A stretch of DNA of 64,000 bases, from positions 62,001-126,000 of the forward strand of contig NZ_JNAM01000002.1 of the NCBI RefSeq assembly GCF_000759975.1. Reading direction: 5' to 3'. Both the position numbers and the translations under genes were made by a program. Under the pieces are notes generated by a model. That model searched no databases, was not told the origin of the DNA, and saw only the letters and a program-made list of their open reading frames with translations. The first letter of the stretch is position 1, and each line of letters begins with the position of its first letter. This document shows positions 1-64,000 of the stretch, piece after piece. Source of the DNA: Prochlorococcus marinus str. MIT 9302. GTDB taxonomy: Bacteria > Cyanobacteriota > Cyanobacteriia > PCC-6307 > Cyanobiaceae.

Positions 1-1936
1 CTTGTCCATTTAATTCTAATATGTTTTCATGAAAATCTTTTAAGCTAGGTCTATGTCCAACACTAATAAGAGAGAGTTCTCGTTCTTTTAGTAAACTATA
101 TAGTTTTTTTTCAGTTTCAATATCTAAAGCACTTGTTGCCTCATCAAGTACTGCAAATCTTGGAGAATTTAGTAAGAGTCTTGCAAAAGCTAATCTTTGT
201 TGTTCGCCTAGAGAAAGAATTCTTGGCCAATCTTGTTTGATATCAAGATTAGGATAACGGTCCACTAAGGTTTGTAAATTTACTTCATGCAGTACAGAAG
301 TAAGATGTTCATCACTAAATTTTTTAACTTCTGTGGGATAACATAATTGTTCCCTTAAAGAACCTAGTAACATATAAGGCTTTTGAGGTATGAATAATAA
401 TTCCCCAATTTTTGGTTTTTTTATTACTCCATGATCGGGTTGCCATAAACCACTAATCATTCTTAGTAAAGATGTTTTTCCACATCCAGAAGGTCCTACA
501 ACTAAAAGTGATTGGTTATTGTCGATGCTTAAATTTAAATTTTTAATTATTGTTTTATTTGATCCTGGTGGGCAAAGGTCAGCATTGTTAATAATAATGG
601 AGGTATAATCTGAAATAACGTTTTGATTGCTTTTAGGGCTAGTTTGACTAATAGATTCGACTTTTGATTGGAATCCTTCTAATCTTCCGATCCCAGCAGT
701 GAATTTTGCAAGTTCTTCTATTTGATTAACAATGAAAAATAACGAACCTTCGACCATTCCAAATGCAAAACTTGCCTGAATAAAGCGCCCATAATCAATA
801 TCACCTTTAAAGTAAGGAATTGCCATTATTAAATATGGAAAGAAATTTCCAGCATAATTAATGGATCTTCGCATGACGTCAATTATTACTCTCCATATAA
901 TCAGTAAATTAAAGTTTCTCACCACTTCTCCTAATCGCCTTTCAGTTTCACTTCGCTCAGGATTCTCCCCAGAGTAAAAAGCTATTGATTCAGCATTATC
1001 TCTAATATGTACCAATCCATATCGAAAATCTGCTTCGTATCTGAGTTGATCAAAGTCTATTTTTACAAGATTTTTACCAGCAATTATAAGTATAGAAGTT
1101 GCAAATGCAGCGTAACCAAATAAAGAAAAAGTAAGTGTTGTACTGATACTCCATAAAATTAGAATATTAAGTGAAAACGTTAGTAGTGCATCAAAAATAC
1201 CTAATGTAAAAGATAGACTTTGCCCTGTAAAAGCTCTTGTATCATCTGTGATTCTTTGATCAGGATTATCTACATCAGTTTGATCTTCATCATTGGGATT
1301 TAATTGGTAATAAGCTTTATTAGTCATATAATCCTTGACTAAACTTTTTGAAAGCCATTCTCTCCAAATTATTCCCAATTTATATGTAAAAAATATTTGG
1401 GAAACACGAATTGGTAGAGCAACAGCAAAGCAACAAGCGTAAATCCCTAATATCCGATAAAATCCATCTTCTTGTTTACCTACTAAAGCATTTGTTAAAT
1501 CTCTTGCTATAAATCCTATTCCTGCGTTTATTCCGTTAACAGCTAAAAGCATTAATACAATTATCGCAAGGAATAACCAATGTAACCATCTACGGTTTTT
1601 TAATTGACGTCTTAAGCTAAAAAAGCTTCCTGATCCAATCAGAAATAAGGCAGAAAAAAGTAATCCCCAGCTACCAGCCCAAATTGAATTGACAGTATTT
1701 ACCACCCCTCCGAAATACTTTTCAAGAAAAATAGGTTTAAAGCTTTCAAAAAAACTTATTATTCCTGTAAGACCAACAAGCACTACTCCACCAACACAAA
1801 ATAAAAGAGATACCAAAAGCCATATGAATTGAAATCCATTACATTGATCTATTGGCAGAAAAAATGGTTGAGATAACTTCCTTAATTTTTGTAATTGATA
1901 GAGTACTTTGGATTTATTTTTAACAGCTTTATTCAT
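1..1936 (-). CDS. ABC transporter, fused permease and ATPase (SbmA/BacA-like), C-terminus cut by window edge
   Basis: About 645 codons are present and the 3' end lies beyond base 1. The N-terminal part has several hydrophobic segments and the layout of the ABC_membrane_2 (SbmA/BacA, PMP/ALD-like) permeases. The C-terminal ATPase has Walker A GPSGCGKTS near residue 480, signature LSLGEQQR near 575, Walker B and D-loop FAVLDEATSALD just after, and an H-loop in SVGHRPS. A single half-transporter of this kind normally works as a homodimer in the inner membrane. Known relatives move vitamin B12, peptides or long-chain lipids, and the substrate here cannot be told. The start ATG at 1936 is the first Met of the frame, and the frame is intact throughout. 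Confidence 0.9.
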   Translation of the reverse strand, partial: MNKAVKNKSKVLYQLQKLRKLSQPFFLPIDQCNGFQFIWLLVSLLFCVGGVVLVGLTGIISFFESFKPIFLEKYFGGVVNTVNSIWAGSWGLLFSALFLIGSGSFFSLRRQLKNRRWLHWLFLAIIVLMLLAVNGINAGIGFIARDLTNALVGKQEDGFYRILGIYACCFAVALPIRVSQIFFTYKLGIIWREWLSKSLVKDYMTNKAYYQLNPNDEDQTDVDNPDQRITDDTRAFTGQSLSFTLGIFDALLTFSLNILILWSISTTLTFSLFGYAAFATSILIIAGKNLVKIDFDQLRYEADFRYGLVHIRDNAESIAFYSGENPERSETERRLGEVVRNFNLLIIWRVIIDVMRRSINYAGNFFPYLIMAIPYFKGDIDYGRFIQASFAFGMVEGSLFFIVNQIEELAKFTAGIGRLEGFQSKVESISQTSPKSNQNVISDYTSIIINNADLCPPGSNKTIIKNLNLSIDNNQSLLVVGPSGCGKTSLLRMISGLWQPDHGVIKKPKIGELLFIPQKPYMLLGSLREQLCYPTEVKKFSDEHLTSVLHEVNLQTLVDRYPNLDIKQDWPRILSLGEQQRLAFARLLLNSPRFAVLDEATSALDIETEKKLYSLLKERELSLISVGHRPSLKDFHENILELNGQ

Positions 1937-1978
1937 TACTAGACGAATTTTATAAAATAAATTATATCTTTTAGAAGT

Positions 1979-2257
1979 CTATTGACTAAAGCCAATAAAT
2001 GAAAGTGCCCAGTCAGGTAAATTTAAGTAATTCAAAATTGTTGCATCAAACTCATGTACTTTTGGAAAGGACTTATCTAATGCCCACCATAGTAGAAAAG
2101 GTAAATTAAATAAAATTTGTAATTGCCATTTATAAGTTAAAACGCTCAGAATTTTTTTTAACTTACTTTTGAGTGAGTCATCTAATTCTTCCCAATTTTT
2201 GGAGATTAAATTTAATAAATTTTTGGATTCTGTCTTTAAGGAATCTGGTGTATTCAT
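1979..2257 (-). CDS. Hypothetical protein with one possible membrane segment
   Basis: A 92-residue protein that I do not recognise. The N-terminal half is charged and probably helical, with many Lys, Leu and Asn. Residues from about 44 to 60 form a hydrophobic, Trp-rich stretch (LQILFNLPFLLWWAL) that could lie in or on a membrane. It sits between the HIT gene and the ABC transporter on the same strand with gaps of about 45 bp, so it may be co-transcribed with both. It fills its gap without competing ORFs, which supports it being real. Confidence 0.6.
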   Translation of the reverse strand: MNTPDSLKTESKNLLNLISKNWEELDDSLKSKLKKILSVLTYKWQLQILFNLPFLLWWALDKSFPKVHEFDATILNYLNLPDWALSFIGFSQ

Positions 2258-2304
2258 TTTTCTTTTTACTTATTTATAAACGAAAAACATTTATTTCGAG
2301 AGTT

Positions 2305-2646
2305 TTAACCTGGAGGCCAATTCATTTTTCTTCCAGATAAAAAATGAATATGTAAATGAAAAACTGTTTGTCCCGATTCTGATCCAGTATTAATTACTGT
2401 TCTCCAATTAGTTAAATTTTTTGACTTAGCTATTTTGCTACCTACAAATAGTAAATGGCCTAATAAATTTACATCTTCTTCAATACAATCTAATAAATTG
2501 ATAATTGGTTTTTTAGGAATCACTAAAAAGTGTACTGGAGCTTGCGCCTGAATATCATTAAATGCAATACAAAATTCATCTTCATAAAGCTTATCGCAGG
2601 GAATTTCCTCATTAATTATTTTTTGAAATATTGTAGTTTCAGTCAT
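2305..2646 (-). CDS. HIT family protein (HINT-like nucleotide hydrolase)
   Basis: 113 residues, the usual length for a Hint-type histidine-triad protein. The N-terminus has the family opening TIFQKIINEEIPCDKLYED, and the C-terminal catalytic motif is HLHIHFL, matching HxHxHxx. Family members hydrolyse nucleoside phosphoramidates such as AMP-lysine, using the middle His. The gene follows def with a gap of four bases, so the two are probably one transcript. The physiological substrate in cyanobacteria is not established. The function call is by family only. Confidence 0.92.
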   Translation of the reverse strand: MTETTIFQKIINEEIPCDKLYEDEFCIAFNDIQAQAPVHFLVIPKKPIINLLDCIEEDVNLLGHLLFVGSKIAKSKNLTNWRTVINTGSESGQTVFHLHIHFLSGRKMNWPPG

Positions 2647-2650
2647 GAGA

Positions 2651-3256
2651 TTAATTAATAGAAATTACGTCTTTTTCGTTAAACCCTTCCTTTATAAGTT
2701 CTTTGTTCAAATCATCTTTTGATGTAACTCTATCAACAAATAATATTCCGTTTAAGTGATCCATTTCGTGTTGAATACACCTCGCTAGAAGTCCATCTGC
2801 TTTCATTTTGCGTGGTCTCCCCATTTCATCTCTAAATTTTAATTTTATAGTTGATGGTCTTACTACATTCAAATAGACGCCAGGGATACTCAAGCAGCCT
2901 TCTTCGTATGAATTAAGGGTTGTTCCAAAGTCTGTAATTTCTGGATTGATTAATATTAAAGGTTCTGCTGCTGAATCTTCAAAATTTACATCTATTACAA
3001 GAAGCTCTTTGTTGATACCAATTTGAGGTGCAGCAAGTCCAATTCCTTTAGCTGCATACATGCTTTGAAGCATTTCTCTAGCAAGTTTTCTAATCGATTC
3101 GTCAACCTTAGTTATTCTTTTGGAATTTTGTCTTAATACATCATCACCAAGTTTATAAATGTCTAGAGATGGCTTACCTGTTTGTTCTTTTGCAATTTTT
3201 TCTGAGCTTACATTTATTTTTGACTTTTTTGCAAGTTGTGAAAAATGGTTTGCCAC
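2651..3256 (-). CDS. def: Peptide deformylase
   Basis: 201 residues. It removes the N-formyl group from nascent proteins in the cytoplasm. All three family motifs are present: GIGLAAPQIG (motif I), EGCLSIPG (motif II, metal-binding Cys) and QHEMDHLNG (motif III, two metal-binding His and the catalytic Glu). An N-terminal extension of about 30 residues, rich in Lys and Ser, precedes the catalytic domain, as is common in cyanobacterial forms. It is transcribed away from the S9 peptidase gene at 3334 and leads a probable operon with the HIT gene. Confidence 0.96.
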   Translation of the reverse strand: MANHFSQLAKKSKINVSSEKIAKEQTGKPSLDIYKLGDDVLRQNSKRITKVDESIRKLAREMLQSMYAAKGIGLAAPQIGINKELLVIDVNFEDSAAEPLILINPEITDFGTTLNSYEEGCLSIPGVYLNVVRPSTIKLKFRDEMGRPRKMKADGLLARCIQHEMDHLNGILFVDRVTSKDDLNKELIKEGFNEKDVISIN

Positions 3257-3333
3257 GTTAAAAAAGTTTTTAATTAAGAGTTTAGCTATAAAAATACTAG
3301 CACTTTAATTTACTTTCTTTATAGTTTTTTTAA

Positions 3334-5259
3334 ATGAGTAATGATGATAAGTTAAAAGTTAGGCCAACTGAATCTAAAAAAAAAGCTTTTAAGGAATTAA
3401 CTATTATTAGGGATACCATTTTTTGGATTGATGTTGTTGGTGAAGTTCAAGATGAGAATGCTATTTTTGTAAGACCATTTAACGAAAAAGAGGCGTTTCC
3501 TCAGAAATTAACAAGTAAAAAATATAATATTAAAAATAATTTTCATGGATATGGTGGTAAATCTTATAAATGTATAAATATTAAAAATAATTTTTATTTG
3601 ATATGGATAGATCAGATTACTAAGGCAGTATGGTTTCAAATTTTTAAAGAGGCAGCGTCAAATTATAGAAGTCAAAATAAATATCTCGATTCAGTTCAAG
3701 AACCTAGACAACTATCTAAATCAATTGATGGAAATTTCGATTCTTCATTTGTCATTTCTGAAAACAATTTTTTGTATGGTATTTGCGAAATAAATAATAG
3801 AGATTATTTATTTTCTTTAAACTTAAAAAAAACTAAACAAGATATTCATCGAATAAAAAAATTTAAAAATTTTGCTGGAGAATTATCTTCTAATACTTCT
3901 GCTAACTTACTTTCTTGGATAGAGTGGGATTCTCCATACATGCCCTGGGAGAAAAATGATCTGTTTTTTGCTCAAATAGATTTAGATGGAGAGATTCAAA
4001 AAATAAAGAAATTTTCAAATAAGCTTATAAATGCCAAAAAAAATGTTTCTTTTTTTCAACCCTATTGGATAAGTGAAACACTTTTAGTATTTTCTGAAGA
4101 TAGTTCCGGATGGTGGAACTTATTGTTTTTAGATGTTAGTGAAATTGAGAATATTTTGATTAAGAAAAGAGTAGAGAGAAATTTGATTGAATATGGAGCA
4201 CCACAATGGGTCTCCGGAATAACATTTTTTTCAGGGACTATAAAAAATTTATTTTGCCTAGCAAAAAAAGAAAATAATTTAATAGTGGAACAATATAAAG
4301 ATCTTGAATTGGTTAAAGAATTTTCAACTCCTTTTACATCAATAACTAATTTTAGTGTTTTTGAGAATAAATTGGCTTTTAAAGGTTATGGATCTGATTT
4401 TTTGGGAAATTTACTTGAAATTGATTTTGCAGAAGAAGTTTCATCAAATTTTTCTAATGAAATATATTTTGAATATATAAAAGATTGTTCAAAACCTGAA
4501 TCTTTTTGGTTCAAGGGTTTTGAAGATAAAGCAACTCATTCTTTGTTATACAGGCCGATTGTTGAAAAATTTAGAAAGCCACCTCTACTAGTTAAAGCAC
4601 ATAGTGGACCAACTTCATTCTTTGACGGATCATATAATTCTGAAGTTCAATATTGGACTTCGAAGGGATTTTTTGTTGCTGAAGTTAATTATGGAGGATC
4701 TTCTGGGTTTGGCAAAGAGTACAGAGAGAGGTTGAATTATAAATGGGGTATTGTTGATTCTTATGATTGCAAAGCACTAGCTCTTGAATTAATTAAATTA
4801 AATCTAGTTGATAGTGATAAAGTAGTAATTTTTGGTAATAGTGCTGGTGGGTTAACTGCTCTAAATTGTTTATTATATGGGTCTATTTTCGCAGCTGCAA
4901 TTTGTAAATATCCTGTTATTGATCTTGAGGATATGCATTACAACACTCATAGGTTTGAAAAAGATTATTTAAATTCTTTGGTAGGAAATTATTCAAAAAA
5001 TCATGATGATTATATAAATAGATCGCCGATTAATTATATTAACAAAATAAAAAAACCTATCTTATTGTTTCATGGAAAAAAAGATAAAGTTATTTCTTAT
5101 GAACAAACTTTAAAAATTCAAGAAATTTTGATCCGAAATAATAAATATTCAGAAGTTATGTTTTTTGAAAATGAGGGGCATGGGTTTAAAAATATTGAAA
5201 ATAAAAAAGTAGTAATGCAAAAATCTCAGGAATTTTTAAAAAATGCTTTGAATATTTAA
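3334..5259 (+). CDS. S9-family (prolyl oligopeptidase-like) serine peptidase
   Basis: 641 residues. The N-terminal 390 residues look like the beta-propeller part of acylaminoacyl-peptidases. The C-terminal alpha/beta-hydrolase carries the triad Ser503 (GNSAGG), Asp584 (GKKDKVI) and His616 (NEGHGF). The HSGPTSF stretch fits the oxyanion region. Such enzymes cleave short or N-acylated peptides in the cytoplasm; no signal peptide is seen. The first G of the usual GxSxGG elbow is kept. It converges with sufS and the two genes overlap by four bases. Confidence 0.88.
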   Translation: MSNDDKLKVRPTESKKKAFKELTIIRDTIFWIDVVGEVQDENAIFVRPFNEKEAFPQKLTSKKYNIKNNFHGYGGKSYKCINIKNNFYLIWIDQITKAVWFQIFKEAASNYRSQNKYLDSVQEPRQLSKSIDGNFDSSFVISENNFLYGICEINNRDYLFSLNLKKTKQDIHRIKKFKNFAGELSSNTSANLLSWIEWDSPYMPWEKNDLFFAQIDLDGEIQKIKKFSNKLINAKKNVSFFQPYWISETLLVFSEDSSGWWNLLFLDVSEIENILIKKRVERNLIEYGAPQWVSGITFFSGTIKNLFCLAKKENNLIVEQYKDLELVKEFSTPFTSITNFSVFENKLAFKGYGSDFLGNLLEIDFAEEVSSNFSNEIYFEYIKDCSKPESFWFKGFEDKATHSLLYRPIVEKFRKPPLLVKAHSGPTSFFDGSYNSEVQYWTSKGFFVAEVNYGGSSGFGKEYRERLNYKWGIVDSYDCKALALELIKLNLVDSDKVVIFGNSAGGLTALNCLLYGSIFAAAICKYPVIDLEDMHYNTHRFEKDYLNSLVGNYSKNHDDYINRSPINYINKIKKPILLFHGKKDKVISYEQTLKIQEILIRNNKYSEVMFFENEGHGFKNIENKKVVMQKSQEFLKNALNI

Positions 5260-6509
5260 GAATTGATTTTTAGAAAATTAATAGTATCTTTTAATTTTTC
5301 TATAAATATATCAATTTCCTCCTTATTGGTTGTGAAATTCATGCTAATTCTCGCCGTAGATTTAATTCCAATGTATCTATGAAGAGGTTGACAGCAATGA
5401 TGACCACTTCTGATGCAAATTCCTTTTGAATCAAGAATTTCAGCAATATCGTTTGAATGTATGTTTTTTACATAAAAGGTGGCAAGTGATGCTCTGTCTG
5501 GATCTATCTCGGGCGATGGACCAATAATTTCAACATTTTCTATTTCATTTAATTTTTCAAATAAATATTTAGTAATAGTCTTTTCATATTCATGAATTTC
5601 ATTCAATCCAATAGTGTTTATATAAATAATTGCTTCTGCAAGACCTATTGCTTCTGCAATGGCTGGAGTTCCAGCTTCAAATTTATGTGGTAGTTCTGCC
5701 CAAGTACTTGTCTCTTCAAAAACATCTTGAATCATTTCGCCACCTCCAAAGAGAGGAGGAATTTTTTCTAGAATTTCTTTTCTTGACCAGAGGAAGCCAA
5801 TACCTGTAGGACCGCAAAGCTTATGTCCTGAACCCGCTAAAAAATCTATATCAAGATCAATTACATCTAGTTTTTGATGGGCCAAACTTTGACATGCATC
5901 TATTAACACTAGAGAACCTTTTTGTTTAGCTAATTTAGTTATCTCTTTGATTGGATTACAGCAACCTAGAGTATTACTAACATGCACTAGACTAACAATC
6001 TTCGTTCTAGATGTTAGTTTTGATTTGAAATCGTCGATATCTAATTTCCCATTTTTATCTATACCTATAAATTTTAATTTGCATTTATTTTTTGCTGCAA
6101 CCATTTGCCATGGAACAATATTGCTATGATGCTCCATTATTGATAAGAGAATTTCATCGTTTTCTCTTAATGAAGATTCGCCCCATGATCTAGCCGCTAG
6201 ATTGATTGCTTCAGTAGCATTTCTTGTGAAAATAATTTCTTTTGTTGAATTCGCGTTTATATATTTGCTAATTAAATATCTTGCATTTTCAAATTCTTCT
6301 GTCGCTTTAGCACTTAATTGATGAGCGCCTCTATGTACATTGGCATTAAAGTTTCTATAATACTCATTAATTTTTTCTAAGACTTGTATTGGTTTTTGAG
6401 TGGTTGCAGCATGGTCTAAATAAATAATTTGCTCACTACTTTTTAAGTTCTTATTTAAAAGAGGAAAGTCTTTCTTAGTTATTTCAGGAAAATTTTGAAT
6501 TGTTTCCAT
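5256..6509 (-). CDS. sufS: Cysteine desulfurase SufS
   Basis: 417 residues, class-V aminotransferase fold. It takes sulfur from cysteine for Fe-S cluster assembly on SufBCD. The PLP lysine is in AGSGHKLCGP. The catalytic Cys region reads RSGHHCCQPL, where most SufS proteins have HHCAQPL, so there is an extra Cys beside the nucleophile. The start ATG overlaps the sufD stop as TAATG, indicating translational coupling. It is the last gene of sufBCDS. No sufE is seen in the window. Confidence 0.97.
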   Translation of the reverse strand: METIQNFPEITKKDFPLLNKNLKSSEQIIYLDHAATTQKPIQVLEKINEYYRNFNANVHRGAHQLSAKATEEFENARYLISKYINANSTKEIIFTRNATEAINLAARSWGESSLRENDEILLSIMEHHSNIVPWQMVAAKNKCKLKFIGIDKNGKLDIDDFKSKLTSRTKIVSLVHVSNTLGCCNPIKEITKLAKQKGSLVLIDACQSLAHQKLDVIDLDIDFLAGSGHKLCGPTGIGFLWSRKEILEKIPPLFGGGEMIQDVFEETSTWAELPHKFEAGTPAIAEAIGLAEAIIYINTIGLNEIHEYEKTITKYLFEKLNEIENVEIIGPSPEIDPDRASLATFYVKNIHSNDIAEILDSKGICIRSGHHCCQPLHRYIGIKSTARISMNFTTNKEEIDIFIEKLKDTINFLKINS

Positions 6510-7726
6510 TAATTTTCATTTAAAAGTTTATCAAGCAAATCCCATCTCTCTTTTGAAATGGGAATAAATGAAATTATTTCTTGAAAGTAAGAACTTAATT
6601 GTAGTTTACTTGCTTCTTTTAATGTAATCCCTCTTGTCCGCATATAAAAAAGTTCTTCTTCATTTAGTTGTGAAATTGTAGCTCCATGTTTGCATTTGAC
6701 ATCATCAGCAATTATTTCTAATTGAGGTTTGGTATCTATTTGTGCGAGATTTGATAAAAGTAAATTTCTGCTTAATTGAGAAGCATCAGTTTTCTGGGCA
6801 ATTTTCGGAACTATTATTGAACCTTCAAATATTGCATGGGATTTATCGTCAGCAAGTGATTTATTGATTTGATCTAGAAATCCATTTGGGCCATGAAAGT
6901 CTATTTTTGTAAAAGTAGAAATTTGTTCATCTTTTTTTGTTATTTGCATTCCTTTGATATTGGTTTTTGCGTTTCCTTCAGATTGTTTAATACGAATTTC
7001 AAATCTTGCATAATTAAATTTGAAATGTAAAGATCCTAAATTGTATTCGCTATTGTTTTGTTGAATGACATTGAGAGAATTTAATAGATTTGATTTGTTT
7101 TCACCGTAAGAAACAACACCATGGTTTACGGAACTATTTTCTTCTAAACAAAAGAACGTTGATTGAGATAATGAAGAGTTGTCTTTACCAAGATTTACTT
7201 GTAATAAATCAATATCACAATTCTTTTCTAAAAATATTACCAAGGTTTTTGCGTTTAAAGAATTACTTGATGCGTGACTAAAGATTTCAATGGGAGGGAT
7301 TGCTGATCCATTTATTTTTAATCCCAAGATATTCTTTGTACAGTTTAAAGACAGATTTAGTAAGTCACTCCAATTTTCGTTTTGATCAAAATAAGATATC
7401 TGTTCCTTGATATATTTAATTAATTCATCCTCATTTAGTTGCTTTATAGAATAATTTTCCTCAATTAAATTAATTTGGCAATTATCACCAATTACTAACC
7501 TAATCGTACTTTGAGAAGTGTTCGGAAAAGGGGTATCAAATTTTGGATCTTTTTCATTAACCGAGTAGTTTAAAAAGTTTGAAAATTTTGATTTATTTGA
7601 AAGTCTCCATTGTTCACTTTTAGGACTAGGGAGGGGACTTGATTCTAATTTATCTAGACAGATTTTTTGTATTTCTGTTAGATTATCATTAGATTTATTG
7701 GTTTTTATTTTTTCAATAATTTCCAT
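6509..7726 (-). CDS. sufD: Fe-S cluster assembly protein SufD
   Basis: 405 residues. SufD is the SufB paralogue in the SufBC2D scaffold and helps bring in iron. The C-terminal half has the SufB/SufD beta-helix pattern, with GPNGFLDQINKSLADDKSHA and DVKCKHGATISQL. The latter includes the conserved Cys and His at the SufB-SufD interface. The N-terminal half is diverged, as is normal. It lies five bases after sufC and overlaps sufS, so it belongs to one operon. Confidence 0.95.
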   Translation of the reverse strand: MEIIEKIKTNKSNDNLTEIQKICLDKLESSPLPSPKSEQWRLSNKSKFSNFLNYSVNEKDPKFDTPFPNTSQSTIRLVIGDNCQINLIEENYSIKQLNEDELIKYIKEQISYFDQNENWSDLLNLSLNCTKNILGLKINGSAIPPIEIFSHASSNSLNAKTLVIFLEKNCDIDLLQVNLGKDNSSLSQSTFFCLEENSSVNHGVVSYGENKSNLLNSLNVIQQNNSEYNLGSLHFKFNYARFEIRIKQSEGNAKTNIKGMQITKKDEQISTFTKIDFHGPNGFLDQINKSLADDKSHAIFEGSIIVPKIAQKTDASQLSRNLLLSNLAQIDTKPQLEIIADDVKCKHGATISQLNEEELFYMRTRGITLKEASKLQLSSYFQEIISFIPISKERWDLLDKLLNEN

Positions 7727-7730
7727 TTAT

Positions 7731-8516
7731 TTAGGTCTCTTTTATAAAGTTATCAGTCCATTCGTATCCTTTTCTCTCAAGCTCTAGAGCAAGATCGCTC
7801 TCACCAGTTTTTATGATTTGTCCGTCTGACATAACATGGACATAATTTGGTTTAATTTCATCTAATAATCTTTGATAGTGGGTAATAAGTATAATTCCAG
7901 TTTCTGCATTAGATATTTTTTTAATTCCTGCTGCCACTATTCTTAGAGCGTCAATATCTAGACCAGAATCGGTCTCATCTAATATTGCTATTTTGGGCTC
8001 AAGTAAAGCCATTTGCAGAATTTCATTTCTTTTTTTTTCACCTCCGGAAAATCCTTGATTTACACTCCTTGATAGGAATGCATGATCCATTTTTACAATT
8101 TCTAACTTTTCTTTAACTAATTCTTCAAAATCAAAAGTATCTAATTCTTCTTTGTTTAGGAATTTCCTTCTAGCATTAGTTGAAACTCTAAGAAACTCAA
8201 GATTACTTACACCTGGAATCTCAATTGGATATTGAAAACCAAGAAAAATTCCTGATTGAGCTCTCTCTTCAGGTTCTAGAGAGTTGATGTTTTCACTTAA
8301 AAATTTTATGTCGCCATTTGTAATATTATACGAGGGATGTCCTGCAATGATTTTCGAAAGAGTACTTTTGCCACAGCCATTTCTTCCCATAATGGCATGG
8401 ATTTCTCCAGGATAGACAGTAAGTGAAACCCCCTTTAAAATTGGAAGATTATCAGTAGATGCATAGAGATTTTCAACTTCTAAAATTGGATCTGATTCTT
8501 TCATTTTACTTTGCAT
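7731..8516 (-). CDS. sufC: Fe-S cluster assembly ATPase SufC
   Basis: 261 residues, the soluble ABC ATPase of the SUF scaffold. Walker A is GRNGCGKST, the signature is [10 protein letters not shown] and Walker B is [11 protein letters not shown], all typical of SufC rather than a transporter ATPase. Two in-frame ATGs are possible, at 8516 and 8504. The second gives [14 protein letters not shown], closer to the usual N-terminus, so the start may be four codons later. It lies between sufB and sufD with gaps of 21 and 4 bases. Confidence 0.96.
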
Positions 8517-8537
8517 TTCTGTTTAGAAATTGATTCA

Positions 8538-9980
8538 TTAACCTACTGATCCCTCTAGTTTAAGTGCCAGTAACTTATCTGCTTCAGCAGCAAATTCCAT
8601 AGGTAATTGATTAAATACATCTCTGCAAAAACCACTGACCATCATAGATACTGCCTCCTCAAATTCTATACCTCTGCTTTGGAGATAAAAAAGTTGGTCT
8701 TCTGAGATTCTACATGTGCTTGCTTCATGCTCAATTTCGGAATTGGGTTGTTGAGATTTGATGTAAGGGAATGTATTTGCAGAAGCTTGGTCCCCTATTA
8801 ACATTGAATCACATTGACTGTAATTTCTTGATCCTGTAGCTTTTGTTCCCATTTTGACAAGACCTCTGTAGCTATTTATTGAGTTACCTGCACTAATACC
8901 TTTGCTAACAATAGTTGATTTGGTCTTAGGACCAATATGGATCATTTTTGTGCCGGTATCTGCTTGCTGAAGATTATTGGTGAGTGCCACTGAATAAAAT
9001 TCTCCTACAGATTCTTCCCCTAAAAGAAGACAGCTAGGATATTTCCATGTAATTGCAGACCCTGTTTCAACTTGAGACCAGCTAATTTTACTTCTCTTAC
9101 CTAAACATTTTCCTCTCTTGGTGACAAAATTAAAAATTCCGCCAATACCTTCTTCATCACCTGCATACCAATTTTGCACTGTTGAATATTTTATTGAGGC
9201 GTCGTCTAATGCTATAAGCTCTACAACTGCTGCATGAAGGGTATTTGTATCAAACATTGGGGCTGTACAACCTTCTAAATAACTTACAGAACTTGATTCT
9301 TCAGCTATGATTAGTGTTCTTTCGAATTGTCCTGAATCTCCACTATTAATTCTGAAGTAAGAAGATAGATCCATAGGGCAGTTAACACCTTTTGGGATAT
9401 AAACAAAAGAACCATCACTAAAAACAGCAGAATTTAGTGCTGCAAAATAATTATCACTAGGTGGAACTACAGTACCTAAATATTTTTCAATCAAATCCGA
9501 GTGATGTTTTACTGCTTCACTAATTGAGCAAAATATAACTCCATGTTCAGCAAGTTCTTCTCTAAAAGTTGTGGCTATAGAAACACTATCAAAGACAGCA
9601 TCTACTGCTACATTTGTGAGTTTTTTTTGCTCCGTAAGGGGTATTCCCAATTTGTCAAAAGTCTCAAGAAGTTTGGGATCAACTTCATCCAAACTAGAGA
9701 TTTTTTCTTTTTGCTTAGGAGCAGAGTAATAAATTATATCTTGATAATCAATTTGTTTATATCCTAATCCTGCCCAATCAGGCTCTTTCATTTTCTGCCA
9801 TTTTTTAAAGGCTTTTAATCTAAAATCAAGAAGAAATTTTGGCTCTTCTTTTTTCTGCGAAATTAATCTTATAATATCTTCATTTAATCCCTTTGCTATT
9901 TTTTCAGTTTCAATATCAGTAACGAAACCATATTTGTAAGGCTCTTTTACTACATCTTTCACTAAATTTTCGTTGACCAT
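8538..9980 (-). CDS. sufB: Fe-S cluster assembly protein SufB
   Basis: 480 residues, full length. SufB is the core scaffold subunit on which the cluster is built. Long conserved blocks are easy to recognise: [30 protein letters not shown] and [11 protein letters not shown], with the conserved Cys and the C-terminal helix region [14 protein letters not shown]. It is the first gene of sufBCDS on the minus strand. The 96-bp gap to the divergent gene at 10077 must hold its promoter. No sufR gene is seen next to it, unlike in many freshwater cyanobacteria. Confidence 0.97.
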
Positions 9981-10076
9981 GTTATCAAAAATAACTTATT
10001 ACAATTAGCTTTATATACTTTAAACGAAAGATAACCCCAATATTGAGTTTTTTCCCTTTATTAAAACTAAAAATTA

Positions 10077-10430
10077 ATGTCTAATCATCTTGATACCTTG
10101 TCTAACCCATTAAATATAGAAACTATTCAAGAAATTGATAATCTTGATCTACCTATAATGCAGAAACATCATTTAAGAATACTCGCTCATTGCCTCCAGA
10201 TTTTAAAAATTATCAATTTAGATAATAGTTTTGAATATCAAAATAAAAATCCCCTGAGAGAATGGTGTGATAACCAATCTAAAAAATTTGATGATAAAAA
10301 ATTTAGTGATCTTTTTTATGAGCAGTTAGAATCCACTTCGAAAAAATTAAGTACTTTTTCAAAAAAAATAGGTAAAAGTATTGACGATTTAGAGATAGAT
10401 GATTTAGTACTTTTAGTTAAACAACGCTGA
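10077..10430 (+). CDS. Unidentified small protein divergent from sufB
   Basis: 117 residues, which I do not recognise as a named family. It appears all-helical and soluble, with an acidic N-terminal half, a leucine-rich segment (HHLRILAHCLQILKI) and a Lys/Ser-rich C-terminal half. It has two Cys but no clustered Cys motif and no clear DNA-binding helix. It shares a 96-bp divergent promoter region with sufBCDS, the place where sufR sits in other cyanobacteria. That position is suggestive, but the sequence does not look like the winged-helix SufR repressor. Confidence 0.7.
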   Translation: MSNHLDTLSNPLNIETIQEIDNLDLPIMQKHHLRILAHCLQILKIINLDNSFEYQNKNPLREWCDNQSKKFDDKKFSDLFYEQLESTSKKLSTFSKKIGKSIDDLEIDDLVLLVKQR

Positions 10431-10625
10431 ATGCCCTTATTAATTGATCCCGAAGAAAAAATTTATTTTTGTTGAGTCGTTAACAAATTCAGGTAATAAA
10501 ATTTAAAAAAAAAGAAAATTAATTTACATTTAAAAAAGATCTGAAAATTTATTAATTGCTTTGATACCAACTGTTTTGAAGAGAAATATCAATTTTGAGA
10601 ATTTTTTAGTAGTCAGAGGATCCTG

Positions 10626-10641
10626 ACGACAGGACAAAAAG
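10626..10641. promoter_or_regulatory. Short inverted repeat in the leader of the DUF4912 gene
   Basis: GTCAG and CTGAC flank the 6-base loop AGGATC, and the centre AGGATCCT is itself palindromic. It lies about 60 bases before the GTG start of the gene at 10701, in a 270-bp gap otherwise made of A- and T-rich sequence. It could be an operator or a leader hairpin. I see no further evidence for either. Confidence 0.3.
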
Positions 10642-10700
10642 ACACACAATTTCTAAAAAAAAAGAACATACTGATCCCAAACAAAAACGGAGAATTTAAA

Positions 10701-11804
10701 GTGGCTGATGGGATCATGAATAAAGATCAATTACTCTCACTTACCCTCAGACAATTACGTCAAGAAGCAAGTAAATTATCAGTTCCGCTGTACAGTCGCA
10801 AAACAAAAGCTGTTTTAGTTGATTTAATAGTCAAATATCAAGAAAAATCTATAAAAAAAATATATACTACTCCCCAGTCAAAATCTGAAGAAACTTTTGA
10901 GTCCAATGCTAATGCTTTCGAAAGTAGTGAAGAAGTTAAAACAAATGTAGTTTTCCTACCCCGAGATCCAGATTGGGCTTATGTTTTTTGGCAAATTTCT
11001 GATGCAGATAGAGAAAAAGCACAATCTTTGGGAGCCAATAAATTATGCTTACGATTATTTGATGCATCTGGTTCTGAAGGAAGCAACTTTAATCAAGGAA
11101 CACTTAGGGAGATAGCAGTTGATAGTTATAGTACTGAATGGTACTTACCAATCCCACTTGCAGATAGAGACTATAAAGTTGAATTAGGTTACAAATATGG
11201 TTTTAACTGGATGTCATTGGCATTTTCTTCTATAAGCCACGTTCCTGGCTCTCATCCTTCTGAGCAAATTCTTGATAAATTTGTACCTTTTAATTTGGAT
11301 TCTACTTCTGAGTCAATCCTAGATACTTCAAATCCTGTTGTTTCTGAACAAAATGGTATGCATGAAAGGCTATATCAAGCAGCAACTAACATTCCTCTCA
11401 GAAGAAAAGTTGGTTCTGAAGAATTTATGGAAAATGTAAATTCAACCAACCTCAATGATAATATTACAGACTCAGGTGCTGGTAAATGGTCATCAGGTTT
11501 AAATGATTCTGGAAGCGGAATTGTTAAAAATAGATCTTTTTGGCTCGTTGCTGATGCTGAATTAATTGTTTATGGAGCTACAGAGCCTTCTGCAAAACTG
11601 ACAATAGGTGGAGAAGATGTACCTCTTGCTGCAGATGGTACTTTTAGAATTCAAGTTCCATTTAGAGATGGGACTCAAAAATATGATATTAAAGCTGTTG
11701 ATGTATCTGGTGAGCAAGAAAAAAGTATATCAATGAAATTTGATAGAACTACACCACTTGACGATACTAATGAAAAAGATAATGCTCGGACTGAATGGTT
11801 TTAA
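10701..11804 (+). CDS. DUF4912 protein with N-terminal Rho_N-like domain
   Basis: 367 residues. Residues 8 to 50 resemble the Rho termination-factor N-terminal (SAP-like) helix-extended-loop-helix: LLSLTLRQLRQEASKLSVPLY. Residues about 75 to 190 match DUF4912, with the opening FLPRDPDWAYVFWQIS. A linker follows, then a beta-rich C-terminal segment (residues about 275 to 350) that looks like an Ig-like or CBM-like fold. The GTG start is chosen because GGAG lies eight bases upstream; an ATG six codons later is the alternative. The function of this cyanobacterial family is not known to me. The Rho_N part suggests nucleic-acid binding. Confidence 0.8.
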   Translation: MADGIMNKDQLLSLTLRQLRQEASKLSVPLYSRKTKAVLVDLIVKYQEKSIKKIYTTPQSKSEETFESNANAFESSEEVKTNVVFLPRDPDWAYVFWQISDADREKAQSLGANKLCLRLFDASGSEGSNFNQGTLREIAVDSYSTEWYLPIPLADRDYKVELGYKYGFNWMSLAFSSISHVPGSHPSEQILDKFVPFNLDSTSESILDTSNPVVSEQNGMHERLYQAATNIPLRRKVGSEEFMENVNSTNLNDNITDSGAGKWSSGLNDSGSGIVKNRSFWLVADAELIVYGATEPSAKLTIGGEDVPLAADGTFRIQVPFRDGTQKYDIKAVDVSGEQEKSISMKFDRTTPLDDTNEKDNARTEWF

Positions 11805-11816
11805 TAAATTAAATTA

Positions 11817-11987
11817 ATGCTGAAAAAAATTGTAGCTTTTACTCCATTGTTTGGGGCCTTAACATTTCCACTAATAGTTCCAATTACAATTTCCAAATTT
11901 GGTGTTAACTATGGAATTCTTAGTGCATTATTAATTTCTTCATTATGGTTTATCGCTATGTTAAGAACTTCCGAAATGCCTCATTAA
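11817..11987 (+). CDS. Small hydrophobic protein, two predicted membrane helices
   Basis: 56 residues, starting MLKKIVAFTP and ending RTSEMPH. Two hydrophobic stretches (about residues 5 to 24 and 33 to 48) are separated by SKFGVN, so it is probably a two-helix membrane protein. It starts 13 bases after the stop of the DUF4912 gene and precedes pgm by about 30 bases on the same strand. That compact spacing and an intact frame support it being a gene. The family is not recognised. Confidence 0.6.
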   Translation: MLKKIVAFTPLFGALTFPLIVPITISKFGVNYGILSALLISSLWFIAMLRTSEMPH

Positions 11988-12019
11988 TTTAGTTAGATTT
12001 CTGTAAGTTTCTAAAAAAT

Positions 12020-13657
12020 ATGACTCAAGTTAGTGTAATTAATATCAATTCTCCTTTTCTAGATCAAAAACCAGGCACTTCTGGTTTAAGAAAAAGTACT
12101 TTAAAGTTTCAGGAAGAACATTATCTAGAAGTTTTTATTGAAGCAATCTTAAAATCATTGGAAGATTTAAAAGGTTCAACATTAGTAGTTGGTGGTGATG
12201 GCAGATATGGCAATATTGAAGCAATAGAAAAAATTGTCAAAATATGCATTGCTCATAAAGTTCAAAAGGTTATTGTTCCAAAATACGGTTTATTATCTAC
12301 TCCTGCGACATCACATTTAATTAGAAAAGAAAATGCTATTGGTGGAATTATTCTTTCTGCAAGCCATAATCCTGGTGGGATTGATGGCGACTTTGGAGTG
12401 AAATTGAATATCTCTAATGGTGGCCCAGCTCCTGAGATAATTACTAATAAGATTTTCAAAGCTTCACAATTACTAACTAGTTATAAAATTTGTAATATTC
12501 AATTACCTGATTTTAGTGAATATGGAACTTATACTTACGGTGAAACTACCTTAGAAATTATTGATGGATTAAAAGATTATTCTAATTTGATGGAGAAAAT
12601 TTTTGATTTTGATCAAATTAGTGATTTTTTAAAAAAAGACTTCTCGTTAATCTTTGATGCAATGAATGCGGTTACAGGCCCATATGCAAAAAATATTTTT
12701 GTTGAAAAAATGGGTCTTGGACATGATTGTGTCATGAATGGTAACCCGTTAAAAGATTTTGGAGGTTTACATCCTGATCCTAATCTTACTTACGCATCCC
12801 ACTTGGCTGATTTGTTATTAAATAAAAAATCTTATAGTTTTGGTGCTGCATGCGATGGAGATGGAGATAGGAATATGATTTTAGGAAGTGGATGTTTTGT
12901 AAATCCTAGTGATAGCCTGGCAGTTATTACTGCTAACACAAAATATGTCCCTGGTTATAAAGATGGTATTACAGGCGTGGCACGATCCATGCCAACCAGC
13001 TCAGCGGTTGATAATGTTGCTCGAGCATTAAATATACCTTGTTTCGAGACACCTACTGGCTGGAAGTTTTTTGGAAATCTTTTAGATTCTAATTTAATTA
13101 CTTTATGTGGAGAAGAAAGTTTCGGAACAGGTAGTAATCATGTGAGAGAGAAAGATGGACTATGGGCAGTTTTGTATTGGTTACAAGTTTTAGCTGAGAA
13201 AAAATGCTCGGTAAGTGATTTGATACAGAATCATTGGAAACAATTTGGTAGGAATTATTATTCAAGACATGATTATGAGGCAATTCCCTCAAATATTGCT
13301 AATCAAATCTTTGGTAACCTAACTTCTATGCTCGAACATTTAAAAGGAAATAGTTTTGCTGGCCATCTAGTTAAAGTTGCAGATAACTTTTCATATTTAG
13401 ATCCCGTTGATAATTCCACAAGTGAAAATCAAGGTTTAAGATTGGTGCTTGATGATAATTCACGAGTAATTGTGCGCCTTTCTGGAACTGGAACTAAGGG
13501 TGCAACATTAAGACTTTACTTTGAGAAATTTTTCAATCCTCAACAGAATCTTTCGTTAAATCCTCAGATCGCTTTGAAACCTCTAATTAATGATTTGGAT
13601 GCTTTATTAAACATTTCAAAACTTACTCAAATGGAAACTCCTACAGTAATTACATAG
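12020..13657 (+). CDS. pgm: Phosphoglucomutase
   Basis: 545 residues, full length for the alpha-D-phosphohexomutase family. It interconverts glucose-1-phosphate and glucose-6-phosphate, feeding glycogen and sugar-nucleotide synthesis. The phosphoserine loop is SASHNPGG, the metal-binding loop is DGDGDRN, the sugar-binding loop is CGEESFGTGS, and the C-terminal phosphate-binding loop is RLSGTGTKGATLRLY. The last motif and the length match true PGM rather than the PMM/PGM type. ATG at 12020; the next gene follows after 33 bases. Confidence 0.96.
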   Translation: MTQVSVININSPFLDQKPGTSGLRKSTLKFQEEHYLEVFIEAILKSLEDLKGSTLVVGGDGRYGNIEAIEKIVKICIAHKVQKVIVPKYGLLSTPATSHLIRKENAIGGIILSASHNPGGIDGDFGVKLNISNGGPAPEIITNKIFKASQLLTSYKICNIQLPDFSEYGTYTYGETTLEIIDGLKDYSNLMEKIFDFDQISDFLKKDFSLIFDAMNAVTGPYAKNIFVEKMGLGHDCVMNGNPLKDFGGLHPDPNLTYASHLADLLLNKKSYSFGAACDGDGDRNMILGSGCFVNPSDSLAVITANTKYVPGYKDGITGVARSMPTSSAVDNVARALNIPCFETPTGWKFFGNLLDSNLITLCGEESFGTGSNHVREKDGLWAVLYWLQVLAEKKCSVSDLIQNHWKQFGRNYYSRHDYEAIPSNIANQIFGNLTSMLEHLKGNSFAGHLVKVADNFSYLDPVDNSTSENQGLRLVLDDNSRVIVRLSGTGTKGATLRLYFEKFFNPQQNLSLNPQIALKPLINDLDALLNISKLTQMETPTVIT

Positions 13658-13690
13658 ACTTGAAAGTAATGATTTTTTGATTTTATTTAT

Positions 13691-14980
13691 ATGCATTCAG
13701 AAAATTTATTTAATAATTATTCTCAAATAGAAAATAACGCACCTTTGGCAGATCAATTAAGGCCAAAGAATTTGGAAGATTTTTATGGTCAACAACCAAT
13801 CCTGAATGAGAATTCGCTTTTAAGAAGTGCAATATTAAACGATAAGATTAGTAATTTTATTTTTTCTGGCCCTCCTGGTGTTGGGAAAACTACTCTAATT
13901 GAAATTATTTCCTTTAATACTCGTTCAAAATTAATTAAGTTAAATGCAGTATTATCAAGTGTTAAAGAATTAAGAAATGAAATCGCTAATGCAAAAGATA
14001 GATTAATAAATTCCAAAAGAAAAACAATTTTATTTATCGATGAGGTTCATAGATTTACGTCAGTTCAGCAAGATGCTTTATTACCTTCAATAGAAAATGG
14101 AACTATAACTTTTATTGGTGCTACAACTGAAAACCCTTTCTTTGCTGTTAATAAAGCGCTTGTTAGTAGGTCTCGTATTTTTACATTACTTCCTTTGTCA
14201 CAAAATGATTTGCAGAAAATAATACAAAAAGTCATAAATCACTATTCTAAAAAAAATGATTCAAAAAAGGTTTATTTAACTCAAGATGCTATGAGTCATT
14301 TAATTAAATTTTCTGGCGGTGATGCAAGAACATTAATCAATGCGCTAGAGATGGCTATAGAAACAACTGCTGAAAATGATGCTAAAGAAATTAAGATTAA
14401 TCTCTCAATAGCAGAGGATGCAATTCAAAAGAAAAATATTCTTTACGATAAAAATGGTCAAAATCATTACGATGTAATAAGTGCCTTTATCAAGTCCATA
14501 AGAGGTTCTGATCCAGATGCAACTTTATTCTGGCTTGCGAATATGCTTGAGGCTGGTGAAGATCCTAATTTTATTTTTAGAAGACTACTTATATCTGCCA
14601 GTGAAGATATTGGAATAGCTGATCCTAATGCCATAGTAGTTGTACAATCCTGTTGTGATGCTTTTGATAGAGTTGGTTTTCCAGAAGGATTATATTTTTT
14701 AACGCAGGCTGCTTTATATTTAGCTATGTCTCCAAAAAGTAATAGTACGAAAAGTATTTTTAAAGCAATTGAAACAATCAAATCTACTAACGCTTTTGAT
14801 GTTCCACTTCATTTAAAAAATAATTCTAATAGTTATGTCAATCCTCATAATTATCCAGGTAATTGGGTCGCACAAGAATATCTTCCTAAATCTTTAAGAG
14901 ATTTAAAAATATGGGAACCAAATAATAATGGATGGGAAAAAACTCAATATGAAGAACTGCTTAGAAGAAAAGAAAACTAA
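13691..14980 (+). CDS. rarA: RarA/MgsA-type AAA ATPase (replication-associated recombination protein A)
   Basis: 429 residues. Walker A is GPPGVGKTT, Walker B is LFIDEVHRF, sensor 1 is GATTENP, and the arginine finger region is SRSRIF. The C-terminal part carries the MgsA/RarA block (FIKSIRGSDPDATLFWLANML, then the ASEDIGIADP motif), which separates it from clamp-loader subunits and RuvB. RarA acts at stalled replication forks together with single-strand-binding protein. The 3' end overlaps the convergent phosphopantetheinyl transferase gene by four bases. Confidence 0.94.
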   Translation: MHSENLFNNYSQIENNAPLADQLRPKNLEDFYGQQPILNENSLLRSAILNDKISNFIFSGPPGVGKTTLIEIISFNTRSKLIKLNAVLSSVKELRNEIANAKDRLINSKRKTILFIDEVHRFTSVQQDALLPSIENGTITFIGATTENPFFAVNKALVSRSRIFTLLPLSQNDLQKIIQKVINHYSKKNDSKKVYLTQDAMSHLIKFSGGDARTLINALEMAIETTAENDAKEIKINLSIAEDAIQKKNILYDKNGQNHYDVISAFIKSIRGSDPDATLFWLANMLEAGEDPNFIFRRLLISASEDIGIADPNAIVVVQSCCDAFDRVGFPEGLYFLTQAALYLAMSPKSNSTKSIFKAIETIKSTNAFDVPLHLKNNSNSYVNPHNYPGNWVAQEYLPKSLRDLKIWEPNNNGWEKTQYEELLRRKEN

Positions 14981-15633
14981 AAATTTTTCGAACAACAAAT
15001 AATCTCAGGATTAAAAGAAGTTTTTTCTTCGTAGGCTAAAGCTATAGTCCAATTATGGAAGTTAATCTGTGAATAATTTAAATGTATGTTTTTCTTCTTA
15101 TGAATTAACTCTTTTGGCTTTTCAAAAAATTGCCAATGGTTAATGTCTTTAGATAATTTTCCATGATCCCATTTTATAGCCGCTTCAACAGCACACCATT
15201 GATTTAATATCATATTTTTTGTTAAATAATTATTATGGTTTGATTTATTGGTATGAAAAAAATATTTTTCTGCAAATTTTAAATGGTTAAAATCTCTATC
15301 TGTTCTCTCAATATCAATCCCTATTTTGCCTTTGTACCAGACTATAGTAATGGCATCTTTACAATGACTTAAACTGATATTTCCCATACCAGAGGGTAAA
15401 CTTGGAGGTTCTCCAGGATTAGCATTAATTGGAATTTCTAGGGGGTCTAAATCAAAAAGTGTTGAAAGTGATTGTCGCAAATAAGCTCTTGTTTCTAAGA
15501 AAATCTTTGATCTTGAATTTGTTAGGTTTTTTGCAGTTTTAATTTCTTCTATAGTTGCGACATCTTGCACACCTTTAATCTCATAAAACCAAATTTTTGG
15601 TATTTTATATTCATACTCATTTAATAATTTCAA
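14977..15633 (-). CDS. 4'-phosphopantetheinyl transferase (Sfp/HetI-like)
   Basis: 218 residues. It transfers phosphopantetheine from CoA to acyl carrier proteins. The metal-binding motif GIDIERTDR is present. The second motif reads WCAVEAAIK, where the family usually has WxxKEAxxK: the catalytic Glu and the last Lys are kept but the first Lys is Val. The start is uncertain. The frame opens with a TTG at 15633 that overlaps the ATG of bcp on the other strand, and no ATG occurs near the N-terminus. Confidence 0.85.
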   Translation of the reverse strand: MKLLNEYEYKIPKIWFYEIKGVQDVATIEEIKTAKNLTNSRSKIFLETRAYLRQSLSTLFDLDPLEIPINANPGEPPSLPSGMGNISLSHCKDAITIVWYKGKIGIDIERTDRDFNHLKFAEKYFFHTNKSNHNNYLTKNMILNQWCAVEAAIKWDHGKLSKDINHWQFFEKPKELIHKKKNIHLNYSQINFHNWTIALAYEEKTSFNPEIICCSKNF

Positions 15634-16100
15634 TGGCTCTTAAGGTTGGCGACAAAGCACCAGAATTTAAATTAAAAGATTCTTATGATAAAGAAGTTTC
15701 TCTTAGTGGTTTTAAAGGTAAACGAATAATACTATATTTTTATCCAAAAGATAATACTCCAGGATGTACTAAAGAAGCATGTAGTTTTAAAGAGAATTGG
15801 GATTTACTCCAAAAAAATAATATTGTTGTGCTTGGTATTAGTAAAGATAATGCATCTTCTCATCAGAAGTTTATAGAAAAATTTAATTTACCTTTTATTC
15901 TTTTAACTGATCCTGAACCTTTCAAAGTTTCTTCTGATTACTATAGCTATGGAATGAAGAAATTCATGGGAAAAGAATATATGGGAATGATGAGAAATAC
16001 TTTTTTAATTGATACTGAAGGTAACATCGAAAAAATTTACTTAAAGGTAAAAGCAGCAATAATGGCTGATCATATAATTGCAGACCTTGGGTTAAGCTAA
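15633..16100 (+). CDS. bcp: Thiol peroxidase, peroxiredoxin Q/Bcp type
   Basis: 155 residues from the ATG at 15633 (MALKVGDKAPEF), the natural family start; the frame is open 12 codons further upstream. The peroxidatic Cys lies in PGCTKEACSF, with the resolving Cys five residues later as in the BCP/PrxQ group. It reduces hydrogen peroxide and alkyl hydroperoxides using thioredoxin. Its start codon overlaps the start of the divergent transferase gene, and its last nine bases overlap coaX. Confidence 0.95.
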   Translation: MALKVGDKAPEFKLKDSYDKEVSLSGFKGKRIILYFYPKDNTPGCTKEACSFKENWDLLQKNNIVVLGISKDNASSHQKFIEKFNLPFILLTDPEPFKVSSDYYSYGMKKFMGKEYMGMMRNTFLIDTEGNIEKIYLKVKAAIMADHIIADLGLS

Positions 16101-16787
16101 TTTTCTTACGGACAGGTGGTGAATAATCATCCCCTCCATAACTAAATTAGGAGCATTGATAATATTTTCTTTTTGAGTATTCAGAGATTTTGTGAGTAAT
16201 TCAGAGTCTCCTCCACATATTATTAAAATATCCTTTTTGGGATTAAATAAACTATTAATCACACCAGTAAGAGAGTTGATTACTCCTTTTAAGATTGCTT
16301 CTTCTGTGTTAAACAAAAAATCTTTGGTTGGAATATTATATTTTTTGGGAACTTTAAGATTTTTTGTGTTTTGTCCCATTGATTTTAATTGTGTCAGAAA
16401 ACCTGGAACAAGTTGCCCACCGATAATAGATCCATTTGAATTTAATTTTGTTATTGATAATATTGTTCCAAAATCTGCAATTAGCAAATCTTTTTTCAAA
16501 GGGTTTGCAATAATATTTAAAGCTGCAAGACAGGCAAGAGCTCTATCAACCCCAAAATAATCAGGGAGATTTGATAAACTAATATCTTTAGTTTTTATTT
16601 GATTTTCTCCTTTCAGAAAAAAATCAGGTAATTTTCCTACAGAAGCCCAGATTAACTGATCAAGATCTATATTTTCAGGAACTTTTTGCTCTTTTTTGGT
16701 ATGAAAGAATTTTGATTGATTTTTATAATATTTAGCCCAATGAAGCCTACTATTACCTACTAATAAAAAATTTATATCTGAGACCAT
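16092..16787 (-). CDS. coaX: Type III pantothenate kinase
   Basis: 231 residues. It phosphorylates pantothenate in the first step of CoA synthesis. CoaX marks are the catalytic Asp in ADFGTILSI, the GVDRALACLAA stretch (usually GxDR), GGQLVPGF and ICGGDSELL. The N-terminal phosphate loop is modified: VGNSRLHW where the family usually has DxGNT. This is typical of picocyanobacterial forms. It is transcribed after cysH with a 15-base gap and converges with bcp. Confidence 0.88.
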   Translation of the reverse strand: MVSDINFLLVGNSRLHWAKYYKNQSKFFHTKKEQKVPENIDLDQLIWASVGKLPDFFLKGENQIKTKDISLSNLPDYFGVDRALACLAALNIIANPLKKDLLIADFGTILSITKLNSNGSIIGGQLVPGFLTQLKSMGQNTKNLKVPKKYNIPTKDFLFNTEEAILKGVINSLTGVINSLFNPKKDILIICGGDSELLTKSLNTQKENIINAPNLVMEGMIIHHLSVRKLA

Positions 16788-16802
16788 TTTTTTATGATCA
16801 AT

Positions 16803-17525
16803 TTAATTATTAGTGTGTATTCCACACTCTTGTTTAATCCCCCCAAATCTTGTTGCTCTCCCTTTTGTTTTATTGCCGTCGGGAGAGCTGGAATGCCAAT
16901 CACCTACAGTTGAATAACCTTTACTAAAAAGTGGATGGGTAGGTAAATTATTTTCTTCCATGTAATAAAAAATATCTTTATTTGTCCAATTTAATAAAGG
17001 CCTTAAAGAAAGTCTTTGACGAATTATGTCTAGGAATTTCATTTCTTTTCTATTTTCTGTTTGGCTTGATCTGACACCGCTTGCCCAGCAGTGAATATTA
17101 TATTTCTCTAGACCATTTTCTAAAGGTTTTATCTTTCTCAATTCATGATACTTATCTAGATCACTAGTTTTATTTGTTTCCCAAAGTTTTCCGTATATAG
17201 CCTCCATTCTTGCTGGGGATAATTCACTTTGCAGAACTTCTATTTCTAAGGACAAATCTTCAATAAGCTTTTCAGCATATTGGTATGTTTCTGGTGGTAG
17301 GTAACCTGTATCTATCCAAAATATTTTAATTTTTTTCTGCAGACATAATTTCCTGACCATATTTAAAATAACTGATGACTGTATACCAAAACTTGTTGTA
17401 ATTGCAAATTGATTATCAAACTTTTTATAACCCCATGTAATCATTTCTTGAGCCTTTAACGCTATTAGTTCTTGATTATATTTGCTCAAGTTAGGTTGAA
17501 TATCTTCGTGGATGTTTTCAATCAT
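16803..17525 (-). CDS. cysH: Phosphoadenylyl-sulfate (PAPS) reductase
   Basis: 240 residues. It reduces activated sulfate to sulfite for cysteine synthesis. The nucleotide loop is TTSFGIQSSV, and the catalytic Cys is in the C-terminal ECGIH motif. The paired Cys-Cys motifs that bind a 4Fe-4S cluster in APS reductases are absent, since only CWASGVRS is seen in that region. This points to the thioredoxin-dependent PAPS type. It is divergent from the NDH-2 gene across about 95 bp. cysK is elsewhere in the window at 51522. Confidence 0.94.
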   Translation of the reverse strand: MIENIHEDIQPNLSKYNQELIALKAQEMITWGYKKFDNQFAITTSFGIQSSVILNMVRKLCLQKKIKIFWIDTGYLPPETYQYAEKLIEDLSLEIEVLQSELSPARMEAIYGKLWETNKTSDLDKYHELRKIKPLENGLEKYNIHCWASGVRSSQTENRKEMKFLDIIRQRLSLRPLLNWTNKDIFYYMEENNLPTHPLFSKGYSTVGDWHSSSPDGNKTKGRATRFGGIKQECGIHTNN

Positions 17526-17620
17526 TCTTCAAGTTGGTTATGAGATTAATTTTATTTCGCTCAATTTGAAAATTATTCGTATAGTTTAATAATACATTTA
17601 CGCATAACAATATTTCGCTA

Positions 17621-18796
17621 ATGAAATCAATACAAAAACCAATAGTAATAGTTGGAGCAGGTTTTGCCGGAATGACAGTTGCTTTGAATTTAAAGAATCT
17701 GAATCCTTCCTTACCAATTCTTGTAGTTGATTCAGAATCCAAATTTATATTTAAACCTTTGATGTATGAAGTTTTAAGTAAAGAAATAAGAATTTGGGAA
17801 GCCACTCCAAAATTTGCAAATATTTTTTCTGATGCAGGCATAACTTTTTTAAAAAATTGTTTAACAAAGATTTCCTTCAAAGAAAATATTCTTGAATTTA
17901 GTGACGAATTAAAATTAAGTTATCAATATCTTGTTATTTGTACAGGATCTATTCCAAATAGTTTTTTTATAAAAGGTGTAGAAGAAAATTGTTACTTTTT
18001 TAATGATTTTCATGATCTAAATAAATTAAAATCTTTTTTAACAAAATCACAAAAAACTTCTTCTCATAAAAAGTTATTCATAGTGGGAGGTGGTCCATCT
18101 GGTATCGAGTTGGCATGTAAAATTCAAGATATATTTACAGATCAATTTCAAATTAGTTTAATAGAAAAATCTAATGAGATTCTTAGTAGAAACAAAATTT
18201 TTAATAGAGAACAAGCCGAGATAGCATTAGAAAAAAGAAAAATCAACATTCTTTTAAATTCTACAGTTAAAGAAGTCTCGAAAACTGAAATTAGTATTTC
18301 TAGTGAGGATGGAATAACTTCTTTGGATAAAGATATTGTTATTTGGACTGCCGGAGTTAAACCTAATTTGTCTTACTTGGAAACTGATTACATAACAAAA
18401 AAATATGGAAGAATTTTAGTTAATAATAATTTGCAAATAGAAAACCATAACAATTGTTTTGCTCTTGGCGATATTTCAATCATTTCAGGAATGGAGGAGT
18501 TACCTATAACAGCTCAGGTTGCTATGCAGGAAGGAAAACATCTCGCTAAAAATCTAGCACTATTAATTCAAGGAAAAGATCCCTTACCTTTTGAATTTCA
18601 AGACAATGGTGAAATGATTAGCTTAGGAATAGGTGAAGCTTCAATTTCTGGGCTTGGGGTTACTTTATCGGGTAAATTGGCTTTTGAGGCTAGAAGGCTT
18701 ATTTATGCCTCTAAATTGCCTGATATTAATGAAAGTATAAAATCTGCATCTTCATGGATATTTCAAAAAAAATCTATTTTTAAAAAGTTTTTTTAA
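17621..18796 (+). CDS. Type II NADH dehydrogenase (NDH-2) / FAD-dependent oxidoreductase
   Basis: 391 residues. The FAD-binding fold begins IVGAGFAGMTVALNL and the NAD(P)-binding fold FIVGGGPSGIELACK. The second FAD motif is CFALGDIS. The protein passes electrons from NAD(P)H to quinone at the membrane without pumping protons. The C-terminal SSWIFQKKSIFKKFF is amphipathic and basic, as in NDH-2 membrane anchors. Several NDH-2-like paralogues exist in cyanobacteria, some with regulatory roles, so the exact electron acceptor is inferred. Confidence 0.87.
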   Translation: MKSIQKPIVIVGAGFAGMTVALNLKNLNPSLPILVVDSESKFIFKPLMYEVLSKEIRIWEATPKFANIFSDAGITFLKNCLTKISFKENILEFSDELKLSYQYLVICTGSIPNSFFIKGVEENCYFFNDFHDLNKLKSFLTKSQKTSSHKKLFIVGGGPSGIELACKIQDIFTDQFQISLIEKSNEILSRNKIFNREQAEIALEKRKINILLNSTVKEVSKTEISISSEDGITSLDKDIVIWTAGVKPNLSYLETDYITKKYGRILVNNNLQIENHNNCFALGDISIISGMEELPITAQVAMQEGKHLAKNLALLIQGKDPLPFEFQDNGEMISLGIGEASISGLGVTLSGKLAFEARRLIYASKLPDINESIKSASSWIFQKKSIFKKFF

Positions 18797-18863
18797 AAAG
18801 ATAACTCTAATTAAACTTTTTTGAAATATTGTTTTTGGGTATATTGAGTTAAATAAGTTTCAT

Positions 18864-20672
18864 ATGAATTTAATTGCAGTTGTTAGTAATAATTATGATG
18901 CGTTTATAACGGTAGTTGTTTTAATGATGTCAATAATTTTGTTTATCAAAAATACAATTGCTCCAGAATTGACTGGTTTGTTATGTGTTGGAATATTTAT
19001 ATCTACAGGGGTTCTTTCCCCTGAAAAAGCTTTGGCTGGATTTGGTAGCCCCTCCTTAATTACTCTTATGGGTTTATTTGCAGTTTCCTCTGCATTATTT
19101 AAAAGTGGAGCCTTAGACAGAGTAAGAGAATTGATTGCTTCTGAAAGTATTAGAACGCCAAGGAAATTAATTTCATTAATAGCTTTTTTGGTTGCTCCAA
19201 TATCGGGAATTGTACCTAATACTCCAGTAGTCGCATCCTTGTTACCTTTAATTGAAGGCTGGTGTGAGCGGAGAAATATATCACCATCTAAAGTTTTATT
19301 ACCTCTTTCTTTTGCTACTTTACTAGGTGGAACTCTGACATTATTAGGTAGCTCAGTGAATCTTCTTGTAAGTGATATTAGTCAGCAATTAGGTTATGGA
19401 GCTTTGGAATTATTTAGTTTGACTTCAATTGGAATTCCTGTGTGGCTGATAGGTACAACCTACATGATTTTAGTATCTGACATGCTTTTGCCAGATAGAG
19501 GTAGAGATAAGGATTTTATTAAAAAAGGTGATATGAATATTTATTTTACTGAAGTTACTATTCCCTCTGCGTCAGAATTAGTTGGACAATCTGTCAGAAA
19601 TAGTAGATTGCAAAGACGATTTGACGTTGATGTTCTTGAGTTGCAACGCAATGGAAAAGTTATTCTTCCCCCCTTGGCAGATAGAAAGATTGAACCGGAT
19701 GATAGATTAATAATACGCGTTACAAGAGCAGATTTATTTAGACTTCAGCAGGAACATACCATTTTATTAGGAGAGAATAAAACATCTTTCGGCGGAGCTA
19801 ATGTGTTCTCAGATGATGAAGGTACTAAAACTTTCGAGGCTTTATTGCCAGCCGGGTCAACTTTAGCAGGTGCAAGTTTGCGAGAATTAAGATTCAGGCA
19901 GCGTCATAATGCAACAGTTTTAGCACTTAGAAGAGGCCAGCAAACTGTTCAGGAGAGATTAGGTCAAGCTGTTTTAAGAGCTGGAGACGTCTTATTATTG
20001 CAAGCGCCTTTAGATTCAATAAGAGGATTACAAGCCAGTAATGATTTGCTTATTTTAGATCAATTTGAAGATGATTTACCTGTCTTGATTAAAAAACCTA
20101 TATCGATTGCAATTGCTATCGGAATGGTTGTTTTGCCTTCTGTTACTAATATCCCATTAGTCGGGTCAGTTCTTTTAGCAGTTATTGCCATGGTTGCTTT
20201 TGGATGTTTAAGACCTGCAGAAATACAAAAATCAATTAGGTTAGACGTGATTTTATTACTGGGATCACTCTCGTGTTTTAGTGTGGCCATGCAAGTCACA
20301 GGATTAGCAGATTTAATAGCAGTCAATCTCAATTTTGCACTTAATGGTATGCCCCTGTATTTTGCACTTGTGGTAATTTTTGTATCGACCGTTATCCTTA
20401 CCCAATTTATTAGTAATGCTGCTTCGGTTGCTTTAATTTTGCCTGTTGCTATTGAATTTTCAAATGTTTTAGGCATTTCACCTACTGCTTTAATAATGCT
20501 TGTTTTGTTCGGAGCTAGTCAATCTTTCTTGACTCCAATGGGTTATCAAACAAATTTAATGGTTTACGGTCCTGGAAGATATAGATTTTTTGATATTGCA
20601 AAATACGGAGCTGGATTAACACTTATAATGTCATTGACAGTTCCAGCATTGATAATTTTAAATTTTAGATAA
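18864..20672 (+). CDS. SLC13-family permease with two internal RCK_C (TrkA-C) domains
   Basis: 602 residues. The first 215 residues and the last 210 are membrane domains of the ArsB/NhaD-SLC13 type (VPNTPVVASLLP, TQFISNAASVALILPVA). Between them, at residues about 220 to 390, lie two tandem TrkA-C domains (TIPSASELVGQSVRNS; LPAGSTLAGASLRELRF) that usually sense nucleotides. Family members carry sulfate, dicarboxylates or other anions with sodium. The substrate here is not determined, although sulfate has been assigned to relatives. It sits directly before a TrkH/TrkA pair, with five bases to the next gene, so it may be part of a sodium and potassium operon. Confidence 0.85.
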   Translation: MNLIAVVSNNYDAFITVVVLMMSIILFIKNTIAPELTGLLCVGIFISTGVLSPEKALAGFGSPSLITLMGLFAVSSALFKSGALDRVRELIASESIRTPRKLISLIAFLVAPISGIVPNTPVVASLLPLIEGWCERRNISPSKVLLPLSFATLLGGTLTLLGSSVNLLVSDISQQLGYGALELFSLTSIGIPVWLIGTTYMILVSDMLLPDRGRDKDFIKKGDMNIYFTEVTIPSASELVGQSVRNSRLQRRFDVDVLELQRNGKVILPPLADRKIEPDDRLIIRVTRADLFRLQQEHTILLGENKTSFGGANVFSDDEGTKTFEALLPAGSTLAGASLRELRFRQRHNATVLALRRGQQTVQERLGQAVLRAGDVLLLQAPLDSIRGLQASNDLLILDQFEDDLPVLIKKPISIAIAIGMVVLPSVTNIPLVGSVLLAVIAMVAFGCLRPAEIQKSIRLDVILLLGSLSCFSVAMQVTGLADLIAVNLNFALNGMPLYFALVVIFVSTVILTQFISNAASVALILPVAIEFSNVLGISPTALIMLVLFGASQSFLTPMGYQTNLMVYGPGRYRFFDIAKYGAGLTLIMSLTVPALIILNFR

Positions 20673-20677
20673 ATAAA

Positions 20678-22081
20678 GTGAAATTAACAAGTAATGTTTA
20701 TAAGTTAAAAGATGCTTACAGAAAACTATCTGTACCTCAATTTACTATTGTTACAGGATTATTTATTATATTTTTTGGAACTTTAGTTTTGAGTTCCCCT
20801 CTATGCTCATCTTCAAAGGTTGGTTTATGGGAAGCATTTTTTACATCTACTTCTGCTATAACCGTTACTGGCTTATCCATAATAGATATTGGTGTTGATT
20901 TAAATTTTTTTGGCCAAGTTTTCTTGGCTTTTATGCTTTTATCAGGTGGCCTAGGATTAATGGCTATTACGACTTTTTTACAAGGTTTCGTTGTAAAGGG
21001 GGCAAAGCTTAGAACTAGATTGGACAAAGGAAAGACTTTGGATGAATTTGGAGTAGGAGGGATTGGTAGAACTTTTCAAAGCATTGCTATTACTGCAACT
21101 TGTATAATTTCTTTTGGCGCAATTATTTTATATTCTTTTGGATTTGTAGATATTCAAAATAATTGGGAAAGACTTTGGTCCGCTATTTTTCATAGCATAT
21201 CTGCATATAACAATGCAGGTTTTTCTTTATGGTCAAATAGTCTTCAAGAATATAGAACAAATTTTTTGGTTAATAGTGTGTTTGTTTTTCTCATTGTTAT
21301 GGGTGGACTTGGATGGAGGGTAATTGATGATATTTGGAGTAACAAAAAAAATCTTTCATATAAAAAATTAAGCCTTCATTCCAGATTAGTTATTAGGACA
21401 AGCTTTTCTTTGATTTTAATCGGATCATTAGGATTTTTTATCACTGAAACATTGCTAAATAGTCAATTTTTCAATGATTTGAATTTGTTTGAAAAGTTAT
21501 TATCATCAATCTTTGAAACAGTGAGTGCAAGAACTGCAGGTTTTACAAATTACCCGATCTCCTTGAACTCCATATCAGATACGGGTCTCTTGTTATTAAT
21601 GACATTGATGTTTATCGGAGCAAGTACTGGAGGCACTGGTGGAGGCATAAAAACAACTACATTTATTGCTTTAATGGCTGCAACAAGATCAACCTTAAGA
21701 GGTCAGAAAGATGTAATTATTAGCAATAGATTAATTTCAGATAAGGTTATTCTGAAGGCAGTTGGAATTACGGTAGGCTCTTTGCTTTTCGTTCTTTTAA
21801 TGGCAATGCTGCTAAGTACAACTAATACGTTTGTTAAAAAAGAATCTTTTACATTTCTAGAAATTCTGTTCACTTGCATATCTGCATTTGCAACAGTTGG
21901 TTTTGACATTGGTTTAACTGCAAAATTAAATCATTTTGGCCAATTTATTCTTATTGTCGGTATGTTTGTAGGAAGACTTGGCATTCTTTTGTTATTAAGT
22001 GCACTTTGGCAGGCTCTTTATAAGAGTAGAATAGATAGACAAAAGAGAATTGGCTATCCTAGGGCTGATCTTTATGTTTAG
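20678..22081 (+). CDS. TrkH/KtrB-type potassium (sodium-coupled) uptake channel subunit
   Basis: 467 residues, with about eight to ten membrane segments. The four pore loops of the TrkH/KtrB/HKT superfamily are visible, each with its filter glycine: TSTSAITVTGLS, SISAYNNAGFSLW, TVSARTAGFTNYP and CISAFATVGFDIG. Gly in all four loops argues for potassium conduction. A TGGTGGGIKTTT stretch marks the gating-loop region. The start is GTG, five bases after the SLC13 gene. The gating partner is the TrkA/KtrA gene 18 bases downstream. Confidence 0.93.
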   Translation: MKLTSNVYKLKDAYRKLSVPQFTIVTGLFIIFFGTLVLSSPLCSSSKVGLWEAFFTSTSAITVTGLSIIDIGVDLNFFGQVFLAFMLLSGGLGLMAITTFLQGFVVKGAKLRTRLDKGKTLDEFGVGGIGRTFQSIAITATCIISFGAIILYSFGFVDIQNNWERLWSAIFHSISAYNNAGFSLWSNSLQEYRTNFLVNSVFVFLIVMGGLGWRVIDDIWSNKKNLSYKKLSLHSRLVIRTSFSLILIGSLGFFITETLLNSQFFNDLNLFEKLLSSIFETVSARTAGFTNYPISLNSISDTGLLLLMTLMFIGASTGGTGGGIKTTTFIALMAATRSTLRGQKDVIISNRLISDKVILKAVGITVGSLLFVLLMAMLLSTTNTFVKKESFTFLEILFTCISAFATVGFDIGLTAKLNHFGQFILIVGMFVGRLGILLLLSALWQALYKSRIDRQKRIGYPRADLYV

Positions 22082-22099
22082 GATTGACTGAGTTTTATT

Positions 22100-22804
22100 A
22101 TGGCGGATTGGTGGCAGTGGTCTCAAAAGAGAGAAAAAGAAGTTCTCACTTTTGCAGTTGTTGGCGTTGGAAGATTTGGAACCGCAGTTTGTAGAGAACT
22201 TATAAGTAATGGTGCAGATGTTTTGGCTGCAGATTATTCAGAAAAAGCTATTGATGATTTGAGGCAATTGGAACCTTCAATAGAAGCTAGAGTTGTAGAT
22301 TGTACTGATGAAGAGTCTATGAAGGAATCTGGAATTCTTGAAATGAATACTGTTGTAGTAGGTATAAGTGAACCTATTGAAGCAAGTATAACTACAACAC
22401 TTATTGCTAAGGATAGTGAAGGGAGCAAAGTGAAAAGAGTAATAGCAAGAGCGACGAGTGACTTGCATGAAAAAATGTTAAAAAGGGTAGGTGCCGATAA
22501 AGTGGTCTTCCCTTCCAGAATGCAAGGCGAAAGATTAGGTTTAGAACTGGTTAGACCAAATCTAATTGAAAGATTAGAGCTAGATAATCAAACTGGTATA
22601 GATGAAATAACTGTTCCAGAGGAATTTATTGGAAGATCTTTGAGAGATTTAAATTTGAGGAAAAATTATTTAGTAAATGTTCTTGCAGCAGGCCCTGCGG
22701 AAGAGTTAACAGTGAATCCTCCTGCAAAATATATCTTGGAAAGAGGAAATATTTTGGTAGTTATGGGAAAAACTGCAGATTTACAGAAATTGCCTCAAAA
22801 TTAG
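22100..22804 (+). CDS. TrkA/KtrA potassium-uptake regulatory subunit
   Basis: 234 residues. A single RCK_N Rossmann domain (FAVVGVGRFGTAVCREL, residues 15 to 140) is followed by a TrkA-C domain (DEITVPEEFIGRSLRDLNL, residues 165 to 230). One RCK unit is the KtrA layout, and it assembles as an octameric ring beneath the KtrB channel, binding ATP/ADP or NAD. It follows the channel gene by 18 bases. The combination suggests sodium-dependent Ktr-type potassium uptake. Confidence 0.93.
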   Translation: MADWWQWSQKREKEVLTFAVVGVGRFGTAVCRELISNGADVLAADYSEKAIDDLRQLEPSIEARVVDCTDEESMKESGILEMNTVVVGISEPIEASITTTLIAKDSEGSKVKRVIARATSDLHEKMLKRVGADKVVFPSRMQGERLGLELVRPNLIERLELDNQTGIDEITVPEEFIGRSLRDLNLRKNYLVNVLAAGPAEELTVNPPAKYILERGNILVVMGKTADLQKLPQN

Positions 22805-22810
22805 TTATTT

Positions 22811-23113
22811 TTAGTCAGATTTTTTATAGTATCTAATCCTTTGAGGAGCTCTTTTTAATCTTTTTACGCTTTGTTTCTCAAGTTCGTCTCTAAATTTATC
22901 TGTATTTACATTATGTTCTGAAATAACTGATTTGCACTCTTTCTCAAAGTATTTTTGTATACCTTCTTGAATTAACACTTTTGCCATATTACTGACTGTT
23001 CTAGATTCATTAGTTGCTGCAATCGTTAGCTGCTCACAAATTAATTCGGGAAGGACTACTTGAATTCTAGGGGATTTAGGCTTCCCATTTGTTGAATGTT
23101 GACGGGTAGCCAT
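22811..23113 (-). CDS. Small ribbon-helix-helix (CopG-like) putative regulator
   Basis: 100 residues. Residues 15 to 55 fit a ribbon-helix-helix fold: a basic N-terminal arm, a beta strand PRIQVVLPELICEQL, and helices around AATNESRTVSNMAKVLIQEGI. The C-terminal 40 residues are basic and charged. RHH proteins bind DNA as dimers and often regulate themselves. It converges with the TrkA gene and is divergent from the gene at 23199, with an inverted repeat between them. No toxin-like partner is seen beside it. Confidence 0.7.
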   Translation of the reverse strand: MATRQHSTNGKPKSPRIQVVLPELICEQLTIAATNESRTVSNMAKVLIQEGIQKYFEKECKSVISEHNVNTDKFRDELEKQSVKRLKRAPQRIRYYKKSD

Positions 23114-23143
23114 GAGTCAAAGTGGATAACTGTTACTTATAAG

Positions 23144-23180
23144 TATACACAGTTAGTCAAGGATACTATCTTTGTGTATA
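23144..23180. promoter_or_regulatory. Inverted repeat TATACACA...TGTGTATA between RHH gene and its divergent neighbour
   Basis: Two 8-base arms in perfect inverted order (23144-23151 and 23173-23180), with 21 bases between them. The right arm overlaps a possible -10 box (TATATT, near 23176) of the plus-strand gene starting at 23199. A second short palindrome, ACTTATAAGT, lies just to the left. A dyad in the divergent promoter of an RHH gene is a plausible operator. The link to the RHH protein is inference. Confidence 0.4.
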
Positions 23181-23198
23181 TTATTAGTAAGGAAATAT

Positions 23199-23570
23199 AT
23201 GCCTGTATCAATTAATTGTTTTTATTGCCTCATGAAAAATTCAAGAAAACTTGATTCACCTAAAAGTTCGATTATTGATAAAAAGAAAAAAAGATTATTT
23301 CATTCTGATTCTTCCGAGAATGAAAATAGTGATGTTTTGGTATCAGCTGTAATTAGTCCATATTTGTTAACTCATCTGCACCATATTCTTCAACAATCTG
23401 AGTATTCGGCGCAAAAAGATGGTAGAAAATCTCATGCAGCAAATTTTGCGAAATTAAGAAAGGTTTTATGTTTAGACGCAAGAAGTATGGCAGATGCATC
23501 AGCAAAAGAAATTAAAGAGACAGATAATGATTTATCTATTAAGAAATATAATGAACAAAAGGTAGCTTGA
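23199..23570 (+). CDS. Unidentified basic protein
   Basis: 123 residues from the ATG at 23199, chosen because AGGA lies six bases upstream; an ATG at 23232 is the alternative. The N-terminus is Ser- and Lys-rich and looks disordered. Residues 55 to 105 are helical and carry VISPYLLTHLHHILQQSEYS and a KLRKVLCLDARSMADAS block. No family recognised. It is divergent from the RHH regulator and is followed after 34 bases by the Nif11-like gene on the same strand. Confidence 0.6.
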   Translation: MPVSINCFYCLMKNSRKLDSPKSSIIDKKKKRLFHSDSSENENSDVLVSAVISPYLLTHLHHILQQSEYSAQKDGRKSHAANFAKLRKVLCLDARSMADASAKEIKETDNDLSIKKYNEQKVA

Positions 23571-23604
23571 AGTAATAATCTATTAATAAATAGATTTTAA
23601 AAAA

Positions 23605-23835
23605 ATGTCTAGTAATGCTGAAAAGCTCTATAAGTTGATAGCAAACGACTCCAAAAAGAAACAAAGTTTGTTTATGACAGCTTTGACGAATCCAAAAAAA
23701 GCTTTAGATAAAATATGCGATATTGGCAACGAGTTAAATATTTCTGTGACTAAAGAGGAGGTTATTGAATATTTGAGTACTATTGACGATGAGGCAACTA
23801 AAATGTGGTTAGTTAAGGCTCGAGGAGGTCTTTAG
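23605..23835 (+). CDS. Nif11-like small protein ending in a GG motif
   Basis: 76 residues. The pattern LYKLIANDSKKKQSLF, then NPKKALDKICDIGNELNISVTKEEVIEYL, resembles the Nif11 domain, which occurs alone or as the leader of ribosomally made peptides such as prochlorosins. The protein ends KARGGL, so a double-Gly site lies one residue from the end and there is no core peptide after it. No LanM-type synthetase or peptidase-exporter is nearby. It could be a stand-alone Nif11 protein or a leader that has lost its core. The family call rests on pattern only. Confidence 0.5.
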   Translation: MSSNAEKLYKLIANDSKKKQSLFMTALTNPKKALDKICDIGNELNISVTKEEVIEYLSTIDDEATKMWLVKARGGL

Positions 23836-23989
23836 GAAAAGGTTTTGAATAATTACTGTCTTGATTTGTCATTGGCTTTAATCTTTTATTGTAGCCACCG
23901 CCGCCAGCTAAAGTCCAAAAAAACCAATAACTTGGTATTGCCAGACCTGCAGCTATGAAAATTACTACAATTTGTTCTATTCTTTTCAT
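23813..23989 (-). CDS. Small membrane protein antisense-overlapping the Nif11-like gene
   Basis: 58 residues. MKRIEQIVVIFIAAG begins a clear single membrane helix (residues 5 to 28), followed by WTLAGGGGYNKRLKP and a polar tail. The frame is intact from ATG to stop, and its last 23 bases lie opposite the 3' end of the Nif11-like gene. A single helix followed by a glycine run and a basic patch is unlikely by chance in such AT-rich DNA. The family is unknown. A different minus-strand frame over the same region gives no sensible protein. Confidence 0.5.
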   Translation of the reverse strand: MKRIEQIVVIFIAAGLAIPSYWFFWTLAGGGGYNKRLKPMTNQDSNYSKPFPKDLLEP

Positions 23990-24060
23990 AAGTTAATCTT
24001 ATTCCACAAAATATTTTTAGTAAATAAGTCCTTGATTTTGTAAATTCTATCTTTATAACA

Positions 24061-25683
24061 GTGATTAGACTTGAAGGTGTAAGCAAGATTTATTCTACAG
24101 ATGTTGTTTTAAAAAATATTAGTTGGGAGATTAAGAAAGGAGAAAAAGTGGGATTAGTTGGTTCAAATGGTGCTGGAAAGTCGACCCAATTTAAGATTTT
24201 AATTGGAGAGGAAGATCAAACAAGTGGAACGATCATTAAAGAGGGAAATCCTAAAATTGTCCATCTCAAACAGGAGTTAGATTGTAATTTGAATCTCTCA
24301 GTGAGAGAGGAATTAGAAAGTTCTTTTAAAGATATACAAATTGTTTCCATTGAACTTTCAGAAATTGAGAATAAAATGAAATCTTTGGATATAAAAAAGA
24401 ATGCCTATGAATTCGAAACTTTAGTACATCAACTTGCAAAATATCAAGCAAAATTTGAGGCTTTAGGTGGTTATAAAATGCAATCTGATGTAGAAAAAAT
24501 ATTACCAAAATTAGGCTTTTCTATCCAAGATGCTGATAAATTAGTTGGAAATTTTTCAGGTGGTTGGCAAATGAAAATTGCACTTGGAAAAATAATCTTA
24601 CAAAATCCTGATTTACTTTTACTAGATGAACCTACCAACCATCTAGATTTGGATACTATTTTCTGGTTGGAAGAATATTTATCTTCCCTTAAGATTGCAA
24701 TTATTATTATTAGTCATGACAGATATTTTTTAGATAAATTATGTAAGAAAATAATTTTTATAGATAGAGGAACATCTGAAATATATAATGGTAACTATTC
24801 TTTTTTTGTGGAACAGAAGTCTTTAAATGAAGAATCACAAAATAAAGCATATCAATTGCAGCAAAAAGAAATTGAAATCCAGAAGAAGTATATAGATAGA
24901 TTTAGAGCTAGTGCAACTAGAAGTTCACAAGCAAAGAGTCGAGAAAAACAATTAAAAAAGATTTCTAAAATTGAACTACCAATTGCAAAATCAAAAAGTC
25001 CTACTTTTAACTTTCCAGATTCTCCTCGTTCAGGAAAATCAGTTCTGAACATCAAAAATTTGTCTCATAGTTATGGGGATAAAATTCTTTTTTTTGATGT
25101 TAATTTGAAGGTTGCTGCGGGGGATAAAATTGCGATACTAGGTCCTAATGGTTGCGGAAAATCTACATTGCTAAAGATAATCATGAAAATAATTTCTCCT
25201 GAAATTGGAGAAATTATTTTGGGTAAACATAATATAATTACTAGCTATTACGAACAGAACCAGGCTGAAGCACTTTCTCTTGATGAAAAGGTTATTGATT
25301 TAATTTATAATAAATCCCCAGAATGGTCACAAAAAAAAGTAAGAACATTTTTAGGAGGTTTTGGTTTCCAAAATGAAACTGTTTTTAAATTTATTAAACA
25401 ACTTAGTGGAGGAGAAAAAGCAAGATTAGCATTGGCTCTTATGATTATGAATCCAAGTAATTTTCTTCTACTGGATGAACCAACCAATCATTTGGATCTG
25501 CAGTCTAAAGAAAATCTAGAATTAGCAATTAAGAACTATAAAGGTACATTGTTAATAATTTCTCATGATCGATATTTTATTTCGCAAGTTGCAAATAGAA
25601 TTATTGAAATTAAAGATTCAAAGTTATTTTCATATAATGGAAATTATGAATATTTTTTAGAAAAAAATAAAAAGGAAAAATAA
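24061..25683 (+). CDS. ABC-F family ATPase (duplicated, no membrane domain)
   Basis: 540 residues. Two ABC domains are joined by a charged linker (about residues 245 to 320). Walker A motifs are GSNGAGKST and GPNGCGKST, signatures are NFSGGWQMKIALG and LSGGEKARLALAL, and both Walker B motifs end LLDEPTNHLDL, a mark of ABC-F proteins. Members act on the ribosome, as in EttA and Uup, or give resistance to ribosome-targeting antibiotics. They are not transporters. Start GTG at 24061. The precise subfamily is not resolved. Confidence 0.93.
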   Translation: MIRLEGVSKIYSTDVVLKNISWEIKKGEKVGLVGSNGAGKSTQFKILIGEEDQTSGTIIKEGNPKIVHLKQELDCNLNLSVREELESSFKDIQIVSIELSEIENKMKSLDIKKNAYEFETLVHQLAKYQAKFEALGGYKMQSDVEKILPKLGFSIQDADKLVGNFSGGWQMKIALGKIILQNPDLLLLDEPTNHLDLDTIFWLEEYLSSLKIAIIIISHDRYFLDKLCKKIIFIDRGTSEIYNGNYSFFVEQKSLNEESQNKAYQLQQKEIEIQKKYIDRFRASATRSSQAKSREKQLKKISKIELPIAKSKSPTFNFPDSPRSGKSVLNIKNLSHSYGDKILFFDVNLKVAAGDKIAILGPNGCGKSTLLKIIMKIISPEIGEIILGKHNIITSYYEQNQAEALSLDEKVIDLIYNKSPEWSQKKVRTFLGGFGFQNETVFKFIKQLSGGEKARLALALMIMNPSNFLLLDEPTNHLDLQSKENLELAIKNYKGTLLIISHDRYFISQVANRIIEIKDSKLFSYNGNYEYFLEKNKKEK

Positions 25684-25834
25684 TTAGTATTTACTAAATA
25701 ATAATTTTTAGAAAAATTTTTGATTTCTTTTAATAAAGTTTACATTTAGCTAGGCAAGATAACCTATTTTTATTTACATATTTTACCTTCCTTGCTTAAT
25801 CTTAAAAATATAAGAATAAGTTTTAATAATTCAT

Positions 25835-25978
25835 ATGAAAGATTATGATTTCTCAGAAAAACAGTTTCATATTTCGGATCCTATTGAAAGTTATTTTGAA
25901 TGCATTTCAACCTGTGATATGAAAAATAGTAATTGTATTTCTAGGTGTGTGGAAATACTTAAACAGAATGGCGTTTGA
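25835..25978 (+). CDS. Small twin-CX3C protein
   Basis: 47 residues, MKDYDFSEKQFHISDPIESY then the Cys region. It has two CX3C motifs, CISTC and CISRC, separated by nine residues, and the protein ends ILKQNGV. No other Cys occurs. Twin CX3C pairs form two disulfides in helical hairpins, as in small Tim and Cox17-type proteins, or can hold a metal. It lies in a gap of 300 bp between the ABC-F gene and the convergent HtrA gene, and its stop is five bases before the protease's stop. No family assigned. Confidence 0.55.
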   Translation: MKDYDFSEKQFHISDPIESYFECISTCDMKNSNCISRCVEILKQNGV

Positions 25979-25983
25979 AACTT

Positions 25984-27135
25984 TTAGTTATTATATATAT
26001 TAGTAATATCAGTTGGTGTTACTTTTAAACGAATAAATTTATTTCTACGCTGTAATAATATATTTATTTGTTTTTTAATACCATTTTTACTTATCTGGCT
26101 TATAACGTCTGAAGCTTTTTTAATATCTTTATTACCCACTTTGATGATTATGTCATTGACTTTGATTCCACTCCTTTCGGCGGGACTATTTGGTACTACA
26201 TAACCAACTTTTACGGCATTATTATTTGTTTTAAAATCCCTATCATCTATTAGGCTTATACCAATCATAGGATGCATTACTTTTCCATTATTGATAAGTT
26301 GATAGGAAATTTCCTTAGCTTTATTAATTGGGATTGCGAAACTTAAACCCGCTCCTGGACCTGATCTTATCAAGGTATTAATACCAATTACTTCTCCATT
26401 GCTATTTAGTAGTGGACCTCCAGAATTTCCAGGATTGATAGCAGCGTCTGTTTGAATAAGCTCAAGTTTTTTATCGTATATGCCTAATTGAGTCACGTTT
26501 CTTTTTAGATTACTGATAATACCAAGCGTAACTGTGTTCTCCAATCCAAATGGATTCCCAACTGCGATTGCCCAATCACCAACTTTAATTTTTGTTGAAT
26601 CGCCCAATTTTGCTTTTGGCCAAGGTCCTTTTCCTTCAATCTTAAGTACAGCTATATCAGTAAAAAAGTCTTGCCCTATAAGTTTTGCTTTTAATTTTTT
26701 GCCGTTGGTTAAACCAACAATTACCTTATCCGATCCATTTACAACATGAGCATTAGTCATTACAAGTCCGTCTGCGAATATAAATCCACTCCCTTGGTTT
26801 TGCTCTATCCTTGGCTGATTATCGTTAGGTAAATCTAATCCAAAAAATCTTTCAAAGTATGGGTCGATAAATAGTTGAGAATTTCTTGGAAATTTTCTTG
26901 TTTTGACGTATTTTTGAGTATCAATTGTCACAACAGATGAACCGGCTTTTTCTACAGCTTTAGTTATGAAAGATTTGTTTGAATAAATATTAACTTCATT
27001 AAGTTTTTTTGTAGTTAATGGTTGGGATATTACATTTGATGGACATAAAATACCCATCGCAATAAATGAGGAGAGTAATAATTGATTATGTTTGTAAATT
27101 TTCAATTTTGATTTTTTTATTTTTTTCGAATCCAT
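25984..27135 (-). CDS. HtrA/Deg family serine protease
   Basis: 383 residues from the ATG at 27135; a GTG three codons upstream is possible. A basic N-terminus and hydrophobic stretch (LLLSSFIAMGIL) form a signal peptide, so it acts in the periplasm or lumen. The trypsin-like domain has His (TNAHVV), Asp (TDIAVLKI) and Ser (GNSGGPLL). One PDZ domain follows (VVPNSPAERSGIKVNDII). Deg proteases remove misfolded proteins under heat or light stress. Orthology to HhoA, HhoB or HtrA cannot be settled here. Confidence 0.94.
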   Translation of the reverse strand: MDSKKIKKSKLKIYKHNQLLLSSFIAMGILCPSNVISQPLTTKKLNEVNIYSNKSFITKAVEKAGSSVVTIDTQKYVKTRKFPRNSQLFIDPYFERFFGLDLPNDNQPRIEQNQGSGFIFADGLVMTNAHVVNGSDKVIVGLTNGKKLKAKLIGQDFFTDIAVLKIEGKGPWPKAKLGDSTKIKVGDWAIAVGNPFGLENTVTLGIISNLKRNVTQLGIYDKKLELIQTDAAINPGNSGGPLLNSNGEVIGINTLIRSGPGAGLSFAIPINKAKEISYQLINNGKVMHPMIGISLIDDRDFKTNNNAVKVGYVVPNSPAERSGIKVNDIIIKVGNKDIKKASDVISQISKNGIKKQINILLQRRNKFIRLKVTPTDITNIYNN

Positions 27136-27280
27136 TAAATACACATTATTTGTGTAGTTTTACTATAACTACTAAAAAAAATTAATCTTGTTAAGAGAAA
27201 AATTTATTAACTTGAAATAGCTAATTTTCTTTTTTTCAGGCTATGATACTAATCATAGATCTAATTAATTTATAAGTTTG

Positions 27281-27544
27281 ATGTCTTTTTTATTTCCAAT
27301 TATATATTCTGCGGCTTTGACCTATTTAGTGTGGAAAGCTTTTAAAGTGATGTCCAATGGTTGGGGCATATCAGGGACAGAACAAAAACGTTTCAATAAA
27401 TCTAACTTTCAACAAAAAAAGTACACAATACATCCAGAACTCTTAGATAAATCAGGAAACATAACTGAAGAGGAATTATTAACAGTAAGATTTTCAAATG
27501 ATAATGACCCAACCCTAGAAGAAAAGGGTTCAACAACTGATTAA
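27281..27544 (+). CDS. Small cyanobacterial membrane protein, DUF2973-like
   Basis: 87 residues from the ATG at 27281; a TTG one codon before is less likely. It begins MSFLFPIIYSAALTYLVWKAF, a single N-terminal membrane helix, then SNGWG and a polar, acidic tail. The opening resembles DUF2973 proteins of cyanobacteria, but the match is from memory and short. It is divergent from the protease gene and is followed by another plus-strand gene after 27 bases. Confidence 0.6.
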   Translation: MSFLFPIIYSAALTYLVWKAFKVMSNGWGISGTEQKRFNKSNFQQKKYTIHPELLDKSGNITEEELLTVRFSNDNDPTLEEKGSTTD

Positions 27545-27571
27545 TCGAATTTAAAATCTAAGGTAAAAAAA

Positions 27572-27955
27572 TTGGAATTAAGAACAAAAATTGTCTCAGC
27601 AGTCATAAGATCCCTTAAGTTACCACCAAGGTTTCGATTGAAAATGGTTAAAGAAGATCCTGTAAGGCTTGAACTAAGCCTTACTCCTTCTTATGGCAAA
27701 AATCCAATTATTGTTGGTTTAGTAGAATCTTTAGACTTAGTCGCTCGCAGAGATAGAGAAGGTAGATTGCCCAGAGATCTGCAAGGAACTTGGGATTGGA
27801 CTGTAAGACATGGAAAAGTAAGTACTGGAGGCTGGAATCCTATGTTAAAGGAAGCCTTGCAAACAATGTTTGATACTGGATTGCCAGCAATTGTATATGA
27901 GGAATTAACTGGAGATGAGTATCGACCTGTTGATGGTGTTAGACATATTAAATAA
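27572..27955 (+). CDS. Conserved-looking cyanobacterial protein of unknown function
   Basis: 127 residues starting at TTG, supported by AAGG about seven bases upstream. The sequence is well ordered and rich in aromatic and charged residues: RDLQGTWDWTVRHGKVSTGG, then LPAIVYEELTGDEYRPVDG. It looks like a folded soluble alpha/beta protein. I do not recognise the family. It lies between the DUF2973-like gene and the hli gene, all on the plus strand, so a link to thylakoid function is possible but unproven. Confidence 0.65.
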   Translation: MELRTKIVSAVIRSLKLPPRFRLKMVKEDPVRLELSLTPSYGKNPIIVGLVESLDLVARRDREGRLPRDLQGTWDWTVRHGKVSTGGWNPMLKEALQTMFDTGLPAIVYEELTGDEYRPVDGVRHIK

Positions 27956-28020
27956 TTAATTATTTATCATAAATTCTTCCTTAAAACGTTAAAATGGGAG
28001 ATATGAAAATATAGTTAATT

Positions 28021-28167
28021 ATGAACGATGAAAAACAACCGAGATTTGGATTTGTAAATTTTGCTGAAACCTGGAATGGTCGTATGGCAATGATGGGCAT
28101 TTTAATTGGTCTTAGTACTGAATTAATTACTGGACAAAGTATCCTTAGACAAATTGGAATAGGTTAA
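28021..28167 (+). CDS. hli: High-light-inducible protein (Hli/SCP), single-helix chlorophyll-binding type
   Basis: 48 residues. The Hli core ETWNGRMAMMGILIGL holds the chlorophyll-binding ExxNGRxAM motif within one membrane helix, followed by ELITGQSILRQIGIG. Such proteins bind chlorophyll and carotenoid and protect photosystem assembly under light stress. A TAAAAT box about 30 bases upstream may be the -10 element. It ends four bases before the stop of the convergent zinc-ribbon gene. Which of the many Prochlorococcus hli types this is cannot be told. Confidence 0.93.
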   Translation: MNDEKQPRFGFVNFAETWNGRMAMMGILIGLSTELITGQSILRQIGIG

Positions 28168-28171
28168 GTCC

Positions 28172-28513
28172 TCATTTAATTTCTTCTGCCTTAACTTCTA
28201 TAGTACTTTCACTCGGTTTTTTATTAAATTGATTTCTTATACTAATATCCTTTAAATCTGCACCACAATTCATGCAGGTATCACTTAATCCTAAGGATAT
28301 TGCACCACAATTATTACATGTACTGGATTTTGACTTGTAAAAGTTAAATCCTATAAAAACTAAAAGTAATAATAAAAGAGGAATAAGAAATAAAAGGAGT
28401 AGGATGTTACCTAGAAAGCTTATTAAAAAGTTAATCCCAAAAATAGGAATTACTATAAGTATGATCAATGAATATGAAAGAAGAGTTTTATTTACTTTAA
28501 GAAAATAATTCAT
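28172..28513 (-). CDS. Membrane protein with zinc-ribbon domain
   Basis: 113 residues. Two hydrophobic helices (residues about 10 to 30 and 32 to 55) are followed by a zinc ribbon CNNCGAISLGLSDTCMNCGAD, with two CxxC pairs spaced 14 residues apart. The tail is charged. The ribbon would face the cytoplasm if the N-terminus is also inside. It follows the BrkB gene by one base and is probably co-transcribed with it. Function unknown. Confidence 0.75.
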   Translation of the reverse strand: MNYFLKVNKTLLSYSLIILIVIPIFGINFLISFLGNILLLLFLIPLLLLLLVFIGFNFYKSKSSTCNNCGAISLGLSDTCMNCGADLKDISIRNQFNKKPSESTIEVKAEEIK

Positions 28514-28514
28514 A

Positions 28515-29450
28515 CTACATATTAGTTCTTTTTCTTCTTATCTTTACTAAAGTCATACTAGCAATAACTACACTCCAGCACTGTCCAAAATATAAAATCA
28601 CACCTAAAAGCCAAACCCATAAAGTAAGTACAAGAAAGCCTCCAATAAAACCATATGCTTGAAATCTTGCGCCAAGCGAAAGAATACTTTTACTTACTGC
28701 TAAATTTAAGGTTGTTAGACCAATCCCAATCAGAATAGATCCAGGCAATAGTGGTCTTAGAGGAACTTTTCTACTTGGCAAGAGAGCTTGTAATAGAAGA
28801 GCCATTAAAGAGAAGCCAATTAGTGGAATTGCAAATTGACCAACTTGTAAAAGAGGTAACTTTAGAAATAAATCAGAAATTAAATTATTAGATTTTGAGA
28901 GATTTTCTAAGACGTTACTTGGTATCATTCTAAGATTTGCACTAATTTGATCTAATACCATTAAAAATCCTATAAAGAATACTACTAAAAAAGCTTCAAC
29001 TCTATTCCGGAGAAACCTTGAAGCTTGCTCTCTCCAAGCAGAATTTACTCTTTTGGAAGGAAGTTCATCCTCCCATAGCCTATCTGAACCTCTTTGGAGA
29101 GATAAATATGCATTTCCTGCTGTAAATAGTAAAAACATAGCTCCTAGAATCCCTGCTCCAAAACCTTGATCAATCAATTTAAATAATGTTGTTTCTACTA
29201 ATTCAACTACTGAAGGAGGTAAAATTTGGGCTGCAATAGAAATGATTTCTTGATCTAGGCCCTCTTGTTTGCCCAGGAACCATGATGCTATTGAAAGAGA
29301 AATTAGAAGAATAGGAAAAAATGATTGAAGTGTGTAGTAAGCAAATGCAGCACTTAGATCAATGCAATCAGATTTGCTCCATCTTTCACAAGCTCCCCAC
29401 AAACTCTTCAGTATCCAGGTTGAACTTCGTTGCATATTAATTTTCTTCAA
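28515..29450 (-). CDS. YihY/BrkB family inner-membrane protein
   Basis: 311 residues with about six membrane helices. Family marks are AAFAYYTLQSFFPILLISLS near the N-terminus, the LQRGSDRLWED stretch in the middle, and GARFQAYGFIGGFLVLTLWVW near the C-terminus. The family, once misnamed ribonuclease BN, is of unclear biochemical role, with roles in envelope or transport proposed. It leads a two-gene unit with the zinc-ribbon gene. The ATG is preceded by a 73-bp gap. Confidence 0.9.
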   Translation of the reverse strand: MKKINMQRSSTWILKSLWGACERWSKSDCIDLSAAFAYYTLQSFFPILLISLSIASWFLGKQEGLDQEIISIAAQILPPSVVELVETTLFKLIDQGFGAGILGAMFLLFTAGNAYLSLQRGSDRLWEDELPSKRVNSAWREQASRFLRNRVEAFLVVFFIGFLMVLDQISANLRMIPSNVLENLSKSNNLISDLFLKLPLLQVGQFAIPLIGFSLMALLLQALLPSRKVPLRPLLPGSILIGIGLTTLNLAVSKSILSLGARFQAYGFIGGFLVLTLWVWLLGVILYFGQCWSVVIASMTLVKIRRKRTNM

Positions 29451-29523
29451 ATATTTATCTCATATATTTTTTTATTGTATCTAATTAAGAAATTTTTCAA
29501 GCAATTATTTATTTATGATGCAA

Positions 29524-30324
29524 CTATTTTTCCAGTAACAAATTACCCCATGGCTTTAAGATTTCAATTTTTTCTGTTGATCTACAAGCAATTAATGGAA
29601 AATTAACATCGCTCAAGTTTTGTCCTATAACTAAATTTAAAGGATCGGTTTCTAACCACTTTATAGAACAATTGAGTTCTTCTAATAAAAGCCAGGCAGC
29701 TGCAATATCCCATATCTTTGGGGTTGATTCTATTGCTCCGAAAGTTTGTCCCATCGCCACACTCGTTAGATTTAAACTCGATACACCTAGGAGTCTGATT
29801 TTGCCAGGAAATATTGAGTTTGGTTTTTTTTGCAGAATTTTTATAGATCTACTACATAAAGAGACGCATTCACTTTTGTGATTATTGTGGTTAGGCACAA
29901 GTTTTTGGTTATTTAACCAAACACCTTTACCTTTAATGGATACAAACTTTTTTTTCAATGTAGGGATTATTAAAAAAGAAGATTGAGGTTTGCCATCAAC
30001 AAACCTTGCAACTGATATAGACCAGTATGGAATACCTGCAGCAAAATTTGTTGTCCCATCCAGTGGATCAACTACCCAATATGCTTTAGTATTAGGAATT
30101 GACTTACCACCTTCTTCACTAAGGACTCCCTCATCTGGAGCTATTGAAGCTAGACCATCTACAATTGTTTTATCACTCCATAAGTCACAACTTGTTATTA
30201 ATGATCCGTCTGCTTTATTGCTAGCACTAATATTGCCAAAATCTTTTATTTGTCGTTGACTAACTAATTCAAATAGAGAATCTAATTCACTTAGTTGCTT
30301 ATTGGTTAAATTTGTTGGATTCAT
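29524..30324 (-). CDS. Inositol-monophosphatase-family phosphatase
   Basis: 266 residues from the ATG at 30324, which overlaps the TolC stop as ATGA; the frame is open five codons further up. Metal-binding motifs are SEEGG, DPLDGTTNF and WDIAAAWLLLEE, as in IMPase, CysQ and bacterial SuhB. It hydrolyses a phosphate monoester with magnesium. Substrate choice among inositol phosphate, PAP, histidinol phosphate or fructose bisphosphate cannot be fixed from motifs. It is the last gene of a radical-SAM/TolC/IMPase operon. Confidence 0.9.
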   Translation of the reverse strand: MNPTNLTNKQLSELDSLFELVSQRQIKDFGNISASNKADGSLITSCDLWSDKTIVDGLASIAPDEGVLSEEGGKSIPNTKAYWVVDPLDGTTNFAAGIPYWSISVARFVDGKPQSSFLIIPTLKKKFVSIKGKGVWLNNQKLVPNHNNHKSECVSLCSRSIKILQKKPNSIFPGKIRLLGVSSLNLTSVAMGQTFGAIESTPKIWDIAAAWLLLEELNCSIKWLETDPLNLVIGQNLSDVNFPLIACRSTEKIEILKPWGNLLLEK

Positions 30325-31754
30325 TTTGAAATATTGCAAATAGATTCGCTATCTTTAGTTTTATTATTATTGTTATCTGTACAATTTTTACTTATTTCAA
30401 GAAAAGTTAATCTTTCTAATTCATCTAAATTTAAATTGTAACTATATAGAGCATTAATATTTTTTGATTTTGCATTACTTAATTCACTTTGCCTTACAAG
30501 TACATCTTTTAGAGTTGATATTCCAACATCATATCTAAGCCTGGAAAGCCTTACAGACTCTTGACTAGATTCAATTTCTTTAAGAGACGAAATAATTCTC
30601 TCTTCATTCAATCTGAGATTCAAATATGCTTTGCTAATATTTGTGGTCAAAACATTTTTTAGATTTTTATAAGTATATTCATCAGATTCTGCATCTGCTA
30701 TTTTTGATTTGTAAGAGTTTTTATTCTGTCCACCATTAAAAATTCTCCATCCAAAATTTAAACTTATTGTATTTGTATAGTTAGATCCAGATTCTTCAGA
30801 GTCAATATTAGGGGAAAGAGAGTCGCCCTTAGAAAATGTACTTGCGAAAGTGTTGCTGATATAAATATTTGGCTTATTTTGAGATAAAAAACTTTTTGCC
30901 TGATTCTTTTTAACAGATTGTTGAAGTAGGAGGTTTTTCAAAGAAAGATTTTTATCTAAACCTTCATTAATATTTTTATTCAGTCTATGATTCCAGAAAC
31001 CTGTTAGATTTTGTTCTTTATTAATTTCGAAATCTCCCTTTATGTTAAGAATCTCTTTGAGAGAAATTTTATTAATTTTATGGTCTATTTTTTTTTCGTT
31101 AAGAGATAGTTTATCCCGAGATAATTGAGCTTCTGCTTCAAGAACTTCAAATTTTGTACCAATTCCAGCATCTAACTTCGCTATAGCATTATCTAAACTT
31201 GTAGTTGATAAATTAACTGTAAATTTTTTATTTTGAATATCTTGATATGATTTTTGGTATTTGTGATACCTTATTCTGGCTTCTTGAATTAAATCTTTTT
31301 TCTTAATCTCATAATTATTTTCTGCAATTTTGTAATTTTCTCTGGCAATTTTAATTTCGAATCCTCTAAGGGGGTCAATTAAATCCCATTTAATATTTAG
31401 AGATGGATTAGCCGTAAATTGTGAAGTTTTTAAAGTCGCTGAATTGCTATTGTTATTTTTACCTGCGACATATTTGGGCAACCCATTGGCTTGAAAATCT
31501 AAAGATGGGTATCTTTGAGCAATTTGACTAGAAAGATTAAAGCTTGCAGAGGTAACTAAATTTTGTAATGATCTTAACTCGTGACTATTTAAGACAATTT
31601 TTTCTATGTCTTGATAACTAATAAAAGGCTTATTTGATTTTTCTTCTAAAACTTTATCTATAAATCCTTGTTTTTCGTTGGCTTTTATTTCTAGAAAGTT
31701 ACTAAATATTGAAAGAGGCAAAAATAAGATTGCATTTATTACTTTTTTAAGCAT
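30321..31754 (-). CDS. TolC-like outer-membrane efflux protein
   Basis: 477 residues. An N-terminal signal peptide (INAILFLPLSIFSNFLEIKA) leads into a protein with the duplicated long-helix and strand layout of the outer membrane efflux family. Both halves have the heptad-rich helical stretches (ARENYKIAENNYEIKKKDL; NLRLNEERIISSLKEIESSQ). It would form the outer-membrane channel for type I secretion or RND/ABC efflux. It overlaps the upstream DUF512 gene by eight bases and the IMPase gene by four. Confidence 0.88.
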   Translation of the reverse strand: MLKKVINAILFLPLSIFSNFLEIKANEKQGFIDKVLEEKSNKPFISYQDIEKIVLNSHELRSLQNLVTSASFNLSSQIAQRYPSLDFQANGLPKYVAGKNNNSNSATLKTSQFTANPSLNIKWDLIDPLRGFEIKIARENYKIAENNYEIKKKDLIQEARIRYHKYQKSYQDIQNKKFTVNLSTTSLDNAIAKLDAGIGTKFEVLEAEAQLSRDKLSLNEKKIDHKINKISLKEILNIKGDFEINKEQNLTGFWNHRLNKNINEGLDKNLSLKNLLLQQSVKKNQAKSFLSQNKPNIYISNTFASTFSKGDSLSPNIDSEESGSNYTNTISLNFGWRIFNGGQNKNSYKSKIADAESDEYTYKNLKNVLTTNISKAYLNLRLNEERIISSLKEIESSQESVRLSRLRYDVGISTLKDVLVRQSELSNAKSKNINALYSYNLNLDELERLTFLEISKNCTDNNNNKTKDSESICNISK

Positions 31755-33159
31755 TTTTTATACTATTTGTTTTATTAGATTTGCCAATTAAAGTACTTAT
31801 AATATCATTAGAATCATCAAGAACGTGAATTTGGGTATTCAATAGATTTTCTACTTCTTTAATATTTTTGTCATCTAAAAACAAATCAGTATTAATTTTT
31901 AACATGATTGATGGTATGTAGATACCCTCTCCCAAATCCTTATTTTGCAGTCCATAAATTAGATCTTCTCCAGTTAGAAGTCCAGTAACCACTTGCTCTT
32001 GTCCCCAATAAATGCTTGGTAAGCCGTACAAATTAATTGTCAACCCATCAATCAAGTTTAATTTCTCAACTGTAGGAATGAGGGCTTCATAAACTAATTT
32101 ACCAACAATCCAACTGACTTTTTTTGGCTTTTTTACTGTTTGGGGTAGATTTTTAGTCTTTTCACTTAATGTTTTTAGAAAGCTTCTAATTGAGCCAACT
32201 CCATTAGATTCTTGCGGCATATTCTCGTAGGTTTTGTAACTAGGTAAAGTTTTACCTGCTATTAAATACCATTCGTCTGCTAGCCAACAAAAACGAGTCC
32301 CATGACTCTTTTGTAAACAAGCTTGAATCCTTTCTACTTGTTTAATGGTTTTTATTGCATATTCCGAGCTTATAGATTTTAATCCATCATTTTCAGGTCT
32401 AAATTTTGTAAGTCCTACAGGAACTATCGCAACTGAAAGTACTGTTTGAGAAGTTTTTTTGTAGAAGTCTGCAAGTTCCAAAATTGATTTCTCAAGAATT
32501 TTCCCATCATTTATATCTGGGCATACGACAATTTGAGCATGTATTTGTATAGAGTTTTTTTCAAACCAGGAGATTTGATCAAGAATTATTCCCGCATTTT
32601 TATTTTTTAATAATTTTTCTCGAGTATCTGGATCAGTAGCATGAACAGAAATAAAAAGAGGAGATAGTTTTTGCCTAGAAATTCTTTCCCAATCTTCTTT
32701 TTTTAAATTTGTAAGGGTTAGATAAGAACCATAAAGGAAACTTAATCTATAATCATCATCTTTTACGTAAAGACTTTTCCTTTTACCTTTTGGTTGTTGA
32801 TCTATAAAACAAAATGGACATCTATTATTGCATTGCTTGATTGAATCAAATAATGCATCTTTAAAATTAATACCTAAATTTACGTCTTGATCTTTTTCAA
32901 TACTTATATTGTGAATTTCATGATTTTTATCTAAAACTGATATGTTTAAAAATTCTTCACTAATGAGAATCTGATAATCAATTAAATCTCTTGGTTTTTT
33001 TCCATTAATACTAATTATTGAATCACCTGATTCAAATCCTATTTCTTCAGCAATCGAATTAGCTTCGATACTTTCAATTTCTGCAGGATTTATTTTATAA
33101 GCAATATTAGGAACCATAAGATCGTTAGAATCTTGTTTGTAATTAATTTCTTGCCACAC
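31747..33159 (-). CDS. DUF512 radical-SAM protein with PDZ-like N-terminus
   Basis: 470 residues. A PDZ-like region (residues 20 to 65: AEEIGFESGDSIISINGKKP) is followed by a radical-SAM motif CNNRCPFCFID that fits Cx3Cx2C, and then the DUF512 domain (VARGENDG-type region seen as KFRPENDG; CLADEWYLIAGK; GVGSIRSFL). This layout is conserved across cyanobacteria and Firmicutes, but its reaction is unknown. The gene heads the operon with tolC and IMPase; the 187-bp gap upstream holds its promoter. Confidence 0.9.
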   Translation of the reverse strand: MWQEINYKQDSNDLMVPNIAYKINPAEIESIEANSIAEEIGFESGDSIISINGKKPRDLIDYQILISEEFLNISVLDKNHEIHNISIEKDQDVNLGINFKDALFDSIKQCNNRCPFCFIDQQPKGKRKSLYVKDDDYRLSFLYGSYLTLTNLKKEDWERISRQKLSPLFISVHATDPDTREKLLKNKNAGIILDQISWFEKNSIQIHAQIVVCPDINDGKILEKSILELADFYKKTSQTVLSVAIVPVGLTKFRPENDGLKSISSEYAIKTIKQVERIQACLQKSHGTRFCWLADEWYLIAGKTLPSYKTYENMPQESNGVGSIRSFLKTLSEKTKNLPQTVKKPKKVSWIVGKLVYEALIPTVEKLNLIDGLTINLYGLPSIYWGQEQVVTGLLTGEDLIYGLQNKDLGEGIYIPSIMLKINTDLFLDDKNIKEVENLLNTQIHVLDDSNDIISTLIGKSNKTNSIKNA

Positions 33160-33346
33160 AATTAAATTCCAGATATTAGTCTTTATATTTATTTTAAACT
33201 CATAAATGACTCAAAGTGTATTAAATACTTTTAAAATACTCAATAATATTGTGAAATTAAGGGCCCTTGATTTATTAAAATAATAAATTAGCAGTTTTTA
33301 AAAACACGATTTCAATTAATTAAAATAAACCAATAAATTTTTTCCA

Positions 33347-34114
33347 TTGAAAGAATTAATTACAAAAAATTTAGATGTGAAAGATAGCTTCAACTATGAA
33401 TTGAAAAAAAAAGTCGATTCATATGAAAGTACTTTTTTATCAAGGCCAATTTCTTTAAGATTGTGGTCTTCTTTTTTTGTAATTTTACCTATATTTATTC
33501 AAGCTCCTTGGGTCAGATTTCAACCAATTAGTGCTCTTTGTTTTACTGTTATAATCCTCTTGGGAGCATTTGTTTTATACAAAAAACCATCAAATAAATG
33601 GTTTATTGTCAGTTCATTATTACTTGGCGTATCTGGGAGTTGGCTTGGTGGATGTTTATTCTGGGGATGGTTAAGTCCATATCCTATCCTGCACATTCCT
33701 GTGGAAGCTGTAGTTCTTCCATTTGCTTTAATTGGCCTTGGTACTAATTGGAAAATAGGTTCTAGTTTTTATATCTCTTCTTTGTTTGGAACTGCAGTTA
33801 CTGACATTACAATATTTTTGATCGGAATAATGGATCAATGGAGGCAGGTCATCACAGCAGATTCTGAAACTGCTCCTCTAATTCTTCAAAAAACATCAGA
33901 GAATCTTATTCAAATAAAATCCTTATCTATTATTGTTTTTGTTGCACTTATACTTTGGTTTATATCAAAAGAAATTTTTGATTCTGCGACTATTAATACC
34001 ACTAATGGTAAAGCACTATTGGTCTCTAGTTATGTAATTCAAACGACATTAATTGTTGATGGTATTTTTATTTTTCTAGCAATTCTGCAACCAACATTTA
34101 GTGGATTGGTTTAA
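33347..34114 (+). CDS. DUF3120 cyanobacterial membrane protein
   Basis: 255 residues with about six membrane helices. Recognisable stretches are PIFIQAPWVRFQPISAL, LGGCLFWGWLSPYPILHIPVEA and GSSFYISSLFGTAVTDIT. These match DUF3120, a family restricted to cyanobacteria and often found beside nadB, as here. The last base of its stop is the first base of the nadB start, so the pair is coupled. The start is TTG and is less certain; no internal Met occurs before the first helix. Confidence 0.85.
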   Translation: MKELITKNLDVKDSFNYELKKKVDSYESTFLSRPISLRLWSSFFVILPIFIQAPWVRFQPISALCFTVIILLGAFVLYKKPSNKWFIVSSLLLGVSGSWLGGCLFWGWLSPYPILHIPVEAVVLPFALIGLGTNWKIGSSFYISSLFGTAVTDITIFLIGIMDQWRQVITADSETAPLILQKTSENLIQIKSLSIIVFVALILWFISKEIFDSATINTTNGKALLVSSYVIQTTLIVDGIFIFLAILQPTFSGLV

Positions 34115-35781
34115 TGCTTAGGCCTCCATTTTCGCAAGAACCAATCCCGATAAATAATTGGGATGTAATCGTTATAGGTGCTGGAGCTGCAGGACTTATG
34201 ACTTGCCTTGAATTACCCGCTAATTTAAAAGTGCTTCTTTTAAATAGAAACACTAGCAAGGTATCTTCTAGTAGATGGGCTCAAGGAGGTATAGCATCTG
34301 TTATTAGGGAAGATGATTCATTCGATCTTCATGCTGATGATACTTTAAAAGCAGGGGATGGACTATGTGATTTCCAAGCTGTCGAAATGCTAGTTAAAGA
34401 AGCCCCAGGTTGCGTGGATAGGTTGCAGAATTTAGGCATGATTTTTGATCAAAGTTCTGATCAACTAGCTACTACTTTAGAAGCAGCTCATTCTCGAAGA
34501 AGAGTCTTGCATGTAAAAGATCGTACTGGTAGAGCATTAGTTGAAGTTCTAGAAGATCATGTTGAAAATAAAAAAAATATTCTTCACTGTAGGGGTGTAA
34601 GAGTAACTGAACTTCTTATTGAAAATGAAGAATGTAAAGGAGTTAAGGTTCTTGATGGAGCGAATTTATATTGGATTCAATCGAGAGCGGTTGTTTTGGC
34701 TACAGGTGGAGGTGGTCATTTATTTACTAACACAACTAATCCTGCTCAATCCTCTGGAGAAGGAATTGCTCTTGCATGGAAAGCAGGGGCTGCTATTGAA
34801 GATTTAGAATTTGTTCAATTTCATCCAACCGCTTTAAAATTTTATGGTGCTCCTTGTTTCTTAATATCTGAGGCACTTAGAGGAGAAGGAGCTATTTTAG
34901 TTGATAAAAATGGTGAAAGCCCAGTTAAAAATCTTAAAAATCGTGATTTAGCTACTAGAGATCAGGTAAGTAGAGCAATTATGAAGAATATGCATGAAAA
35001 TAATGTAGATCATGTTGGCTTAGATCTTAGGTATATTGATCCCGAAAAAATTGTAGAGCGTTTTCCCACTATCTTAAGTAGATGTCAGGATTATGGGGTT
35101 AATCCTTTAAATGAGGTTATTCCTGTAGCTCCTGCAGCTCACTACTGGATGGGAGGTGTAAAAACTGACTTAAGTGCATCTTCTACAAGAAAAGGATTAT
35201 ATGCTGTAGGAGAAGTTGCATCAACTGGAGTTCATGGTGCTAATAGATTGGCAAGTAATTCACTGATGGAATGCCTTGTTTTTGCGAGGAAAATGTCTTC
35301 AATTGTTTTGAATGATCCTCCTAAATTTATAAAATTAGATAAATCATTTCAAGAGTTAGATATTGAAGATCCGAAAGAAGATCAAATTTCTAAAATTGCA
35401 GAAAAAATTGATGATTTAAGAAAACTATGCTGGTTAAATTTAGGTGTATCTCGAAAGAAGGAAAAGATGAGAAAATTTCTTGATAATATTCAAGATGAAA
35501 TGGCTCAATTACATAAAAATGCTTTATTAAATAGTCTTGAAAACATAAAATTTGATCAAAGAATTAAACTTAGTGAACCAAATAGGAGGGTACTGAACCT
35601 TTTGCTTGATTTAAAGAATAGACAAATAACAACTAAAACTTTATTAAACGCTTGTCTATTTAGAGAAGAAAGTAGAGGAGGGCATTTTAGAGATGATTTT
35701 CCAGATAAAGATCAAAATTGGGAATGCCATACTAGACAGCAGTTAGATCAAAAAATTCATAAAAGATTGATTAAAAATTAG
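34114..35781 (+). CDS. nadB: L-aspartate oxidase
   Basis: 555 residues. It oxidises aspartate to iminoaspartate in NAD synthesis. FAD-binding motif VIGAGAAGLMTCLEL is at the N-terminus, with SSRWAQGGIAS, the substrate region EFVQFHPTAL, and GEVASTGVHGANRLASNS near residue 370. The C-terminal helical domain and EESRGGHFRDDFP motif are complete. It starts at the last base of the DUF3120 stop and overlaps the convergent VKOR gene by 11 bases. Confidence 0.96.
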   Translation: MLRPPFSQEPIPINNWDVIVIGAGAAGLMTCLELPANLKVLLLNRNTSKVSSSRWAQGGIASVIREDDSFDLHADDTLKAGDGLCDFQAVEMLVKEAPGCVDRLQNLGMIFDQSSDQLATTLEAAHSRRRVLHVKDRTGRALVEVLEDHVENKKNILHCRGVRVTELLIENEECKGVKVLDGANLYWIQSRAVVLATGGGGHLFTNTTNPAQSSGEGIALAWKAGAAIEDLEFVQFHPTALKFYGAPCFLISEALRGEGAILVDKNGESPVKNLKNRDLATRDQVSRAIMKNMHENNVDHVGLDLRYIDPEKIVERFPTILSRCQDYGVNPLNEVIPVAPAAHYWMGGVKTDLSASSTRKGLYAVGEVASTGVHGANRLASNSLMECLVFARKMSSIVLNDPPKFIKLDKSFQELDIEDPKEDQISKIAEKIDDLRKLCWLNLGVSRKKEKMRKFLDNIQDEMAQLHKNALLNSLENIKFDQRIKLSEPNRRVLNLLLDLKNRQITTKTLLNACLFREESRGGHFRDDFPDKDQNWECHTRQQLDQKIHKRLIKN

Positions 35782-36706
35782 AATTTCCTTGATATCCAGT
35801 CTTTATTGCCAATTCATTCAAGTCGCGCGTACCACTAATTATTTCTCCATTTATTTCCCAAGAAGGAAATCCACTAATTCCTTTAGATTGGCATAGCTCA
35901 TAATCATTATTTTTACCATCTTCAGCACATTCAACTACTGCTAATTCTTTAACTGCCTCTCTACCAAATAGTTGTTTCTGATCGTGGCAATGAGGGCACC
36001 AATACGCGCTATACATAATAATATTGTTTTCTTTTAAAAATTTTGCAAATTCGATTTTCTGGGGAGAACTAGAAGTTGTAATTATTGGTGATACATTTTC
36101 AGTGGGACGTTGAATATCAATAGCATTTGAAGGGTCAACATTAGTTGACCAAATTAGGCCTCCTAGCAGGACACTTATGGCTACAATAAAACCCCTAAAA
36201 ATCATAGATTCTCTACTTTCAAACTTTGCTCCAATCATAGAGATTATAAAGATAGAAAACGATATAATTGCTGAAAGTATACAAAAAAAACAATATGCTT
36301 GAATCTTTAAAAACATTATATTGATTAACAAAAAGCTAAATGAAGAGGAAGCACATGAAATTAGAAATATTAACCACCAGAAAAACTTATTTAGCTTTTC
36401 TTTTGGAGAAATTAAATTGATTGAAAGTATTATTGTGAGAACTAATATTGATAAATACGTTATAAATCCAGCTAATGAGAGAGGAATATTAACTTGATTA
36501 TTTTCAAATAAAGTACCCCAAGGACTATTTAAAACTGTTTCACAACCATTTTGTATCCCAGGGCATGAAAGCGACGTAAATAATCCCCAGTTTTTTAAAG
36601 TAATCGAACCTGTGTCAACTATGCCTATAGTGCTAAGAATTGCGATTATGATTTTTGGCCATTTCAACTCTTTATGAGTTCTACTTTTAAAAGCTTTAAG
36701 CGCCAT
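35771..36706 (-). CDS. Vitamin K epoxide reductase (VKOR) fused to thioredoxin-like domain
   Basis: 311 residues. The membrane domain has the loop Cys pair (CPGIQNGC) and the active-site CFFC at a helix end. After a linker, a thioredoxin-like domain carries YWCPHCHDQ and a cis-Pro in SGFPSWEING. This three-pair layout is that of the cyanobacterial VKOR-Trx fusion, which makes disulfide bonds in periplasmic and lumenal proteins with quinone as acceptor. All six catalytic Cys are present. The gene is divergent from rimO. Confidence 0.94.
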   Translation of the reverse strand: MALKAFKSRTHKELKWPKIIIAILSTIGIVDTGSITLKNWGLFTSLSCPGIQNGCETVLNSPWGTLFENNQVNIPLSLAGFITYLSILVLTIILSINLISPKEKLNKFFWWLIFLISCASSSFSFLLINIMFLKIQAYCFFCILSAIISFSIFIISMIGAKFESRESMIFRGFIVAISVLLGGLIWSTNVDPSNAIDIQRPTENVSPIITTSSSPQKIEFAKFLKENNIIMYSAYWCPHCHDQKQLFGREAVKELAVVECAEDGKNNDYELCQSKGISGFPSWEINGEIISGTRDLNELAIKTGYQGNSNF

Positions 36707-36805
36707 AAAAAATGTAAGTTTGTTATTTACATGATCTATCCTAATATTATCTTGGCATGAGAGTTGCGTACGAAATGCTGTTAAAATTTTTTAATTTTTA
36801 AATTT

Positions 36806-38170
36806 GTGAAACAAAATAATCAAAATGTTAAAGAAAAAAAACTATCTAAGATTGCATTCAGTCATGTTGGTTGCGAGAAAAATCTTGTTGATACTGAACA
36901 TATGCAAGGCTTATTAGATAAAGAGGGTTATGAAGTTGACAGCAATATAAATGATGCAAATGTTGTTGTTGTAAATACTTGCAGTTTTATTGAAACAGCT
37001 AGAGAAGAATCTATTAGAAAAATTCTAGAATATACAAATCAAGGAAAGGAAGTAATAGTTGCAGGCTGTATGGCTCAGCATTTTAAAGATGAACTTCTAA
37101 AAGAAATCCCTGAAATAAAAGGTTTGGTTGGAACAGGAGATTATCAAAAGATAGCCAAGGTTTTAGACAGAGTAGAAAAAGGGGAAATTGTTAATGAAGT
37201 TTCAAAAATACCCGAATTTATTGCAGATGAGGAAATACCTCGTTTTGTAGATAAAAACAAATTTGTTGCTTATCTTCGTATTGCTGAAGGCTGCAACTAT
37301 AATTGCGCTTTTTGTATTATTCCTAAGTTGAGAGGTCCTCAAAGAAGTAGAACAATAGAATCTATAGTTTCAGAAGCTAAAAGTCTTGCAAAGCAGGGTA
37401 TTCAAGAAATAATACTAATTAGTCAAATAACAACTAATTATGGACAAGATATTTATGGAAAACCCTCATTAGCCAAACTTTTGCATGAGCTTTCAAAAGT
37501 TCAAATTCCTTGGATAAGGATACATTATGCTTATCCAACTGGTTTAACTGATGAAGTTATTAAAGCTTTCAAAGATGCAAAAAATATAGTACCTTATTTT
37601 GATTTGCCACTTCAGCATAGTCATCCAGATGTGTTGAAGAGTATGAATAGACCTTGGCAAGCTTCTTTGAATGAATCAATTTTGGAGAAAATTAGAGAAG
37701 AAATTCCATCTGCTGTATTAAGAACTAGTCTCATTGTTGGATTCCCAGGAGAAAAAAAAGAACATTTTGCACATCTTCTCGAATTTTTGGATAGGCACAA
37801 ATTTGATCATGTGGGAGTGTTTATTTTTTCTCCTGAGGAAGGAACTGTAGCTTTTGATTTGCCTAATAAAGTATCCCCAGAGGTTGCAGAGGCAAGAAAA
37901 GATAACGTTATTTCAGTTCAACAAAATATCTCTAAAGATAAAAATCAGTCATATGTTGGTTCCAAAATGAAGATTTTGGTAGAAAAAATATCAGATAATA
38001 ACGAATTAATAGGTAGGTCCTACAATTTTGCGCCTGAAATTGACGGAAATGTGATTTTATCTATTAATGCTAATAATGATTTGAAAAATTATATTGGTAA
38101 ATTTGTTGAAGCAAATATTTCTTTTGCGGATGAATATGATTTGTATGGAGAGACTATTGAAATTTTGTAG
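36806..38170 (+). CDS. rimO: Ribosomal protein S12 methylthiotransferase
   Basis: 454 residues. It adds a methylthio group to an Asp of ribosomal protein S12. The N-terminal MTTase domain has [15 protein letters not shown] with one cluster Cys, and NTCSFI and GCMAQH supply the others. The radical-SAM motif is [16 protein letters not shown] domain closes the C-terminus ([13 protein letters not shown]). The lineage-typical GCEKNxxDTE and DLYGE signatures favour RimO over MiaB. The start is GTG. Confidence 0.95.
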
Positions 38171-38175
38171 TTTTT

Positions 38176-38268
38176 TTAAATTAATTTAACTGCTCTTAAG
38201 ATCTTATCTAATGCGAAAGCAGCTCCAAAACCAAAACCAATAAATGCAAAATAGAAAATGATGTTCAT
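38176..38268 (-). CDS. petL: Cytochrome b6-f complex subunit PetL
   Basis: Only 30 residues. MNIIFYFAFIGFGFGAAFAL forms one membrane helix, and the protein ends in DKILRAVKLI. The length, the single helix and the terminal RAVKLI match PetL, a small helix at the edge of the cytochrome b6f complex in the thylakoid membrane. It converges with rimO, stop to stop within six bases. The assignment is by memory of family ends, so a different small photosynthetic subunit remains possible. Confidence 0.7.
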   Translation of the reverse strand: MNIIFYFAFIGFGFGAAFALDKILRAVKLI

Positions 38269-38332
38269 TAATTTTTTTATTTTTATTTAATTTAACATCA
38301 GATGAAAAGATTAGATTGTTTCGTTTAATTTC

Positions 38333-38719
38333 TTAATCTTGGATATATGGTAATTTTTTGTATAAACATTCTTCTGCTTTTTGTAGTTCCCTGCCTAAAT
38401 ATAGAGCATGATCGAATCTGGTTATTAAGTCATTTCTTTCTTCAGTGATCAATATCCCAAGTTGTTTGGCACTAATACCTTCAAAAACTTCATTACTAAC
38501 TCTTTTATTTTGAGAGTCGCATTTAATTGGTTCATTTGTTTCTGGGTCAAGCGCATATCCTTCATCATTAATATTATTTAGAAAGTGCTCTAAAATGATT
38601 TTATTTTGTTCTAAATCTACTTTTATAATAAAATAACCGTTTGGATCTAAGTCTATATATCGGTTGGATAGATTATTATCAATCTTTATTTTTTTATAGA
38701 AACTTTTACTAGAATCCAT
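38333..38719 (-). CDS. DUF4346 cyanobacterial protein
   Basis: 128 residues. The sequence matches DUF4346: PNGYFIIKVD, EHFLNNINDEGYALDPETNEPI, and the C-terminal FDHALYLGRELQKAEECL ending in YIQD. In some other organisms this domain is joined to a dihydropteroate-synthase-related protein. Its function is unknown, though a folate or pterin link has been suggested by context. Here two genes separate it from a PTPS/RibD_C pterin pair on the same strand. Confidence 0.82.
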   Translation of the reverse strand: MDSSKSFYKKIKIDNNLSNRYIDLDPNGYFIIKVDLEQNKIILEHFLNNINDEGYALDPETNEPIKCDSQNKRVSNEVFEGISAKQLGILITEERNDLITRFDHALYLGRELQKAEECLYKKLPYIQD

Positions 38720-38779
38720 TCTTAGAAGTTAATAAAAACTATATTAATAATATAATCTTTGGTAAAACCAAATAATTGT

Positions 38780-39934
38780 TTATTTAAAGGGTATAGATTT
38801 ATTTTCCAAATCAATTTCCATCTCGGTTTGTTTATTAACTTCATTTAGCCAAGGATAAATTATATTTTCCATATTTTTGTCAAACCACTTATGCAAGCTA
38901 ATGGTGCTTTTTGCAAAAAACCCCCTCCGCCTTTTATGTTTACCGCCCGCTCCAGGATCAAACAAATGAATACTATTTTTTATTGCCCATTCAATTGGCT
39001 GGTAGTAGCATAATTCAAAATGTAAATTTGATATTTCTTCTTCACTACCCCAATATCTACCCCATAAGTTGTTTTTATTCTTAACGCACATTGACATAGC
39101 AAAAATATCATTTGAATTATTTTTTGATGCGCTAAAAAGTAAAAGATTTTTTTTATTATCAACAATTTTTTCGAAAAATGTAGATGTTAGATATTTACTT
39201 CCCCAAACCCCCCACCTCGAACAATGCTGTTCATAAAAATTATGCATTTTTTTGAGGATTTCTTGGTTGATATTAGCTTCATTAAAAATTTCTACTTTAA
39301 TATCTTGTTTAGTAATTGAGTTCCTCTCTTTTTTTATATTTTTTCTCTGATTAGAGTTAAATCTAGAAAGAAAATCATCAAAAGTTTTTTCTCCATTACT
39401 CCTCCATTCACTGCTGGAATTTATCCATTCATGGTATCCCAAAGATTTAAGATGGTTGCCCCAGCTTTCATCAATATACAAAAAATTACAACTTAAAATT
39501 TTGTTTGTAATCGCAAAACTTTCGATATGGTTTATCAGTAAATTTGTAATTTCTTTCTTATCTTTATTTTTTTTATAAAGAAATTGATATCCATTGACAG
39601 GACTATAAGGACTCATTCCAATTAATTTAGGGTAATAATTTAAATTAAGCTCTTGAGCCAATCTTGCAAATGACTGATCAAAAATGAATTCTCCATAGCT
39701 ATGATTTTTTAAAAAAAGTGGAGCAATTCCTAATATTTCTTCATTGTTATAAGCAACAAAATATAGAGGCTGCCAACCAGTTTCTCTTGAAACACTTTTT
39801 GATATTTCAAGGTTTTTAAGCCAGGTCCATTCATAAAATGGATTATTGATTTCATTTGCTAATTCATTCCATATTTCCTTGGAGATTTCCTTAATTGACA
39901 ATCTGACTTCAACTTTATGTATTTTTTGGTTCAT
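38780..39934 (-). CDS. FemAB-like GNAT-fold acyltransferase (DUF482/PF04339)
   Basis: 384 residues. Family blocks are NPFYEWTWLKNLE near residue 35, the SPYSPVNGYQFL stretch near 115, SNQRKNIKKERN around 200, and near the C-terminus FELCYYQPIEWAIKNSIHLFDPGAGGKHKRRRGF. The family is related to FemABX peptidyl transferases that use aminoacyl-tRNA in peptidoglycan cross-bridges, but the bacterial DUF482 group has no confirmed substrate. It is 17 bases from the RibD_C gene upstream on the same strand. Confidence 0.88.
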   Translation of the reverse strand: MNQKIHKVEVRLSIKEISKEIWNELANEINNPFYEWTWLKNLEISKSVSRETGWQPLYFVAYNNEEILGIAPLFLKNHSYGEFIFDQSFARLAQELNLNYYPKLIGMSPYSPVNGYQFLYKKNKDKKEITNLLINHIESFAITNKILSCNFLYIDESWGNHLKSLGYHEWINSSSEWRSNGEKTFDDFLSRFNSNQRKNIKKERNSITKQDIKVEIFNEANINQEILKKMHNFYEQHCSRWGVWGSKYLTSTFFEKIVDNKKNLLLFSASKNNSNDIFAMSMCVKNKNNLWGRYWGSEEEISNLHFELCYYQPIEWAIKNSIHLFDPGAGGKHKRRRGFFAKSTISLHKWFDKNMENIIYPWLNEVNKQTEMEIDLENKSIPFK

Positions 39935-39951
39935 TGATTATTGAATCTATT

Positions 39952-40602
39952 TCAAATTTTTTTGTAATGAACGTGGATTTCATTATTCATTAAATTTTTA
40001 ATTGATTTAATTTCCCATAGTCTTTTGAGATTAAAAATTTCGTTTGATTGTTCAGGGGGTATCCATGTATATTTACCTCCAATAATTTTTGGAATTATTG
40101 TAATTTTTATATCGGTTATTAGATCCTCTTTTATAAATGAATTTATAAGCTTTCCACCTCCTAAAAGAGCTAGATCATTGATCCCTTGATTTTTGAGTGA
40201 AATTAAAGTTTTTCCCCATGAATTTTCAAAAAAGAGTTGTTTCTCAAAGTCATTATTTGACGAATTATCAAATTTATTTGAGCTAATTAGCCATCTTCTA
40301 ATTGGTTGTCGAAAGTATTCCCAATTCCTGTCAAATTTATTGCTATTTGAAGCAAGTATAGAAATTGGTTGGCTTTTTGAAATTTTTGCTTCGTTAGTCT
40401 CGCAGCGATTTTTAATTAGGTAAGTTGATTTATGAGCTATTAAAGTACCTAAACCAAAAATGGTGGCATCAACCATTGATAAGTTTTGATTTAACATTTT
40501 TTTATCTTCTTCGCTTCCAAGATGCGATTCTCCACCTCCAGGAAATGCAATTCTTCCATCAAGACTAGATGCTATAACAATTATTACTCTTGGGATACTC
40601 AA
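39952..40602 (-). CDS. RibD C-terminal (dihydrofolate-reductase-fold) reductase
   Basis: 216 residues. It has the RibD_C pattern: VIIVIASSLDGRIAFPGG at the N-terminus, AIFGLGTLIAHKST-like VDATIFGLGTLIAH, and LALLGGGKLINSFI (nucleotide-binding). RibD_C reductases use NADPH on riboflavin or pterin intermediates, and no deaminase domain is attached here. It overlaps the upstream double PTPS gene by four bases, so pterin reduction is a reasonable guess. The reaction is not known. Confidence 0.85.
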   Translation of the reverse strand: MSIPRVIIVIASSLDGRIAFPGGGESHLGSEEDKKMLNQNLSMVDATIFGLGTLIAHKSTYLIKNRCETNEAKISKSQPISILASNSNKFDRNWEYFRQPIRRWLISSNKFDNSSNNDFEKQLFFENSWGKTLISLKNQGINDLALLGGGKLINSFIKEDLITDIKITIIPKIIGGKYTWIPPEQSNEIFNLKRLWEIKSIKNLMNNEIHVHYKKI

Positions 40603-41525
40603 GTTTGTGTGACTAAACTATTTTCAAATTTCAGCTTCAATGAATTGGTTAACTTTTGATCAACATAAATTTCTGCAGCATTATTTGGGCTCTCTTGGAG
40701 TCTTATTTTGTGTAATGTTGCACCTAGTTTACGTATTGGTTTTTTAAGAATATCAGAAATATATAAAGCTATATTTTCAGCAGTTGGAACGCAATTATGG
40801 AAAAATTCGATGTCTTTATTTAGAAAAGTATGATCTAGTTGTTCAACAACCAAATCATTAATTATCTCTTGGAGGGCAGATAAGTCGCAAACCATTCCTG
40901 TTCTTTTATCAATGTCTCCTTTTACAGTTATATCGACAAGATAGTTATGACCATGTCCATTAACTCTGGCACATTTTCCATAGATTTTTTTATTTTCATC
41001 AAAGGATATCTCTTCTTTTGCAAGTCTATGAGCGGCTGCAAAATGAGTTTGAACTGTTAAAAATGCTTCCATGTTTTTTCCAAAATAATCTGCCCATAAA
41101 TTTGGGTTTTCATAAAGCCTAAGACTTGTAAGAGGTAAATCATCCTTTAGACGACTCCAAATGACCTTTACTAATGCTTCAGTTGTGGGAAGTATACCCT
41201 CTTGATTATTAACATTAAATTCAGGCCAGACATCATTTAAAAAACGAAAATCTAATTGTCCAGTAACCTTATTTTTAATAGAGTGTTTTACAACAGAGAG
41301 ATTAAGTACCATTCCATCAGAGTCTAGTTCTCCACCCATTGAAACAATAAGTTCATAATTATGACCATGACCTGGAGCAATACTGCACTTTCCAAAAAGA
41401 GATAAATTTTCTTCTGGGCTTTTTTCAGGAAGCCAATAACGGTGACTAGAACTAAAGCAGGCACGTCGAGTTATGACGCATTCACGTCCTTTTCCATGTA
41501 ATGGTTTGGATTGTGTAGAAGTCAT
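40599..41525 (-). CDS. Double-domain 6-pyruvoyl-tetrahydropterin synthase / QueD-family protein
   Basis: 308 residues made of two tandem PTPS units. Unit 1 (about residues 15 to 150) has CFSSSHRYW, GKCSIAPGHGHNYEL and RLYENPN. Unit 2 (about 155 to 290) has HFAAAHRL, GKCARVNGHGHNYLV and RLQESPN. Each keeps the three zinc His, the catalytic Cys and the pterin-anchoring Glu. Products could be 6-pyruvoyl-tetrahydropterin or 6-carboxy-tetrahydropterin. No queC, queE or queF gene is in the window, whereas a pterin-type reductase overlaps it. Confidence 0.9.
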   Translation of the reverse strand: MTSTQSKPLHGKGRECVITRRACFSSSHRYWLPEKSPEENLSLFGKCSIAPGHGHNYELIVSMGGELDSDGMVLNLSVVKHSIKNKVTGQLDFRFLNDVWPEFNVNNQEGILPTTEALVKVIWSRLKDDLPLTSLRLYENPNLWADYFGKNMEAFLTVQTHFAAAHRLAKEEISFDENKKIYGKCARVNGHGHNYLVDITVKGDIDKRTGMVCDLSALQEIINDLVVEQLDHTFLNKDIEFFHNCVPTAENIALYISDILKKPIRKLGATLHKIRLQESPNNAAEIYVDQKLTNSLKLKFENSLVTQT

Positions 41526-41575
41526 ATCTGTCTGCGATAATACTATCTTAAGGTTTTAAATACGCTTTTGTCTTT

Positions 41576-42133
41576 ATGGAACAATCCATTATCGAAAAAA
41601 CAGTTCATATTATCAAGGGCAGAAGCATATTTTTAATAGGAATGATGGGTTCTGGTAAGTCACAAACTGGTTTGAAGCTTGCTGAATTATTGAAGTATAA
41701 ATACATTGATTTAGATTCATTGATAGAGAAGTTGGCAAAAAAATCTATCAATCAAATTTTTAATGATGAAGGAGAAGATAATTTCCGTGAATTAGAAGCA
41801 AACTGCCTAAAAGAAACTATCAAGATTCCTTCATTAGTAATCTCAACTGGGGGTGGAATAGTTACCAAATTGGAAAACTGGGGAATCTTAAGACAGGGAA
41901 TAATTGCGTGGATAGATCTAGACAAAGATATAGCAATTGAAAGATTGAAAAATGAAATTGAAAACAGGCCACTACTTCAGGGAAAGAATATCAATGATTT
42001 GTATATGAGCATTTTTCAATCTAGAGAAAATTTGTATTCTCAAGCAGATTTAAGAATTCAGGTAAAAAGGGAAAATATTGAAGAAGTTGCTATGAAAATA
42101 ATCAATGCGATTCATAAAGAAATAATTAGTTAA
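41576..42133 (+). CDS. aroK: Shikimate kinase
   Basis: 185 residues. It phosphorylates shikimate in aromatic amino acid synthesis. Walker A is GMMGSGKSQTG, the shikimate-binding stretch is YIDLDSLIEK, the FRELE motif and STGGGIV follow, and the LID region is ENRPLLQG. Complete and of normal length, with a short N-terminal extension. It is divergent from the PTPS gene across 50 bp and overlaps the convergent CRR7-like gene by four bases. Confidence 0.95.
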   Translation: MEQSIIEKTVHIIKGRSIFLIGMMGSGKSQTGLKLAELLKYKYIDLDSLIEKLAKKSINQIFNDEGEDNFRELEANCLKETIKIPSLVISTGGGIVTKLENWGILRQGIIAWIDLDKDIAIERLKNEIENRPLLQGKNINDLYMSIFQSRENLYSQADLRIQVKRENIEEVAMKIINAIHKEIIS

Positions 42134-42387
42134 TCTGGTTCAATTCTCACTGCAAACCATTTAATAACATAACCTAATTTTATTTCTAATTCATAAGTGC
42201 TTTCCAAGAATTCTTCAAAAAATTCTTGATCAGGATCTTCTATATTTTGATATATTGTTTGTGTTTCTGTCTTACTAAGCCAATTCTTCAACCATAAAAT
42301 TGCTTCTTGCTTTGATACAATTTTTTCTTTTGAATCTGGCTCTAATAATACATAATGATCTGATGCTCTTATTATTGGATTTGACAT
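42130..42387 (-). CDS. CRR7-like protein (chlororespiratory reduction 7)
   Basis: 85 residues. The N-terminal YVLLEPDSKEKIVSKQEAILWL and the C-terminal LESTYELEIKLGYVIKWFAVRIEP fit the CRR7 family. In plants CRR7 is needed to assemble chloroplast NDH-1, and cyanobacterial members are uncharacterised. ndhO is present in this window, so NDH-1 is in use. Its ATG is one base away from the ATG of the divergent gene at 42389, leaving no room for an intergenic promoter. Confidence 0.72.
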   Translation of the reverse strand: MSNPIIRASDHYVLLEPDSKEKIVSKQEAILWLKNWLSKTETQTIYQNIEDPDQEFFEEFLESTYELEIKLGYVIKWFAVRIEPD

Positions 42388-42388
42388 A

Positions 42389-43102
42389 ATGAAAATTCTT
42401 TTTGGATTAATTCTTTGCTTGACTTTTCAAGGAATTTTTTTAGAAAGTTCTTTTGCTCTATTAGATTTTAATTTACGAGATTTTTTGGAAAATCGTGTAA
42501 ATCAATGGCCAGAATTATATTTGCCAGATTTTAAATTATCTGATACTTCTAAAGATTTAATTTATCCTAAATGGTTCGAGGGGAATTGGCTTGTTACCTC
42601 TCAAGATATAATTAATGATTCAGAAGAGCCAGTTATTTATAAAGTAAATTTCTTTAACAATGATTCAGATTTAATTGTTGGTAATCGTGCAAAAAATTCT
42701 GAATCTATTGGAAAAGCAATATTTGGTGACACCTTAATCAAGGTTGTAAATGATCCTAAATCTATTAATAATCAAATTACTTATTTAAAAGATGATTTTT
42801 ATATTGAATCAAGAATTAAAGGGAGAAATCAGATCCAAGATGATGATATTTTTTTTGCAGATGAGCTAGTTATACAAACAGCGCATAAGCCAGGTGCTTC
42901 AAGGATTAATCAGGTAGAGACAATTAGTAAATTTCAAAAATGTTCTGAAGAAATATTGGAAGTTAATAATTCAATCAAACCATCAATTTGTGGAGTGCAA
43001 TATGTTGCTTCTTATGGTTCAAAAGTTGGTGATCCTTCTATCCATGCTATTAAAACTAATAAATATCAATTGACTTTTGAATTTATTGAGAGTGAGCACT
43101 AA
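42389..43102 (+). CDS. Exported cyanobacterial protein, DUF6816-like
   Basis: 237 residues. A signal peptide is seen (ILFGLILCLTFQGIFLESSFA), so it is probably lumenal or periplasmic. The mature part has YPKWFEGNWLVTSQ and a beta-rich, lipocalin-like look, with SICGVQYVASYGSKVGDPSIHA near the end. I associate this with DUF6816, known from cyanobacteria and plastids, with moderate confidence. Function unknown. It overlaps the convergent GST-like gene by 20 bases. Confidence 0.7.
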   Translation: MKILFGLILCLTFQGIFLESSFALLDFNLRDFLENRVNQWPELYLPDFKLSDTSKDLIYPKWFEGNWLVTSQDIINDSEEPVIYKVNFFNNDSDLIVGNRAKNSESIGKAIFGDTLIKVVNDPKSINNQITYLKDDFYIESRIKGRNQIQDDDIFFADELVIQTAHKPGASRINQVETISKFQKCSEEILEVNNSIKPSICGVQYVASYGSKVGDPSIHAIKTNKYQLTFEFIESEH

Positions 43103-43808
43103 AAAGATATTCTTCTAAATTGTTCCTCCATATGAAAAGATTTTCTAGATAAGGGTTATTGATGTATTCTTGACTGCCCTCTCCTGAAAGAATTGGCCCC
43201 GCAGACTTTGGGAATTTAAGAAGGGATAATTGAGCTGCAATTGAAATATCTGCTATTGATAAACTACCTCCAACTAAATATTTTTTGTTGATCAAGGATT
43301 TTGATAACGCTTCCAGTAATTTTTGGAGCTCTAAATTATCTTTAGAAGACAAAACTACATTAGAGATTTTACTAAGATTTTCAAAAGGTAATTTATCAAC
43401 AATACTTTTAACTGAAGAAGGTATTTCATCCGGAAGTAATGCAGTTCTTAGCTGTGGATTCTCTATCGCAGATTTTATTAAAGCTTTTCTACAAGTTGTA
43501 GCCATTGTAGTATCTGCCCAGTCTTCAATTAATTTGCATTGCGCAAATAACATTGGTTCTTCAGGAAAGAGTGGATTATTATCATTTTTTTTATCTATAT
43601 ATTCGCAAATAGTTGAAGAGTCATTAATAATTTGATCATTACTATCGACTATTACAGGGACTTGTTTTTGACCTGATAATTTGAAGATTTCAAATTGACC
43701 TATTCCAGGTGTTACTTCTTCAACTCGATATTGTAGTTTTTTTGCATGAAGAGCCATTCTTGTTTTTAAACAAAAAGCACTATGCCTAAATTGATATAAT
43801 GTAATCAT
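43083..43808 (-). CDS. Glutathione S-transferase-like protein
   Basis: 241 residues. The N-terminal thioredoxin-fold domain reads ITLYQFRHSAFCLKTRMALHAK, with the cis-Pro region QKQVPVIVDSN and ESIC-type DSSTICEYID. An all-helical C-terminal domain follows (LVGGSLSIADISIAAQLSLL). Both domains are of usual size. Substrates could be glutathione conjugates or glutathionylated quinones; the sequence does not tell. The 3' end overlaps the DUF6816-like gene. Confidence 0.87.
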   Translation of the reverse strand: MITLYQFRHSAFCLKTRMALHAKKLQYRVEEVTPGIGQFEIFKLSGQKQVPVIVDSNDQIINDSSTICEYIDKKNDNNPLFPEEPMLFAQCKLIEDWADTTMATTCRKALIKSAIENPQLRTALLPDEIPSSVKSIVDKLPFENLSKISNVVLSSKDNLELQKLLEALSKSLINKKYLVGGSLSIADISIAAQLSLLKFPKSAGPILSGEGSQEYINNPYLENLFIWRNNLEEYLFSAHSQ

Positions 43809-43862
43809 GCTGTTTAATGTTTGTTAAAACTTAGCTAAAAAAGTAATCTATTTGTGGAGCTA

Positions 43863-44072
43863 ATGGGCGAATTTTTCTCTAATGTTGCAAGATATCCCAA
43901 GTATTTAATATCTATTATTATTGGGGGACTTGTTGCACTGCTCGAACCTTTTTTCAAGAATCGATCAAATCCACTGACAATAGTAGGTTTAATATCTTCT
44001 GTTTTAAGTGCTTTCATAACTGTTTATTTTGTCTTGCAGGCGATGACAAATCCATTAAATATACAATCATAA
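43863..44072 (+). CDS. DUF751 (Ycf33-like) small membrane protein
   Basis: 69 residues from the ATG at 43863 (MGEFFSNVARYPKYL); a GTG three codons upstream is the alternative. The opening FFSNVARYPKYLISIIIGGL and two membrane helices match DUF751, a cyanobacterial and plastid family related to Ycf33. Function is unknown. Its stop overlaps the rbfA start as TAATG, so the two are translationally coupled, and the order DUF751-rbfA is typical of cyanobacteria. Confidence 0.85.
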   Translation: MGEFFSNVARYPKYLISIIIGGLVALLEPFFKNRSNPLTIVGLISSVLSAFITVYFVLQAMTNPLNIQS

Positions 44073-44467
44073 TGCCAAATAATTACCGTCTTGCAAAAGT
44101 TTCTTCTCTTTTGAAAAAAGAAATAACCCTTATCTTGCAAAATGATTTGGAAAGTGATCTTGTTAGAGATCATTTCGTAAATATTTCCAAGATTGATTTA
44201 TCAGGTGATTTGCAATACTGTAAAATTTACATCACTTCTACTGCTCAAGAGACAGTGAAGAAAGAAATTGTGGAAAATTTGAATAGCGCTAAAAGCTCTA
44301 TTAGGCATAATTTAGGAAAAAGAATAGAGATGAGGAGAGTTCCAGACATAATTTTTAAAGACGATATAGTTCTTGATAAAGGATTATCAGTCTTGAAACT
44401 TCTTGATGAAATAAAAAATAGCAACCAAGACAATAATAATGTTGAGGATAAGGATGCCAATAGTTGA
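44072..44467 (+). CDS. rbfA: Ribosome-binding factor A
   Basis: 131 residues. RbfA binds the 30S subunit and helps mature the 16S rRNA 5' end, especially in the cold. The KH-like fold is seen in VSSLLKKEITLILQNDL, then ISKIDLSGDLQYCKIYI and the C-terminal RHNLGKRIEMRRVPDIIFKDD, all typical. It starts in the DUF751 stop and overlaps the hemD frame at its 3' end. A short disordered acidic tail (NSNQDNNNVEDKD) ends the protein. Confidence 0.94.
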   Translation: MPNNYRLAKVSSLLKKEITLILQNDLESDLVRDHFVNISKIDLSGDLQYCKIYITSTAQETVKKEIVENLNSAKSSIRHNLGKRIEMRRVPDIIFKDDIVLDKGLSVLKLLDEIKNSNQDNNNVEDKDANS

Positions 44468-45251
44468 TCTACCTCTTGATCAAAGAAATATAATTATTAC
44501 GCGATCAATAGAGGGGATAAAAGATATTAAAAAAATATTCACAAGCAAGGGAGCTAATATATATGAATTCCCTGCAATAAGTATTGGCGATCCTGATAAT
44601 TTAAATCCTCTTGACGAAGCACTAAATCAAATAAATGATTTTCATTGGATTATTTTTTCTAGCAGTAATGGGATTAAATTTGTAGATAAGAGGCTTAAAT
44701 ATTTTAATAGTTCGTTAAAAGAGTGTTCTAAAAAAACAAAAATTGCCGTAGTCGGAGAAAAAACTGCAATAACTCTTGATGATTTTGGTATCAAGGCTGA
44801 TTTCATCCCTCCAGAATTTGTTGCCGAAAGTTTAATTGATAATTTCCCAATATCTGGATATGGACTTAGAGTCTTTGTTCCAAGAGTCCAAACAGGTGGT
44901 AGGGATCTAATTTCAGATCAATTTAGAAAGGCTGGTTCGCAGGTATTTGATGTTGCTGCATATGAAACTAGATGTCCTGAGGCAATTCCTGCAGATACAA
45001 TTGATCTTATTTCTAATAAAAAAGCCGATGCAATTATTTTCTCAAGCGGTAAAACCGTTTCAAATTCTGCTTTTTTATTAGAAAAAGCACTTGGTAAAGA
45101 ATGGTTAAAATATTTTGATAAAACCAAATTGTTAACTATTGGTCCTCAAACAACAAAAATATGCAAAAAGACTTTTGGAAGAGTTGATAGTCAGGCACAA
45201 AAATATACTTTTGAAGGACTGCTAGATGTAGCAATTAAAATTTTTAGTTAG
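44454..45251 (+). CDS. hemD: Uroporphyrinogen-III synthase
   Basis: 265 residues from the ATG at 44454 (MPIVDLPLDQRN); another ATG lies five codons upstream inside rbfA. It closes the tetrapyrrole ring for heme, chlorophyll and phycobilin-type pigments. HemD is poorly conserved, but it shows the two-domain pattern IIITRSIEGI, WIIFSSSNGIKFV, KIAVVGEKTA, VPRVQTGGRDLI, AIIFSSGKTVSNS and LLTIGPQTTK. The start overlaps rbfA by 14 bases. It converges with the SRPBCC gene with eight bases of overlap. Confidence 0.92.
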   Translation: MPIVDLPLDQRNIIITRSIEGIKDIKKIFTSKGANIYEFPAISIGDPDNLNPLDEALNQINDFHWIIFSSSNGIKFVDKRLKYFNSSLKECSKKTKIAVVGEKTAITLDDFGIKADFIPPEFVAESLIDNFPISGYGLRVFVPRVQTGGRDLISDQFRKAGSQVFDVAAYETRCPEAIPADTIDLISNKKADAIIFSSGKTVSNSAFLLEKALGKEWLKYFDKTKLLTIGPQTTKICKKTFGRVDSQAQKYTFEGLLDVAIKIFS

Positions 45252-45714
45252 ACAAATCTTTTGTATAATTTTTTTCAACCAAATCTCTAAACCTATCAAT
45301 ATTCGCTTGTAATTCGTTTGTAACCATTTTGCCTAAAATATTTTCTTCCATAAATCGAGCAATCATTTTAGGGAGCTCATATGTTATTGATAAATTTACT
45401 GATGTGATTTTGTCACTTTTGCTTTCAAAAACTACTGATCCCTCTGTTGGTAAACCTCCTATAGATTTCCATTTAAGTTTACTTTTGTCGATCCTTTCCG
45501 TAATTTGAGCTTTCCATTTAAACCTAAAACCATTTGCAGCTAATGTCCATTCTGTTAAATCTGGTAATTTTGTGGTTTCTTCATCTACTGTTTTTACAGA
45601 CTCTATCCAGCTCATCCAAAGTGACATTGAGTCTAAATCACTCCATGTATTCCAAACATTTTCAAGAGGTGCATTAACTACTGTTATTACGTCATGTTTT
45701 AGCCAAGTACCCAT
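45244..45714 (-). CDS. SRPBCC (cyclase/dehydrase-like) protein
   Basis: 156 residues. A START/SRPBCC fold is suggested by VITVVNAPLENVWNTWSDLDSMSLWMSWIESV, with a hydrophobic ligand cavity and a C-terminal long helix. Such proteins bind lipids, quinones or polyketides. It follows crtQ by three bases, so it is probably co-transcribed with that carotenoid gene. A lipid- or carotenoid-binding role is inference from context. No catalytic residues can be named. Confidence 0.82.
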   Translation of the reverse strand: MGTWLKHDVITVVNAPLENVWNTWSDLDSMSLWMSWIESVKTVDEETTKLPDLTEWTLAANGFRFKWKAQITERIDKSKLKWKSIGGLPTEGSVVFESKSDKITSVNLSITYELPKMIARFMEENILGKMVTNELQANIDRFRDLVEKNYTKDLSN

Positions 45715-45717
45715 AAG

Positions 45718-47172
45718 TTAACTAACTGCCAGATTTTTTGCTAATTCGGCTTTCTTCTCTAAAATTGCCGCCGCAGCTAAATGACCACTCATTGTAGCTC
45801 CTTCCATAGAGTCTATATAATCTTGTTTAGTATAACTACCAGCCATAAAGAAATTAGATATGGATGTTTTTTGATCAGGTCTAAAAGGTTCCATACCGGG
45901 AGATTCTCTATATAGTGATTGTGGAATTTGTACTACGTTACTCCAAAGCAATTTAAGGTTTTCTGAAGATGGGAATAGCCGGCGGACTTCTTTATCTATT
46001 TCTTTTGTAATTCTTTCTGTAGATCTTCCCATCCATCTATCACCAGGAGTTAAAACACATTGAAGTAGTGATCCCATATCTTTTTTTCTATAGTCTGCTG
46101 GACTTGCTAGTGCTAAATCCGCAAAACAACTGAAAGAAGCATCAGCAGAATATAGAAGGTTATCAAGCCCAGTGGGCGAGTTTCCAGTATTATCTTTTTG
46201 TAATTCGGTAACCCAACCGTCGTATCTTAATTGGATTGTGGCTACTGCAACAGCTCTTAGCTTTTTTAAACCTGCAAATTCTTTAAATTGATACCATTCT
46301 TTTGGGATTATTTTTTTAATTCCAGGAACATCACAGGCAGCTAGAAATTTATCTGCAATCACTGTCTTAGTTCCTTCAGGAGAAGATATTTTTAATTGAT
46401 TAACTGAATAAGAGGAAGATTCCTTTTCATAAATAATTTCTTCTACCTTATGGTTTAGATGGATTTTAGCCCCTTTGTTTGTGATGTAGTCGACAATAGG
46501 TTGTGTTAACCACTTATGAGGAGAACCTTTTAAAAGATTAAGTTTTGAGGCTTCTGTTTTTGAAGCAAACATCATGAAGATAGTTAGCATACATCTTGCT
46601 GAAATATCTTTGCAATTGATAAAACCCAAAGCATATGCAATAGGATCCCACATTCTTTCTAAACTTTTTTCACTTCCACCATGATTTAAAAACCATTCTT
46701 TAAAACTAATTCTATCTAGATCTCTAATTATTTTCATTGCACCTTCATAGTCTATTAATCCTCTAACAATTGGACTTGTCCCTAAAGCTAGAGCATTTCT
46801 GAACTTGTCTACCCAAGTAAGTTGTTCAGTTGTAAAAAAAGCTTTTAGTCCATTAAATGGAGCACCTAAGGGGAATCTGAAATCTAAAGATTTCAAATTG
46901 CCACCATTATTTATAAAGAGATGAGTATGATCTTTCGGGAGTAAATTATCAAAAGCTCCCACTTTTTTCATTAATTTAAATAGATTGGCATAATTATAAA
47001 AAAATACATGTAATCCCATTTCTATGTGATTGCCATCCTTATCTTCCCAACTGCCGACTTTACCTCCCCAAAAAGACCTACTCTCATAAATTTCTACTTC
47101 GTGGCCGTTTTCAACTAAATTGACCGCGGCTGTAAGACCAGCTAATCCAGAACCGACTATTGCAATTTTCAC
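45718..47172 (-). CDS. crtQ: Zeta-carotene desaturase
   Basis: 484 residues. It desaturates zeta-carotene toward lycopene at the thylakoid or plasma membrane, passing electrons to plastoquinone. The dinucleotide-binding start is [17 protein letters not shown], with [25 protein letters not shown], and the C-terminal [23 protein letters not shown] motif. These match the plant-type CrtQ/PDS family rather than bacterial CrtI. It is divergent from the A-type Fe-S carrier gene. Confidence 0.95.
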
Positions 47173-47270
47173 TTTTTTCTAAATTATAACAAATCAAGTT
47201 TGGATAATGTTTGTTCTATGCAACCAATCAATTAAGTTTTTATATTATAAATAGTAGGAGATCTTTGTTT

Positions 47271-47663
47271 ATGGAAAATGTAGAATTTAAACAGGAAATT
47301 AAGAATTCTGATGATGGTAAAGGTATCTTAATTACTAATAATGCTATCGAGCAAATTTCAAATTTATTAAAAGGACAAATTGACAAGAAAGCTCTAAGGG
47401 TTGGGGTAAGATCAGGAGGCTGCAGTGGGATGAGTTATACAATGGATTTTATAGGAAGTAATCAAATAAATCCCGATGATAAAGTTTATGATTATTCATT
47501 GAATTCTGATCAAAGCTTTCAAGTTGTTTGCGATCCTAAAAGTCTTATATACATATACGGAATGCAATTAGATTTTAGTAAGGAATTAATAGGCGGTGGG
47601 TTTAATTTTGTAAACCCTAATGCTTCGCAAACTTGCGGTTGTGGAAGCTCCTTTGCAGTTTAA
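47271..47663 (+). CDS. A-type Fe-S cluster carrier (IscA/SufA/ErpA family)
   Basis: 130 residues from the ATG at 47271, where the conserved part begins soon after; the frame is open 20 codons further up. The three cluster Cys are in GGCSGMSY and QTCGCGSSF. A-type proteins carry Fe-S clusters from the SUF scaffold to client enzymes. It is 37 kb from sufBCDS but functionally linked. The extra N-terminal stretch FKQEIKNSDDGKGI is a little longer than in IscA. Confidence 0.93.
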   Translation: MENVEFKQEIKNSDDGKGILITNNAIEQISNLLKGQIDKKALRVGVRSGGCSGMSYTMDFIGSNQINPDDKVYDYSLNSDQSFQVVCDPKSLIYIYGMQLDFSKELIGGGFNFVNPNASQTCGCGSSFAV

Positions 47664-47669
47664 ATAATA

Positions 47670-48098
47670 ATGAATAACGAAATTAATCCCATTGAAGAGG
47701 ATTTCAATGCAGCTCTATCAAGATATAAGGCTGGGCAAGATTTAATTCCTATAGTCCAAGATTTTCAAAAGATTATACAGCAAATACCAAATCACTTTGC
47801 TGCCTGGACTTGTCTATCATGGCTTCAATTACTCTTGAAAAATAATGAAGAAGCTTTGGCAGCTGCCAGACAAGCTGTTCGATTAAATCAGCAAGATCCG
47901 CAAGCAAGAATGAATTTGTCTTTAGCTCTTTTGGCTACCAATAATAAAGGTGTTAGGGATCATATTGAGTTAATAAAAAAAATGTCTATGATGATGCCAG
48001 ATGTTAAAAGTGAGTTGAAAGAATCGGTTGAAGACGGATTTATTAGATATCCAGATTGGCCTGAATTAACCAAAGTCAAAAAATGGTTGGATTTTTAA
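47670..48098 (+). CDS. TPR-repeat protein
   Basis: 142 residues. Two to three tetratricopeptide-like helix pairs are visible, for example PNHFAAWTCLSWLQLLLKNN and EEALAAARQAVRLNQQDPQA. The protein ends RYPDWPELTKVKKWLDF. TPR proteins serve as protein-protein adaptors. The gene lies six bases after the A-type carrier and one base before the LpxB-related gene, so the three may be one operon. The client is unknown. Confidence 0.82.
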   Translation: MNNEINPIEEDFNAALSRYKAGQDLIPIVQDFQKIIQQIPNHFAAWTCLSWLQLLLKNNEEALAAARQAVRLNQQDPQARMNLSLALLATNNKGVRDHIELIKKMSMMMPDVKSELKESVEDGFIRYPDWPELTKVKKWLDF

Positions 48099-48099
48099 A

Positions 48100-49302
48100 T
48101 TGCCCAGAATTTTATTATTGAGTAATGGTCATGGAGAAGATTTATCTGGAAGCTTGATAGCTAAGAAATTGGTAAATAGTGGCTTTTCTGTAGAGGCTTT
48201 ACCAATTGTTGGTAAAGGAATTCATTACGAAAAAGAAAAAATTAAGATTATTGGAAACACTAAAGAATTTAGTACTGGAGGTATTGGCTATAATTCTTTT
48301 AAGGGAAGATTAAATGAGATATTTGGAGGAGAAATAATTTATCTTCTAAAAAGATTATATTTAACTTACAAAATAAGAAAAAAATATAATTATTTTTTTG
48401 TCGTTGGCGATATTGTGCCAATATTTTTTGCATGGGTATGTAAAAAAGATTTTTTTACATATCTAGTTGCTTATTCAAGTCATTATGAAGGGAAGTTGAA
48501 ATTACCATGGCCCTCTAAATTTTTTTTGATCTCAAAAAAGGCAAAATCAATATATACAAGAGATTTTCTTACGGCTAATGATTTAACTTTCCAATTAAAA
48601 AAGAAAGTATCTTTTTTGGGTAATCCTTTTATGGATAAGTTTTTTTTTAGAGATAAAGAGTTAAAGAAATCTGAATTTAGTATTGGACTATTTCCAGGTA
48701 GTAGATTTCCCGAGATTTTAAATAATTTTGTTTTGATTTTAGAAGTGTTGGAGGCTCTTTCGAGTTTGAGTTATTTGCAAAAAATTCAATTTAATTTTGC
48801 AATAGTTAATTCTCTATCTTCATCAAAAATAAGGGAGATATTTAAAAATAGAAAATGGGTATACTTAGAAAAAATAAATGAGAATAATCTCTTAATATTT
48901 CAATATAAATCTTTAAAAGTTAATGTATATTGGAATAATTTTGACGAAATATTATTGCAAAGTAAATGCTGTATCAGCATGGCAGGAACAGCTGCAGAGC
49001 AAGCGACTGGATTAGGAAAACCAGTTATTCAAATTGAAGGTAAAGGTCCACAATTTACAAAATCTTTTGCAGAAGCTCAAAGACGTTTGCTTGGAAAATA
49101 TGTTTTTTGTGCCAGTAATTATAAAAATAAGAATGATCAAATAAATCAGACAATAAACCTGATCATAAAGGTAATATATCTAATTAAGCTAAATAAGAAG
49201 TTTTTGATTGCATGTAATGAAAATGCAAAAAAAAGACTAGGTGCAAACAAAGCTTGTATTAAGATGGTTGATGATATGAATTTTGTCATAAAAAATGACT
49301 AA
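48100..49302 (+). CDS. Lipid-A-disaccharide-synthase-related glycosyltransferase-like protein
   Basis: 400 residues starting at TTG. The N-terminal PRILLLSNGHGEDLSG and C-terminal MAGTAAEQATGLGKPVIQIEGKGPQFT are marks of the LpxB-related family (TIGR03492 type) found in cyanobacteria. The fold is GT-B, and the substrate is unknown. True LpxB is a different gene. It starts one base after the TPR gene and its last eight bases overlap the next gene. Confidence 0.86.
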   Translation: MPRILLLSNGHGEDLSGSLIAKKLVNSGFSVEALPIVGKGIHYEKEKIKIIGNTKEFSTGGIGYNSFKGRLNEIFGGEIIYLLKRLYLTYKIRKKYNYFFVVGDIVPIFFAWVCKKDFFTYLVAYSSHYEGKLKLPWPSKFFLISKKAKSIYTRDFLTANDLTFQLKKKVSFLGNPFMDKFFFRDKELKKSEFSIGLFPGSRFPEILNNFVLILEVLEALSSLSYLQKIQFNFAIVNSLSSSKIREIFKNRKWVYLEKINENNLLIFQYKSLKVNVYWNNFDEILLQSKCCISMAGTAAEQATGLGKPVIQIEGKGPQFTKSFAEAQRRLLGKYVFCASNYKNKNDQINQTINLIIKVIYLIKLNKKFLIACNENAKKRLGANKACIKMVDDMNFVIKND

Positions 49303-49564
49303 GGAAAATAATCAAAATAACTTAAAACGAATAATTGATAATTTGTTGTTAATAAACTTATTTACAGTAATTTTTTTTGCAATATTTTTTGTTTTTGCAA
49401 TAATTATGCAATTTAATGGAATATTTATTTTTATTAATTTTATTCAGATAGTATGGAATCCGCTAATAGTCCCATTAATAACAATTTTAATTATTGGTGC
49501 TTTAGTAAATGGTATTAATTCTTGGTGGAGGCGTAAAGTGCTTTCTCAAGAAGAGGATATTTAA
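49295..49564 (+). CDS. Small two-helix membrane protein
   Basis: 89 residues. Two strong hydrophobic helices (about residues 17 to 40 and 50 to 70) lie between a polar N-terminus and a basic end INSWWRRKVLSQ. It starts inside the LpxB-related gene (overlap ATGACTAA) and ends within the convergent SDR gene, overlapping it by 50 bases. The family is unrecognised, but the position and hydrophobic profile support a gene. Confidence 0.65.
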   Translation: MTKENNQNNLKRIIDNLLLINLFTVIFFAIFFVFAIIMQFNGIFIFINFIQIVWNPLIVPLITILIIGALVNGINSWWRRKVLSQEEDI

Positions 49565-50441
49565 AATTAAAATTTTTGAGTTTAATGCTAATTACTTTTT
49601 GTCCTTCTAATACAACTTTTGCTCCATCGCCTAACAATATTTTTAAAACTGCTCCTGGCACTGGGAGTAAATTAGGTCTATTAAGGCATTTCCCTAAAGT
49701 CTGAGAAAAATTCTTCATTAATACGGGCTTTGGAGCAACAGCATTAAATACGCCTGAATATTTTTTATCAACTAAGGCGTTACTTATTAAGGTACATAAA
49801 TCACTTCTATGAATCCAACTCATCCATTGCATACCATCTCCAATTGGACCGCCTAATCCAATTTTAAATATAGGAAGCATTTTTCCTAATGCACCTCCAT
49901 CTGCCTCCAGAACAATTCCAATTCTAAAAATAACTAACCTTGAGAAAAATGGTTTTTCAGCAGCAACTTCTTCCCATCGTATGCAAAGATTAGCTAAAAA
50001 GTCTTTGCCTCCAATACTTGTTTCAGTGAATTCATCCGATAAACTTGTCCCGTAATAACCTATTGCGGATCCATTTATAATAACTTTTGGGTTGACTTTG
50101 AAATTTTTAAGAGTCTTCATCATAAATTTCGTAGTGTTAATTCTACTATTTTCCATCTCCTGTTTTTGTGAATAAGTCCATTTTTTTTCTGCTATGGGCT
50201 CTCCCATTAAGTTAATAATTCCATCTGTCTCTCTTAAAATATTTAGAAGATTTTCGTTAGTCCAGTTTTTTTCTTTTGATAAATCTATTTGAAAAAATTT
50301 AAATTTATTGAAATCTAAATCAAGCTTTAATTGATTTATAGGTTTTCTACTTACAATGTATATCTCGTGATTTTCATTAAGTAGTGTTGGTACTAATTCT
50401 TTACCAACAAATCCAGTACAACCAAGTAGTAATAGACGCAT
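49515..50441 (-). CDS. NAD-dependent epimerase-like SDR protein (TIGR01777/YfcH family)
   Basis: 308 residues. The Rossmann start LLLGCTGFVGKELVPTLL is followed by family marks DGIINLMGEPIAEKKW, NGSAIGYYGTS, and the C-terminal DUF1731 region EGQKVISIKLKNFNFKYP. The family is linked to cell-division protein 39 in plants and SulA-type naming in old annotation, but its reaction is unknown. The last 50 bases run opposite the small membrane protein gene. Confidence 0.9.
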   Translation of the reverse strand: MRLLLLGCTGFVGKELVPTLLNENHEIYIVSRKPINQLKLDLDFNKFKFFQIDLSKEKNWTNENLLNILRETDGIINLMGEPIAEKKWTYSQKQEMENSRINTTKFMMKTLKNFKVNPKVIINGSAIGYYGTSLSDEFTETSIGGKDFLANLCIRWEEVAAEKPFFSRLVIFRIGIVLEADGGALGKMLPIFKIGLGGPIGDGMQWMSWIHRSDLCTLISNALVDKKYSGVFNAVAPKPVLMKNFSQTLGKCLNRPNLLPVPGAVLKILLGDGAKVVLEGQKVISIKLKNFNFKYPLLEKALYASTKN

Positions 50442-50578
50442 ATTTTATAGATATTTATCAATTAAGGCTATTAAATTTTTTAGAAGTTTGTAGTTATTAT
50501 TCCATAATCAATTTTTTTTAAATATTTATCAAATAAGATTTTGTATAATAAATTTCAGATAGCTTTGTAGACTTTATT

Positions 50579-50815
50579 ATGACAGATTCTATTCCAAAGA
50601 AACCTCTTAAGAAAGGAAGCTTAGTTTTTGTCGATAGAGCAAAATATATAAAAAGTTTTGAGGCGCTTGCAAGTGATGATGATTTACCTAATTATGTTTG
50701 TGAAGGTCCTGGAGAGATTCTTGCTGTCAAAGAAGAATATGCTCAGGTTCGATGGTGCAGACCTGTTCCAGATGTTTGGTTGAAATTAGATCAACTGAAA
50801 GAATATGTTCAATAA
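50579..50815 (+). CDS. ndhO: NAD(P)H-quinone oxidoreductase subunit O
   Basis: 78 residues. NdhO is a small peripheral subunit of cyanobacterial NDH-1. Conserved blocks are KKGSLVFVDRAKY, EALASDDDLPNYV and YAQVRWCRPVPDVWL. It supports cyclic electron flow and respiration at the thylakoid membrane. It stands alone, with about 137 bp upstream for its promoter, and converges with the J-domain gene after 11 bases. Confidence 0.95.
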   Translation: MTDSIPKKPLKKGSLVFVDRAKYIKSFEALASDDDLPNYVCEGPGEILAVKEEYAQVRWCRPVPDVWLKLDQLKEYVQ

Positions 50816-50826
50816 ATATTTTATAT

Positions 50827-51504
50827 TTAAAAATTTTTATTTTTTTTCTCTATAGCCATCTTTGATTGGATCCTTTTTGCTTCTTTAATCATTTCTTTTC
50901 CATCAAATAAGTAATCATCTACGTATCCTTGTGTATATCTATCAAGCTCTGATAGTGCATCTTTTACTTGTGAAAAACAATGATAAAGATCCAGGCCTAA
51001 AGATGAAATAGAATTTGGTACTAATTTCTTATTATAAATATTTTCAACTTTTTCTATTTTCTTTTGTGAAAGGGTTATGTAATTGCAAAAATTTTCCATT
51101 AATTGGTCATCATAAGGATCTGCAGATAGTGCTTTTATTTCATTATTCAAAGGTTTAATTATTTGGCTAATTAATCTATTGATCGGAGTGTAAATTTCCT
51201 GAATCCATTTTTCTAATTCTTTGTCTTTAGTTGAAGAACTATACTTATTTGAATTAATTTTCTCTTCCCAATTTCCATTTAATGAATCAAATGAGGTACT
51301 GGAAGAGAAAATTTTTTTATCATATTTTTCTTTTTTTACAGGGTCATTTAGAGTCTCCCAAGCATTTTGTATAGCAAGAAATCGTTCTTTTTCTCCGCCT
51401 GCATCAGGATGATGCTGCTTAACTAAAGAACGATATGAAGATTTAATTTCATTCTTGGTTGCATTTTTTTCGAGGCCTAATTCTTCATAAAAATTTTTTT
51501 CCAT
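50827..51504 (-). CDS. J-domain (DnaJ-like) protein
   Basis: 225 residues. A J-domain occupies residues 4 to 65 (FYEELGLEKNATKNEI, then the HPD motif in KQHHPDAGG). The rest is helical and charged, with no zinc-finger or G/F-rich region, so it is a type-III J protein. It should stimulate an Hsp70 partner, and the client region is unknown. It follows cysK by 17 bases on the same strand. Confidence 0.9.
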   Translation of the reverse strand: MEKNFYEELGLEKNATKNEIKSSYRSLVKQHHPDAGGEKERFLAIQNAWETLNDPVKKEKYDKKIFSSSTSFDSLNGNWEEKINSNKYSSSTKDKELEKWIQEIYTPINRLISQIIKPLNNEIKALSADPYDDQLMENFCNYITLSQKKIEKVENIYNKKLVPNSISSLGLDLYHCFSQVKDALSELDRYTQGYVDDYLFDGKEMIKEAKRIQSKMAIEKKNKNF

Positions 51505-51521
51505 TGTGTTTAAATGAGGGA

Positions 51522-52490
51522 TTAAAGATAGCCATCTTTTCTTGCTTGAATTGCAGTATTCGATTCAAACATGGCTGTTGATAAATATCTTTCACCAAAA
51601 CTTGGAAGAATTACTATCAATCTTTTATTCATTAGTTCTTTCCTTTCCCCGATTTTTATAGTTGCTGCTAGAGCTGCACCGCTGCTGATACCCGATAAAA
51701 GACCTTCCAATCTGGCTAATAAACGTCCATAATAAAACGCTTCATCGTCATCTATTTTTATAATTTCATCTATTAATTTAGTATTCAGAACTTTTGGTAC
51801 GAAACCTGCTCCTATTCCTTGAATTGAGTGAGATCCTGCTTTTTCTCCAGAAATCACAGCACTTTTTTTGGGCTCTACAGCATAAATTTTACAATTTGGA
51901 TTAACTTTTTTTAAAAAACGTGCGCAACCAGTAATTGTTCCTCCTGTGCCTACCCCTGTAACTAGTCCATCTAATTTATGATTAGATTGGGCCCATATTT
52001 CTTGAGCTGTTGTTCTTTCATGAATATCGGGATTGGCGAAGTTTTCAAATTGATTAAATTGATAGCTATTGGCTATGCTTGACGACAATTCATTAGCTAG
52101 ACCTAAGGCTCCTTTCATCCCTTCTTTTCCTGGTGTTAGTTGTAATTCAGCTCCATATGCTCTTAACATTGCCCTTCTTTCAATACTCATTGTATCTGGC
52201 ATAGTTAATATCAATTTGTAGCCTTTTGCTGCAGCAACCATTGCTAATGCAATGCCAGTATTTCCACTTGTTGCTTCAATTAATGTTGTTTTATCTGGTG
52301 TTATCAATCCTTCTTCTTCAGCTTTACATAACATTGAATAAGCAATTCGATCTTTAACAGATGCTGATGGATTGAAACTTTCGAGCTTGGCTATTATTTC
52401 TGGATAACAATTAAAGTATTTTCTGATTCGATTTAATTTGACTAAAGGGGTATTCCCAACTAGAGAAGTGATATCATTTGCTATTTCCAT
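51522..52490 (-). CDS. cysK: Cysteine synthase A (O-acetylserine sulfhydrylase)
   Basis: 322 residues. It makes cysteine from O-acetylserine and sulfide. The PLP lysine is in NPSASVKDRIA, the substrate loop is EATSGNTGIALAM, the phosphate-binding loop is GTGGTITGC, and SGISSGAALAA is near the C-terminus. It is complete and of family length. It completes the sulfur pathway together with cysH in this window, though the two are 34 kb apart. Confidence 0.97.
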   Translation of the reverse strand: MEIANDITSLVGNTPLVKLNRIRKYFNCYPEIIAKLESFNPSASVKDRIAYSMLCKAEEEGLITPDKTTLIEATSGNTGIALAMVAAAKGYKLILTMPDTMSIERRAMLRAYGAELQLTPGKEGMKGALGLANELSSSIANSYQFNQFENFANPDIHERTTAQEIWAQSNHKLDGLVTGVGTGGTITGCARFLKKVNPNCKIYAVEPKKSAVISGEKAGSHSIQGIGAGFVPKVLNTKLIDEIIKIDDDEAFYYGRLLARLEGLLSGISSGAALAATIKIGERKELMNKRLIVILPSFGERYLSTAMFESNTAIQARKDGYL

Positions 52491-52645
52491 GAAATGATTA
52501 TTTAAATTGCAAAATTGATTCTCATATTTATATGATAATTACATTTAAAGATCTTTTATATAATTTTCTCAAAAGAATTTAATTTAAGAAAAAACTTTCT
52601 GAGGAAGAATATTTATTATTATAGAAAGTAGTTTTGATAATTATT

Positions 52646-52918
52646 ATGTATTCGCTGGAACTAAGTCTTAGATATTCACCTTTTCCGATTGCAATTCAGA
52701 AGAAAGAATTCGAGGATGTTAAAAGAATTTATGATGAAATAAAAAAATCTATGAATGAAACTATAGAAACTTCAAAATTGATTGAATTAAGTTGTGACAA
52801 AGTGCAAGATAAATTAATTGCTGTCAGAGCCCAAGAAATTATTTCTGTGCAAATATATGAAAAATCTTCAGTAGCAGGAGGAGCTAAAAGACCAGGTTTT
52901 TCTTTAAACATAGATTAG
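52646..52918 (+). CDS. UPF0367 family protein
   Basis: 90 residues from the ATG at 52646 (MYSLELSLRYSPFPI), the usual family start; the frame is open four codons upstream. The ends match UPF0367: LSCDKVQDKLIAVRAQEII and VYEKSSVAGGAKRPGFSL (here QIYEKSS). The family is cyanobacterial with unknown function. The stop is eight bases from the ABC ATPase start, so the pair may be one transcript. Confidence 0.88.
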   Translation: MYSLELSLRYSPFPIAIQKKEFEDVKRIYDEIKKSMNETIETSKLIELSCDKVQDKLIAVRAQEIISVQIYEKSSVAGGAKRPGFSLNID

Positions 52919-52926
52919 TAGAATTA

Positions 52927-53601
52927 ATGAGAGATTCTTTGGAAAATAAAATACCTTATATACATTTCAAAGATGTTTCTTTTTCATATCCTATAAACAA
53001 AGAAAATTTAATTTTAAAATGTAATTTCTCAATAAAAAAACCTGGATTTTGGATGATCGTCGGTAAAAATGGAAGTGGAAAAAGTACTCTTTTAAAATTA
53101 ATTAATGGAATAATTAAACCCCAAAATGGGATCGTTGATTCTAAAGCAAATATTGGTATGGTATTTCAAAACCCTGATCATCAAATATTGATGCCAAATT
53201 GCAGGAGCGAACTTCTGCTTAACATAAATCAAAACATAAGCTGTTATGAAATTACTCAAAGAATTGAATATGTACTTGATCAGGTGGGACTGAGTGGTTT
53301 CGAAAAAAGGCCAGTTCACACTTTAAGTGGCGGGCAAAAACAACGCTTAACTATTGCATGCGCTCTTATTAGTAATAGAAATTTTATTCTGTTGGATGAG
53401 CCTACAGCGTTACTTGATCAAACTAGCCAATTAAAAGTTTTAAAAACTATTAAAAATCTTACAAGTGACAAGAAAAACCCTTTATCGGCTTTATGGATTA
53501 CTCACCGTTATGAAGAATTAAATTACGCTGATGCAGTAGCAGAGTTGAAAAATGGTTTTTTATCTAGTTGGCAAAAACCGTCAAATTTTCATTATAATTA
53601 A
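52927..53601 (+). CDS. ABC transporter ATP-binding protein, CbiO/ECF-like
   Basis: 224 residues. Walker A is GKNGSGKSTL, Q-loop MVFQNPDHQI, signature LSGGQKQRL, Walker B and D-loop FILLDEPTALLDQ, and H-loop WITHRYEEL. The QNPDxQ Q-loop is typical of energy-coupling-factor (CbiO/EcfA) ATPases for vitamins or metals. No ECF membrane partner is next to it, so its transporter must be encoded elsewhere. It is the last core gene before tRNA-Asn. Confidence 0.9.
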   Translation: MRDSLENKIPYIHFKDVSFSYPINKENLILKCNFSIKKPGFWMIVGKNGSGKSTLLKLINGIIKPQNGIVDSKANIGMVFQNPDHQILMPNCRSELLLNINQNISCYEITQRIEYVLDQVGLSGFEKRPVHTLSGGQKQRLTIACALISNRNFILLDEPTALLDQTSQLKVLKTIKNLTSDKKNPLSALWITHRYEELNYADAVAELKNGFLSSWQKPSNFHYN

Positions 53602-53650
53602 ACTTTTGACTTGTCATAAGGCACTGTAAAGAGCTAAATTCATTTTATAT

Positions 53651-53722
<72 letters not shown>

Positions 53723-53748
53723 TTCCTTAACAAAATCAAGAACAATCA

Positions 53749-53773
53749 AGAGACCTCATAAGTCTCTTTTTTT
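53749..53773 (+). terminator. Rho-independent terminator after tRNA-Asn
   Basis: AGAGAC and GTCTCT form a 6-bp stem with loop CTCATAA, followed by six T. It ends tRNA-Asn transcription. It is unrelated to the terminators behind copies B and C, as expected if this DNA came with the inserted element. Confidence 0.85.
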
Positions 53774-53869
53774 GTGACTATAACTGGAGTTAGAGGAGAA
53801 ATAGATATTCAGTACATTCCAATAATAACCATAAAATTTGGATATAAAACCCTAAATTTTTGAAAAAAA

Positions 53870-53883
53870 GTTAGTGTAAAGTT
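53870..53883. repeat. GTTAGTGTAAAGTT, downstream copy beside the helicase gene
   Basis: An exact copy of the 14 bases at 57064-57077. It lies just past the helicase stop, while the other copy lies in its promoter region, so the two bracket the gene in direct orientation. Confidence 0.8.
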
Positions 53884-53892
53884 TTCTTAAAG

Positions 53893-56800
53893 TTAATCTC
53901 TTACTTTCCATTTGAATTGGACTTTTTCTAATAGTTCTTTTCTCTCTTGGGACAATGATCCATTCTTAAAATCTTTTCTTTGAGTTCTAACCCAAATTCC
54001 TAACGATCCCTCTTTTACTGGTACTAAAGTATGCCCGTTAGTTTGAAAATATGCTTCGAGTTCTTTATATCCATCTCTCCATTGCTGTTCATTCATTATC
54101 CAAACAAAATTTAGTTTCTCCAGTAAATCTATTCTTTCTTTAGATATTTTACCCTTCTTATAATCTTGTCTTTGAATATGACACCAATTAAATAATGCAC
54201 CTTTATTTTTAGGAACTGATGTATGACCCTCCTTTTCAAAATATTCTTTCAGTTGTGTATAACTACTATTCCATTGATTCGCTCTAGGATCCCATTCAAA
54301 ATTCAGTTCTTCCAAAAGAGCGATTTTTTCCTTTGATAATCTACCTTTTTTAAAATATAACCTTTGATTAACACACCAAATCCCTAAAGAACCATGTTTT
54401 CTTGGAACAGATGAATGACCCTCCTTTTCAAAATATTCCTTAATTTGTTCATAACTATCATTCCATTGATATGCTCGAGGATCCCAAATAAAATTTAGTT
54501 CTTCCAATAATTCTATTTTCTTCTGGGATAAACTTCCATTGGTATAGTTTTGCCTTTGACCTCTGCACCAATCTCCTAAAGTAGATGCTCTTGATGCAAT
54601 AGATGAATGCCCTTCCTTTTCAAAGTATTTTTTAAGTTGTTTATAACTTTCATTCCATTGATTCTCTAAAGGATCCCAAATAAAATTCAGTTCTTCTAAT
54701 AAACCTATTTTCTTTTGAGGTAAAGCACCTTTTTTTTTAAATTGTCTTTGTTTAGAACACCAACTACCTAAAGGTGACTCTTTCGGCGAAATTGAAGTAT
54801 GCTTCTCCTTTTCAAAGTATTTTTTAAGTTGTTTATAACTTTCATTCCATTGCTTCTCTACAGGATCCCAAACGAAATTAAGTTCTTCTAATAAACCTAT
54901 TTTCTCTTGGGATAATGTATTCTTTTTTTTATTTTGCCTTTGTTTAGAACACCAATCACCCAGTTTTTTGTCTTTTTGTGGCACTACGGTATGTCCTTCT
55001 TTTTGAAAAAAATATTTTAATTCACCATATTTTTCAAACCAATCTTCTGATGAATTTTCAATCAAAAATGTTTGAATGGATCTTGAGAATTTTGTGGAAA
55101 TTTTTTCAGGAATATCAAAAATAAATTTCTCTAAATTCTCCTCATTAAAATTTATTTTTCTTTTAAAACCTTTATCGATTCTTAACTTATCTATACATTC
55201 CATTAATGAATCATCTTGAGATTTTAGTGCTAATACTATTTGCCAGACTTTCTTGAAATTACTCAATAAAATTGCTTCATCTAAACTTTCATTTTCGGAA
55301 ATATATATTGGAATTACTATTGTCCCTTTAGATTTATCATGACTTTTGCGTATTGCTCTCCCAACTGCCTGAATAATATCAATTTGACTTTGCTTTGGAT
55401 TAATAAATGCGATTCCACTCAATGAAGGAACATCTACCCCTTCTGATAAACATCTTGCATTTGTAAGAATTCTTAGTTCATTAACCTTCAAATTTTTTAA
55501 TTCAAATAATTTTTGATTTCTTTCTGAAGTTTTCATTGCTCCAGAGATATGTTCACAATTTATTTGTTCTAATGGTAAATCAGATTTATCTATACAAGAA
55601 ATAACTTGATCAAAACTGGTTGCAAAATCTTTTGCATTTTTAATTCTGCTATGAAAAGTAATTACTCTTTTAAGACCATAATCTTTAATTGCTTTTGTAA
55701 CCGCAATTTGAGAAGCAATTGTTTCAGCGTCTGATATTGTTTCATCAGAAATTTTGATTAATGATCGATTTACTATTTTTTGTTTGATCATTTCATCATC
55801 AACACCAACTACAACTACTTGATAATCAGAAAGAAGATCTCTTTGAATTGCTTCGGAAAATTTCAGTTCATAAAAAATTTCACCAAATACCGAGTGATCA
55901 TCCATTGATGCAACTTCAAAATCCATATCAAGAGATTTTGTTTTTATTTGTTTGGAAAGAATTCTTGGAGTTGCAGTAAAAAATAATCTTTTAAATGATT
56001 TGATTTTGTTCTCATCTAATACAGATCCAAAAGCATCTGAGACCCTCCCTGCACAACGATGTGCCTCATCTGCAATTACTAAATCAAAATCACTTGTATC
56101 ATGATGTTCTTGTGCCTCAACAATTAATTGTGCTGATTGATAAGTTGCGAAAACAACTTTGGAACCGCTTTCATCAAGAAAATTTTTAATCTCTAACGTT
56201 TCGCTTGTTACTGGAACGCCAATTTCAGAAGTATTAGAAATCCATTGATCTTCTGATTTATCTCTAGCAACTGATTTATCAGAACAAACACAAATCCATT
56301 TAAAAGGGTGGTTTGCTTCCTTATTCCATTCTTTCAGAATTTGAGATAGAAGACTCAAAGATGGTACTAAAACTAAAACTTGCTCTGCTTTGATTCGTTC
56401 TTTAATCCATAAAGATGTAAGTGTTTTGCCTGTTCCACACGCCATCAGAACTTGTCCACGATCCGCAGTCTTTAATCCTTCAGATACTTTTTCAATTGCT
56501 TCGATTTGATGAGTTCTAGGGTTTTTTTTTGATTTTCTTTTTCCTTGATTAAGGTCTTCTATCGAAGATGGGAATTCAATTTCAGATTGTCTGAACTGTT
56601 CTAATAAAAAACATACAACTTGCTTCTCCTGGCGATGAATTACCTGTTGAGCATTCTTTCCAATGCCATCTGTACTTGCGATTAATAATCTTCCATCTAT
56701 TTTTGAGTCATTTGATTCACTTAAAAAACTATCTATCTCAGACTTTTTAATATCATTATTTGGTGAGATACATTTTGATTGAACTGCCCAAGTATTTCCA

Positions 56801-57000
56801 TTTTTATGAGTAAAGATCAGGTCGACTCCGCAATCTGCACCCCATCTCTTGGGATATTCATTCCATAACCAAACTTCATCAACCTGACTCGCCCAAGTTG
56901 GATCAGTTTTTAAAAACCATTTAACGAATTTTTCAAACTGCTTTCCTCTAATCCTAATATCAGGATCTAAAGAATCATAAAATGCATCAAAGGTTGCCAA
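53893..57000 (-). CDS. Mrr-like nuclease / SF2 helicase / six helicase-associated (HA) repeats
   Basis: 1035 residues. Residues 14 to 140 are an Mrr-like PD-(D/E)XK nuclease: Glu23, Asp60 (GVD) and Gln74-Lys76 (QSK). Residues 160 to 600 are an SF2 helicase with Walker A ACGTGKT at 187, DEAH at 311, FFTATPRI, ARCLSEGVDVPSL and QAVGRAIRKS. From about residue 650 to the end are six HA repeats of about 66 residues, each with W-x2-SY, LG-x-WC-x2-QR and LLEELNF-x-W. The N-terminal pairing resembles type ISP and other restriction nuclease-helicases, but no methyltransferase or target-recognition domain is attached or nearby. It is likely a DNA translocase-nuclease acting in defence or element maintenance; this is inference. 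It is the only large gene of the island. Confidence 0.92.
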   Translation of the reverse strand: MATFDAFYDSLDPDIRIRGKQFEKFVKWFLKTDPTWASQVDEVWLWNEYPKRWGADCGVDLIFTHKNGNTWAVQSKCISPNNDIKKSEIDSFLSESNDSKIDGRLLIASTDGIGKNAQQVIHRQEKQVVCFLLEQFRQSEIEFPSSIEDLNQGKRKSKKNPRTHQIEAIEKVSEGLKTADRGQVLMACGTGKTLTSLWIKERIKAEQVLVLVPSLSLLSQILKEWNKEANHPFKWICVCSDKSVARDKSEDQWISNTSEIGVPVTSETLEIKNFLDESGSKVVFATYQSAQLIVEAQEHHDTSDFDLVIADEAHRCAGRVSDAFGSVLDENKIKSFKRLFFTATPRILSKQIKTKSLDMDFEVASMDDHSVFGEIFYELKFSEAIQRDLLSDYQVVVVGVDDEMIKQKIVNRSLIKISDETISDAETIASQIAVTKAIKDYGLKRVITFHSRIKNAKDFATSFDQVISCIDKSDLPLEQINCEHISGAMKTSERNQKLFELKNLKVNELRILTNARCLSEGVDVPSLSGIAFINPKQSQIDIIQAVGRAIRKSHDKSKGTIVIPIYISENESLDEAILLSNFKKVWQIVLALKSQDDSLMECIDKLRIDKGFKRKINFNEENLEKFIFDIPEKISTKFSRSIQTFLIENSSEDWFEKYGELKYFFQKEGHTVVPQKDKKLGDWCSKQRQNKKKNTLSQEKIGLLEELNFVWDPVEKQWNESYKQLKKYFEKEKHTSISPKESPLGSWCSKQRQFKKKGALPQKKIGLLEELNFIWDPLENQWNESYKQLKKYFEKEGHSSIASRASTLGDWCRGQRQNYTNGSLSQKKIELLEELNFIWDPRAYQWNDSYEQIKEYFEKEGHSSVPRKHGSLGIWCVNQRLYFKKGRLSKEKIALLEELNFEWDPRANQWNSSYTQLKEYFEKEGHTSVPKNKGALFNWCHIQRQDYKKGKISKERIDLLEKLNFVWIMNEQQWRDGYKELEAYFQTNGHTLVPVKEGSLGIWVRTQRKDFKNGSLSQERKELLEKVQFKWKVRD
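53896..55056 (-). repeat. Six tandem ~200-bp coding repeats (HA domains)
   Basis: DNA units of about 198 to 201 bases encode the six HA domains. Units 2 to 5 are the most alike (NESYKQLKKYFEKE, LNFIWDP recur), while units 1 and 6 are more diverged, so the inner units look like recent duplications. HA domains (PF03457 type) are small three-helix modules thought to bind DNA. Confidence 0.88.
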
Positions 57001-57063
57001 GTCTTTCTTTGATCAAATTAATATAGTTATATTGACATACAAACTTTACTAGAGTGAAAAATA

Positions 57064-57084
57064 GTTAGTGTAAAGTTAGTGTAA
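57064..57084. promoter_or_regulatory. Tandem GTTAGTGTAA repeats upstream of the helicase gene
   Basis: GTTAGTGTAA occurs twice with an 11-base step (57064 and 57075), about 65 bases upstream of the helicase start, and a third time at 53870 downstream of the gene. On the gene's own strand the units read TTACACTAAC. Between them and the start codon lies TATATT, a possible -10. A binding site for a regulator, perhaps the protein itself, is inferred. Confidence 0.5.
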
Positions 57085-57143
57085 TTAAGCAAATATTGAT
57101 AAATAGATATTCAGAAGTAGTCATATCAAGTCATTAGAGACTT

Positions 57144-57166
57144 GTTCGAAAACCGCCCGGGGAGTT
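57144..57166 (+). repeat. att-like repeat copy B
   Basis: GTTCGAA, AA, then CCGCCCGGGGAGTT, 21 of 23 identical to the tRNA-Asn 3' end. No tRNA 5' part is present, so it is not a tRNA gene. A hairpin terminator follows at 57190. It divides the island into two parts. Confidence 0.9.
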
Positions 57167-57189
57167 TTAAAGTCTCGAAAAGTCATGCA

Positions 57190-57217
57190 AAGTCACCTAA
57201 AAGGTGACTTTTTTTTG
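57190..57217 (+). terminator. Terminator behind att copy B
   Basis: AGTCACCT and AGGTGACT form a perfect 8-bp stem with loop AAA, followed by a run of eight T. The stem sequence is shared with the terminator behind copy C, and the surrounding DNA is homologous too. It probably once ended the tRNA-Asn transcript. Confidence 0.8.
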
Positions 57218-57249
57218 CCTATGACTACCTTCTCAATGAAAAATGTCTA

Positions 57250-57285
57250 GACGAATAATGACACTATAGTGCAATTTTATTCGTC
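57250..57285. repeat. 36-bp dyad: GACGAATAA...TTATTCGTC around CACTATAGTG
   Basis: Outer arms of nine bases (57250-57258 and 57277-57285) are perfectly inverted, and the 10-bp palindrome CACTATAGTG (57262-57271) lies inside. ATTCGTCC from the right arm recurs at 57322 and 58050. It is a strong candidate protein-binding site or element end. Confidence 0.6.
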
Positions 57286-57372
57286 CAGTATTAGTCTTTT
57301 TATTCATCTTTTAGTAAAAAAATTCGTCCAGATTTTTAGTCACTATTCCTGCTATTTCTCACGTTTTTATCC

Positions 57373-57555
57373 TCAGTCGCAATAAATTAAACAATTCTGA
57401 TTAGTCGGATGTTTTCTACATTCCTTAACCCAAAAGTTTTGAAACTCAGAATTACATTTTTCTAGTTCTTGTGGAGTCTCATTCAAGTTTAACCCTGCAT
57501 AATTAAATGCAGTTAGGTATCTTGGAAGGACATTGAATTGATTGAATAGTTTCAT
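57373..57555 (-). CDS. Orphan small protein with four Cys
   Basis: 60 residues (MKLFNQFNVLPRYLTAFNYA to LIYCD). The AGGAGGT Shine-Dalgarno three bases before the ATG is the strongest seen in this window and supports translation. Four Cys lie in the last 30 residues (EKCNSE, KECRKH, QNCLIYCD), perhaps forming disulfides or a metal site. No signal peptide is clear. No family recognised. It is cargo of island segment 2. Confidence 0.6.
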   Translation of the reverse strand: MKLFNQFNVLPRYLTAFNYAGLNLNETPQELEKCNSEFQNFWVKECRKHPTNQNCLIYCD

Positions 57556-57716
57556 AAGACCTCCTAGATCTATATCTATATTGTCCTCCTATTAACTTGA
57601 AATTCATAGAGTATTATTACCCGAGTAGAAGTGCTTTAAGGTATCATCAAGAATTTCCATAAAAAATAAACTATCATTTATAGAATTAATGAAAAGAAAA
57701 TAATCCTTGATATTTA

Positions 57717-58034
57717 ATGTTGCGACTTCTTCCTCTACCGATTTTTATTTGCATTTATCTATTCTCTTGGTGGAGATGTAAAAAAAATATTATCGCTAGT
57801 GATCAGCAACTAAAACCATGCATTGATTGGGCATATGTAAAAAATTTACCGATCCCACCAAAACCTTTATTTATCGAGTTTTATATTGTTTATGTTTCTT
57901 CTTTTTTTAAATTCCCCTTTGGGATAATTGTTCAACAACTACCTTTCTCAAAGAAAGTAAGATATTACGAAAGAGAAATGAAATTAATATTTGATAAATG
58001 GAATTTAGAAAAAATTAAAAAAATAAAAAACTAA
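57717..58034 (+). CDS. Orphan protein with N-terminal membrane helix
   Basis: 105 residues. LRLLPLPIFICIYLFSWW is a membrane helix or uncleaved signal, followed by RCKKN. A second hydrophobic stretch (FIEFYIVYVSSFFKFPFGIIV) lies at residues 54 to 75, and the tail is basic and helical (FDKWNLEKIKKIKN). The family is unknown. It ends just before ATTCGTC repeats and att copy C. Confidence 0.5.
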   Translation: MLRLLPLPIFICIYLFSWWRCKKNIIASDQQLKPCIDWAYVKNLPIPPKPLFIEFYIVYVSSFFKFPFGIIVQQLPFSKKVRYYEREMKLIFDKWNLEKIKKIKN

Positions 58035-58035
58035 T

Positions 58036-58058
58036 TTATTCGTCAAAATATTCGTCCA
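58036..58058. repeat. ATTCGTC repeats at the right end of segment 2
   Basis: TTATTCGTC (58036-58044) and ATTCGTCCA (58050-58058) lie 13 bases apart. The same motif is at 57279, 57322 and, inverted, at 57250, and again at 58264. Clusters thus sit at both ends of segment 2. Confidence 0.6.
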
Positions 58059-58076
58059 TTTTCTTATTTCTTTCAT

Positions 58077-58092
58077 ATATGTCATGACATAT
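58077..58092. repeat. 16-bp palindrome ATATGTCATGACATAT before att copy C
   Basis: Perfectly self-complementary. It is followed within five bases by TGTCATATCAAGACATA, so TGTC/GACA half-sites recur four times in 35 bases, directly before copy C. This resembles arm-type binding sites of a recombinase or a repressor operator. Its role is inferred. Confidence 0.5.
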
Positions 58093-58128
58093 CGTGTCAT
58101 ATCAAGACATATTTTGTTTAATGCTCGA

Positions 58129-58142
58129 CCGCCCGGGGAGTT
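58129..58142 (+). repeat. att-like repeat copy C
   Basis: CCGCCCGGGGAGTT, identical to the cores of copies A and B. The preceding CTCGA is a decayed form of TTCGAA. A terminator with the copy-B stem follows. This distal copy marks the far end of the two-step insertion. Confidence 0.88.
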
Positions 58143-58164
58143 CTTAAGTCTCGAAAATTCATGC

Positions 58165-58188
58165 AAAGTCACCTTTTTGGTGACTTTT
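58165..58188 (+). terminator. Terminator behind att copy C
   Basis: AAAGTCACC and GGTGACTTT form a 9-bp stem with a loop of five T, followed by TTTGT. It is homologous to the hairpin at 57190. Confidence 0.75.
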
Positions 58189-58317
58189 GTGCATATGAAT
58201 ACCTTCTTAAGAAAAAATATGTATGTAAATTTTTGAAATTATAATATGGTTATATTGGTCCAGTATTCGTCTTTTGGTAATAATATCCTTCCAAATTTTG
58301 CTCACTTAATAAGAGAT

Positions 58318-58414
58318 AAAAAAAAAGACCCCTATTTTTAGAGATCTTTTTCTGGTTTGACCGAATCAAGTGTTTCCTTGTTTCCACTGTTTCAGTAAAA
58401 CCACTCCTTCACAC
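58318..58414 (-). ncRNA. Yfr2-family-like small RNA
   Basis: Read on the minus strand, the first hairpin is an AGTG/CACT stem whose loop region contains GGAAACA twice (complement at 58379-58385 and 58371-58377). Repeated GGAAACA in a loop is the hallmark of the abundant cyanobacterial Yfr2-5 RNAs. A second small hairpin (GGT/ACC) follows, then a terminator, AAAAAGATCTCTA paired with TAGGGGTCTTTTT and a T run. A TATATT box at 58426-58421 places the 5' end near 58414, giving about 97 nt, the usual size. Family by motif recall, ends approximate. Confidence 0.7.
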
Positions 58415-58511
58415 AAATTGAATATATGCCATATATTGCTTTTCCGTGGAAAGGAAAAATGTAATGTTACTAAACTGTCATATGTGCCAGTTTAGCTTTA
58501 AATGATTTATG

Positions 58512-58612
58512 GCAATAAAAAACACCCTAATTTAGAGAAAAGAGTGTTTACTGATCAGAAATTAGTGTGTGAGGCGTTTCTGATATTTTTAATATCTATG
58601 ATTGCAGTGCTT
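58512..58612 (-). ncRNA. Possible second small RNA with CCUCACACAC loop
   Basis: Minus strand. Hairpin one is GATATT/AATATC. Hairpin two is an 8-bp perfect stem ATCAGAAA/TTTCTGAT (58554-58561 and 58577-58584) with a 15-base loop containing CCTCACACAC. The last hairpin AAACACTCT/AGGGTGTTT (58519-58549, one mismatch) is followed by a T run, a good terminator. A TAATCT box about 15 bases upstream of the proposed 5' end could be a -10. The loop resembles the CUCCUCACAC core of Yfr1, but the stems and place differ. The 5' end is a guess. Confidence 0.4.
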
Positions 58613-58619
58613 GTCAGAT

Positions 58620-59004
58620 TAACTTCCAAAATGCAGAATTACGTTTTCTTATAATTAAGGCAGTCAAATAATCTCTTTTGTATTTATATAACTCTAGATA
58701 TTTAAAATTCTTAAATTAGATGAAACTCTTAATCAAAAAAATCCCCAAAAAGATTTAAAAATACTAAGAGTAAATATTTAAGAAACTAAATTTTATATAT
58801 TTTTAAGAACAGTTATTAGAACATTATAAATAATTTATAAATAATTGATTAATATTATAAATATAAATTAAAAAGTATAGGTTTTAATGACAGTAATTAG
58901 AACATTTTTATAAAATTCTCCAGATAAAAAAATCAGTTCTTTAATTGATTTTCAAGTTCTATATATTCTGGTTATAAAATACGAATTACTTCTTTCAGGA
59001 AATT
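58620..59004. other. AT-rich non-coding stretch
   Basis: No coding frame with a sensible protein. It holds a near-perfect direct repeat, ACAGTTATTAGAACAT at 58809 and ACAGTAATTAGAACAT at 58890 (15 of 16), 81 bases apart. Composition is almost all A and T. It may be decayed island DNA. Confidence 0.6.
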
Positions 59005-59364
59005 CTAGTCATCCCACATATCCTTTTTATCTTGATCTGAATTATTCATTTCAATTAATTCTTTTCTTGTTTTCTGATGATCTATTTCTGTTTCAAGAAC
59101 ATTTTTCTCGTCACTATATTTTGTTTGAATTTCTAGGATAATTTTTTCAAATTGCTCTCCAAAAAAATCTGACATTTCTATCCATGCTTCCATTTCTTCT
59201 TCTTTGTCTATGGTACTGTTTATTTGATGAGAAATAATTTCTAGTACATATTCTTTAAGTTCTCTATGACTCATTGATTCAACTTTTTTTTGAATATAAA
59301 ATTCTTTAAGATTTTCTAATTGTTTATTGGATAAATCAGAATAGATTACTGACTTCTTTTTCAT
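59005..59364 (-). CDS. Orphan acidic helical protein
   Basis: 119 residues. It is highly charged and probably all-helical: LSNKQLENLKEFYIQKKVES, MSHRELKEYVLEIISHQIN, EAWIEMSDFFGEQFEKIILE. The C-terminus is Asp-rich (DQDKKDMWDD). It looks like a soluble adaptor. I recall similar proteins being common in Prochlorococcus genomes, but no named family. It sits alone between long non-coding stretches at the outer edge of the island. Confidence 0.65.
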   Translation of the reverse strand: MKKKSVIYSDLSNKQLENLKEFYIQKKVESMSHRELKEYVLEIISHQINSTIDKEEEMEAWIEMSDFFGEQFEKIILEIQTKYSDEKNVLETEIDHQKTRKELIEMNNSDQDKKDMWDD

Positions 59365-59758
59365 AAATATTTAAATTTTTTTTAATATAGACAAAATTCT
59401 TAGCTTAAACATCTATGAAGCAATCCAAAACTGTAAACTCAGTTAAATCTTCTGTGAAAACTTAGAATTCCATTTTCAGAGAACTTAATAAGACAATTTG
59501 AATTAGATATCCTTTCAAATTTAACTACCATTTATTCCGAATACTCTGTTGATTATTAAGAAAAAATAAATAGAATCGAAAGAAATTGTGAAAATTTTTT
59601 TTTTAAAAAATTTGCGATTTTTCCTGAATACCTTGCTATTATTGAGTTAATTGATAAGTTTAATTGATAAAATTGTTTACACAAATTCAGCAATCTTTCT
59701 AAATTCTTGAGAGAATCATATTACTAAAACTTAATTTTAATTTAATAGTCTATACAAT
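59365..59758. other. Long non-coding leader region of rpaA
   Basis: 394 bp without a credible gene. An exact 11-base direct repeat TTAATTGATAA occurs at 59647 and 59660, about 100 bases before the rpaA start, followed by TTGTTTACA. Such a pair at 13-base spacing may be a regulator site. The rest is A/T tracts. Confidence 0.5.
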
Positions 59759-60541
59759 ATGAAAATTTCAATCCTTTTAATTGAAGACGATCGTGATATG
59801 CGTGATTTGGTGGCTAGGCATCTAGAACATTCTGGTTTCGATGTTCAAAAAGCAGAAGATGGTATTAAAGGTCAAGCATTAGCACTTCAATACTCACCAG
59901 ATTTAATACTCCTAGATTTAATGTTACCAAGTGTTGATGGATTAACTTTATGTCAAAGACTCAGAAGAGACGAAAGAACTTCAAATATCCCGATTTTGAT
60001 GATAACAGCTCTTGGTGGTCTTAAAGATAAAGTTACTGGTTTTAATTCTGGAGCTGATGACTACATTACAAAACCATTTGACTTAGAAGAATTACATGTA
60101 CGAATAAAAGCATTATTAAGAAGAACAAACAGAGCACAGTTAAATTCTAGTAATCAGCAAGAAATTTTAAATTATGGTCCTCTCACTCTTGTGCCGGAAA
60201 GATTTGAAGCTATCTGGTTCGAATCACCTGTAAGATTAACGCATCTTGAATTTGAATTACTTCATTGTCTTTTACAAAGGCATGGTCAAACTGTATCACC
60301 AGCCCTGATTCTTAAAGAGGTATGGGGCTATGAACCAGACGATGATATTGAGACAATAAGAGTTCATATTAGACACTTGCGTACTAAGCTAGAACCTGAT
60401 CCACGTAAGCCTACATACATAAAAACTGTATATGGAGCAGGTTATTGTCTTGAGTTACCTATTGGTTCTCAAGTTGAAACTGCCAAGCAAGAGTTTATTC
60501 AAGCACGAAATCCTGATTTAATAAATTCTGTAATAGATTAA
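59759..60541 (+). CDS. rpaA: OmpR-type response regulator RpaA
   Basis: 260 residues. The receiver domain (residues 4 to 118) has the acidic pair in IEDDRDM, the phospho-acceptor Asp in [13 protein letters not shown], the conserved Thr in MITALG and Lys in YITKPFD. The winged-helix domain (about 140 to 235) carries [22 protein letters not shown] and [18 protein letters not shown]. The [19 protein letters not shown] linker is typical of RpaA and not RpaB. RpaA carries output from the SasA/KaiC clock and affects phycobilisome or photosystem genes. Confidence 0.93.
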
Positions 60542-60544
60542 ATT

Positions 60545-61507
60545 TCAAATATCTTCCAAAGAGATTTTTAATAAAGTTATTTCCCATGCCAACCTTGGAT
60601 GAATGTTTTTTCTAATATGAAATTTTAAATTCTCAAGTTTTTTTACTAGATCAATATTTTTTGTTTTTCTCCACCAAATAATTTGAATGAAATTGACTAA
60701 GCAAATCTGCTGATAAATTTCTAATTGTTCAGATATTAATTTAGATACTTCTAATATTTCTAGACTATTTTTTATTGGAGAATTTAATTTATTTGTAATT
60801 TCATCTGATAATTCATTCCAAATTTCAATATTTTTCAATAACTTACCTGGAGATCCATTAGCAGAGTTTATTAAATCTTCGAATTTTAATTTAGTATTAA
60901 TCTTAAATTCAGCAGTATCTAAAATATCTTTAAAAATAGAGTTTATTTGTTTTCTAGAAAAGGGTCGCAACCTGACTATTTGACACCTTGAGATAATTGT
61001 ATCTAAAAGAATGTTTAATTTTGATGTTAATAAAATAAAAATGCCATTATTAGGTTCTTCTAGTGTTTTTAAAAGGCAATTTGAGGCTGATTCGTTTAGA
61101 AGGTGTGCATCAATAATTAAAACAATTTTTTTTTCTGAGCTTATTGATTTTTGACCAAGAAAAGTTTTGATATTTCGTATTTGAGCAATCTTAATAATCT
61201 CAGTGCCATTTTTTGTTGTTTTTTCAAGATCGAAACTTTTTGATTTTTTTGCTTCCAAAGGAGAATTAGGTTCGATAATTAGTAAATCAGGATGGTTATT
61301 ATTGGTAATTCTCTCTTCAATATTTCCGCTTAGGGAAGATTGTTTGAAAATCTCTTTTATGAATTTAAGAGCAGTTTGTTTTTTTCCTACTCCTTCAGCA
61401 CCATAAAATATATAACCATTAGCATATAATTTGTTTTTAATTATGCTCTTAAGACAAGTATTAACTTCTTCATTAAAGAAGAAATTATTTTTTTCAACCT
61501 TAATCAT
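60545..61507 (-). CDS. holB: DNA polymerase III delta-prime subunit (clamp loader)
   Basis: 320 residues. Walker A-like [12 protein letters not shown], Walker B-like [25 protein letters not shown], and the [11 protein letters not shown] motif with the conserved Ser-Arg-Cys of clamp-loader proteins. The C-terminal collar domain is diverged. The first five codons overlap the tmk stop end by eight bases. tmk-holB is the usual cyanobacterial arrangement. It converges with rpaA. Confidence 0.9.
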
Positions 61508-62141
61508 TTTTATTAGAAAAATTTTTTAATACAGTCTCTTTAATTTGATCAGAAATAGTTTTAATATTTTGTGAGGCAGATATAATTTTCCAATTCTTTT
61601 CTTTGGCAATTAGTTTGAAGCCTTCATTTACTTTTTCTAAAAATCTAATTCCTTCTGATTCGATTCTATCTGGAATTTTATTTTTTCTTCGCAGTATACT
61701 CTCCTCTGGAGAAATTTCTAACAAGAAAGTTAGGTCAGGATATTCTCCTTGACACACAATAGATTCCAGATTCTTAATTATTTCTATATTTATGTTTCTT
61801 CCATATCCTTGATAAGCCAAGGTGGAATCAGAAAATCTATCACTAATTATCCAATCATTGTTATTTAAAGCAGGTGAAATAATTTTTGAGACATGTTCAG
61901 CTCTATCAGCTGAATAAAGCAATAATTCTGCAAGCGATGAAGGCTTGTTATTCTGATTGTTATCAAGAATCAGTCCTCTAAGTTTTTTGCCTAACTGACT
62001 GCCTCCTGGCTCTCTTGTTGTGATTAATTTAGACCCTTTTTTTATGAGACCACTATTGGGAAGCCATTTAGATAGTTCATCTATTTGGGTACTCTTACCA
62101 CATCCATCAATACCTTCAATAACAATAAATTTTCCTTTCAT
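61500..62141 (-). CDS. tmk: Thymidylate kinase
   Basis: 213 residues. It phosphorylates dTMP for DNA synthesis. The P-loop is [11 protein letters not shown], the substrate motif [10 protein letters not shown], the DRF/Y motif is [17 protein letters not shown], and the LID region [13 protein letters not shown]. It is complete. It is directly adjacent to the P-type ATPase gene upstream (start one base after its stop) and overlaps holB, so all three may be one operon. Confidence 0.96.
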
Positions 62142-64000
62142 TTAATCTAAAGATAAAGCATTAATGACAACTGTAATAGAGCTAGTAGCCATTAATAATG
62201 CTGCTATTGAGGGAGTAAGAAGAATGCCATATTTAGGGAATAAAACGCCTGCGGCTATAGGTATAGCTAGTAAGTTGTAACCAAAAGCCCATATTAGATT
62301 CTGCTTTATTTTTCTTATAGTTTTTTTTGCAAGATTTAATGCGTAGGGTAATCCGTTTAGTTGATCTCCCATTAATACTACATCTGCATTTGCCTTTGCT
62401 ATTTGAGTTCCTGATCCCACTGCGATTCCTAAGTCTGAGGATGCTAAGGCTGGGACATCGTTAATTCCATCACCGATCATGGCTACTTTATTATTAATTT
62501 TTAAATTTTCTATAGTCTTCAGTTTCATTTGAGGAAGAAGATCCCATTTTACTTCCGTTTCTTTACAACCAATTTTTTTTGCTAAAGATAAAACTGTTTG
62601 TTTTCTATCTCCACTTAAAATATTAATTTTAAATTTGTTTGCTCTCAAATTTTGAACTGTTTTTATTGAATCCTCTCTGAGTAAATCCCCTAACAAGATA
62701 AAGCCTAATAAATTATCTTTTATACTAACTCCAATGATTGTATTCGTTTGTGTTTCTTCATTTTCAATCGCTTTTTTTGCATTACTATCAATAATTATTC
62801 CTTTACTTAGTAGCCATTCAATATTTCCGATATTGACAATTCCATCAATTGAATCAAGTTCTCCCGATATACCTCTACCAGAATGGGTGAATATTTTTTT
62901 TATTTGGAATAAACTTAAGTTTTGTTTTTTGGCCTCTTGAATTAAGGCATTTGCAATTGGATGTCTGCTTTCCTTTTCTAAACTGGCAGCTATTTTTAAT
63001 AAGTATGAATGATCATTATTATTTTTATAATCAACGATGAAAGGCTTACCTTTTGTTAAAGTGCCTGTCTTATCAAAAATAATATGATTAATTTTTGAAG
63101 CCATCTCTATTTTGTCACCACCTTTAAATAAAACCCCTTTTTTTGCGGCTTTACCAGATGCAACAGTGATTACTGTTGGTGTGGCTAAGCCTAATGCACA
63201 AGGACAAGCTATTACTAAAACCGCAATTGACAATTGAATTGCTAAACTTAGGAAATTTTCAGCATTACTACCAAGCGAACTATGAAGTGTGTGGCTTGAG
63301 TTAGTTATGTAATGGTGATGATTATGACTTAATAAATTAGGCCAAATATGTTTTGCCCCCTTCCACCAAAAAAAGAAACTTAGAGTGGCAAATATAAGAA
63401 CAAAGTAAGTAAATTTGCCTGCAATTTTGTCAGCAATTCTTTGAATGGGAGGTTTATTTGCGTTTACTGACTCAATAAGACTTACTAGTTTTGCAAGAGA
63501 AGAATCCCCTCCGACCTTTTTTACTTTTAGTCTAAGAGTTGAATTAAGATTTAAAGATCCACTTGATAAATGTTCACCTTCTTTTACTTCGATAGGTTTT
63601 GATTCACCAGTAATATGTGAAACATCAACATATGAATTACCCTGAGTAACAATGCAGTCAGCAGGTACTCTGTCTCCTGCTAAAACCTGAATCTCTTGAT
63701 CAGGTTTTAAAGTGTTTACTCTTATTGACTTTATTTCATTATCTTCTGAGTAGATATTTGCCATTTCAGGTTGAAGATCTAATAACTCTCCAATGGATGA
63801 ACTAGTTTGATATCTAGCCCTTTCTTCTAAGAAACGCCCAATCAATATAAATCCCAATAGCATAACTGGTTCATTAAAAAAACAAGGAAAACCAGAAGCA
63901 GGGAATATTAATGATAGAAGACTTGTTATGTATGCACTAGTTACTCCAAGAGCTACTAAAGAATCCATATCCGCACGGTTCTTTATAAATGATTTAAATC
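62142..64000 (-). CDS. Copper-type (P1B) P-type ATPase, N-terminus cut by window edge
   Basis: At least 619 codons; the 5' end lies past base 64000, as the frame continues through FIKNRADMDSLVALG to the edge. It has the metal-site CPCALGLATP in the sixth helix, phosphorylation site DKTGTLTKG, actuator TGES, SRHPIANA (the P1B HP motif) and MIGDGINDVPAL. The CPC motif points to copper. A long loop rich in His (SHNHHHYITNSSHTLH) lies between two membrane helices, perhaps binding metal outside. In Prochlorococcus it could supply plastocyanin or detoxify. Direction is not settled. Confidence 0.93.
   Translation of the reverse strand, partial: FKSFIKNRADMDSLVALGVTSAYITSLLSLIFPASGFPCFFNEPVMLLGFILIGRFLEERARYQTSSSIGELLDLQPEMANIYSEDNEIKSIRVNTLKPDQEIQVLAGDRVPADCIVTQGNSYVDVSHITGESKPIEVKEGEHLSSGSLNLNSTLRLKVKKVGGDSSLAKLVSLIESVNANKPPIQRIADKIAGKFTYFVLIFATLSFFFWWKGAKHIWPNLLSHNHHHYITNSSHTLHSSLGSNAENFLSLAIQLSIAVLVIACPCALGLATPTVITVASGKAAKKGVLFKGGDKIEMASKINHIIFDKTGTLTKGKPFIVDYKNNNDHSYLLKIAASLEKESRHPIANALIQEAKKQNLSLFQIKKIFTHSGRGISGELDSIDGIVNIGNIEWLLSKGIIIDSNAKKAIENEETQTNTIIGVSIKDNLLGFILLGDLLREDSIKTVQNLRANKFKINILSGDRKQTVLSLAKKIGCKETEVKWDLLPQMKLKTIENLKINNKVAMIGDGINDVPALASSDLGIAVGSGTQIAKANADVVLMGDQLNGLPYALNLAKKTIRKIKQNLIWAFGYNLLAIPIAAGVLFPKYGILLTPSIAALLMATSSITVVINALSLD

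What the first reader, a model, noticed from the sequence alone, without database searches (positions are those of the whole stretch)
53893..57000. Mrr nuclease-SF2 helicase with six HA repeats and no methyltransferase, alone in a tRNA island
Seen: nuclease residues Glu23, Asp60 and Gln74-x-Lys76, DEAH helicase motifs, six HA units. Known: type ISP and related restriction enzymes join an Mrr-like nuclease to a helicase, but add a methyltransferase and target-recognition domain. Here the place of these is taken by HA repeats, which are thought to bind DNA. Inference: a single-gene anti-phage or element-control system in which an HA array gives DNA specificity and self is spared without methylation.
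Basis: partly seen in the sequence, partly recalled or inferred. Interest (0 to 1): 0.8.

Follow-up and report, generated by a model that had tools for sequence, protein, structure and literature searches.

The report
Nuclease-motor with fast-changing recognition repeats
A small mobile element in an ocean cyanobacterium carries one gene for a DNA-cutting motor protein whose tail of repeated units changes much faster than the rest, at the places where a DNA reader would touch its target, which suggests a restriction enzyme that works without the usual protective methylation.

Summary
The 1035-aa gene at 53893-57000 (-) joins an Mrr-type nuclease and SF2 motor, related to type ISP enzymes (LlaBIII, E 5e-96), to six HA units, without coupler, methyltransferase or ISP specificity domain. 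It is the only gene of a 3.4-kb unit bounded by copies of the tRNA-Asn 3' end; 6 of 18 relatives read there show an empty site.

In 24 homologues catalytic residues are kept. Arrays diverge far faster than the motor (91% motor, 44% array in one pair). Inside units, variation sits on one face of helix 2 plus position 22 (positions 22, 29, 32, 33, 36): dN is 1.73 times dS there, w 0.29 elsewhere. The same positions stand out in actinobacterial plasmid HA proteins (1.74 against 0.41). These sites are rich in R, T, Q, K, S, N and poor in acid.

Best reading: a mobile one-gene restriction-like system whose HA array is a modular, diversifying DNA reader. DNA binding and anti-phage activity are untested. 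A methyltransferase (three families searched) lies within 10 kb in 4 of 24, once in an Mza-like operon; 9 of 24 have a flank shorter than 10 kb. My idea that HA reads the element's end repeats failed.

The parts
53893..57000 (-). Mrr nuclease - SF2 motor - 6x HA protein, 1035 aa, TTG start
56551..56961 (-). Mrr-type nuclease domain (aa 14-150; E23, D60, Q74-x-K76)
   Evidence: Pfam Mrr_cat_2; alignment to LlaBIII; kept in 24 of 24 HA homologues
55156..56532 (-). SF2 helicase-like motor (aa 157-615; Walker A, DEAH, TAT, QAVGRAIR)
53896..55041 (-). HA array, six units of 62-64 aa (aa 654-1035); hypervariable unit positions 22, 29, 32, 33, 36
   Evidence: units 2-4 modelled with pLDDT 93, three helices each
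53650..53723 (+). tRNA-Asn (GTT), target of the element
53702..53724 (+). tRNA 3' end, left att-like site
   Evidence: repeat D8; junction comparison
57144..57166 (+). tRNA-end copy (91% over 23 bases), right end of the nuclease unit and left end of unit 2
58129..58142 (+). third tRNA-end core copy, right end of unit 2
57167..58142 (.). second tandem unit (small ORFs 57373-57555 and 57717-58034), 96.4% identical over 978 bases to a unit found without the nuclease unit in genome G475
57064..57084 (.). iteron-like repeats GTTAGTGTAA before the gene start
53869..53883 (.). copy of the same iteron after the stop codon
   Evidence: (D15)

Best explanation
A mobile one-gene restriction-like system derived from the nuclease-motor half of type ISP enzymes. 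The HA array is a modular DNA reader: each 64-aa unit presents a variable face of helix 2. Target binding starts ATP-driven translocation, and the Mrr nuclease cuts when motors stall or converge, as in type ISP enzymes. Self DNA is spared because the target is rare or absent in the host rather than methylated. The array is changed by unit duplication, loss and exchange, following changing phages or rival elements. Shown: architecture, motif conservation, mobility context, array turnover and excess amino-acid change at the helix-2 face. Inferred: DNA reading, cleavage mechanism, defence role, self-avoidance.
For: Nuclease and motor match LlaBIII over aa 14-615, E 5e-96; nuclease residues kept in 24 of 24, motor motifs kept but for GSGKT in L073, DESH in L077 and small changes in motif VI; N-part dN/dS 0.09-0.17 in four pairs. 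Array divergence outruns the motor: motor/array-best identity 95/69, 91/44, 88/53 and 83/54 in the four closest pairs (in the 91/44 pair one array is cut by a contig end, but its best single unit match is 47%), with a nucleotide drop near aa 655. Hypervariable positions 22, 29, 32, 33, 36: dN/whole-unit dS 1.73, rest w 0.29, bootstrap over 10 arrays 1.36-2.13 against 0.24-0.42. The same positions, fixed beforehand, in plasmid HA proteins: 1.74 against 0.41 in 28 pairs from 5 of 8 proteins, 15 pairs from one; variability profiles agree, Spearman 0.85. Composition of these sites R/T/Q/K/S/N with about 7% acid; ten other variable sites about 31% acid. Sporadic: 31 of 400 and 24 of 266 genomes at E 1e-20, other nuclease-motor types included. 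One homologue follows MzaE by two bases in a MzaC-MzaD-MzaE row with a C5 methyltransferase and Vsr nearby.
Against: No experiment shows HA binding DNA. Structure searches of the 3-unit model gave no significant match. Unit pairs within an array are not independent, and 52 of the 106 cyanobacterial pairs come from L068; without L068 and L069 the ratio is 1.53. With looser plasmid pairs (50% identity or more) it falls to 1.18 (own w 0.90, rest 0.37), and the held-out top-8 test in cyanobacteria gave 0.97 against 0.30. The window's own array has only 3 close pairs (ratio 1.09). Only one homologue is shown to lie in a recognised defence operon, and none of ten window neighbours is a convincing defence gene. 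9 of 20 arrays are not more alike inside than to their nearest other array. Two Rhodococcus plasmid copies keep the array but have lost catalytic motifs.
Confidence: 0.5

Rival explanations
1. Modification-dependent (type IV-like) restriction: the HA array reads modified phage or foreign DNA, so host DNA is spared without a methyltransferase, as SauUSI does with a nuclease, SF2 motor and SRA reader.
For: Same nuclease-motor-reader layout without methyltransferase as SauUSI (passages of PMC7913695); PADLOC mREase_IV matches the motor (E 7.6e-9).
Against: A reader of one modified base would not be expected to need 2-11 diversifying units (inference); C5 methyltransferases occur near 3 homologues, which is awkward for a 5mC-dependent cutter.
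Confidence: 0.15
2. The HA array senses a protein or other ligand of phages or elements (as repeat arrays of Avs sensors do, recalled), and the motor-nuclease then acts on DNA with little sequence specificity.
For: Repeat arrays with diversifying surface positions also fit protein recognition; Foldseek found no significant match to a DNA-binding fold.
Against: Variable face is rich in R/T/Q/K/S/N and poor in acid and aromatics; net charge positive in 19 of 20 arrays.
Confidence: 0.12
3. An element-maintenance protein: a nuclease-helicase that binds repeats at the ends of its own element for excision, replication or copy control, like the telomere-linked HA helicases of Streptomyces (TtrA, recalled).
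For: Iteron-like repeats flank the gene in several elements; HA helicases occur on linear plasmids of actinobacteria.
Against: Genome G463 (L139) has the same left end (89.7% over 165 bases) and the same iterons with another cargo and no HA gene; L067 and L078 share ATCCCACAAC iterons but have 8 and 2 HA units.
Confidence: 0.13

Closest known systems
Type ISP restriction-modification enzymes (LlaBIII, LlaGI)
   Same: Mrr nuclease plus SF2 motor, aligned over aa 14-615; 1612-1643-aa relatives occur in the same family (L085, L086, L095), of which L085 was shown to have the ISP domains
   Different: No ISP_coupler, methyltransferase or Type_ISP_C; a variable HA array instead
SauUSI (type IV, modification-dependent)
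   Same: Single chain: nuclease, SF2 motor, C-terminal reader, no methyltransferase (passages of PMC7913695)
   Different: PLD nuclease and SRA reader there; Mrr nuclease and HA repeats here
HA-domain proteins of actinobacterial and Pseudomonas plasmids
   Same: HA arrays with the same hypervariable unit positions
   Different: Of 8 sampled, 4 start at the motor, 1 has HA units only, 3 (Rhodococcus) have the N-terminal part, of which only L149 keeps the motifs
Mza-type operons
   Same: A homologue (L083) follows MzaC-MzaD-MzaE
   Different: No Mza match among ten neighbours of the window gene
Tycheposons and other tRNA-targeted elements of Prochlorococcus
   Same: tRNA 3'-end copies bound small cargo units
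   Different: Unit of 3.4 kb with no recombinase of its own, against 4-200 kb with a tyrosine recombinase (passages of PMC10872708); membership not established

Membership tests
Type ISP restriction-modification enzyme | Mrr-family nuclease with catalytic residues | tested here: met
Type ISP restriction-modification enzyme | SF2 helicase-like ATPase | tested here: met
Type ISP restriction-modification enzyme | coupler, methyltransferase and DNA-recognition domain in the same chain (definition: abstract of PMC4666363 in the listing) | tested here: not met
   absent in window protein; the same kind of scan finds ISP_coupler and Type_ISP_C in L085
Type IV modification-dependent restriction | cleaves only modified DNA | not testable with these tools
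   -
Mza system | MzaC, MzaD, MzaE neighbours | tested here: not met
   none among ten window neighbours; met only for homologue L083
Tycheposon | bounded by tRNA 3'-end repeats | tested here: met
Tycheposon | own tyrosine recombinase | tested here: not met
   no PF00589 match on contig C2; the 4 matches in G000 lie on C9 and C10
Tycheposon | length 4-200 kb (passages of PMC10872708) | tested here: not met
   3.4 kb for the gene's unit
HA-domain proteins (PF03457) | HA units over Pfam cut-off | tested here: met
   310 bits against cut-off 28.4, 6 stretches

The most novel reading that the evidence does not exclude
HA units are a new class of tandem DNA-reading module with a residue code at unit positions 22, 29, 32, 33 and 36, and the Mrr-motor-HA protein is a natural programmable nuclease: the array spells a long target so rare that the host need not methylate itself, and mobile elements trade and rewrite arrays as protein-coded immunity against particular phages or rival elements.
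Probability: 0.3. Interest if true: 0.92.

Novelty: new variant of a known kind. Interest (0 to 1): 0.72.

Why it matters
If HA units read DNA, this gives a testable recognition code in a widespread but unexplained domain (792 plasmid records match this protein, 152 of them over at least 80% of its length), a restriction enzyme design without methylation, and a reason why such genes travel in very small marine elements. It would also offer a new modular DNA-binding scaffold.

Tried and rejected
Idea that the HA array reads the element's iterons: rejected because the same iterons and left end occur with other cargo and no HA gene (L139), and the same iterons occur with different arrays (L067, L078). 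Consistently adjacent methyltransferase: rejected for the three Pfam families searched (PF00145, PF01555, PF02384): within 10 kb in 4 of 24 (G300, G294, G482 C5 type; G374 an Eco57I-like 1114-aa protein). Other methyltransferase families were not searched. Weak PF02384 hits (20.2-20.4 bits, frames of 378-383 aa) within 10 kb in G524 and G475 were set aside as an RNA-methylase-like gene shared by several loci (recognised by eye). In 9 of the 24 (G000, G555, G449, G036, G383, G215, G228, G279, G482) at least one flank is shorter than 10 kb, so absence there is not proven.

Chance variation of HA sites: tested by held-out arrays and by a separate plasmid set. Foldseek and VIA searches of the 3-unit model were inconclusive: best Foldseek E 2.7 and best Z 3.1; a DUX4 homeodomain row (E 9.9) and a TetR row (Z 2.8) are of no weight. 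The full-length model was poor in the N-part (mean pLDDT 63) and was used only to see helices in the HA part. Phage records: 16 match parts of the protein, none over 80% of it; MT837289 was fetched and not used. Viral contigs gave 1 weak relative. PADLOC matches of the ABC-transporter gene (mad3 and others) and of the response regulator (SduA) near the tRNA were taken as shared ATPase and receiver domains.

Papers: PF03457 and helicase-associated domain (30 of 38 listed), and (10 of 19 listed; 8 of 22 listed), showed no title or abstract start on diversifying prokaryotic HA arrays; this is a statement about those listings only. No occurrence of Mza in PMC9122126, so the origin of that name is not cited.

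Rows dropped before counts: nuclease-only or broken fragments (L080, L094, L098, L099, L100), ISP-length enzymes, about 780-aa relatives without HA, L049 (no HA unit, cut by contig end) and L093 from the HA set; 4 of 24 HA homologues with fewer than 4 units (L074, L076, L077, L078) from the array statistics. L084 was kept although HA-coding sequence goes on after its stop, so its array is probably broken.

Full report
WHAT IS THERE. The ORF at 53893-57000 (-) is 1035 aa with a TTG start and is single copy in its genome. Pfam finds Mrr_cat_2, ResIII, Helicase_C and six HA units. Residues 14-615 align with the solved type ISP enzyme LlaBIII (E 5.3e-96); E23, D60, Q74, K76 fall on LlaBIII E38, D78, Q92, K94 (that D78 is catalytic is recalled). 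One HA unit matches an entry of the PDB, 2kta. No coupler, methyltransferase or ISP specificity domain is found, while Pfam finds coupler and specificity domain in a relative, L085.

THE ELEMENT. tRNA-Asn lies at 53650-53723. Its 3' end recurs at 57144-57166 (91% over 23 bases) and as a core at 58129-58142. Of 18 relatives read at this tRNA, six (L132, L133, L134, L137, L140, L143) have the same response-regulator gene 1.09-1.13 kb after the tRNA with no extra copy, an empty site; in three more (L131, L138, L148) no copy was seen but the regulator was not reached or not found; the other nine hold other inserts or a changed flank. In the window the distance is 6.05 kb. L081 shows the empty-site sequence resuming directly after its right copy. 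The window's second unit is 96.4% identical over 978 bases to a unit that stands without the nuclease unit in G475. So the gene is the only cargo of a 3.4-kb unit without recombinase; four PF00589 matches lie on other contigs (C9, C10) of the genome. In L081, L062 and L073 the gene stands at the same tRNA in the opposite orientation; L062 has an AlpA-like ORF beside it, and similar ORFs are seen by eye at L081 and L073.

HOMOLOGUES. 31 of 400 family genomes and 24 of 266 genus genomes match at E 1e-20; 15 of 292 phylum genomes match at E 1e-30. These counts include ISP-length enzymes and a roughly 780-aa type without HA. Over, 24 loci (window included) have the nuclease-motor and at least one HA unit. 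Units per protein, proteins cut by contig ends set aside, run from 2 (L077, L078, Pfam count) to 11 (L068). They lie at tRNA-Asn (4), near tRNA-Ser (L067, L077; L078 by an att remnant seen by eye), and some beside genes that I recognise by eye as argJ and guaA 3' ends. Nuclease residues are kept in 24 of 24; motor motifs too, but for GSGKT in L073, DESH in L077 and small changes in motif VI. A methyltransferase of three searched families lies within 10 kb in 4 of 24; 9 of 24 have a flank shorter than 10 kb.

DEFENCE CONTEXT. In L083 the gene starts two bases after an AIPR gene in the order Z1, DUF4420 (PD-(D/E)XK), AIPR, HA gene, with HTH-C5 methyltransferase and Vsr on the other strand. PADLOC names the first three MzaC (E 7.9e-103), MzaD and MzaE. 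Restriction neighbourhoods with C5 methylases, Vsr, SF2 helicases and AIPR were described in PMC2292703 (passages). In L087 a second nuclease-motor without HA stands divergently beside the HA gene. In L062 and L077 a C5 methyltransferase lies 3.5 and 1.6 kb away; in L062 it is in the fourth of the tandem units, the HA gene in the first. The window gene itself has no convincing defence neighbour among ten ORFs.

THE ARRAY EVOLVES APART FROM THE MOTOR. Among 20 arrays with at least 4 units (118 units; three, L064, L087 and L088, cut by contig ends; L062 with a stop noted; L084 probably broken), the closest motor pairs have motor identity 95, 91, 88 and 83%, while the mean best unit match is 69, 44, 53 and 54%. 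Using best matches overstates array likeness, so the gap is conservative. Nucleotide identity drops near aa 655: 92.2 to 60.4% in L063/L088 and 95.0 to 77.5% in L068/L069. Units inside an array are more alike than to the nearest other array in 11 of 20 arrays, which fits repeated duplication in part of them.

A VARIABLE FACE. Unit positions 32, 22, 29, 33, 37, 23, 24 and 36 vary most within arrays. Positions 29, 32, 33 and 36 lie on one face of helix 2 (unit residues 26-39 in a model with pLDDT 93; the face is read from the spacing, not from coordinates). In 106 within-array pairs with at least 60% identity, dN at 22, 29, 32, 33, 36 is 1.73 times the whole-unit dS (own w 1.40); elsewhere w is 0.29; bootstrap over 10 arrays gives 1.36-2.13 and 0.24-0.42; without L068 and L069 it is 1.53. 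Choosing the top 8 sites in half of the arrays and testing on the other half gave 0.97 (sd 0.20) against 0.30, so within cyanobacteria a ratio above 1 rests on the five-site set, which was chosen on the same data. The five sites, then fixed, were tested on 8 HA proteins from plasmids: 1.74 against 0.41 in 28 pairs from 5 of them (Rhodococcus and Tsukamurella; 15 pairs from one Tsukamurella protein), 1.18 against 0.37 in 63 looser pairs. The variability profiles of the two sets agree (Spearman 0.85). The five sites hold R, T, Q, K, S and N with about 7% acid; ten other variable sites hold about 31% acid and 2% R. This suits DNA reading better than protein binding, but is not proof.

MECHANISM. 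Type ISP enzymes bind an unmodified target, translocate, and cut where two converge head to head (PMC7049714 passages). With the same nuclease-motor, the HA protein most likely does likewise with HA as reader. Sparing self by rarity of a long target is inference; modification-dependence, as in SauUSI (PMC7913695 passages), is the main rival.

WHAT FAILED. Iterons beside these genes (GTTAGTGTAA in the window) looked like HA targets, but the same left end and iterons occur in L139 with other cargo, and L067 and L078 share iterons with unlike arrays.

VERDICT. New here, as far as the listed paper searches show: the array is a fast, diversifying module with defined variable positions. Function remains untested.

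Noticed in passing
L150 9001-12066 and L156 6001-8967 (Rhodococcus plasmids): Homologues that keep the HA array but have lost nuclease and motor motifs, with a mobF relaxase gene in the same stretch; possibly decoys or antagonists of active relatives.
   Followed up: partly
L139 609-1472 (genome G463): Element with the window's left end and iterons but a 288-aa cargo protein without clear Pfam match; sequence looks PD-(D/E)XK-like by eye.
   Followed up: partly
window 58142-58300: Sequence after the third tRNA-end copy resembles the start of unit 2, not the empty site: probably a remnant of a third unit.
   Followed up: no
window 58349-58584 (-): Cyano-1 and Yfr10 small RNAs just beyond the tandem units.
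   Followed up: no
L087 3092-5440, L089, L079, L090, L091, L092, L096, L097: A second family: about 780-aa Mrr nuclease-motor proteins without HA match (L087 and L089 scanned with Pfam); in G374 an N6_N4_Mtase gene lies a few kb from one of them.
   Followed up: partly
several elements (L062, L063, L067, L070, L073, L078, L088): Each element has its own short direct repeats of about 10-12 bp near its ends, different between most elements; reader of these repeats unknown.
   Followed up: partly
L084 before 7598 (gene on - strand): HA-coding sequence continues after the stop codon of this homologue, so its array is probably broken by a frameshift.
   Followed up: no
L080 2520-3158, L094 3-644: Nuclease-domain-only relatives (212-214 aa; L094 cut by contig end).
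   Followed up: no
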